A stretch of DNA of 34,993 nt, from assembly GCA_027420455.1 (NCBI GenBank), contig DAIBJA010000059.1, positions 1 to 34,993 on the forward strand, in the 5' to 3' direction. Source of the stretch: Clostridia bacterium. GTDB taxonomy: Bacteria > Bacillota > Sulfobacillia > JAJZYS01 > JAJYTV01. The translations under genes were made by a program, and so were the position numbers. How positions within the stretch are numbered: position 1 is the first letter of the stretch; every line of letters begins with the position of its first letter. This document shows, one piece after another, positions 1-34,993 of the stretch. Below the pieces are notes generated by a model. The model was not told the origin of the DNA and searched no databases. It saw only the letters and a list, made by a program, of their open reading frames with translations.

Positions 1-3000
1 GCGCAGACGGGCGACGTGGTGCTGTTCGGCGGGTACAACGGCGGCGGCTCCTTGTCCGACACCTGGACGTGGAATGGGACAACGTGGACGCAGCAGAGCC
101 CCGCGACGAGCCCGCCGGGGAGATACGCCAGCATGATGGCGTACGACGCTCAGACGGGCTATGTGGTGCTGTTCGGCGGAGTCGGCAGCGGCTTGTTGGC
201 GGACACCTGGACGTGGAACGGCACGACGTGGACGCAGCAGAACCCCACGACGGGCCCGTCGGCTCGGTTTGCGCCCGCGCTGGCGTATGACGCCCAGACC
301 AATGATGTTGTGCTCTTCGGCGGAGGGGACTACAACAACGCCTCGTCGGACACCTGGACGTACGGGCCCCCTGCTCCGCCCACCGTGACGGGCCTCAGCC
401 CGACATCCGGCTCTTCGACCGGCGGCACGAGCGTGGTGATCACGGGCACGGGCTTCACCGGCGCCACGGCGGTGGACTTCGGCGGTGCGGCGGCGACGGG
501 ATACACCGTGGACTCGGCGACGGAGATCACGGCGACTGCGCCCGCCGGCTCGGGCACCGTGGACGTGGCCGTGACGACGGCGAGCGGCACGAGCGCCGCC
601 TCAAGCGCGGACAAGTACACCTTCTTCGGCCCGCCGAGCGCCGCGCACTCTGAGGTCAGCGCGTCGCCAACCTCGGTGGTCGCCGACGGCACCTCGACCG
701 CGACGGTGACGGTGACGGTCCAGGACGCGAGCGGCAATGCCGTATCGGGCGTGAGCGTCAGTCTGGCCGGCAGCTCGGGCAGCCACTCCACCATCACCGC
801 GGTGGACGCCACTACGAACGCGAGCGGTGTCGCCACCTTCACGGTCAAGGACTCCACACCGGAGACGGTGACCTACGCAGCGACCGCAGGGACGACGGCC
901 ATCACCCAGACGGCGCAAGTGACCTTCACGCGCCTCGTAACATGGACGCAGCAGAGCCCGACCGCGACACCCCCGGCGAGACTGGGGGGCATGATGGCGT
1001 ACGACGCGCAGACGGGCGACGTGGTGCTGTTCGGCGGTTACACGGGAAGCGGCTATTTGTCCGACACCTGGGCATGGAACGGAACGACCTGGACCCAGCA
1101 GCACCCCGCGACCAGCCCATCTGCGAGATATGTCGGCATGATGGCGTATGACGCCCAGACGGGCGACGTGGTGCTGTTCGGCGGGAGCACCGGCGGCAGC
1201 GCCCTCTCCGACACCTGGACCTGGAACGGGACGACGTGGACGCAGCTGCACCCCGCGACGAGCCCGCCGGCGACATCGGCAGGCGTGATGGCGTACGACG
1301 CCCAGACGGGCAATGTAGTGCTCTTCGGCGGGTACACGGGAAGCGGCTACTTGTCCGACACCTGGACATGGAACGGCACGACCTGGACCCGGCAGAGCCC
1401 CGCGACGAGCCCGCCGGGGAGGGCGGACAGCGCGATGGCGTACGATGCCCTGACGGGCGATCTGGTGCTGTTCGGCGGGTACAACGGCGGCGGCTCCTTG
1501 TCCGACACCTGGACGTGGAATGGGACAACGTGGACGCAGCAGAGCCCCGCGACGAGCCCGCCGGGGAGATTCGACAGCATGATGGCGTACGACGCTCAGA
1601 CAGGCTATGTGGTGCTGTTCGGCGGATACGGCAGCGGCTTGTTGGCGGACACCTGGACGTGGAACGGCACGACGTGGACGCAGCAGAACCCCACGACGGG
1701 CCCGTCGGCCCGGTATTCGCTCGCGCTGGCGTATGACGCCCAGACCAATGATGTTGTGCTCTTCGGCGGAGGGGACGTGAACGGCAACGCCTCGTCGGAC
1801 ACCTGGACGTATGGTCCGATCGGCGCTCCTACCAGTCTGACGGCAAGCGCTTCTCCTTCGAACGTCACTGCCGGCGGCACCGCGACCTTGACGGCGACGG
1901 TCAAGGACAGCAGCGGAAACCTCGTGCCGAGCGCCACGGTGGACTTCGCCACCACGCTAGGCTCGCTCTCGGCAGCATCAGCAACTACCGATGCCAACGG
2001 CGTCGCCACGGTCACCCTGACGTCCTCGACGCCTGGATCCGCCACGGTGACTGCGACCGTCGACGGCACCTCCGTATCCGGGGACGTGACGGTGCAGTTC
2101 GCGGCCCCGGCGCAGATACCGTCGAGTGCTACGGGGTCGGGGACGGTCACGAAGACGCTCCCGGCCAGTGGCGGGACGATCTCCACGTCGGACAACTCCT
2201 TGACGCTGCAGGCGCCGTCGGGCGCGTTCGCGCAAGGCGTCACCGTGACGGCGACCGAGCTCTTCGCCAGTCAGGCTCCTGCGCCGCCAGAGGGCGACAG
2301 CACCGCCGTCGTCTGGAGCTTCGACACGGGCGGGGTGGAGCCGTCCAAGCCGCTGACGCTGACCTTCACCTACGACCCGTCGACGCTCAACGGCTCGGAG
2401 CCCCAGAAGCTCGGCGTCTACCTCTACAACGAGACCACCAGGAAGTGGCAGTGGGTCGGAGGCACGGTGAATACGACGAACCACACCATCACCGTGACGG
2501 TCGACCACCTGAGCGTCTACGGGGCCTTCGTCAACACCACGACCTTCAACGACCTCTCCGGCTACGCCTGGGCCACGCCCGCGATCGACAAACTGCTCGG
2601 CGCGGACATGATCCAAGGGTTGTCGGCGGGCGTCTTCGACCCTGCAGGGAACGTGACCCGCGCCGAGTTCGCGAAGCTCCTGGTGGAGGCGCTCGGCCTA
2701 CCGGTCGACGCGACCTCGACCGCCTTCACGGACGTGCCTTCCTCCGCCTGGTACGCACCCTATGTCGCCGCTGCTCAGGGCGCCGGACTGGTGAAGGGGC
2801 AAACCGCCACCCGCTTCGACCCCAGTGCCGCGATCAGCCGGCAGCAGATGGCGGCCATGCTGGCGCGCGCCTTGACGTTAGCCGGGGTGAGCGTACAGAC
2901 CCGCACCTACAGCTTCAAGGACAGCGCGCAGATCAGCCCGTCCCTCCTCGGGGACATCGCGACGGTCGTGTCCGCGGGCCTGATCGCCGGGTTCCCCGAC

Positions 3001-3087
3001 GGCACCCTGCGGCCCACTGGGGTTGCCTCCCGTGCCGAGGCCGCGGTCATGCTGGCTCGCTTCCTGCAGGCGATCGGCAAGGCGTAG
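1..3087 (+). CDS. Kelch-like/Ig-like SLH surface protein (5' end outside window)
   Basis: The frame is open from base 1, so the true start and signal peptide lie upstream; about 1028 residues are visible. Domains in order by nucleotide: kelch-like repeats of 48-49 residues built on 'MAYDAQTG..VVLFGG' and 'DTWTWNGTTWTQ' (1-363, two full copies and a partial one); an IPT/TIG Ig-like domain (about 364-630); a Big_1/invasin-type Ig domain (about 631-930); six more kelch-like repeats (about 938-1812); a second Big_1 domain (about 1825-2110); a ZU5-like segment (about 2125-2540); and three SLH motifs (about 2548-3080). The SLH triplet normally binds secondary cell-wall polymer, so this is an exported cell-wall-anchored protein; kelch and Ig modules suggest adhesion or matrix binding (inference). 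It ends ahead of a perfect hairpin and faces a convergent gene. The ligand is unknown. Domain calls come from motif reading only. Confidence 0.85.
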   Translation, partial: AQTGDVVLFGGYNGGGSLSDTWTWNGTTWTQQSPATSPPGRYASMMAYDAQTGYVVLFGGVGSGLLADTWTWNGTTWTQQNPTTGPSARFAPALAYDAQTNDVVLFGGGDYNNASSDTWTYGPPAPPTVTGLSPTSGSSTGGTSVVITGTGFTGATAVDFGGAAATGYTVDSATEITATAPAGSGTVDVAVTTASGTSAASSADKYTFFGPPSAAHSEVSASPTSVVADGTSTATVTVTVQDASGNAVSGVSVSLAGSSGSHSTITAVDATTNASGVATFTVKDSTPETVTYAATAGTTAITQTAQVTFTRLVTWTQQSPTATPPARLGGMMAYDAQTGDVVLFGGYTGSGYLSDTWAWNGTTWTQQHPATSPSARYVGMMAYDAQTGDVVLFGGSTGGSALSDTWTWNGTTWTQLHPATSPPATSAGVMAYDAQTGNVVLFGGYTGSGYLSDTWTWNGTTWTRQSPATSPPGRADSAMAYDALTGDLVLFGGYNGGGSLSDTWTWNGTTWTQQSPATSPPGRFDSMMAYDAQTGYVVLFGGYGSGLLADTWTWNGTTWTQQNPTTGPSARYSLALAYDAQTNDVVLFGGGDVNGNASSDTWTYGPIGAPTSLTASASPSNVTAGGTATLTATVKDSSGNLVPSATVDFATTLGSLSAASATTDANGVATVTLTSSTPGSATVTATVDGTSVSGDVTVQFAAPAQIPSSATGSGTVTKTLPASGGTISTSDNSLTLQAPSGAFAQGVTVTATELFASQAPAPPEGDSTAVVWSFDTGGVEPSKPLTLTFTYDPSTLNGSEPQKLGVYLYNETTRKWQWVGGTVNTTNHTITVTVDHLSVYGAFVNTTTFNDLSGYAWATPAIDKLLGADMIQGLSAGVFDPAGNVTRAEFAKLLVEALGLPVDATSTAFTDVPSSAWYAPYVAAAQGAGLVKGQTATRFDPSAAISRQQMAAMLARALTLAGVSVQTRTYSFKDSAQISPSLLGDIATVVSAGLIAGFPDGTLRPTGVASRAEAAVMLARFLQAIGKA
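19..360 (+). repeat. Intragenic duplication, copy 1
   Basis: About 342 bp covering roughly two and a third kelch-like repeats is nearly identical to 1465-1809. The copies differ by scattered substitutions and one inserted codon (near 330 versus 1777). The reading frame is kept. Confidence 0.85.
1465..1809 (+). repeat. Intragenic duplication, copy 2
   Basis: Second copy of the segment at 19-360, at an offset of 1446 bp that rises to 1449 after the extra codon. The identity at DNA level, including third codon positions, implies recent duplication or gene conversion rather than protein-level convergence. Confidence 0.85.
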
Positions 3088-3183
3088 GATCAGACCCTGG
3101 GGCCCACCTCCGGCGGTGGCCTGGCGTGCGCTGCGAACCCAGGCGAGTGTGTCGCCTCAGGTTGCCATAAGTCAGCTCGGTCA

Positions 3184-3211
3184 GGGAGAGCGCCGAAGTT
3201 GGCGCTCTCCC
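3184..3211. terminator. Perfect hairpin between convergent genes
   Basis: An 11-bp perfect stem (GGGAGAGCGCC / GGCGCTCTCCC) with a 6-nt loop lies between the stop of the SLH protein (3087) and the end of the minus-strand gene (3234). No T-tract follows on either strand, so it may be a bidirectional or Rho-assisted terminator. Confidence 0.55.
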
Positions 3212-3233
3212 TCCGTGCGCTTATGTACTTCGG

Positions 3234-4046
3234 TCAATCCGCGTCCTCGTGTCCGTCCGACGCGCCGGGCGAGGACTGTGCTTCCAGCTCGGTTAGCAGC
3301 TGCATGCAGACGCCCAAGATGCCCGAAGCCTTCTCGACCGCCTGCCGAGCCTGTTCTGCGGTGTGCCGTTCGCCAGGGACCCCGCCTGGCCAAGCGTCTG
3401 GGTACCTGGTGGAAATGTAGAAGGAATCGAGCAGCGTGGCGTCCTGCATGGCGATCAAGTCCCTCAGAGCTTGAGAGGATTGGAGGTTGCCCATGATGTC
3501 GTGAGACCTCTTGTAATCGCCCGCCTCGGCGATGGAAAGCGACTCTGTCGCCTTTTCGGCAGCCTGCTGGCTAAAAATACAGGCGGCGTACGGATGGGTT
3601 GCAACGTTATCCACTGCAGTTTGCAGGTCTAGGGCTGCCTGCGCAAGCCAGCGTTTGGCCTCATCGAGGTCGCTCGTACAAGACACACCTTTACCTGACA
3701 TCTCACTGCTGACGAAGTGGCGCGTGGCGCAGAGTTCATCCCATTCTTCAGGGGTGTAGATCAGGAGATCTGTTCGCACCACGGGTTGCAACTCAGCCAG
3801 CGCCCGTGCTGTGCGGATGTGGAAAGGCACTCCCCGAGCGGCCTCGGAGATGGCGACGAGATCCAGGTCGCTGCTGAAAGAATCCCGTCCCTGGGCGACG
3901 GACCCGAACAGGATGACCTTTGAGGCTCCGCGTTGCGAGAGAGCGACGGCGAGTCTCTCGGCTTCGCGCCGATGCGCCGCACGGGCAGCCGCGAGTCTGT
4001 GGCGGTATGACCGCACCACAGGATCCAAAGGGCTGCTCGAGGTCAC
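3234..4046 (-). CDS. Fused MNT nucleotidyltransferase-HEPN protein
   Basis: About 270 residues. I choose the GTG at 4046-4044 because GGGAGGG lies 6 nt upstream (complement of 4053-4059); a TTG ten codons further upstream has no such site. Residues about 38-95 form a minimal nucleotidyltransferase with the exact GS-x10-D-x-D signature (G48, S49, D60, D62) and a third Asp in 'RTDLLIY' (D93), so the polymerase-beta-type active site looks intact. Residues about 127-255 are a HEPN helical domain with 'QQAAEKATESL' and 'KRSHDI', resembling the COG1895 type. The canonical R-x4-6-H RNase motif is not evident. MNT and HEPN proteins usually form two-gene toxin-antitoxin pairs in which MNT modifies and silences HEPN; here both are in one chain. 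The role as a toxin, an antitoxin or a nucleotide transferase acting on another target is inference. The gene is monocistronic and convergent with the SLH gene. Confidence 0.8.
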   Translation of the reverse strand: MTSSSPLDPVVRSYRHRLAAARAAHRREAERLAVALSQRGASKVILFGSVAQGRDSFSSDLDLVAISEAARGVPFHIRTARALAELQPVVRTDLLIYTPEEWDELCATRHFVSSEMSGKGVSCTSDLDEAKRWLAQAALDLQTAVDNVATHPYAACIFSQQAAEKATESLSIAEAGDYKRSHDIMGNLQSSQALRDLIAMQDATLLDSFYISTRYPDAWPGGVPGERHTAEQARQAVEKASGILGVCMQLLTELEAQSSPGASDGHEDAD

Positions 4047-4825
4047 TGCGATCCCTCCCGATCCTAGTTGTACCAATTACACTCCGTCGTCACAGGGGTC
4101 AGCATGCGCGCGGCATACGTCCGTACCGCGGCATGCCTGCACGGCAAAACAGCGGGACAACGGACATCGGAGTAGCGTCGGCGGCCGGCCGACACGCTGA
4201 TGCCATGGGGTCAGAAGGGGCGGGCACCTGGTCTCAAACTCCGAGGCGCCATTCGAGTGACCGATGAGATGCGGAGGCATCGCGTGAGCCGACGGGTGGC
4301 CGATACGCGGCCCGTGCGATCTGGCGGACGCGAGTTCTTGTGTCACATTCGCAAGCAGCGGCACACCAGCGGCAGGGGTCTTGGTAGCTTATGGCCTTGG
4401 TTCCGGCGCGATAGGCGTCGAGAGTGCCGCGCCAGCCGAGGGAGCCCAGTGCGTGCCCAGGTTCATCGGCGCTCTGGTGCGTAGAAACGCGCGGTCGCCC
4501 GCGTCCGCCACTTGCGCCGACGACGTCCGCACGCCAGCCTTCCTGGAGAGGAAGGCGAAGTGCTCCGATCTGGCCACCCAGAGGTATGCGAGCAGGTCGG
4601 CGAGGTCGAAGAAAACCGCCCGCAGCCGGTGCTTGGGGATCAGAGCCGCCCGTAATCCACGCCCACGCCCGCTCGGCCCGAACAGGGGAGAGACACCCAC
4701 CATTGCGGGTCCCAGCCGTCGGCGCGTGGTTCCCTGCGTCCTCGGGCCCAGCGCCGCGCCATAGGCTCACGCGGTGAGGTTATCCGTTCACGGCTCGCTG
4801 CGGGAGAACATTACGCCTGTACCAC
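4047..4825. other. Intergenic region, no supported gene
   Basis: About 780 bp. Several overlapping open frames exist on both strands (for example 4234-4770 and 4389-4703, minus), but all are Arg/Pro/Ala-rich, mutually overlapping, and without a ribosome binding site or a recognisable domain. It may hold a decayed gene or the promoter of the downstream leader; I see nothing specific. Confidence 0.5.
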
Positions 4826-4859
4826 GGCTCCGGGAAAATCCCCCGGGGCCAAAGTTTTT
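4826..4859 (+). terminator. Terminator-like hairpin with T5 tract
   Basis: GGCTCCGGG (4826-4834) pairs with CCCGGGGCC (4842-4850), 9 bp with one G-U, followed within 4 nt by TTTTT (4855-4859). No plus-strand gene ends here, so it either ends an unseen short transcript or is the first of two attenuator-like hairpins upstream of the giant adhesin gene. Confidence 0.5.
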
Positions 4860-5030
4860 GTTGGCCAAGTCCTGGCCGACATCACCGCCCACTGCTCCGC
4901 ATACATGTGGGATCGCCGGCACTATGCCAATGGCAGCGCACGGGAGGTGGGCGTGGCCGAAGCTTCGGCAAGGTCGGCGCGGCGTGCGGCGGCACTTCAA
5001 CGGTTCGGGCGCCCGCAACGGCAGATGCCA

Positions 5031-5147
5031 CCACGGGAGCCGAGATTCGATGACACGGGTTCCGGGCATCGAAGACGGGCTCGCGCGTGGCGACGGGGAC
5101 ATCGGAATATGGAGCCTACGGGAGGCCTTCTTTCCGCGGCTTTTTTG
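5031..5147 (+). ncRNA. Structured 5' leader with attenuator-like hairpin
   Basis: Nested pairing is visible: CCACG (5031-5035) with CGTGG (5086-5090); GAGCC (5037-5041) with GGCTC (5078-5082); and TTCGATG (5046-5052) with CATCGAA (5067-5073). About 20 nt downstream, AGCC plus CGGGA (5113-5123) pairs with TTCCG plus GGCT (5132-5141) and runs straight into TTTTT (5142-5146), an intrinsic-terminator geometry. The adhesin start codon is about 50 nt further on. This aptamer-then-terminator order is typical of transcription-attenuating riboswitches. I could not match it to a known class; the conserved CAAAG core of c-di-GMP-I riboswitches is absent. The function is inference. Confidence 0.4.
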
Positions 5148-5198
5148 TTTCGGCGTGCTTCGCCACGCCGCGCGAGTCGAGGAGGTCAGGAAGGAGCA

Positions 5199-8100
5199 GT
5201 GTCTAGGCAGCGGCTCCCGGTCGCCAAGAGAGTCCTCGGGGGTCTCTTGGGAGCTGTATTGACGGTGGCCAGCTTCGCAAGCGTGTTCACATTCGCGGCT
5301 CGCGCCCCCTCCGCGGCGGCGGCCGCGGCCAACGAGACGCGCGGCGGTTTCGTGGCGCAGCTCGGTCAGGCCCTATGCCTTGTCGCGGATACAGGCGCGG
5401 CCCAGAAGTACTCGGACGTATCGCCGGGCGATCCAAACTTCGGAGCGATCATGTCGGCGAGCGCGCAAGGTTGGATTTCGGGTTACCCGAACGGCACGTT
5501 CGAGCCCGACGGCACCCTGACGCGCGAGCAGATGGTCAAGGTCGAGGTCATCGCCCTTGGACTCGGGTCGCAGGCGGCAGCCTTGAGCGGTCAGGCGCCG
5601 GATTACAGCGACGCGACTTCCATCGGCCGCTGGGCTTGGGGTTTCGTCAACGAAGCGACGGCCATCGGCATCGTGCACGGCTTTGTGGACGGCAGCTTCG
5701 GGCCGACCGAAACGTTCACGACGTCCGAGGCGACCGACGCGCTCGGTGAGCTGACAGCCTACCTTGCGGCACATGACCAGCCGGTCGTGACCGCCGTGAC
5801 GCCGGGCAGCGGAGCTGCGGGCGGTACGGTGGCCGTGAGCGGCAGCGGCTTCTGCGGAGCGAGCGGCGTGGCCTTCGGGTCCCTGTCCGCTGCTTCGTTC
5901 GTCGTCCAATCGACGAGTTCCCTGACGGCGGTCGCGCCGAGCGGCAGCGGCACGGTCGATCTCACCGTGACGACGGCCAAGGGCACGAGCGCCAAGGGGA
6001 GCCCGGACCTGTTCTCCTACACCACACCGCCACCCCCGCCCCCTCCTCCCCCTCCACCTCCGCCACACATCACGAGCTACAGTGTGCAAGCCGTCGCAAG
6101 CCTGCAGGCCATCACGGTGCCCGCGGGTACCGCGATCGGATCACTGGCGTTGCCCACCACGGTCGGGGTGACGCTCAGCGGCGGCGCATCGCAGAACCTC
6201 GGCGTGACCTGGAACGGCGGGACCCCGGCGTATGACGGCAACGCCGCGGGTACCTACACCTTCACTGGGACCTTGACGCTGCCGTCCAACGTAACGAACC
6301 CGAGCAACCTGACGGCGGCGCAGAACGTCGTCGTGCAGGCGGGCCCGCCGGCCGCGGCGACGAGCAGCCTCACCGGACCTGCATCCGCGGTCACGGCGGG
6401 CGACAGCGCCACGTACACCCTGGTCCTGAAGGACCAGTACAGGAACCCCATCGCGGGGCTGGCCGGCCAAATCGCCCTGACACAGACGGGAGCCGGTTCT
6501 GGCGACGTCAGCTTCGGGGCGGTGACCGAAACCGCGACGAACGGCACCTACACCTTCACGGCCACCGACGATCTGGCGGAGACGTTCACCGTCCACGCGA
6601 CCGTGGCGGGTCTCTCGCTGGCCGCGTCGCCGGAAACGGTGACCCCCGCCGCGGCGAGCAAGCTCGTGATCGCGAGGGAGCCCTCCACGACCGCGGCCGG
6701 CGCCCTGACAACCCAACCCGTGGTCGACGTGACGGACCAGTACGGCAACGTGGCGGCCACGGATACCTCGACGGTGACGGCCGCACTGACGACTGGCGCG
6801 GGCAGCCTCGGTGGAACGACCGCGGCGACCGTGACGGCCGGCGTCGCCAGCTTCAAGAACCTCAGCATCGACACGGCGGCCCAGGGGGACGTCCTGACGT
6901 TCACGGACGGCAGCCTGACCCCGGCGGTCAGTCAGCCCTTCGACGTGAACCCGGGTGGCCCGTCGGCCAAGCACAGCACGCTCACCGGGCCTGCAGCCGC
7001 GGTTACGGCGGGCGACAGCGCCACGTACACCCTGGTGCTCGCAGACAGGCACGACAACCCGCTGACCGGACTTGCCGGCCAGATCACGCTCGGGCAGGCG
7101 GGCGCCGCCACGGGCGACGTCAGCTTCAGCAGCGTGACCGAGACATCGACCCCTGGCACCTATACCTTCACCGCGACCGACAACACGGCGGAGCACTTCA
7201 CGGTCTCGGCGACCGCGGAAGGCCTGACGCTCACGGCGGCGGAAGAGACCGTGGCGCCCGCCTCTGCGAGCAAGCTCGTGATCGCCGTAGAGCCCTCGAC
7301 GACCGCGGCCGGCGTCCTGACGACCCAGCCCGTGGTCGACGTGACGGACCAGTACGGCAACATCGTAACCACGGACGCCTCGACCGTGACGGCCTCCCTG
7401 ACCACAGGCCTCGGCAGGCTCGTGGGCACGGCCGCGCTGCAGGCGGCGTCCGGCGTTGCCACGTTCCAGAACCTCGAACTCGACCAGGCGGCCAAGGGCG
7501 ACGTCCTGACGTTCACCGATGGCAGCCTGGCCCAGGCGGTCAGTCAGCCGTTCGACGTCCTCCCTGGGGCCCCTTCGCTCACGTACAGCAGCCTCACGGG
7601 CCAGACCTCAGTCCCGGCGGGCGACACCATCACCTACACCCTGGTGCTGGCCGACCGCTACGACAACCCGATCACCGGCGTGGCCGCGCAGATCCAGCTG
7701 CAGGCCCAGGGCGCGCGCCCTGGTGACGTGCAGTTCAACGCCGTCGCCGAGATCGGCACGCCTGGCAGCTACGCGTTCACGGTGTCCGACACCAAGGCGG
7801 AGACCTTCACGGTCGCGGCGACCGTAGGGGGCACCACCGTCAAGGCGGCGCCTGAGACCGTGGTGGCGGCCGCGGCGTCCCAGCTGATAGTCGCGACGGA
7901 GCCTTCCACGACTGTGGACGGCGTTCTCACGACCCAGCCCGTGATCGACATCACGGACGTCTACGGCAACGTGGCGACCACGAACACGTCAACGGTGACA
8001 GCGACCTTGACCACCGGTCCAGGAACGGTGCAAGGGACGACCAGCGTGTCCGCCTCGGCGGGCGTTGTCACCTTCACGAACCTCGAAATCGACCAGGTGG

Positions 8101-11100
8101 GGAAGGGCGACGTCCTGACCTTCACCGACGGCCTCACCACGGTGCAAAGCAGGGCCTTCAACGTTCCGGTGGGACCGGCGTCACCAGCCGCGAGCATCCT
8201 GCGCGGCCCCGCCGCCGAAACCGCCGGCGTCAGCGCCAGCTACCAGCTCACGTTGGACGACGCTTACGGAAACCCGATCGCGAACCTCCCCGGCAGTGCC
8301 TTCACTCCGAGCGAGAGTGGCGTCGCGAACACCGCGGCCTTCAGCTACGGCGCCGTGACGGCGAACCCCGCTTCGCCTGGCACCTACACCTTCACGGTGA
8401 CGGACGACGCGGCGGGGACCTTCACGGTCTCGGTGGCCGTGCAGGGCGTCACGATCCAGGCGAACCCCGAGACAGTGACAGCGGCGGCGGCGAGCCAACT
8501 CGCGATCACCCAGGAGCCCTCGACATCCACGCCCGGCGTCTTGACGACCCAGCCCGTGGTGCAGGTCGAAGACCAGTACGGCAATGTGGTCACGACGGAT
8601 ACGTCCACGGTGACGGCGGCGTTGACGGCCGGTTCAGGCACGCTCGCAGGAACGACGAGCCTGGCTGCCGTGACAGGCGTCGTCACCTTCACGAACCTCG
8701 AAATCGACCAGGCGGGCAAGGGCGACGTCCTGACCTTCACGGATGGACCCAAAACAGCGGTCAGCGCGGCGTTCAACGTGCCGGTGGGCCCGCCTTCGCA
8801 GTCCACCAGCACCTTGCGTGGACCTTCCCAGGAGACCGCCGGCGCGAGCGCCAGCTACCAGCTTGTGCTGGCGGACCGCTACGGCAACCCGATCACGGGC
8901 CTCCTCAGCACCGCCTTTGGCCTGACCGAGACCGGCGTCGCGAACACCGCGGCGGTCAGCTACGGAAAGGTGACGGAGAACCCCAGCTCGCCAGGCACGT
9001 ACACCTTCACGGTGACGGACGATGCGGCGGCGACCTTCCAGGTCTCGGCGGCCGTGCAGGGTGTCACGATCCAGGCGGCCTCTGAGACGGTGACAGCGGC
9101 GGCGGCAAGCCGGCTCGTGATCACCCAAGAGCCCTCGACGACCGCGGCCGGCGTCCTGACGACCCAGCCCGTCGTGCAGGTCGAGGACCGCTACGGCAAC
9201 GTGGTGACAACCGACGCGTCCACGGTGACGGCCTCCCTGACGACCGGCCCCGGTACGCTCAAGGGGACTGTGAGCCTGGCGGCTGTGGCGGGCGTCGCCA
9301 CCTTCACGAACCTCGAAATCGACCAGATGGGGAAGGGCGACGTCCTGACCTTCACCGATGGTGCGCTGACCTCCGCGCCGAGCGCTCCGTTCAACGTCAA
9401 CCCGGGTGCTCCGTCACCGACGTTCAGCACCCTCACCGGACCGACAGCGCCGGTCATGGCGGGCGATGTCGCCACGTATACCCTGGTGCTCGAAGACCAG
9501 TACCAGAACCCGATCACCGGTCTCGCCGGCCAGGTCGCTCCGTTCCAGACGGGAGCCGGCGCGGGCGATGTCAGGTTCGGTGGCGCGGCGGAGACCTCGA
9601 CGCTAGGCACCTACACGTTCACGGCGACCGACAACACTGCGGAAAGCTTCACGGTTTCGGCGACCGCTGAAGGCCTGACGCTCCAGGCGGCCCCTGAGAC
9701 GGTGGCGCCGGCGGCGGCGAGTCGGCTCGTGATCACCCGGCAGCCCTCGACGACCGCGGCCGGCGTCCTGACGACCCAGCCCGTCGTGCAGGTGGAGGAC
9801 CGGTACGGCAACCTGATCACCACGGACGCATCCACGGTGACGGCCTCCCTGACGACCGGCCCCGGTACGCTCAAGGGGACCGTGAGCCTGGCGGCTGTGG
9901 CGGGCATCGCCACCTTCACGAACCTCGAAATCGACCAGGTGGGGCAGGGCGACGTCCTGACCTTCACCGATGGTGCGCTGACTCTCGCGCCAAGCGCTCC
10001 GTTCAACGTCAACCCGGGAGCTCCGTCACCGACGCTCAGCACCCTCACCGGGCCGACATCGCCGATCACGGCGGGCGATGTCGCCACCTACACCCTGGTT
10101 CTCGAAGACCAGTACAAGAACCCGATCACCGGCCTCGCCGGCCAGATCACCATGGCTCAGACCGGGGCCGGCGTGGGCAACGTCAGCTTCGGAGGCGTGG
10201 CGGAGACCTCGACGCTAGGCACCTACACCTTCACGGCGACCGACAACACGGCGGAAAGCTTCACGGTATCGGCGACGGCGGAAGGCGTGACGCTCAAGGC
10301 GGCCAAGGAAACGGTGGTGCCGGCGGCGGCGAGCCAGCTCCGGATCACCACGGAGCCTTCGACAACGGTGGCCGGCGTCCTCACGACCCAGCCCGTGGTC
10401 GAGGTGACGGACCAGTACGGCAACGTTGTCACAACGAACACGTCCATGGTCACGGCCGCTTTGACGACCGGGCCAGGCACCCTGGCCGGCACGACCTCGG
10501 TGAACGCCAAGGCCGGCGTCGCGACCTTCACGAACCTCGAGATCGACAAGGCGGCCCAGGGAGACGTCCTGACCTTCACGACTGGAACCCTGAGTTCCGC
10601 CAGCGCGCCGTTCAACGTCGCTGCGGGCGCGCCGTCGCCAACCTACAGCAGCCTTACGGGGCCGAACGGCGACGTGCAGGCGGGCGTAAGCGCGACCTAT
10701 ACGCTGGTGCTCGCAGACAAGTACGACAACCCGATCACAACGGGCGCGATCTCGCTCAGCGAGACCGGCGCCGCGCTCAGCAGCGATGTGCAGTTCGGGA
10801 GCATCTCCACCACCTCCGTCCTACAGCAGAACGCACCGATCACCTACGTATTCACGGTCACCGACGACAAGGCGGAGACGTTCACCGTCACGGCGACCGA
10901 GGGTGGCGTAGGCATCACGGCCAAGGCCGAGACGGTCGTGGCCGGACCGGCCGCGCAGATCTCCCTTGTCTCGCCGACGAGCGCTAACAGCCTCAAAGCC
11001 TTGGGGTCTGTCGACATCACCTTCAAGGTCACGGATACCTACGGCAACCCCGTCCAAGGAGCGACGGTAACGTTCGGCAAGACCGGCAGCCTAAAGGGGG

Positions 11101-11267
11101 TCATCCGCAAGTCGGCCACCACGGGAGCGGACGGCGAGGTGACCTGCACGTACAATGCCATCCCCGGCGAGGGCCTCGCCCATCACAGCGGCACGGTGAC
11201 GGCCACCATCATGGTGAACGGCGCCCCTGTGACGGCGTCCAGTCCGGAGATCTCCATCAGCGTGTGA
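5199..11267 (+). CDS. Giant SLH/Ig-repeat surface adhesin
   Basis: About 2022 residues from the GTG at 5199, chosen because a clean signal peptide follows at once (basic n-region 'RQRLPVAKR', hydrophobic core, Ala-rich cleavage zone). AAGGAG sits only 2 nt upstream of it, with GGAGG further back at 5181-5185. The frame stays open to 4905, but that stretch overlaps the structured leader and reads as non-coding. Domains: two SLH motifs (about 5400-5760); an IPT/TIG domain (about 5780-6020) resembling the one in the first gene; a 13-residue polyproline linker (about 6030-6063); an Ig-like domain (about 6064-6350); seven full Ig-like units of about 204 residues plus a shorter eighth (6360-about 10960); and a terminal Big_1-like domain. 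Each unit has 'LTGP..VTAGDSATYTLVL.D.Y.NPITGL', then 'QPVV.V.DQYGNVVTTD' and 'GDVLTFTDG'. SLH anchoring and the repeated stalk suggest a long adhesin or S-layer-associated fibre (inference). A 12-bp hairpin follows the stop. Confidence 0.85.
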   Translation: MSRQRLPVAKRVLGGLLGAVLTVASFASVFTFAARAPSAAAAAANETRGGFVAQLGQALCLVADTGAAQKYSDVSPGDPNFGAIMSASAQGWISGYPNGTFEPDGTLTREQMVKVEVIALGLGSQAAALSGQAPDYSDATSIGRWAWGFVNEATAIGIVHGFVDGSFGPTETFTTSEATDALGELTAYLAAHDQPVVTAVTPGSGAAGGTVAVSGSGFCGASGVAFGSLSAASFVVQSTSSLTAVAPSGSGTVDLTVTTAKGTSAKGSPDLFSYTTPPPPPPPPPPPPPHITSYSVQAVASLQAITVPAGTAIGSLALPTTVGVTLSGGASQNLGVTWNGGTPAYDGNAAGTYTFTGTLTLPSNVTNPSNLTAAQNVVVQAGPPAAATSSLTGPASAVTAGDSATYTLVLKDQYRNPIAGLAGQIALTQTGAGSGDVSFGAVTETATNGTYTFTATDDLAETFTVHATVAGLSLAASPETVTPAAASKLVIAREPSTTAAGALTTQPVVDVTDQYGNVAATDTSTVTAALTTGAGSLGGTTAATVTAGVASFKNLSIDTAAQGDVLTFTDGSLTPAVSQPFDVNPGGPSAKHSTLTGPAAAVTAGDSATYTLVLADRHDNPLTGLAGQITLGQAGAATGDVSFSSVTETSTPGTYTFTATDNTAEHFTVSATAEGLTLTAAEETVAPASASKLVIAVEPSTTAAGVLTTQPVVDVTDQYGNIVTTDASTVTASLTTGLGRLVGTAALQAASGVATFQNLELDQAAKGDVLTFTDGSLAQAVSQPFDVLPGAPSLTYSSLTGQTSVPAGDTITYTLVLADRYDNPITGVAAQIQLQAQGARPGDVQFNAVAEIGTPGSYAFTVSDTKAETFTVAATVGGTTVKAAPETVVAAAASQLIVATEPSTTVDGVLTTQPVIDITDVYGNVATTNTSTVTATLTTGPGTVQGTTSVSASAGVVTFTNLEIDQVGKGDVLTFTDGLTTVQSRAFNVPVGPASPAASILRGPAAETAGVSASYQLTLDDAYGNPIANLPGSAFTPSESGVANTAAFSYGAVTANPASPGTYTFTVTDDAAGTFTVSVAVQGVTIQANPETVTAAAASQLAITQEPSTSTPGVLTTQPVVQVEDQYGNVVTTDTSTVTAALTAGSGTLAGTTSLAAVTGVVTFTNLEIDQAGKGDVLTFTDGPKTAVSAAFNVPVGPPSQSTSTLRGPSQETAGASASYQLVLADRYGNPITGLLSTAFGLTETGVANTAAVSYGKVTENPSSPGTYTFTVTDDAAATFQVSAAVQGVTIQAASETVTAAAASRLVITQEPSTTAAGVLTTQPVVQVEDRYGNVVTTDASTVTASLTTGPGTLKGTVSLAAVAGVATFTNLEIDQMGKGDVLTFTDGALTSAPSAPFNVNPGAPSPTFSTLTGPTAPVMAGDVATYTLVLEDQYQNPITGLAGQVAPFQTGAGAGDVRFGGAAETSTLGTYTFTATDNTAESFTVSATAEGLTLQAAPETVAPAAASRLVITRQPSTTAAGVLTTQPVVQVEDRYGNLITTDASTVTASLTTGPGTLKGTVSLAAVAGIATFTNLEIDQVGQGDVLTFTDGALTLAPSAPFNVNPGAPSPTLSTLTGPTSPITAGDVATYTLVLEDQYKNPITGLAGQITMAQTGAGVGNVSFGGVAETSTLGTYTFTATDNTAESFTVSATAEGVTLKAAKETVVPAAASQLRITTEPSTTVAGVLTTQPVVEVTDQYGNVVTTNTSMVTAALTTGPGTLAGTTSVNAKAGVATFTNLEIDKAAQGDVLTFTTGTLSSASAPFNVAAGAPSPTYSSLTGPNGDVQAGVSATYTLVLADKYDNPITTGAISLSETGAALSSDVQFGSISTTSVLQQNAPITYVFTVTDDKAETFTVTATEGGVGITAKAETVVAGPAAQISLVSPTSANSLKALGSVDITFKVTDTYGNPVQGATVTFGKTGSLKGVIRKSATTGADGEVTCTYNAIPGEGLAHHSGTVTATIMVNGAPVTASSPEISISV
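6360..10960 (+). repeat. Tandem 612-bp coding repeats (7 full + 1 partial)
   Basis: Units begin near 6360, 6972, 7584, 8190, 8808, 9423, 10035 and 10644, giving spacings of 606-618 bp. Units 6 and 7 (about 9126-9740 and 9740-10350) share long near-identical DNA stretches, whereas units 4 and 5 form a second subtype with 'RGP..ETAG'. This suggests local duplication and ongoing homogenisation. Confidence 0.85.
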
Positions 11268-11286
11268 TGCACTAGGAGAGGCCGTA

Positions 11287-11317
11287 TCCGGGGGCCGGAT
11301 CTCTTCCGGCCCCCGGA
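11287..11317 (+). terminator. Hairpin after the giant adhesin
   Basis: A perfect 12-bp stem (TCCGGGGGCCGG / CCGGCCCCCGGA) with a 7-nt loop begins 20 nt after the stop codon. There is no T-tract, but position and strength fit a terminator in GC-rich DNA. Confidence 0.6.
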
Positions 11318-11701
11318 CACCCCTCCACGGACCGAAGCGATCAGGTCGCTGCGCAAGCGAAGAGTCCGAAACAGGCGAGCCGGCCCCTTTGGCGGGGCCG
11401 GCTCCGCGCGTCGTCTGGCGAGTGTGGGCGGTGGTCCGCACAGACCCCATTGGGGGGCCTTGGCAAGCTCCTGTCACGGCAGGCCGAGCGATGCGCAACG
11501 ACCCCCTGCGGTTCGGCTATGAGCGCCGACCTGCTAGGTGGATCCGCATGAGGGCGCCGACCTCCCGACAAAGGTCTCACGTGCTGGCGGAGGCAGGCTC
11601 GACAGGGTTCCGTTTTTGCGGTGCGTTGCCACGCGAGGTCCGTTGGGCCAAGCATGCCGCGGCAAGAGGCCTGGTTGCCTGGACGGCTCGGGCGGACGCG
11701 C
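11318..11701. other. Intergenic region with a second strong hairpin
   Basis: A perfect 11-bp stem lies at 11377-11404 (GAGCCGGCCCC / GGGGCCGGCTC, 6-nt loop), possibly the terminator of the minus-strand toxin-antitoxin operon that ends at 11702. The rest carries only overlapping, domain-free frames on both strands, so I call no gene. Confidence 0.5.
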
Positions 11702-12199
11702 TCAGGGGAGCAGGGCCACGACCTGGAGGTCCGGGAAGAAGCTGCGGTATGGTCCCACATCGTTGGTGAGAAGAGCACAGTCGTAGCGGAGAGCATGAGC
11801 ACCGATCAAGAAATCGGACAAAACGTGCTTCGGCTTCCCTAGGTCGGCATGACAGGAGTGGCACCGGAACCTCTGTCGGGTGCCACATTGAGGGCATTCG
11901 TACTCCGCTGGTCTTCTGGTGCCTAGATACCGGTTAAAGGCTGCGGCGGCGTAAGCCCAGACCTCGCGATCCCAGCGGTCATCGATCTCGATGCCCGCCT
12001 CGCCAAGTCTCGCACTGAGTTCTGGCTCGTCCCACTTGCCGATCGCGAGGAGTTCCGACATGACTGGGCCACCTACGACGACCGCTCCCAAACCAGCGGC
12101 ACCCTGGAGGGCACGGACCGCGGCATCGGCTAAGGCAGCATCTTGATCGAGTAGGAGGTAGCTCAACACGTTGGTGTCCACCGAAGTTGCCACGATCAC
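11702..12199 (-). CDS. VapC-like PIN toxin with zinc-ribbon insertion
   Basis: 165 residues, GTG start at 12199 overlapping the antitoxin stop by 4 nt (GTGA), so translation is coupled. PIN-domain acidic residues are visible: D8 in 'VDTNVL', E49 in 'MSELL', D129 in 'LSDFLIGAHAL' and D147 in 'LLTNDVG'. PIN toxins are Mg-dependent ribonucleases, often cutting tRNA or rRNA. Between the second and third acidic positions sits a C-x2-C-x7-C-x2-C zinc-ribbon-like insertion (C102, C105, C113, C116), which explains the length above the usual 130 or so residues. The partner is the AbrB-type antitoxin just upstream. The insertion could bind RNA, bind the antitoxin or stabilise the fold (inference). Confidence 0.85.
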   Translation of the reverse strand: MIVATSVDTNVLSYLLLDQDAALADAAVRALQGAAGLGAVVVGGPVMSELLAIGKWDEPELSARLGEAGIEIDDRWDREVWAYAAAAFNRYLGTRRPAEYECPQCGTRQRFRCHSCHADLGKPKHVLSDFLIGAHALRYDCALLTNDVGPYRSFFPDLQVVALLP

Positions 12200-12513
12200 T
12201 CACTACCTTCAGGCGGCAACAGGTCAAGGGATGGCCGGCGTACCTCGCGCAGGCGCTGCTGAACCGTTTCGGTGTCCTGCCCCCATGCCCCGCGCAGTTT
12301 GTTGAAGCGGCCATCCTCGGGGGTGTGCCTGCGCATGAGAATCGACCCGTCTGCTTGCGGTGAAAACGTTAGGCGAGACCCCTCTCGCAACTCGGCCCAC
12401 TCCCTCAAAGGCTGGGGGATGACCACCTGACCTCGCGCAGACATCTTGCCTTCGAACGACTTATCGGGGACTTCGCGTCGTCTCACTTCTGTGCCACCCC
12501 GCACGCTGGACAT
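12196..12513 (-). CDS. AbrB/SpoVT-type antitoxin
   Basis: 105 residues. The core 'MSARGQVVIPQPLREWAELREG..LTF' (about residues 24-55) is a swapped-hairpin AbrB DNA-binding domain, as in VapB and MazE antitoxins. The C-terminal part, with 'FNKLRGAWG' and a basic-acidic helix, is the usual toxin-binding tail. The ATG at 12513 is preceded by AGGTGA about 6 nt upstream. It overlaps the PIN toxin start by 4 nt. A perfect inverted repeat 20 bp upstream is a likely autoregulatory operator. The 22 or so residues before the AbrB core are longer than usual; an internal ATG at the 'MSARG' position could also start a shorter protein. Confidence 0.85.
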   Translation of the reverse strand: MSSVRGGTEVRRREVPDKSFEGKMSARGQVVIPQPLREWAELREGSRLTFSPQADGSILMRRHTPEDGRFNKLRGAWGQDTETVQQRLREVRRPSLDLLPPEGSE

Positions 12514-12529
12514 CGCGGCTCACCTACAA

Positions 12530-12557
12530 ATGATATGATCTAACTCCACTGATCATA
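12530..12557 (-). promoter_or_regulatory. Antitoxin promoter with operator-like inverted repeat
   Basis: TATGATC (12534-12540), 10-bp spacer, GATCATA (12551-12557): a perfect 7-bp inverted repeat just upstream of the AbrB antitoxin gene. On the minus strand TATCAT (complement of 12530-12535), a 5/6 match to the -10 box, overlaps the proximal half-site; no convincing -35 is seen. Binding here would block the promoter. Confidence 0.55.
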
Positions 12558-12660
12558 CCACATACGTCTTACCGAAATCGTCTTACTCGTTAGGATCTGC
12601 AAGGCTTCCGTATCTGGACGAGGCTTCCTTCGCTCGGTCACGACATTCGTTTGACGTTCT

Positions 12661-12681
12661 CCCCGCGGCTAAAGCCGGGGG
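12661..12681. repeat. IS right-end hairpin (after tnpB)
   Basis: CCCC-G-CGGC-TAAA-GCCG-GGGG: an 8-bp stem with one bulged base and a TAAA loop. The tnpB stop codon lies inside this hairpin. It matches the opposite-end copy in architecture and loop. Confidence 0.8.
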
Positions 12682-12800
12682 ATTCTTTCTCGGTCCTGGC
12701 GGGCCGAGCTACACCGCATGTGCGGCGTGTACCGCACACCGATGGGGGACGCCATAGCCCCGACTACTGGGCCTGAGCCCAGATACTTGGCGCGGATGTT
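12661..12800 (-). ncRNA. Possible TnpB guide (reRNA/omega RNA)
   Basis: In studied IS605 elements the TnpB guide RNA is transcribed from the 3' end of tnpB into the right end, with the guide taken from flanking DNA. The tnpB tail plus the right-end hairpin here occupies that position. Boundaries are approximate; no direct sequence proof is available. Confidence 0.3.
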
Positions 12801-13886
12801 GTACGCGCCGACACCGTCTCGGTGGTAGTGGAAGCCGCAGACGCAGCGGTACTCCCGTCCTCTCGGCTTGTGCCGCCGGCCACAGGCCGGGCAGGTCTGC
12901 GACGTGAACGCCTCATCCTGCAGGGCAACCTCCATACCCAAACATTCCGCCTTGTAGGTGAGCATGTGTCGCATCTGGCCGTGCAGCATCTGGTGGATCT
13001 TCTGGTTCGCCGTGTGGCCGTAGTCCAGCCCCTGGCGGATGTCCCGCAAATCGCCGATGACCACCTTATGCACCCCGCTCGCGTGGAGGGTGGAAATTAG
13101 TGTGGTGGTCTCTTTGTGCAGGATGTCCCGGATCTGGTTGTCCAGCTTGCGAAGCTGGCGCTTCTTCGAACGCACGAGACGCCACCAGCGGCGCGAATGC
13201 TTTTGCTTCGTGTCGATCAGGTGGGCGAGTTCCGCCTTGATCTTGTTCTGATAGCGCCGCTTCGACCGCAAGAGCCTGCCGTTTGCGATGACACACCGCC
13301 CGCCGTCGTGGGCGACCGCCAGATGCACCTCCCCGAGGTCCACGCCCGCGACTTCGGATCCCTGCGCGACGGCCCGTGCGGCTCTGACGTAGGTGGCCCG
13401 CAGCTCGTACTGACGGCCGTCCCAGCCCATCTCGACGAGGCGCGGCAGGTCCCACCGCCAAGGCACGCGGAGAGGCTCGTTGCCTTTGCCGTTGGAGAGG
13501 ATGAGTTCGCCATCACGCAGACGGATGGCGCTCGACTTCCATTGCACCTTGAAGTAACGCCTACGTCGATGTGGCGGGCGCGCGTCAGGATCTGTCTTAT
13601 GGCGGGTCCTCCAGGATTGCAAGGATGCGTAGAACGCCTGAACCACCGCGTCGGCGCTGTGGGCGTGCAGGGCGTCCGAGTTGTGCCAGCGCATCGAGCT
13701 GGAGGCTTTGAGCCAGACGCCCTTCCTGCGCACCGTGCGCCAGAACGCGACCACGGTGCGAGAGTAGAGCTCGCCCGCCGCCCGTGCGAGTGCATCCATC
13801 TGATCGCTTCGTCCGATCTTTAGACGGCGGACGACGTGCCGCTCAGACCCGCTTCTGGTTCTCGATGTACTGCTTGACCACGGCAA
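12669..13886 (-). CDS. tnpB: TnpB-type RNA-guided nuclease (IS605 OrfB)
   Basis: About 405 residues from a TTG at 13886 that has GGAGGTG exactly 6 nt upstream (complement of 13893-13899). The next start, ATG 13799, would cut into the conserved N-terminus, and there is none between the tnpA stop and the conserved 'VVRRLKIGR'. RuvC-I is 'AGVDLGEVHLAVA' (D183) and RuvC-III is 'HYHRDGVGAYNI' (D357). The zinc ribbon lies between them, C332-x2-C335 and C348-x-C350. At RuvC-II the usual 'IEDL' reads 'VVIGDLRDIRQG', so the common catalytic Glu is Gly (about residue 278). TnpB proteins cut DNA next to a TAM under guidance of an RNA from the element end, which favours retention of the element. The gene overlaps tnpA by 44 nt and ends inside the right-end hairpin. 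It appears full length. Confidence 0.88.
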   Translation of the reverse strand: MPWSSSTSRTRSGSERHVVRRLKIGRSDQMDALARAAGELYSRTVVAFWRTVRRKGVWLKASSSMRWHNSDALHAHSADAVVQAFYASLQSWRTRHKTDPDARPPHRRRRYFKVQWKSSAIRLRDGELILSNGKGNEPLRVPWRWDLPRLVEMGWDGRQYELRATYVRAARAVAQGSEVAGVDLGEVHLAVAHDGGRCVIANGRLLRSKRRYQNKIKAELAHLIDTKQKHSRRWWRLVRSKKRQLRKLDNQIRDILHKETTTLISTLHASGVHKVVIGDLRDIRQGLDYGHTANQKIHQMLHGQMRHMLTYKAECLGMEVALQDEAFTSQTCPACGRRHKPRGREYRCVCGFHYHRDGVGAYNIRAKYLGSGPVVGAMASPIGVRYTPHMRCSSARQDRERIPRL

Positions 13887-14180
13887 GCGGAACACCTCCG
13901 ACTGTGGCCACGAAGTAGCTGTTGGTCCAAAGCGTCGGGAGACGCTTTTTAAGCCACGGAAACTCTTCACGCAGCAGCCGGGACGATCGGCCTTTGAGCA
14001 GCTTGATCAAGCGGTGCATTCCGAACTGCGGGTCGACATCGACCAGCAGATGCACGTGGTCCGGCATCACCTCCATTTCGATGATCTCAGCTCGCAGATC
14101 TGCAGCGGATAGCGCCAACACCTCCTTCAGTACTTGCAGGAGTAGACGACGTTGCGGTTGGACTTGAACTGCCGCTCCAT
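13843..14180 (-). pseudogene. tnpA: IS200/IS605 TnpA (Y1 transposase), internal deletion and frameshift
   Basis: The C-terminal two-thirds is well conserved: 'LRAEIIEMEVMPDHVHLLVDVDP' contains the HUH motif (HVH), 'LKGRSSRLLREEFPWL' and 'LPTLWTNSYFVATVGG' follow, and 'KQYIENQ' carries the catalytic Tyr. The N-terminus is wrong in this frame. In the neighbouring frame the ATG at 14180 gives 'MERQFKSNRNVVYSCKY' and then a stop (14127-14129). 'VVYSCKY' is the family's normal first strand, usually followed by 'HVVWCPKYRR' and a short linker before '.LKE'. That stretch is missing and the frames do not join, so a deletion of about 60 nt, not divisible by three, has fused the two parts. An alternative TTG at 14187 would give a 114-residue protein lacking the native N-terminus, probably inactive. 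Confidence 0.8.
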
Positions 14181-14232
14181 AGCTCAACTATAACACCTAT
14201 TTGCTGGAAGCAGCGGATCGATCCGGCCTTAT

Positions 14233-14253
14233 CCCCATGGCTAAAGCCAGGGG
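14233..14253. repeat. IS left-end hairpin (before tnpA)
   Basis: CCCC-A-TGGC-TAAA-GCCA-GGGG: same bulged 8-bp stem and same TAAA loop in the same orientation as 12661-12681, as expected for the recognition hairpins of an IS200/IS605 transposase. Confidence 0.8.
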
Positions 14254-14525
14254 CTTGCGGCCGGGGTCCTCGGTCAAGAAGAAAGTTCATAGGTGCGGAT
14301 CCTCAGGCTCGTCCTCTACCCGCTCGATCACCAGCCCCGCGTCCCACATGGTGAGGAAGCGAAGAACCAGGCAAGATTCCCAACTCGGCTCGCTTTGCGC
14401 TCACGCTCGTCGGCGCTGACAACCACTTCCGGGCGGCACGCTCTTCATCGAGGGTCGGTTCGCTCAGTCACGCAGGTTAGCTGTGGGACAGCGAGCCACC
14501 TTGCTGAGAATCCTGTACTCGGTGA
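14254..14525. other. IS-flanking region without a gene
   Basis: About 270 bp between the IS left-end hairpin and the DruA-like remnant. Only domain-free short frames are seen. It may be the decayed 5' part of the gene whose remnant follows. Confidence 0.4.
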
Positions 14526-14768
14526 CCGGAGCTTGCGCGTTACCGCGTGCGGATCGTCAACCAGAGCCGGTTCCTGATCCTGCCCGGGATCACGGTGCCG
14601 CATCTGGCGAGTCATGCTCTGGCGCTTACGGCACGGCAGCTGCCACAGGACTGGGCGGTGCGCTATGGCTATATGCCGGTGTTGTTCAAGACGTTTGTCG
14701 AGCCGCCGTGGACCCGGTGGCCTCCGATGCCCGTATCTCCGGAGACCTTCCCGGAGAGGACCTCCTGA
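14526..14768 (+). pseudogene. DruA-like (DUF4338) gene remnant
   Basis: A single frame encodes 'RIVNQSRFLILPGITVPHL' followed by 'ASHALALTARQLPQDW' and 'RYGYMPVLFKTFVE'. This resembles the conserved block of DUF4338/DruA proteins, whose usual form is 'NNARFLILPWV.V.NLASH.LAL..R.LP.DW...YG..PVLLETFV'. DruA belongs to Druantia anti-phage systems, and the same domain occurs as stand-alone genes near transposons. Intact proteins exceed 250 residues. Here an in-frame stop lies directly upstream (14523-14525), and the homology ends abruptly after 'FVE' where 'F.GTCY.AANW' is expected. It is therefore a fragment left by decay or by insertion of the neighbouring IS. Identification is from remembered consensus, without a search. 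Confidence 0.55.
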
Positions 14769-14885
14769 CATACCATCAGGAGGTCAATCCCGACTGGCTA
14801 CGCCAACTGCCGTCGGCGCGGCGTTACAGGCGGTGGCGCCGGGAGGCGTCGGAAGACTCCCGAGGAAAGCAGTAGGAGACCCGGA

Positions 14886-14920
14886 TTGACGCGTAGTACG
14901 CAACGTTCTACACTCAAAGC
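14886..14920 (+). promoter_or_regulatory. Promoter and operator of the Phd/VapC pair (leaderless)
   Basis: TTGACG (14886-14891) and TACACT (14909-14914) are separated by exactly 17 bp, a good sigma-A-type promoter. The ATG is at 14921, where transcription would start, and there is no Shine-Dalgarno sequence, so the mRNA is probably leaderless. An imperfect palindrome (14893-14911: GTAG, ACG, CGT, CTAC arms, 7 of 9 pairs) covers the spacer and -10 box and is a likely antitoxin operator. Confidence 0.6.
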
Positions 14921-15205
14921 ATGGAAGAGCAAGTGCCGGTGCGTGAGTTGAACCAGCGTACCAGTTCCATCCTTGCGAAGGTCGAGAAGGGCACTGCGAT
15001 TACGATCACCCGCGATGGGCGCCCCATTGCCCGACTCGTTCCCATCGCGGGGGCATCGCCCAGTCTCGATCGACTGGTCGCGGCGGGTCTAGTGACTGCT
15101 CCTGCGGTGCGCGAGCCCGTGCCTATACCCGCGACCTACGGCGAGCAAATGCCGAGCGACGTGGCGCAGAAGCTCGTGGCCGATCGCGAGTCGGAACGCG
15201 CATGA
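14921..15205 (+). CDS. Phd/YefM-type antitoxin
   Basis: 94 residues. The N-terminal part 'VPVRELNQRTSSILAKVEKG' and 'ITITRDGRPIARLVPI' is the Phd/YefM DNA-binding dimerisation fold; the C-terminal half is the flexible toxin-binding tail. It overlaps the PIN toxin by 4 nt (ATGA), the standard arrangement for translational coupling. The protein is expected to neutralise the toxin and repress its own promoter, which carries a palindrome over the -10 box. The start is fixed by the promoter position and family alignment, not by a ribosome binding site. Confidence 0.9.
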   Translation: MEEQVPVRELNQRTSSILAKVEKGTAITITRDGRPIARLVPIAGASPSLDRLVAAGLVTAPAVREPVPIPATYGEQMPSDVAQKLVADRESERA

Positions 15206-15603
15206 TCTACCTCGATTCGTCGGCCGTCGTAAAGCTGGTGCGGCGGGAACCCGGATCCGACGCCCTAGCGGCATGGCTCCAGGCGCAGGGCGACGTTGCG
15301 CTTGTCTCTTCATGCCTTGTCGAAGTAGAGGTACCGCGAGCCATCCGCCGCTATGACCCTGACTCCCTAGCACACGTTGAGCAAGTGATTGCTCGTCTCT
15401 ACAAAGTGGAGATCGACGTGAAGATTCGCGCCATGGCGGCGGCCTACGACGACAGAATGCTTCGCAGTCTGGACGCGATCCACTTGGCGACTGCGGAACT
15501 ACTAGAGAGCGCTACGCACGAATTGGCAGGTTTGGTCGCCTACGATGATCGCTTACTGGTTGCGGCACAGGCGCGAGGATTGAAGACGGTTCGGCCGGCC
15601 TGA
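15202..15603 (+). CDS. vapC: VapC-family PIN ribonuclease toxin
   Basis: 133 residues, the usual VapC size. PIN acidic residues: D5 in 'YLDSSAVVKL', E41 or E43 in 'LVEVEVPRA', D91 in 'SLDAIHLATAEL' and D115/D116 in 'VAYDDRLLVAA'. It is expected to be an Mg-dependent endoribonuclease that arrests translation when not bound by the antitoxin encoded just upstream. It is the last gene of a two-gene operon; a hairpin plus T4 lies about 210 bp downstream. It is unrelated in detail to the zinc-ribbon PIN toxin at 11702-12199, which has a different antitoxin class. Confidence 0.9.
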   Translation: MIYLDSSAVVKLVRREPGSDALAAWLQAQGDVALVSSCLVEVEVPRAIRRYDPDSLAHVEQVIARLYKVEIDVKIRAMAAAYDDRMLRSLDAIHLATAELLESATHELAGLVAYDDRLLVAAQARGLKTVRPA

Positions 15604-16059
15604 AGAAGAACGGGGGGCCGCAGGAGATAGGCGCGGTAGAGCGGCGTCTGGGACTTAGTAGTGGACTACATGGCTTGTCGCGGGCACTTGGTCTCTAGAC
15701 AGGCGGATTTCCGCATACAACAACCGGGAGCGCCCCTCAGCGAAGAAGAACGCTCCCAGTTTCCAGCGGTCCGACCCGGCGCAGAGAGATCTGTTTAGGT
15801 TTCCCCGGCTAGGTAGCCCGCTGCGAACGGGCTACTTTTGCTTTGCTCGGGACCTTGCCGCGACCAGGTACCTGCGAACGCGATGGTCGCCAAGGCGACC
15901 TTCACGGACAGGACCAGGTGTATGGCCAGATGCACCACCGCCCGTCGTTCCGTCTGCGGTCTGCCAGATCGCGTTGCCCCTGTGGATTCCGACATCTAGC
16001 CTGCGCAGCCGGTTCTGCGTGGTGGGCAGGCGGCTGCCCCTGGGCGGAACCACCTGCGG
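15604..16059. other. Intergenic region between convergent genes
   Basis: 456 bp. It holds a long-loop inverted repeat (GGGAGCG 15726-15732 / CGCTCCC 15751-15757) and an intrinsic terminator at 15813-15839. No ORF here has a domain or ribosome binding site. No tRNA signature was found. Confidence 0.5.
15813..15839 (+). terminator. Rho-independent terminator
   Basis: GTAGCCCG (15813-15820) pairs perfectly with CGGGCTAC (15828-15835), 7-nt loop, followed by TTTT. Best read as the plus-strand terminator of the Phd/VapC operon, though 210 bp from its end. Confidence 0.7.
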
Positions 16060-17982
16060 TCACCTGGCCGCCAGCAGCACGAGCACCTGATTCGGCCCCA
16101 CCCGTTGCAAGACCCGGCAGCCATCTGGGGAGTTCGTGGCCACGCCATCGTGGTTCGGCCTACAGCGCCCTCCCGGAACACAGGTGCCGTCGTCGCGCGC
16201 CAGCAGCTTCCCCAGCAGTCCCACCGCGACCCATTCAGGACGCCGCGTGCGCGGTAGGTACGGCCGCGCGGGGTCGTACGCCGGATTCAGGACACGCTGT
16301 CGCTCTACGCGCTCCGGTTCGACGATCGAGCCGTCTTCCCCGACGACGGCGGAAATCGTCACCTCCCGGAAGAGCCAACGCCCCCAAGCGTCCTTCAGCC
16401 ACTTGTCCTTCCATTCGAGATCGTGGGCGCCGGCGAGGAAGGCCGGCGTCGCACTGGTGATACCCAGGAAGTCCTCGTCCTGCGCCGCGGCGATGCGGAT
16501 CCTGCCGTCCCCGCCATCGAGCGCGACGAAGTAGCCGACGTCGATCGGTAGGCCATCCGCCGTTTCGAACATCTCCGCGAAGTCTGCGGCGCCCGTGACC
16601 CACCCGTTGGTGGCGATCCCTTGGGCGAGCTCGCCGTCGATGCGCGCCGCGAGACCGGAGAAACCCGGAATGCCGTTCGCCAGGTGCCACGACCAGGCGG
16701 CGTCCGCGGTCCCGTGACGGCCCATGATGTGGGCTCCGGCGAAGCCGCCTGTCGATGTGTTCAACCCTTCCGCGTGGGACTGATCGCCGCGGGCGTCGGT
16801 CCCGCGACCTTCCGCGTGGGCATCGCGACCTCCAGCCTGGCTGCGCAGTCCCTCGGCATGCGACTGCCCCCCGGCGGCTATCGTCAACGCACCTTCGGCG
16901 TGGGCATTGACGCCGCTCGCGAGGGTGCGTTCGCCTTCCGCGTGTGCGTGCATGCTGCTGGCGATGGCGCCCAGCCCCTCGGCGTGGGCGGCGGTCGCGA
17001 TGGCAAGCGTGGTGGAGCCCTCGGCGTGCGACTGGTCCCCCAGGGCAATGGCGCGAAAGCCCTCGGCGTGGGAGGCGAATCCGCGTGCATGGGTGAGATC
17101 GCCCTCAGCGTGGGCGGACATCCCGGTCGCGTGCGTGCTGGCGCCCTCGGCGTGGGCGAAGTCGCCGGCCGCGCGAGGTCCCGGCGCGACCGTGATGTCC
17201 GCGGTACCGCCTTCCGCGTGGGCCGCGAATCCCGCTGCGCGGGTATCGACACCTTCCGCATGGGAACTGGGGCCCCGGGCAAGATTCGGTGCGCCTCGGC
17301 CCGTCGGGTCCGAGCCGCCGCCTTCCACGTGCGCGTTGCGACCGGTGGCGGTGTTGAGGGCGCCCTCGGCGTGGGAGAAGGCTCCGATCGCGTTGGTGCC
17401 GTCCCCCTCGGCATGCGACCCCTGGCCGAAAGCGATGGTCGCGAGTCCTTCGGCGTGGGCGGCCGATCCGCTCGCGGTCGAGTCGGATCCCTCGGCATGC
17501 GCCGACAGGTTGCTCGCGGTGGTGCTGAGTCCTTCCGCGTGGGAGTTCAGGTTGGTGGCGGTGGTCAGGGCCCCTTCCGCGTGGCAGGAGATGCCGCTCG
17601 CCACGGTGCGTTCTCCCTCGGCATGGGAGAAGTCGCCGAGTGCCTGCGGGCCCGCGCCCACGGTTATGTCCACGGTGCCGCCCTCGGCGTGCGCGCCGTA
17701 GCCCGCCGCCACGGTATGGACGCCTTCCGCGTGCGCGCTGTCGCCGCTGGCGGTGTTCGGTGCCGTATGTCCTCGCTGATCGATTCCGCCGCCCTCGGCG
17801 TGGGAGCGCCGTCCAGCGGCCGTGTTGCCAGAGCCCTCGGAATGAGACGCGAACCCGCTGGCAACGGTGCCGTTGCCCTCGGCGTGGGAACAGTCGCCCG
17901 AGGCGAGCGTGTTGCAGCCCTCAGCCTCGGCGCACCTGCCAGGGTGCTGTCGACCGCAGAGGTTCAAGTCGGGCTGGGTCAT
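16060..17982 (-). CDS. YadA-head-repeat protein with peptidase_G2 domain
   Basis: 640 residues from the ATG at 17982, chosen because GGAGGTG lies 6 nt upstream (complement of 17989-17995); an ATG five codons earlier overlaps that site. Residues about 20-425 are about 26 copies of a 14-residue repeat ending in 'HAEG' ('SHAEG..T.ASG' type), the trimeric beta-roll of YadA-like heads. The C-terminal 200 residues or so match the peptidase_G2 (intramolecular-chaperone autocleavage) domain: 'ADFAEMFETADG', 'VGYFVALDGG', 'FLGITSATPAF', 'RPEWVAVGLLGKLL.RDDGTC' and 'VGPNQVLVLL'. In phi29-like phage neck appendages this domain drives trimerisation and cuts itself off. No signal peptide, membrane anchor or phage genes are visible, so the location (spore surface, secreted fibre or phage remnant) is unresolved. 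It stands alone, convergent with the vapC operon. Confidence 0.85.
   Translation of the reverse strand: MTQPDLNLCGRQHPGRCAEAEGCNTLASGDCSHAEGNGTVASGFASHSEGSGNTAAGRRSHAEGGGIDQRGHTAPNTASGDSAHAEGVHTVAAGYGAHAEGGTVDITVGAGPQALGDFSHAEGERTVASGISCHAEGALTTATNLNSHAEGLSTTASNLSAHAEGSDSTASGSAAHAEGLATIAFGQGSHAEGDGTNAIGAFSHAEGALNTATGRNAHVEGGGSDPTGRGAPNLARGPSSHAEGVDTRAAGFAAHAEGGTADITVAPGPRAAGDFAHAEGASTHATGMSAHAEGDLTHARGFASHAEGFRAIALGDQSHAEGSTTLAIATAAHAEGLGAIASSMHAHAEGERTLASGVNAHAEGALTIAAGGQSHAEGLRSQAGGRDAHAEGRGTDARGDQSHAEGLNTSTGGFAGAHIMGRHGTADAAWSWHLANGIPGFSGLAARIDGELAQGIATNGWVTGAADFAEMFETADGLPIDVGYFVALDGGDGRIRIAAAQDEDFLGITSATPAFLAGAHDLEWKDKWLKDAWGRWLFREVTISAVVGEDGSIVEPERVERQRVLNPAYDPARPYLPRTRRPEWVAVGLLGKLLARDDGTCVPGGRCRPNHDGVATNSPDGCRVLQRVGPNQVLVLLAAR
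16730..17920 (-). repeat. 42-nt-period coding repeats with a 158-residue super-repeat
   Basis: The HAEG units recur every 14 codons. Two longer irregular units, one with 'GGGIDQRG.TAPN' then 'GGTVDITVGAGP' and one with 'GGGSDPTGRGAPN' then 'GGTADITVAPGP', recur about 158 residues (474 nt) apart, showing that a block of about eleven units was duplicated as a whole. Confidence 0.75.
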
Positions 17983-18392
17983 CAGGAGCACCTCCATTGG
18001 TGGCGCATGCCGGGAGTTCTCCTGCTAGGATTATGGTCAACCGGGTGCGCCGGTGCGTGGAGGCGAGGCTGCGACGTCACCTACCGGTCTTGGCCGATCC
18101 AGGAGGCCGCCCGGGATCTCACGCGTCGACAAGGCCATGGGGTAACCGAAGCATGCGATCTTCGCCTCAAAGCGTTTCGGTGCTCCTTGCCAGGGAGGGC
18201 GCCCGGAACCCACACAAGCAAACACAGCCCGTTCCCGGCGGGCTGCGTTTGTTTATTGGTTTCGAAAGTCGGTCCCCACTTTGGCCCGCACCGTGCGCTC
18301 CCTGCTTCCTTGCCGGCAGCCTTCGCGTCGCCGCGGAACGTCCCTGGGAGGACCAGGGGTGCGAACGGCCAGGGCTGCCACGCCGACCCGAC
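17983..18392. other. Intergenic region with a terminator-like hairpin
   Basis: About 410 bp between two minus-strand genes. It contains the ribosome binding site of the downstream gene, an inverted repeat ACCGAA (18145-18150) / TTCGGT (18176-18181), and the hairpin listed at 18220-18250. No supported gene. Confidence 0.5.
18220..18250. terminator. Hairpin with T-rich flank
   Basis: AAACACAGCCCG (18220-18231) pairs with CGGGCTGCGTTT (18239-18250), 11 of 12 positions, with a T-rich stretch after it on the plus strand. It probably ends the minus-strand SLH gene (stop at 18393), although the T-run is better on the other strand. Confidence 0.5.
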
Positions 18393-19298
18393 TTACGGCA
18401 GTGGCAGGAGGAACACGCCGGCCGTCGCCGGCACGCCGGTGGGGAGGGTCACGGTGTGTCCATCCGACGTCCGCAGCATGTCACCGCTCTCCGACACCGT
18501 GACGGTGCTCTGACCGCTCGCGGTCGTTTGCGTCACGACGACGGCCGAGCCGCTATCCTGCACCGACACTTTGCGCACGACGCCCGAGACGGCCCGCAGA
18601 CCGCTCGATCCCGCGAGCAGGGCCCAGTCGTTCTCGTCCTCGCGCACCAGTGTGAGACCGCCGTGGCTGAAATAGCTTGCGCCGTCGACGCTCAAGGCGC
18701 CGGAGTTCGGCAGGACAAGCTCCGCCGCGAAGAGCATCGCGGCGAACTGGGCGCGGGTGACCTCCCCGAGCGGGTCGAAGGTGGTCGGGGAGGTGCCTTG
18801 CACGATCCCCGCCTGCACCGCGCTCAGGATACTCGGCGCGAGGGCGTCCGGCACGTCCGTGAACGGGTTCTGCATCGTGGCGGGTGGCAGATTCAGCAGT
18901 TTTACAAGCCACTCCACCGCCTGAAGTCTCGAGGTGGGGGCACGCGGAAAGGTCGGGGAGACGCCGAGCGTGGCCGCCATGGCGACATACGCCTGGGCGA
19001 AGCCGTCCACCTGAGGCAAAGGGTTCTTGGGGTAGTTCGGGCTCCAGCCGAGGGTGCGCCCGATCAGCGTGATGGCCTGTTCCTGGGTTACCATGTCCGA
19101 CCCGCCCAGGTGGCCCGGAGCCACCCCGAGGAGAATGCCCTGGGCATTGAGGAACGCGACAGCCGGCAGTGCCCAGCTACCGACCTTGGCCGCAGGAAAC
19201 GGTTCCACGGACGGTCCTCCGGCCAGAACCGGAGCGGCGGGTCCCGTCAGCATGGCGAGGCTGACGAATGCCGCCGCCAACGAAGCCATTCGGCGCAC
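18393..19298 (-). CDS. SLH-domain cell-surface protein
   Basis: 301 residues from the GTG at 19298, which has AGGAGGG 6-7 nt upstream and is followed by a signal peptide ('RRMASLAAAFVSLAML', then Ala/Pro before 'LAGG'). The open frame continues upstream to 19625, but that part has no ribosome binding site. Three SLH-like motifs follow: 'GSWALPAVAFLNAQGILLG', 'GFAQAYVAMAATLGV' with 'LQAVEWLVKLL', and 'FTDVPDALAPSILSAVQAG' with 'GEVTRAQFAAMLF'. The C-terminal 90 residues or so are beta-rich ('LTLVREDENDWALLAG', 'VTVSESGDMLRTSDG') with no recognised domain. It should be exported and bound to the cell wall; its small size suggests a structural or sensor component rather than an adhesin stalk (inference). 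It is divergent from the RHH regulator at 19652. Confidence 0.82.
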   Translation of the reverse strand: MRRMASLAAAFVSLAMLTGPAAPVLAGGPSVEPFPAAKVGSWALPAVAFLNAQGILLGVAPGHLGGSDMVTQEQAITLIGRTLGWSPNYPKNPLPQVDGFAQAYVAMAATLGVSPTFPRAPTSRLQAVEWLVKLLNLPPATMQNPFTDVPDALAPSILSAVQAGIVQGTSPTTFDPLGEVTRAQFAAMLFAAELVLPNSGALSVDGASYFSHGGLTLVREDENDWALLAGSSGLRAVSGVVRKVSVQDSGSAVVVTQTTASGQSTVTVSESGDMLRTSDGHTVTLPTGVPATAGVFLLPLP

Positions 19299-19599
19299 TG
19301 CGAGCCCTCCTGAAATCGACAGCCCAAACCATGGGCCGACCGACCGGCTGCGCTGGCAATTCGCTACCAGCCCGGGGGGACCTGCATGGCTTTGGGTACC
19401 AAGCGATGCCAACAGGGCCACGTGGACTATGGCGGAATCATTTGAGACCTGCCTATCCGTTGCAGTCGTGGCGCGGGCTCGGCGCAGGGCGTCTTCTGGT
19501 TTCCCGGAGCGAACGTGGGCTGCCGGCCCCGAAACCTTTGCGGGGGCCACGGGTACCACGGGCGCATTCCACCTTGTACGAGAAGGCTGCGTGCTTCCC
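19299..19599 (-). other. Leader of the SLH gene, possible structured RNA
   Basis: About 300 bp upstream of the SLH start on the minus strand. CCCAAAGCC (complement of 19388-19396) and, about 20 nt later, GGTAGCGAATTGCC (complement of 19355-19368) recall the two conserved segments of c-di-GMP-I riboswitches, and a small hairpin (GCCCA/TGGGC) precedes the ribosome binding site. The GNRA-capped 5' helix expected for that class is not convincing, so this is only a candidate. Confidence 0.2.
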
Positions 19600-19651
19600 T
19601 TGCACACCATCCAAGTGGATGGCATAAGGATGGTTAAGGGAGGGTGAAGAG
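19600..19651 (+). promoter_or_regulatory. Promoter and operator of RHH regulator
   Basis: TTGCAC (19600-19605), 17-bp spacer, CATAAG (19623-19628). The spacer holds a perfect inverted repeat CCATCC (19607-19612) - AAGT - GGATGG (19617-19622), and a third half-site GGATGG follows at 19628-19633, 11 bp (one helical turn) on. GGGAGGG (19638-19644) is the ribosome binding site for the ATG at 19652. Tandem half-sites on one face of DNA are typical of ribbon-helix-helix operators. Confidence 0.5.
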
Positions 19652-20044
19652 ATGGCCGAGTCTGAAAAGATCACGATCAACATCAGCGTGGTGGATCTGG
19701 GTTCGGTGGACCTTCTCGTGGACCAAGGCTTCTACGGGAGCCGCACAGATTTCGTTCGATCGGCCATCCGGGCGCAGCTGGATAAGCACGCCGACCAAGT
19801 CGACCGCATTGCGCACACGAAGACCATGGCGATGGGAGTCGTCAAGATCGGCAGAAGAGATCTGGAGGCGGCGGCGGGCCGGCACGAGCGGCTAAAGCTT
19901 CAGGTCATGGGCGTGCTGATCATCGCTCAGGATGTGCCGTCAGCTTTATTCTCCGAAACGGTTGAGGCGGTTCACGTGTACGGTTCGATCCGGGCGTCAG
20001 CCGAGGTTCGCAAGGCCATCGAGAGGATGAGCCCGTCCGAGTGA
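19652..20044 (+). CDS. CopG-type ribbon-helix-helix regulator
   Basis: 130 residues. Residues about 6-45 form an RHH domain: strand 'KITINISVVDLG', then helices 'VDLLVDQGFYGSRTDFVRSAIRAQL'. This folds as a dimer with an antiparallel sheet in the DNA major groove. The C-terminal part 'RLKLQVMGVLIIAQDVP' and 'FSETVEAVHVYGSIRASAEVRKAI' is a small extra domain seen in a subset of CopG-like proteins; ligand unknown. The start has a good ribosome binding site (GGGAGGG). Its own promoter carries a matching inverted repeat, so autorepression is likely. It is convergent with the DUF4097 gene and divergent from the SLH gene; no toxin partner is adjacent, so it may be a transcription factor rather than an antitoxin. 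Confidence 0.75.
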   Translation: MAESEKITINISVVDLGSVDLLVDQGFYGSRTDFVRSAIRAQLDKHADQVDRIAHTKTMAMGVVKIGRRDLEAAAGRHERLKLQVMGVLIIAQDVPSALFSETVEAVHVYGSIRASAEVRKAIERMSPSE

Positions 20045-20140
20045 TCCGACCTGGCGGGCTGCGCCCGCAGGGCGGGGAAAGCCGCGCCTTTTCCGCCGGT
20101 CCGGGCAGCCGGCTTTGACGGAGACAGGTTGAAAGACGGC

Positions 20141-20171
20141 CCAGGGGCTCCGGCATCGCCGGAGCCCCTGG
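20141..20171. terminator. Strong bidirectional hairpin
   Basis: A perfect 14-bp stem, CCAGGGGCTCCGGC (20141-20154) with GCCGGAGCCCCTGG (20158-20171), loop ATC, between convergent genes. A second weaker hairpin (GGCGGGGAA 20071-20079 / TTTTCCGCC 20089-20097, two G-U pairs) lies closer to the RHH gene. Confidence 0.65.
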
Positions 20172-20182
20172 TCGTCAGCGCT

Positions 20183-21115
20183 TCACACGCTGGTGGCGAT
20201 TGTCCTGCCGCGCCTGAGGCTGATGTCGCCGGACATCGTGCGCACCTCGAGCATCACCTTCGGCCCATCGCCACCGGCAGACTCCGCCGTGTCCGACAGC
20301 ACGATGTCGGACCGCACGTCTCCGCTGCGGGACTCCGTGTCCACGGCCACCTGCGATCCTGGTGCGATCCCGACCTCCACGTCCCCCGACATCGTCTCCA
20401 CCGTCACCTTGCCCTTCAGGACCGAGAGCAGTTCCACATCGCCGGAGTGGGTGGCGACGCTGCCGCCGGCCAGCAGCTCATGCACCATCACGTCGCCCGA
20501 CGACGTCTTCACCTCGAGCCTGCCGGCCGCCGTCCGGACCTCCACCTCGCTCGAGGAACCCTGGAGCCTCGCGTCCCCCTCCGCAGACCGGACGCTGATG
20601 TCCCCGGACTGCGCGTCGAGGCTCAGGTCGCCCTTGGCCTGCTCGACGTCGATGTCGCCGGACGCGGTGCGCACCTGGAGCGAGGCGAGAGCCTCGGCGA
20701 CGTGCACATCGCCGCTCGCGGTCGTGACGGCCAGGTTGCCGCTGAAGCTGCCCGCTTCCACATCGCCCGACACGGTGCGGATGAGGCCGGTGGCATAGCG
20801 CCCTTCCGCCCGCACGTCGGCCGACGACGTCGTCACCTCGATTGCCGTACCCTCCGGCACCCGGACCAGCACGTCGACGCCGTAGCTGCCGAACAGGAAT
20901 CCGCGGCGGGGAGAGGGGACATCCACGATGACCCTCTGGCCCTCTCCTTCGCCGCGGCAGTCGACGTGCGTCGCCTCCACCTGCGCCTGCGACGCCGCGG
21001 AGATCGCCCGCAGCTCCACCTCCGTACGCCCGGCCGCTCCCGTCTCCACACGCACCTCGCCGGCCTCGTTGCTCACCTGGAGCTTCAGGGCGCCGGGCGT
21101 CTCGAACTCATACAT
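20183..21115 (-). CDS. DUF4097 beta-repeat protein
   Basis: 310 residues, ATG at 21115 with GGAGGTG 7 nt upstream. The chain is almost wholly short repeats of the type 'V.T.SGDV.V', with 'SGD' recurring about every 18-22 residues ('TVSGDVEAGSF', 'TASGDVHVAEAL', 'TASGDIDVEQA', 'AQSGDISV', 'TSSGDVMVHELL', 'HSGDVELLSV', 'TMSGDVEVGI'). This is the DUF4097/head-GIN right-handed beta-helix pattern. Such proteins are often encoded with small regulators or PspC/anti-sigma-like genes; their biochemical role is unsettled. There is no signal peptide or membrane segment, so it is probably cytoplasmic here. It lies 24 bp behind an RHH protein gene and surely shares its transcript. Confidence 0.8.
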   Translation of the reverse strand: MYEFETPGALKLQVSNEAGEVRVETGAAGRTEVELRAISAASQAQVEATHVDCRGEGEGQRVIVDVPSPRRGFLFGSYGVDVLVRVPEGTAIEVTTSSADVRAEGRYATGLIRTVSGDVEAGSFSGNLAVTTASGDVHVAEALASLQVRTASGDIDVEQAKGDLSLDAQSGDISVRSAEGDARLQGSSSEVEVRTAAGRLEVKTSSGDVMVHELLAGGSVATHSGDVELLSVLKGKVTVETMSGDVEVGIAPGSQVAVDTESRSGDVRSDIVLSDTAESAGGDGPKVMLEVRTMSGDISLRRGRTIATSV

Positions 21116-21139
21116 GCGAAGGCACCTCCATGACCAGAT

Positions 21140-21589
21140 TCAGGCCTTGCCGAAGCCCCGCAGGCGGTGTCCGGCTTCCCGCGGACGGCTGCGCAGCCCG
21201 TCCGTCAGCTGGTTCACGATCCAGGAGTTCAGGGACAGGCCGGCATCCTCCGCCGCCCGCTCGGCCCGCTCCTTCAGGCCCAACGGCAGCCGCAGGGTTA
21301 CGCGTGCCTGTTCCCCGTCATCCGCAGGAGCGATGGGCGCGGGCTCGGCCGCCACATAGACAAGCTCCGGGGTCTCGGCCGACGTGAGGCGTACCTCCAC
21401 TTGCCCTGTCGGCAGCACCCCCGAGAGCTCGGCCGAGAGGTCCGTAACGAGACCGAGCAGACGCACCGACACCGTGCCCGACGCCAGCGGCAGCACCTGC
21501 GCCAGGCGGTCGCCCAACGCGGGCTCGATGCCGCGCACGGCACTCTGCAGATCCGAGAGGATCTCTTGCGTCACAGTTGACAGCTTCAT
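21140..21589 (-). CDS. RHH (Arc/HicB-like) regulator with N-terminal extension
   Basis: 149 residues. The C-terminal part (about 93-135) 'ARVTLRLPLGLKERAERAAEDAG' and 'LSLNSWIVNQLTDGL' is an Arc/HicB-type ribbon-helix-helix domain. The first 90 residues ('LQSAVRGIEPALGDRLAQVL', 'VSVRLLGLVTDLSAEL', 'GQVEVRLTSAETPELVYV') form a separate domain I do not recognise; the HicB partial-RNase-H fold is not evident. It is the first gene of a two-gene operon with the DUF4097 gene. It lacks a Shine-Dalgarno sequence, and the promoter places transcription start at or next to the ATG. A cluster of TGAC/GTCA half-sites over the start codon and promoter suggests autorepression. Confidence 0.7.
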   Translation of the reverse strand: MKLSTVTQEILSDLQSAVRGIEPALGDRLAQVLPLASGTVSVRLLGLVTDLSAELSGVLPTGQVEVRLTSAETPELVYVAAEPAPIAPADDGEQARVTLRLPLGLKERAERAAEDAGLSLNSWIVNQLTDGLRSRPREAGHRLRGFGKA

Positions 21590-21640
21590 GACGTCAATAT
21601 GACATCACTGTGACGAGAAAGCAAGCGGTGACAGGTGTGA
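21589..21640 (-). promoter_or_regulatory. Leaderless promoter with TGAC/GTCA operator cluster
   Basis: Minus strand: TTGCTT (complement of 21619-21624), 17-bp spacer, CATATT (complement of 21596-21601), then 6 nt to the ATG at 21589. TGACGTCA (21589-21596) is a perfect palindrome over the start codon, TCACTGTGA (21605-21613) is a second one inside the spacer, and GTGACAGGTGTGA follows at about 21628-21640. The boxes are consistent with RHH-type autoregulation. Confidence 0.5.
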
Positions 21641-21755
21641 GCCAACGCGCACGCAGCTTGTGATACATGACCTGCTGAATAAGGATTCACATACGATAGT
21701 CGGGATGGACCAACAGTAAAGCCGCCTGGCCGTTTGGGCCGTTGGAGGTCGAGAT

Positions 21756-23033
21756 ATGGTTTCTTCCCGCATCCCGGGCCTGCATCGCCTGGATCGCACC
21801 GAGAGGATCCGGCGACTGCGCGACGAGGGCTGGCTCTCGGACGACGAGGCGACGAGCCTCGCAAACGGCGCCACGCTCGATACCGCCTTGGCGGACAAGA
21901 TCATCGAGAACGCCCTCGGTGTCTATGGGCTGCCGCTCGGCGTCGCCACCAACTTCCGCGTCAACGCCCGGGACTACCTGATCCCCATGGCCATCGAGGA
22001 GCCGTCCGTCGTCGCCTCTTCGAGCCACGCCGCGCGCATCGTGCGGGCGGCGGGCGGTTTCACCGCCACCTCCACCGGCCGGCTGATGGTCGGGCAGGTG
22101 CAGCTGCTGGACGTTCAGGATGCCGAGGCGGCCGAGCACGCGCTGCGCCACCACGCCGAGGATCTGATCGAGCTCGCGAATTCCCTGCATCCCTCGATGG
22201 TGCAAAGAGGCGGCGGGGCGCGGGGCATCGAGGTGCATCACGTCGGCGCGGAGGGTGGGCAGGCGATGCTCGTGCTGCATCTCCTCGTGGACACCCGCGA
22301 CGCGATGGGCGCCAACACCATCAACACGATGGTGGAGGCGATCGCTCCGGCCGCCGAGAGCCTGAGCGGCGGGAGAGCGTGCCTGCGCATCCTGTCGAAC
22401 TACACGGACAACTGCCTCGCCCGCGCCTCCTGCGCCATCCGTCCGGACCTCCTCACCACTGGTGAGTACGACGGGCGCGAGGTGATGGATGGCATCATCG
22501 AGGCGGCGCGTCTGGCGGAGTGCGACATGCACCGCGCCGTGACACACAACAAGGGCGTGATGAACGGCGTCGACGCGGTCCTGATCGCCACGGGCAACGA
22601 CTGGCGCGCCATCGAGGCCGCCGCCCATGCCTATGCGAGCCGCCATGGCCGCTACGGTTCCATGACCACCTGGCGAAAAGATGAGGAAGGCAACCTCGTC
22701 GGCACACTCGAGCTGCCGATGCCGGTGGGGATCGTGGGCGGCTCGATCGGGCTCAATCCCGGAACCAGGGTGGCGCACGCGCTGCTCGACGCGGCGAGCG
22801 CCGAGGAACTGGCGCAGGTCATCGTCGCGGTGGGGCTCGCGCAGAACCTGGCGGCGCTCAAGGCCCTCGTGACGCATGGCATCCAGCGCGGGCACATGGC
22901 CCTGCAGGCGCGCTCGGTGGCGCTCATGGCCGGGGCCTCGCCGGAGGACGTCGACCGCGTCGCCCAGGAGCTCGTGAAGAGCGGCGACATCGCGGTGCGG
23001 CGCGCCCGGGAACTCCTGGCGGGCCCGGCATGA
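21756..23033 (+). CDS. mvaA: Class II hydroxymethylglutaryl-CoA reductase
   Basis: 425 residues, ATG at 21756 with GGAGG 7 nt upstream. It converts HMG-CoA to mevalonate with NAD(P)H (or the reverse in degraders). Class II features: 'IENALGVYGLPLGVATNF' (about 50-67); 'EEPSVVAS' (substrate Glu, 81/82); 'DTRDAMGANTINTM' (179-192, cofactor site); 'THNKG' with the catalytic Lys (K266); 'GNDWRA' with the catalytic Asp (D282); and 'RGHM' with the catalytic His (H380). These match Pseudomonas mevalonii numbering minus one. There is no membrane domain, as expected for bacteria. It is the first gene of a five-gene operon, and the stop overlaps mevalonate kinase by 4 nt. A weak -10-like TACGAT lies at 21692-21697 without a clear -35. 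Confidence 0.95.
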   Translation: MVSSRIPGLHRLDRTERIRRLRDEGWLSDDEATSLANGATLDTALADKIIENALGVYGLPLGVATNFRVNARDYLIPMAIEEPSVVASSSHAARIVRAAGGFTATSTGRLMVGQVQLLDVQDAEAAEHALRHHAEDLIELANSLHPSMVQRGGGARGIEVHHVGAEGGQAMLVLHLLVDTRDAMGANTINTMVEAIAPAAESLSGGRACLRILSNYTDNCLARASCAIRPDLLTTGEYDGREVMDGIIEAARLAECDMHRAVTHNKGVMNGVDAVLIATGNDWRAIEAAAHAYASRHGRYGSMTTWRKDEEGNLVGTLELPMPVGIVGGSIGLNPGTRVAHALLDAASAEELAQVIVAVGLAQNLAALKALVTHGIQRGHMALQARSVALMAGASPEDVDRVAQELVKSGDIAVRRARELLAGPA

Positions 23034-23992
23034 CGGCGACCATGGCCATGCGCAGGGTGACCGTCGGCGAGGCGCACGCCAAGGTGATCGTCGTCGGTGA
23101 GCACGCCGCCGTCTTCGGTTGCCCCGTGCTGGCCGCGCCTCTGCCGGCGCTGACCGCCCGCACCGAGGTGCGGCAGGCGGATGGCCCCATCGGCCTCGTC
23201 TCCCCGTACTACACGGGACCGCTCGACGCGGCGCCGGCTGCCTTCGACGGGGTCAGGGCGCTCCTCGAGGCCACCCTCGCGAGACTTTCGCTGCCACATG
23301 AAGACATGATCCTGAAGCTCAGCTCAGCTGTCCCGATCGGCCGGGGCCTCGGATCGAGCGCCGCGCTCGCCGCATCGCTCGTCCGGGCGCTCTACCGGAG
23401 CTGCGGCGAAAGCCCCGACCCTGCCGCCCTGCTCGACCTCATCGACATTGCGGAAACCTTCGCGCACGGCGCCCCAAGCGGCGTGGACGCGGCGGCCGTC
23501 GTGGCCGACGGGATGATCAGCTTCCGCAAGGGCCTGGCCGCGACGCCCGTCAGGCCGGCGAAACCCCTGCACTTCGTCGTCGCCGACAGCGGCGTGCCAT
23601 CCGCGACGCGCCATGCCGTCGCAGAGGTGCGCGCACGCCTCGCGCGGGCCGCGGGCGACACCCGCCTGCGGCTTCGTGAGATCGGCCGTCTCGCGGAAGC
23701 GGCTGTGGCCGCCGCCAGCGGGGGCGACGCCCAGAGGTTGGGCGAGGCGATGAATGGCGCGCAGCGGGAACTCGACGCGCTCGGCGTATCGCATCCCGCC
23801 TTGGACCACCTTGTGCAGGCCGCCCGCCGGGCTGGCGCCCTGGGCGCCAAGCTCACCGGCGGCGGCCAGGGTGGCTGCGTCCTCGGGCTCGCGGAGGACC
23901 CTCAGGCGGCGGACTTGATCGCGCTTGCGCTGCGCCGCCAAGGGGCGACGGCGACCTGGCTCGTCGGCCCTCTCAGGGAGGCAGCCCTGTGA
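23030..23992 (+). CDS. mvk: Mevalonate kinase
   Basis: 320 residues, starting inside the mvaA stop (ATGA overlap). A GHMP kinase that phosphorylates mevalonate with ATP to mevalonate 5-phosphate. Motif 1 is 'AHAKVIVVGEHAAVFG' (15-30), motif 2 'PIGRGLGSSAALAASL' (101-116, phosphate-binding loop), 'FAHGAPSGVDAA' holds the catalytic Asp (D152), and motif 3 'GAKLTGGGQGGCVLGL' lies near residue 275. The 'HG.PSG.D' signature distinguishes mevalonate kinase from the phosphomevalonate kinase later in the operon. The protein is cytosolic, and the length is typical. Confidence 0.93.
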   Translation: MTATMAMRRVTVGEAHAKVIVVGEHAAVFGCPVLAAPLPALTARTEVRQADGPIGLVSPYYTGPLDAAPAAFDGVRALLEATLARLSLPHEDMILKLSSAVPIGRGLGSSAALAASLVRALYRSCGESPDPAALLDLIDIAETFAHGAPSGVDAAAVVADGMISFRKGLAATPVRPAKPLHFVVADSGVPSATRHAVAEVRARLARAAGDTRLRLREIGRLAEAAVAAASGGDAQRLGEAMNGAQRELDALGVSHPALDHLVQAARRAGALGAKLTGGGQGGCVLGLAEDPQAADLIALALRRQGATATWLVGPLREAAL

Positions 23993-25023
23993 AGAGCACC
24001 ACCATCGAGCGAAAGCGCGAACACCTCGAGATCTGCCTGCGCGAGAACGTGGAGATGGAGCGGTCGACGGGCTTCGAACACTACCGGTTCCTGCATGAGG
24101 CCCTGCCGGAGATCGCCCCGGAAGACGTGGAGATCCGCACGAGCTTCCTTGGCCGTGAGCTCACCATGCCCTTCCTCATCTCCAGCATGACCGGCGGCGT
24201 CGAGCGGGGCCTTCAGATCAACCGTCATCTCGCGGGCGCGGCCGAGGCGCTCGGGATCGCCATGGCCGTCGGCAGCCAGCGCGTCGCGCTCCGCCATCCC
24301 GAGGCGGCCAAGAGTTTTGCGGTGGTGCGGGAGGTGGCCCCGGACGTCCCCGTCTACGCGAATCTCGGGGCGACCCAGCTGAACCGCGGCTACGGCATCC
24401 CGGAGCTCAGGCGGGCGGTCGGCATGATCGGGGCCGACGGGCTCTTCCTGCACCTCAATCCCCTTCAGGAGGCGATTCAGGAGCGGGGCAACACGGACTA
24501 CCGCAATCTTGCGGAGCGCATTGGCGAGGTGACGGCAGGGCTCGGCCGGCCCGTCCTGGTGAAGGAGGTAGGGGCCGGAATCTCGCCCCGCACCGCCCGG
24601 CTACTCGCGGACCGCGGTGTCGCGGCGATCGACGTGAGCGGCGCCGGCGGCACGTCCTGGTCCAAGATCGAGGCCCTGCGGGCGGAGGACGCCGAGCGGC
24701 GAGAGCTTGGCCTCGCCTTCGCCGACTGGGGCATCCCGACGGCGCAGAGTCTTGCCCTCTGCCGCGCGGAACTGCCCCAGCTGCCGCTGATCGCGTCGGG
24801 CGGCATTCGCGACGGGATCACGGCCGCCAAGGCCCTGGCGCTCGGCGCCGACCTCGTGGGTCTCGCACTGCCGCTCCTTGGCGCCGCCGACCAGTCCCAG
24901 GAGGCGGTGGAGCGTATGCTGCGGCGCTTTGCCCGGGAGCTCCGCCTGGTCATGTTCCTCGTGGGGGCGAGGAGTCTCGAGGAACTGCGCCGAGGGCACC
25001 ATCTCGTCGCGGAGCTGCCCTGA
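23989..25023 (+). CDS. fni: Type 2 isopentenyl-diphosphate isomerase
   Basis: 344 residues, GTG start overlapping the previous stop (GTGA). An FMN- and Mg-dependent, NAD(P)H-activated TIM-barrel enzyme that interconverts IPP and DMAPP. Signatures: N-terminal 'RKREHLEICL' (substrate loop); 'MPFLISSMTGG' and 'GIAMAVGSQR' (FMN binding); 'HLNPLQE' (HLN and the metal-site Gln/Glu); 'VKEVGAGISP' (FMN Lys); 'AIDVSGAGGTSW'; and 'ASGGIRDG' with 'ALALGADLVG' (phosphate binding). Type 2 isomerases commonly occur with mevalonate pathway genes in Gram-positive bacteria and archaea. The stop overlaps the next start by 1 nt (TGATG). Confidence 0.95.
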   Translation: MKSTTIERKREHLEICLRENVEMERSTGFEHYRFLHEALPEIAPEDVEIRTSFLGRELTMPFLISSMTGGVERGLQINRHLAGAAEALGIAMAVGSQRVALRHPEAAKSFAVVREVAPDVPVYANLGATQLNRGYGIPELRRAVGMIGADGLFLHLNPLQEAIQERGNTDYRNLAERIGEVTAGLGRPVLVKEVGAGISPRTARLLADRGVAAIDVSGAGGTSWSKIEALRAEDAERRELGLAFADWGIPTAQSLALCRAELPQLPLIASGGIRDGITAAKALALGADLVGLALPLLGAADQSQEAVERMLRRFARELRLVMFLVGARSLEELRRGHHLVAELP

Positions 25024-26006
25024 TGCGGGCGACGGCTGTCGCGAACGCCAACCTGGCCCTCGTCAAGTACTGGGGCAAGCGCGACGAAAAGCTGATCCTC
25101 CCGCAGCACGGCAGCATCTCCCTGACCTTGCAGGGCCTCGAGACCCGCACCTCCGTCACCTTCGACCGGACCCTCGCCCACGATGACGTTCTTGTGAATG
25201 GCAAACCCGTTCCGCCCGCCGGACGCGTACTGGGCCTTCTCGACCTGGTGCGGGGGATGGCGGGCAGCGACTGCCGCGCCAGGGTGGAGTCCGAGAATAG
25301 CTTTCCGACAGCCGTCGGGCTCGCTTCGTCCGCCGCGGCGTTCGCGGCGCTGGCCTTGGCGGCGAGCAGGGCGGCCGGGCTCTTTCTCGACCAGCCCGGC
25401 CTCTCGCGCCTGGCGCGCCAGGGCTCGGGTAGCGCCTGCCGCTCGATCTACGGCGGCTTCGCCGAATGGCTGCCGGGGCACCGACCCGACGGCAGCGACT
25501 CCTTCGCCGAGCCCGTGGCGCCGGAGGAGCATTGGGACCTCCCCGTACTGATCGCTCTGGTCCGCTCTGGCGCGAAGGAGGTCTCGAGCGCCCAGGGCAT
25601 GGCGCGCAGCGTCGCGACGTCGCCCTTCTACCCGGCCTGGCGCGAGCAGGCCGCCAAGGATCTGAACCTCGTGCGCCAGGCCATTGCGCGGCGGGACCTC
25701 GCTCTCCTCGGTCGGGTGGCGGAGGAGAACGCCATGCGCATGCACGCCGTCGCGATGGCGGCCGAGCCCCCGACCCTCTACTGGTCGCCGGGTACGGTGG
25801 CGGTGCTCGAGAAGGTGCGCTCCCTGCGGCGGCAGGGACTCGAGGTCTACCCGAGCATGGACGCGGGCCCTCACGTTCATCTGCTCACGTCGCGGGAATC
25901 CGTGGCCGCCCTCCGGGTGGAACTGCTCGCCCTGCCGGAGGTCTCGGAGGTACGCCTGAGCGGCCCGGGACCAGGGGTGCGGCTCCTGGACGTCGAGACG
26001 CCATGA
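25023..26006 (+). CDS. mvaD: Diphosphomevalonate decarboxylase
   Basis: 327 residues. It carries out ATP-dependent decarboxylation of mevalonate 5-diphosphate to IPP, the final step of the classical pathway. Signatures: 'NANLALVKYWGKRD' at the N-terminus (the KYWGK hallmark, K15-K19); 'SFPTAVGLASSAAAFAALAL' (about 93-112, phosphate loop); 'SGSACRSIYGGFAEW' with the substrate Arg (R140); and 'YPSMDAGPHVHLL' with the catalytic Asp (D280). The presence of these decarboxylase hallmarks with an adjacent phosphomevalonate kinase indicates the classical rather than an archaeal modified pathway. ATGA overlap with the following gene. Confidence 0.95.
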   Translation: MRATAVANANLALVKYWGKRDEKLILPQHGSISLTLQGLETRTSVTFDRTLAHDDVLVNGKPVPPAGRVLGLLDLVRGMAGSDCRARVESENSFPTAVGLASSAAAFAALALAASRAAGLFLDQPGLSRLARQGSGSACRSIYGGFAEWLPGHRPDGSDSFAEPVAPEEHWDLPVLIALVRSGAKEVSSAQGMARSVATSPFYPAWREQAAKDLNLVRQAIARRDLALLGRVAEENAMRMHAVAMAAEPPTLYWSPGTVAVLEKVRSLRRQGLEVYPSMDAGPHVHLLTSRESVAALRVELLALPEVSEVRLSGPGPGVRLLDVETP

Positions 26007-27100
26007 CGCCGGCGGTCACGGCCAGGGCTCCCGGCAAGCTTGTACTGGCCGGCGAGTTCGCGGTTCTGGAGTCCGGCCACCCGGGCGTCGTCGCCGCCGT
26101 CTCGCGACATGTCACCGCGGAGCTGTCTTGGGGCAAAGCCGTCTTCGCGACCCAGGAGCGCTCCTGCGCCTGGGCCAGGGAGGGACTTGCGGTGCGGGCG
26201 GACCTGCCCGATCAGCCGTTCGCTCTGATGGCGCAGGCGACCTCGGTGGCCTTCGCGTTCCTCGAGGCTCAGGGCGACCGGCCCGAGGGCTTCGCGCTGC
26301 GACTCACGAGCACCATGCACGACGAGACCGGCGTGAAGCTCGGCCTGGGGTCGAGCGCCGCGACCGCCGTGGCGGTCGTCGCCGCGGTGCTCACCGCCTT
26401 TGGCAGGCCTGTGGACCGCCTCACCCTCTTCAAGCTTTCCATGACGGCGCATCGGCTCGCCCTAGGTCCCGGCTCCGGCATCGACGTCGCCGCGTCGGTC
26501 TTCGGCGGGCACCTCCGCTATACGGGCGTGACAGGGAGCTGGCTGCAAAGGCTCCTGAGCCGCGGCGGACTCGGCGCGACGAGCGAGATCGCGACGAGAA
26601 CATGGCCAGGCCTTGGCGTCGAGCCCTTGCCCGCGCCACCCCTCGCGATGCGGGTCGGATGGACGGGCGAGCCCTCGTCGACCGGCGCGCAGCTGCGGCG
26701 CCTGCGCCGCCGGCGGCGCTTCCACGCGCAAGCGTACGGGTGGTTCCTCGCCGAGAGCGACGCGGAGGTGGCGAGGTTCGCGCATGCCCTGCGCGGCGCG
26801 GACGACAAGTCTCTGCTCGAGGCGGTCCGGGGACTCAGGCAGGCGCTTTGGCGCCTGAGTTCGGAACTGGCCGTACCGATCGAGACGGTGCGGCTCTCGG
26901 AGCTTGCGGATCTGGCGCAATCCCTGGGCGGCGCCGGCAAGTCTTCGGGCGCCGGCGGCGGCGACTGCGGCATCGCCTTCGTGCCCGACGGGGCGGGCGA
27001 TACGCTCGAACGCCTCTGGCGGGAGCGGGGCATCACACCGCTCGACCTGAGCGCAGGTGCGGACGGCATCCTTGTGGCGCGGGGGAAGGCCGTTTCCTGA
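26003..27100 (+). CDS. mvaK2: Phosphomevalonate kinase
   Basis: 365 residues from the ATG at 26003, which overlaps the mvaD stop by 4 nt. The open frame extends further upstream, but inside mvaD and in another frame, so the overlap start is preferred. A GHMP kinase: motif 1 'ARAPGKLVLAGEFAVLESGHPGVV' is split here as 'APGKLVLAGEFAVL' and 'GHPGVVAAV'; motif 2 is 'VKLGLGSSAATAVAVV' (111-126); motif 3 'GGAGKSSGAGGGDCGIAFV' lies near 310-330. It forms mevalonate 5-diphosphate for mvaD. It is the last gene of the operon. 160 bp of non-coding DNA follow before the ABC ATPase. Confidence 0.92.
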   Translation: MTPAVTARAPGKLVLAGEFAVLESGHPGVVAAVSRHVTAELSWGKAVFATQERSCAWAREGLAVRADLPDQPFALMAQATSVAFAFLEAQGDRPEGFALRLTSTMHDETGVKLGLGSSAATAVAVVAAVLTAFGRPVDRLTLFKLSMTAHRLALGPGSGIDVAASVFGGHLRYTGVTGSWLQRLLSRGGLGATSEIATRTWPGLGVEPLPAPPLAMRVGWTGEPSSTGAQLRRLRRRRRFHAQAYGWFLAESDAEVARFAHALRGADDKSLLEAVRGLRQALWRLSSELAVPIETVRLSELADLAQSLGGAGKSSGAGGGDCGIAFVPDGAGDTLERLWRERGITPLDLSAGADGILVARGKAVS

Positions 27101-27262
27101 GCTCAAGGCGGTCACACCGCTCGGCGCGGGACGGAAAACGTGGCAGAAACTCGGCGAGCAGGCGGGTCTCGCGACCTATTCCTGACTTCTGCGGTCGCCT
27201 ATCCTGGACATGCGGCTGCTGGCTCTGCTCCAGACACAGAGCCCGCAAAGAAGGAATGCGCA

Positions 27263-29203
27263 GTGGCAAGCCCGCTGCTCGAGATCAAAGGCCTTTCGGC
27301 CGGCTTCCATACGGCGGACGGATTGCTGGTGGCCGTCGACGACATCTCCTTCAGCATCGGTCACGGCGAGACCGTGTGCCTCGTCGGCGAGTCCGGAAGC
27401 GGCAAGAGCGTCACGTCGCTTTCGATCATGCGCCTCCTGGACTACAGCGGCGGCGAGATCCTGGGCGGGGAGATCCTGTTCGAGGGCCGAAATCTCGCCA
27501 AGGCGAGCCTCGACGAGATGCGGAAGATCCTCGGCAAGCAGATCGGCATGATCTTTCAGGAGCCGATGTCGGCCCTGAACCCGGTGTCCACGGTCGGCGG
27601 CCAGATCGCCGAGGCCGTCATGCTGCACGAAGGCAAGACGGCCGAGGAGGCGTGGCGGAGGGCGGTCGAGATGCTGCGTCTCGTTGGCCTTTCGAACCCC
27701 GACACAAGGGCCCGCCAGTACCCGCACGAGTTCTCCGGCGGCATGCGCCAGCGCGTCATGATCGCCATGGCGCTCGCCTGCAATCCGAAACTGCTGATCG
27801 CGGACGAGCCCACCACGGCGCTCGACGTGACGACGCAGGCGCAGATCCTGGCGCTGTTGCGCAGGCTAGCCCGGGAGCTCGGCATGTCCATCCTGCTGAT
27901 CACCCACGACATGGGCGTCGCGGCGGAGATGGCCGACCGCATCGTCGTGATGTACGGGGGCAAGGTCGTCGAGGTGGGGGAGACCGAGCGGATCTTCGAC
28001 CAGCCGTACCATCCCTACACGGCGGGCCTCCTGGACTGCGTGCCGCGCATGGACGGCAGCCGCGGCCAGAGACTGCCGAACCTCGAGGGCCGCTTCACTC
28101 CGCGCTGTCCTTATGTCGTCCAGAAGTTCACACGCACGCGGGACCCCGCGCTCACCGATCCCAAGGGCGACGGGCACCTCGTGGCCACCTGGTACAACTA
28201 TGAGCCCGGCCTGGCGACGGCCAGGATCGAGGGACAGCCGGGGCAGGCGGTACGGCCGGCCGAAAGCGGCGCCGAGCCGCCGCTCGAAGTGACGGAGATC
28301 AAGAAGTACTTCCCGATCAAGGGCGGCCTCCTGAACCGGACGAGGGACTACGTGCGGGCCGTCGACGGCGTCTCCTTCAAGATCTATCCCGGCGAGACAC
28401 TCGGCCTTGTCGGCGAGTCCGGCTGCGGCAAGTCGACACTCGGCCGCGTGCTCCTGCGCCTGCAGGAGGCGACGGGCGGGCAGGTCAAGTTCGAGGGCCG
28501 CGATCTCGCGGCGCTGTCGCCGCGGGATCTGAGGCAGCTGCGCCGCGACGTGCAGGTCATCTTCCAGGATCCCTACGCGTCGCTCGACCCGCGTCTCAAC
28601 GTGGGCGAGATCATCGGCGAGCCGCTCGAGATCCACCATCTCCTCACCGGCAGGGCGAAGGAGGAGCGCGTGGCGCAGCTGATGCGGCAGGTGGGCCTCG
28701 ACCCGCGCTGGCTGACCCGCTACCCGCACGAGTTCTCCGGAGGCCAGCGCCAGAGGGTCGGCATCGCGCGGGCGATCGCCCTGAACCCCAAGCTGATCGT
28801 CGCGGACGAGGCCGTTTCGGCTCTCGACGTTTCGGTGCAGGCCCAGATCATCAACCTGCTCGTGGACCTGCAGCGGGAGCTCGGCCTGACCTACCTCTTC
28901 ATCGCCCACGGCCTCTCGGTGGTGCGCCACATCTCCACCCGCGTCGGCGTGATGTACCTCGGGCGCCTGGTGGAGCTCGCGGAAACGGACGAGCTCTACG
29001 AGAACCCGCTCCACCCGTACACGCGCACGCTGCTCTCCGCCGTTCCCGTCCCGGATCCGCATGCGCGCCGCGACGATCTGCGGATCGACTCGCTGGAGGA
29101 CCTCGACCGACCTCGACCGGCCTGGGCCACCCAGGGCGGCGAAGGGTTCACGCTTCGCGAGGTGTCTCCCGGCCACTGGGTCGCAGGCGAGTACGCCAGC
29201 TGA
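27263..29203 (+). CDS. Fused double ABC ATPase for peptide-type import
   Basis: 646 residues from the GTG at 27263, with AAGGA 7 nt upstream; the frame is open further back to 27140 without a ribosome binding site. Two complete ABC domains occur in a DppD-DppF order, as in GsiA. The first has Walker A 'GESGSGKS' (42-49), signature 'FSGGMRQR' (157-164), Walker B '[12 protein letters not shown]' and H-switch 'ITHDMG'. The second has 'GESGCGKS', 'FSGGQRQR', '[12 protein letters not shown]' and 'IAHGLSVV' (His present, following Asp replaced by Gly). After each domain comes the oligopeptide-type tail ('[10 protein letters not shown]', '[10 protein letters not shown]'). In the first tail the usual Cys-rich segment keeps only the Cys of 'PRCPY'. 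It should energise uptake of di/oligopeptides or similar solutes, but no permease or binding protein gene is adjacent. A hairpin GGCTCTG/CAGAGCC (27221-27243) lies just before the ribosome binding site. Confidence 0.9.
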
Positions 29204-29371
29204 GGGAAGGCGGCGGGTCTGGACGCACGGGGGTCAAGCCCGGGGATTCTGCGCATGCTCAGGGTGTTGGAGCCTTGATGCGGCCTTTGCATGAAGGGTG
29301 GCTGAGGTGCCCTGCGCGCGAGAGACGCTGCCCGGCCTCGGGGCGGAGGGACGCCGGCGGACAGGATCGGT

Positions 29372-30412
29372 TTGCGGCCTGCCCGGCCCGCTCCGCTTGG
29401 AGCCTTGCGCCACCTCTACCCCGGATACTTCGCATTTGTCATGGCGACCGGCATCGTCTCGACCGCCGCTTCGCTCTTCATGCTGCAGACCTTCTCGGAC
29501 CTTCTGCTGCTCGTCGCCACCATCGGGTACGTCCTGCTCGCCGCGCTCTATCTCGCGCGCATGGCCCTTTGCCCCGCAGAGATGCGCGAGGACCTCGGCG
29601 CGCCCGGCCGGGCATTCGGTTTCTTCACCTTCGTCGCGGCCTCGAACGTCCTCGCCGTGCGCTACGTCGCCGCCGGGGAACTGCGTATCGCCCTGATTCT
29701 CGGCGCGATCGGCGGGGCGTCCTGGCTCTATCTGACGTACACGATTCCGGTCGGGTTGATGCTGGGCTCGCAGGAGCGCCGGCTCGGGCCGAGCGTCAAC
29801 GCGTCCTGGCTGATCTGGGTCGTGGCGACGCAGTCCGTCTCGACCGCCGCGTCCGTCTTCTCGGCGCAGGGCCCCTACGACGGCGCCCTCCTCGCGTTCA
29901 TCGCGGCGATGTTCTGGGGCATCGGCGCGGTCCTCTACCTGGTCCTCATGGCGATCATCACCGCGCGCCTGCTGCTTGCGCCGATGACGGGCTCCGAACT
30001 CACCCCGCCCTACTGGATCAACATGGGCGCGACGGCCATCACCGTCCTCGCCGGGGCCCGGCTCCTCGCCCTGCCCCTGCCGGGCGAGCTCCGCGTGATC
30101 GAGCCGGTGGTGGTCGGCGTCTCCTTCATGCTCTGGGCCTTCGGCAGCTTCTGGATCCCGGCGCTCGTGCTGTTCGGTGTCTGGCGCTACGGCCGCGGCA
30201 GGGCGCCGCTCGTCTACGAGCCGGCGCTTTGGAGCCTCGTCTTTCCGCTTGGCATGTACACCACCGCGACCGAGTTCTTCGGGCGGATCGCGGGGTTGCC
30301 GTGGCTGCCGCCGCTCGCCTGGGGCTTCAGTTGGATCGCGTATGCGGCGTGGATCGTCGTCTTCCTCGGCCTGGTGGCTCAGGTCCTCGGCCGCCAACCT
30401 CTGGAGGCGTAG
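29372..30412 (+). CDS. TDT-family (TehA/SLAC1-like) membrane transporter
   Basis: 346 residues, TTG start at 29372 with AGGA 5 nt upstream; no better start is seen before the first helix. About ten hydrophobic segments span the chain, beginning with 'LYPGYFAFVMATGIVSTAAS', the characteristic first helix of tellurite-resistance/dicarboxylate transporters and SLAC1 anion channels. Further markers are 'LYLTYTIPVGLML', 'ASWLIWVVATQS', 'PPYWINMGATAI', 'WAFGSFWIPAL' and 'WSLVFPLGMYTTAT'. Members move anions such as malate, sulfite, nitrate or chloride; substrate cannot be read from the sequence. It stands alone, convergent with the nuo cluster. Confidence 0.85.
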   Translation: MRPARPAPLGALRHLYPGYFAFVMATGIVSTAASLFMLQTFSDLLLLVATIGYVLLAALYLARMALCPAEMREDLGAPGRAFGFFTFVAASNVLAVRYVAAGELRIALILGAIGGASWLYLTYTIPVGLMLGSQERRLGPSVNASWLIWVVATQSVSTAASVFSAQGPYDGALLAFIAAMFWGIGAVLYLVLMAIITARLLLAPMTGSELTPPYWINMGATAITVLAGARLLALPLPGELRVIEPVVVGVSFMLWAFGSFWIPALVLFGVWRYGRGRAPLVYEPALWSLVFPLGMYTTATEFFGRIAGLPWLPPLAWGFSWIAYAAWIVVFLGLVAQVLGRQPLEA

Positions 30413-30429
30413 CCTAAGCGCCCTGGCGG

Positions 30430-30446
30430 CCGGGGCGGAAACCCGG
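30430..30446. terminator. Short hairpin between convergent genes
   Basis: CCGGG (30430-30434) / CCCGG (30442-30446), 7-nt loop, in the 37-bp gap between the TDT transporter and nuoI. Weak and without a T-tract. Confidence 0.3.
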
Positions 30447-30449
30447 GCC

Positions 30450-31031
30450 TCAGCGTTCGGGCGTGCCGTCCCGCTCGCCAGGCACATAGCTCTCCACAAG
30501 CGGATATTCCGGGTGGGGCCTGAACCCCGCTCCGTAGAACGCGATTTGCGGCCGCTCGGTGAAGTCCTCGATGCCGTAGGTCAGGGTTTCGGGATCTCGG
30601 GCGGTCACTGCGAGGTCATACTCGCGGCTCATGATCAGGGCTTCCTCGGGGCATGCCTCGACGCAGAAGCCGCAGAAGATGCAGCGCGCCAGATCGATCT
30701 CGTAGCGGGACGGCGCCTTCTCGATACGGGGGTCGTCGACGTCCTTGGCGTCGATCGAGATGCACTGCGCCGGGCAGACCGTCTCGCAGAGGTAGCAGGC
30801 GGTGCACTTGAGGCTCCCGTCTTCGCGCAGGGTCAGGACGTGGACGCCGCGAAAGCGGCGGGAATAGGCCTTGCGCTGCTCGGGGTACTGGATCGTGACG
30901 TGCTGCGGGCGGACCATATTGCGCAGCGTGACCTCGAGACCGGCGAGGGTGCCTGTCGTGCTGCGCAGTCCCGCCGACTTCCTCTCCGCCTCCGCTCGGA
31001 CGTCAATGACCCGTGAAGCCGTCTTTGCCAT
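30450..31031 (-). CDS. nuoI: NADH-quinone oxidoreductase subunit I
   Basis: 193 residues, ATG at 31031 with GGAGG 7 nt upstream, overlapping nuoG by 29 nt. Two [4Fe-4S] motifs, C76-x2-C79-x2-C82-x3-C86 ('CTACYLCETVCP') and C117-x2-C120-x2-C123-x3-C127 ('CIFCGFCVEACP'), hold clusters N6a and N6b, which pass electrons from NuoG toward the quinone site. The region 'NMVRPQHVTIQYPEQR' is the usual interface segment. It follows nuoG directly and is the last gene of the operon: nuoH and nuoJ-N are absent and an opposing gene follows. Membrane subunits must be encoded elsewhere or be missing. Confidence 0.95.
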   Translation of the reverse strand: MAKTASRVIDVRAEAERKSAGLRSTTGTLAGLEVTLRNMVRPQHVTIQYPEQRKAYSRRFRGVHVLTLREDGSLKCTACYLCETVCPAQCISIDAKDVDDPRIEKAPSRYEIDLARCIFCGFCVEACPEEALIMSREYDLAVTARDPETLTYGIEDFTERPQIAFYGAGFRPHPEYPLVESYVPGERDGTPER

Positions 31032-32649
31032 AGGGCATCCTCCCTTCGGGCGGGTACGCCGTCGCGAGGCGACTGGCGAGCTCCTTGTAGCGCAGGCCGC
31101 GGAAGGCCGGCACCTTCTCGGCGATCTCCGCGAACACCCGTCCTGGTTCGGTCTCGGGCCGGCCGTACGTCGCCTGCCGCATCAGGTCACCGAGCACTTC
31201 CGCGGCGGGCCTCGCGGCGCTGGGGGAGCCGACGGCCCCGTTCGCATGCTGGACCGTGCCCCGGTAGTTCGTGTAGGTGCCTTCCTCCTCGGACCAGGCC
31301 GCGACCGGCAGCAGGATCTTGGCCCCGGCGAGATAGGGGAGGTGGTGCGTCGTCAGGAGGACGCTCTCTTGGGCGAGCTCCAGCAGGCGCCGGATGCGAT
31401 CCTTCGTCTCCTCGGATTCCTCGCCGACGAGCGGCGGGTAGTAGAGCATGAGAAGGGCGCCCAGGCGGCCCGCTTCTGCCTCACGGGCCAGACCCTCGAG
31501 CCCCATGCCGGCCGTGTAGCCGAGGTGGAGGGCGCCCATGGTGTTCGGGTGCTTGTCGATACGGCGCAAAAGCTTGTCCTGCCGCTCGCGGACCGCCTCC
31601 GTCTCCTGCGCGAGGCGGAACTCGAGGAGATGCCGGGGGAAGGCCGCCTCGACGTAGCGCCTGAAGAGCCACAGCGTCTCGTTGGTGGCGGAGGCGGAAG
31701 CCAGCGCCGCGAGCGGCAGGCCCTTACCGAGGGTCGCGGCGCGCAGGCGCTCGTCGGCCGCGGCCGTCACCTTGACCCAGAGCGCCTTCTCGCCGTCCTG
31801 CTCCGGGTGCGTGACGCGCGGCGCCATCGCGAGCTGCTTGTAGCTCAGGCGCCCCTCGTCGCAGAGCCAGCTGCGGTTGACGTCCGGGTTGCGGCGAGGG
31901 ATCAGCCGTTCGATGTGGCCGTCGTAGTGGTCGATGCGCAGGTTGCAGCCAGTGCTGCAACCTGCGCAGATCGAGCTTGTGTAGTCGAGCTTCCAGACGC
32001 GGCGCTTGAAGCGGAAGTCCCGCGAGAGGAGCGCCCCCACGGGGCAGATGTCGGCGAAGTTGCCCGCGTAGGGGTCCTGCAGCGCCTGCTCCTCGAACGA
32101 CACGAGCTCGACGTGGTTGCCCCGCCGGATGAACTGCAGTTCAGCGTAGCCCGTGACGTTCTCCGAGAAGCGCACGCAGCGCGAGCACATCACGCAGCGC
32201 TCGGCGTCGAGCACGATGCGCGGACCGAGATCGACCCGCTTGGCCTTGTGGACTTTCTCCTTCGAATCGACGTGACTCCTGTGCTGGCCGTAGTCCGGGT
32301 GCATGTAGAAGTCCTGCAGCGAGCACTCGCCGGCCTTGTCGCAGATCGGGCAGTCGATCGGGTGGTTCACCAGCAGGAACTCGAGCACGCCTCGCACAGC
32401 CCGCGACGCCACAGGGCTCGTGTGCGGCGTCTTCACCACCATGCCGTCGACGACCGGCGTCGCGCAGGCCACGACGGGCTTCGGAAAGCCGTCGACCTCG
32501 ACGAGGCACATGCGGCAGTTGCCTTCCGGCTCCAGGTCCGGGTGGTAGCAGAAGCGAGGGATCTCCACGCCGAGCTGGTCCGCCGCCTGGATCACGCTCG
32601 TACCCGGCTCGACCTCGATCTGCCTGCCGTCGATCGTCACGATCGGCAC
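31003..32649 (-). CDS. nuoG: NADH-quinone oxidoreductase subunit G
   Basis: 548 residues, GTG start at 32649 with GGAGG 10 nt upstream. [2Fe-2S] N1b: C34, C45, C48, C62. N5: H96, C100, C103, C109 ('HPIDCPICDKAGEC'). N4: 'CVMCSRC' and 'ICPVGAL'. An extra 'CAGCSTGC' followed by a Cys in 'WLCDEGR' corresponds to the additional N7 cluster known in E. coli and Thermus NuoG. The molybdopterin-like C-terminal part is short (about 300 residues; family members often reach 700-900 in total). It is the electron-wire subunit of the peripheral arm. Transcribed behind nuoF with a 16-bp gap. Confidence 0.93.
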   Translation of the reverse strand: MPIVTIDGRQIEVEPGTSVIQAADQLGVEIPRFCYHPDLEPEGNCRMCLVEVDGFPKPVVACATPVVDGMVVKTPHTSPVASRAVRGVLEFLLVNHPIDCPICDKAGECSLQDFYMHPDYGQHRSHVDSKEKVHKAKRVDLGPRIVLDAERCVMCSRCVRFSENVTGYAELQFIRRGNHVELVSFEEQALQDPYAGNFADICPVGALLSRDFRFKRRVWKLDYTSSICAGCSTGCNLRIDHYDGHIERLIPRRNPDVNRSWLCDEGRLSYKQLAMAPRVTHPEQDGEKALWVKVTAAADERLRAATLGKGLPLAALASASATNETLWLFRRYVEAAFPRHLLEFRLAQETEAVRERQDKLLRRIDKHPNTMGALHLGYTAGMGLEGLAREAEAGRLGALLMLYYPPLVGEESEETKDRIRRLLELAQESVLLTTHHLPYLAGAKILLPVAAWSEEEGTYTNYRGTVQHANGAVGSPSAARPAAEVLGDLMRQATYGRPETEPGRVFAEIAEKVPAFRGLRYKELASRLATAYPPEGRMPYGKDGFTGH

Positions 32650-32665
32650 GGGCCGTCAGCCTCCT

Positions 32666-34030
<1,365 letters not shown>

Positions 34031-34042
34031 GCCGCCACCTCC

Positions 34043-34504
34043 TCAGCGCTCGGAGATCGTGCGCAGGGCCCGCTCGTCCAGGGGACCCACGAAGCGGTCG
34101 TCGAGCATGCCGGCAGGCGCGTGGTCGCAGTCGCCGATGCACTCGACGAGCCGCACCGTGAACTCGCCGTCCGGGGAGGTCTCTTCGCCGTCCGCGATGC
34201 CGAGAAAGCCCTTAAGGTCTTGCGCCACGCGGTCGCTCTGGCTGAGGTAGCAGGTGATGCCGCCGCAGACGCGCACGATGTGCTGGCCCGTTGGGCTTGC
34301 GGTGATCTGGTCATAAAAACGGGCCACGCCTTCGACGATGGCGGGGCTGAGGCCAAGCAGGCCCGCGATGTATTCGATCTCCTCGGGGCCCACCTTGTGG
34401 CGCTCGCGCTGCGTCACCCGAAGAGCCGTGAGGAGCGCGTGGCGCGCCGAAGGCTCCTCGGCCCTGGTCGCCTCGATTTCCTCTAGTCCCTCGCTTGTCA
34501 GCAT
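34043..34504 (-). CDS. nuoE: NADH-quinone oxidoreductase subunit E
   Basis: 153 residues. Thioredoxin-like [2Fe-2S] subunit with cluster N1a ligands C80-x4-C85 and C122-x3-C126 ('CGGITC', 'CIGDC'). The helical N-terminus 'IEYIAGLLGLSPAIVEGVARFYDQ' is typical. It pairs with NuoF. It lies 2 bp behind the nuoD stop, so translation is probably coupled; the upstream GGGGGAAAG is further from the start than usual. Confidence 0.95.
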   Translation of the reverse strand: MLTSEGLEEIEATRAEEPSARHALLTALRVTQRERHKVGPEEIEYIAGLLGLSPAIVEGVARFYDQITASPTGQHIVRVCGGITCYLSQSDRVAQDLKGFLGIADGEETSPDGEFTVRLVECIGDCDHAPAGMLDDRFVGPLDERALRTISER

Positions 34505-34506
34505 GG

Positions 34507-34993
34507 CTATCGCTCGCTTTCCCCCGCGATGATATTCAGGCTGCCCAACGTGGCCACGACGTCCGCGGGGTTCATGCCGCGGATCATCTGGGGGAAGGCC
34601 TGGTAGATGGCAAAGGAGGGCGGGCGCACCTTGACCCGATAAGGCCGCTGGCCGCCGTCGCTCACGATGTAGAAGCCGAGTTCGCCGTTCGCCGCTTCGC
34701 TGTAGCCGTAGACCTCCCCGACCGGCGGGCGGATGCCATGCCCGTCCATGATCAGCTTGAAGTGGTCCATCAGATTCTCGATGTTGGTGTAGACGCCATA
34801 CTTTGGCGGCAGGGCGACAAGGCCATCGTCGACGACCACCGGCCCCCCGGGCAGGTTGTCGAGCGCCTGGCGCACGATGCGCAGGCTCTGGCGCATCTCC
34901 TCGAGCCGCACGAGGTAGCGGTCGTAGACGTCGCCCTGGGCGCCCACCGGGATGTCGAACTCGAACTCGTCGTAGTGGTAGTAGGGATAGGCC
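34507..34993 (-). CDS. nuoD: NADH-quinone oxidoreductase subunit D (C-terminal part)
   Basis: Truncated by the window end; 161 C-terminal residues visible. 'FEFDIPVGAQGDVYDRYLVR', 'MRQSLRIV.QAL', 'GEVYGYSEAANGELGFYIVSDGG', 'PYRVKVRPPSF' and 'GMNPADVVATLGSLNII' are the standard 49-kDa subunit signatures, which line the quinone-binding cavity with NuoB. It is the most upstream nuo gene seen here; nuoA-C may lie beyond the edge. Confidence 0.95.
   Translation of the reverse strand, partial: AYPYYHYDEFEFDIPVGAQGDVYDRYLVRLEEMRQSLRIVRQALDNLPGGPVVVDDGLVALPPKYGVYTNIENLMDHFKLIMDGHGIRPPVGEVYGYSEAANGELGFYIVSDGGQRPYRVKVRPPSFAIYQAFPQMIRGMNPADVVATLGSLNIIAGESER

Follow-up and report, generated by a model that had tools for sequence, protein, structure and literature searches.

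The window, that is the whole stretch of 34,993 nucleotides analysed here, is contig C42 of a genome (G000) that comprises 87 contigs and is 76.7% complete. Its plus strand carries a gene for a giant adhesin, preceded by a leader with several predicted hairpins (Table 1). The nearest relative with the same adhesin gene is G002 ('Bacillota bacterium HSP1.bin35'), in which the orthologue lies on contig C51 (JAJZAT010000035.1) and the leader is present as well. On its 5' side the leader adjoins a divergent intergenic region. On the minus strand at about 4300-4645 there is a degenerate HAD-like hydrolase gene, broken in the window and with a longer open stretch in G002, its family being assigned by sequence motif, without a Pfam match. 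Another minus-strand gene (3234-4076) encodes nucleotidyltransferase and HEPN domains on a single chain, and downstream of the adhesin, likewise on the minus strand (12669-13970), lies a gene for an IS605 OrfB / TnpB-type protein with a Cas12f1-like TNB domain. No known phage DNA was found. The adhesin body contains long internal repeats at window positions 6363-10738, where many offset alignments with G002 reach 68-75% identity.

Table 1. Features of the adhesin leader and gene, in window coordinates
Feature	Coordinates	Strand	Basis and remarks
GC-rich palindromic hairpin	4826..4850	+	Divergent intergenic region; terminator-like in the window, AAAGTTTTTG comes next
Three-helix nested stem	5031..5090	+	Predicted fold; unconserved in the G002 orthologue
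5' arm (GGCTCGCG) of a long-range helix with CGCGAGTC at 5171-5178	5078..5085	+	MFE folds of the window and G002 leaders
88-nt block, core of the conserved leader	5092..5179	+	88/88 identical, G000 vs G002 alignment
Intrinsic-terminator-like hairpin, GAGCC-TA-CGGGAGG-CCTT-CTTTCCG-C-GGC + T6	5112..5146	+	Consensus scan and fold; 36/36 identical in G002
Second hairpin, CGGCGTG-CTTCGC-CACGCCG	5151..5170	+	Between T run and Shine-Dalgarno; identical in G002
Shine-Dalgarno, AGGAGGT	5180..5186	+	Sequence; GGGAGGT in G002
Giant adhesin CDS	5199..11267	+	Signal peptide, SLH, Big, invasin-D3 repeats (Pfam); start GTG 5199

The reading frame of the adhesin is open in the window back to ATG 4905, while in G002 the same frame is stopped by a TAA four codons before the GTG. 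Because of this in-frame stop we take GTG 5199 as the start of the adhesin, and 5092-5198 as leader at least in the orthologue. The GTG stands behind the Shine-Dalgarno, 52 nt after the T run of the terminator-like hairpin, as the original prediction had it (about 50 nt past the hairpin). ATG 4905 and ATG 5109 were considered as true starts and rejected, the frame being closed by the TAA in G002. A relaxed scan limited to the sigma-70 consensus detected no promoter with at least 8 of 12 consensus bases within 4640-5199, so that transcription starting downstream of the hairpin but before the GTG is unsupported; nor did a stricter sigma-70 scan of 4000-6000 find one.

The terminator-like hairpin at 5112-5146 has a predicted energy of -12.2 kcal/mol, matched by 37 of 500 shuffles, and ends in six T (5141-5146), one more than had been predicted. 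With 2 terminator-like sites in the consensus scan against a chance expectation of 1.4 +/- 1.1, the hairpin taken alone is within chance. A further terminator-like hairpin had been expected near 4826 and does occur there (-19.8 kcal/mol; 1/500 shuffles as good). G002 forms a hairpin of -21.2 kcal/mol at the same position, but there it is followed by GAATTTATC, and the T run is thus unconserved. The nested stem likewise exists as predicted, with an MFE of -29.9 kcal/mol (z -3.4; 3/500 dinucleotide shuffles equally stable). Among 60-nt windows taken from both strands of the 35 kb sequence, however, 133 of 3494 are at least as stable, so such a stem is no rarity in this GC-rich DNA.

Whether the nested stem appears depends on the stretch folded. 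It is part of the MFE fold of 5020-5147 and missing from that of 5015-5198, where it is replaced by pairing of 5078-5094 with 5161-5178. The long-range helix 5078-5085/5171-5178 competes with the nested stem, which uses GAGCC at 5037-5041, and its arms are identical in the window and G002, hence it yields no covariation signal. For both species the prediction folds all of the block 5078-5178 into a single long, imperfect hairpin just before the Shine-Dalgarno; compared with shuffles its stability corresponds to z -2.8 in the window and z -0.35 in G002. Within this block GGCTC 5078-5082 has three possible partners, 5037-5041, the terminator 5' arm GAGCC at 5112-5116, and 5174-5178, of which only the latter two are kept in G002.

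Conservation between the two species is distributed unevenly along the leader. Identity amounts to 57.6% at 4946-5030 and 62.5% at 5031-5090, then to 95% at 5091-5111, 100% at 5112-5147 and 94% at 5148-5198. Past 5198 the start of the signal-peptide/SLH region has about 86%, and most of the adhesin body 94-100%, with tracts at 98-100%. The identity of the block begins abruptly at 5092; only 3 of the 107 positions of 5092-5198 differ, and the region upstream of the block is 58-75% identical. The adjacent 300 nt of signal-peptide/SLH coding sequence have changes at 28 of 100 third codon positions. Conservation thus extends over 5092-5179 in G002 and leaves out the nested stem, whose 5' arm (the GGGAGCC side) is deleted in G002, so that its helices are unformed and another fold is predicted. 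Judged from this alignment, the conserved unit is the terminator-like hairpin together with the second hairpin and the Shine-Dalgarno region. Its helices show zero substitutions between the two copies, and the nested stem is lost, not compensated; no covariation is measurable because there are only two near-identical copies of the leader.

Beyond this species pair the leader did not recur. A search with the leader DNA through the 41 relatives, the family and the class (154 genomes) returned G002 only, the other matches being short and GC-rich, and none of the other 152 genomes examined from the class contains the block. A contig scan with the adhesin N-terminus hit the G002 contig only. A covariance model trained on both copies of the block recovered its two sources and no convincing third copy; its best extra matches (G009, G006) were discarded, as they lie inside the coding sequence of ftsH, a gene named here by sequence, not by family search. 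Neither the nearest paralogue (G000:C77) nor a relative from G003 (G003:C377) has the block in its leader, and both leaders align with that of the window no better than shuffles. Rfam gave 0 matches in the window at the gathering cut-off, with no cis-regulatory family scoring above it in the leader, and an E-value scan of 4600-5300 gave a chance match to snoZ6 only; as positive controls from related loci, the same tool recovered a SAM riboswitch and riboswitches of the c-di-GMP-I type. That the original prediction could not assign the leader to a known class is in accordance with this.

Genuine riboswitches of the same family provide a control for how such elements are conserved. All 10 genomes of the family examined carry c-di-GMP-I riboswitches, 2-7 per genome, among them copies before SLH genes (L084, L085, L101) and before genes of Flp-type pilins (L083 and similar), a label qualified by a Flp_Fap score below the Pfam cut-off in the single pilin scanned. 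Loci with such a riboswitch directly before an SLH or Flp-type pilin gene are L084, L085, L101, L083, L086, L087, L093 and L094. At two c-di-GMP-I loci compared between G000 and G002 the aptamers are 91-95% and the expression platforms 88-94% identical, and the upstream DNA 55-71%. By this measure of sequence identity the supposed aptamer of the window is conserved like upstream DNA, and the terminator module like a platform. Mainly because of this control we reject the riboswitch reading and keep the hairpin module as probably functional. Setting a candidate aptamer against established ones from the same two species thus tells a conserved terminator module apart from a stem that is not conserved, and should be generally useful. 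The window leader resembles c-di-GMP-I riboswitches (RF01051 / RF03167) in being the leader of an SLH gene with a terminator-like hairpin, and resembles their expression platforms in the roughly 50 nt from that hairpin to the Shine-Dalgarno and start; it differs in that no c-di-GMP-I aptamer is detected (cmscan to E = 5) and in that its upstream stem is unconserved.

What, then, is the function of the leader? We tentatively favour a short, structured 5' leader in which the hairpin would attenuate transcription or shape the mRNA end, with no metabolite aptamer. Of the attenuator geometry put forward originally, a conserved terminator-like hairpin about 50 nt before the start of an SLH adhesin stands, and so does a leader untranslated in the adhesin frame in the orthologue. 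A GC-rich hairpin with T6, one element of an attenuator leader, is present and conserved, and the number of such sites is at chance level. The possibly new riboswitch-like RNA of the original prediction would make the nested stem a ligand-binding or regulatory domain, an aptamer upstream of the hairpin as expression platform, in a new class of metabolite riboswitch. The geometry invites this idea, as do the alternative pairings open to GGCTC 5078-5082 with the stem and with the terminator, the few shuffles as stable as the stem, and the c-di-GMP-I riboswitches before SLH genes in the family. Yet an aptamer upstream of its platform should keep both its sequence and its structure, and 5031-5090 does not: its identity and its missing 5' arm in G002 stand against the 91-95% of the c-di-GMP-I aptamers, Rfam recognizes nothing in the leader, no other copy exists in the 154 genomes of the class, and the extra covariance-model matches fall in ftsH. 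We consider a new metabolite riboswitch hardly credible. With two species only and no covariation available, a new class is without positive evidence, and we find no evidence for a small-molecule aptamer in the leader.

Hairpins that do not terminate could also form a constitutive structured 5' UTR, stabilising the long adhesin mRNA or tuning translation start. The single long hairpin predicted directly 5' of the Shine-Dalgarno in both species fits such a role, and a U6 tract behind a stem of moderate strength (-12 kcal/mol) may be a weak terminator. However, six T immediately after the stem are what an intrinsic terminator requires, they are fully conserved, and the long hairpin is in G002 no more stable than shuffles; a constitutive UTR thus appears unlikely, if well within reach. 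Similarly unlikely in our estimate is a leader with no function at all, in which case the identity would mark a short segment recently recombined, converted or transferred along with the adhesin gene, and the hairpins would be chance products of GC-rich sequence. The adhesin body is 94-100% identical over kilobases as against 40-80% for its upstream flank, the terminator count is at chance level, and stable stems are common in the window. It is because the adhesin body is nearly identical between the two species that recombination deserves consideration; but between the block and that body lie 300 nt of about 86% identity, in which 28% of third codon positions have changed, and the block would therefore need a tract of its own ending at the Shine-Dalgarno. 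Finally, the block could be conserved as DNA, as a promoter or operator with a transcription start inside 5092-5147, or as a short uORF coupling translation. Its abrupt onset at 5092 would suit either, and G002 does contain such a uORF (ATG 5109, 26 codons, TAA at the Shine-Dalgarno). In the window, in contrast, the corresponding frame lacks a stop and continues into the adhesin; the uORF is therefore not common to both species, and even the relaxed scan, restricted to the sigma-70 consensus, shows no promoter-like site. Both variants seem improbable.

In the attenuator reading that we favour, the adhesin mRNA would carry a structured 5' leader whose functional part is 5092-5198, comprising the hairpin with its U6 tract, the second hairpin and the Shine-Dalgarno. 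Transcription would start somewhere upstream of the leader, a fraction of transcripts would probably stop near 5147, and the remainder would read through into GTG 5199. Regulation, if it occurs, may act through competition for GGCTC 5078-5082 among the nested stem, the terminator 5' arm and 5174-5178, three partners that would permit refolding. In a bolder version, which we regard as doubtful, the leader would be an attenuator specific to this lineage that gates the giant SLH adhesin of the two species; a protein, or refolding during transcription via the same GGCTC, would control it, with no conserved aptamer involved. Overall, the window leader looks like an ordinary leader, not a new riboswitch, with a terminator-like hairpin that may regulate the adhesin gene. 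If the hairpin attenuates, it would be one more gate on costly surface adhesins in these high-GC Bacillota, beside the c-di-GMP riboswitches of other SLH genes; the window leader opens no new class of regulatory RNA.

Regulation of surface proteins by structured leaders has precedents. C. difficile has c-di-GMP riboswitches in the 5' UTR of surface adhesin mRNA, and structured 5' UTRs exist in S-layer protein mRNAs. The window leader shares with the latter a long hairpin, here a predicted one, just before the Shine-Dalgarno of a gene of surface-layer type; our literature search for structured 5' UTRs of S-layer protein mRNAs gave no direct match. In Bacillus thuringiensis, the c-di-GMP riboswitch Bc2 belongs to the collagen adhesion protein gene cap (PMC4933901). 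Bc2, like the riboswitch proposed for the window, lies in the 5' UTR of an mRNA for a surface adhesin, but for Bc2 and the C. difficile riboswitches both ligand and aptamer are known, whereas none is recognisable in the window leader.

Other SLH genes of the genus (L059, L067, L050, L061, L051, L036, L062, L060, L037) have in common another promoter and another leader, about 165 nt long. This arrangement was found in 6/6 genus genomes examined and in 0/9 other genomes of the order searched. Its two subgroups fold differently and its covariation is weak, the alignment containing duplicate rows, and we therefore make no claim for it. The promoter consists of GCCCAGAWGTCTCCAWCCA followed by a TTGCRA-like -35 and a TACATT -10 element, and the leader carries a GCGCCGC/GGCGGCGC hairpin beside the Shine-Dalgarno.
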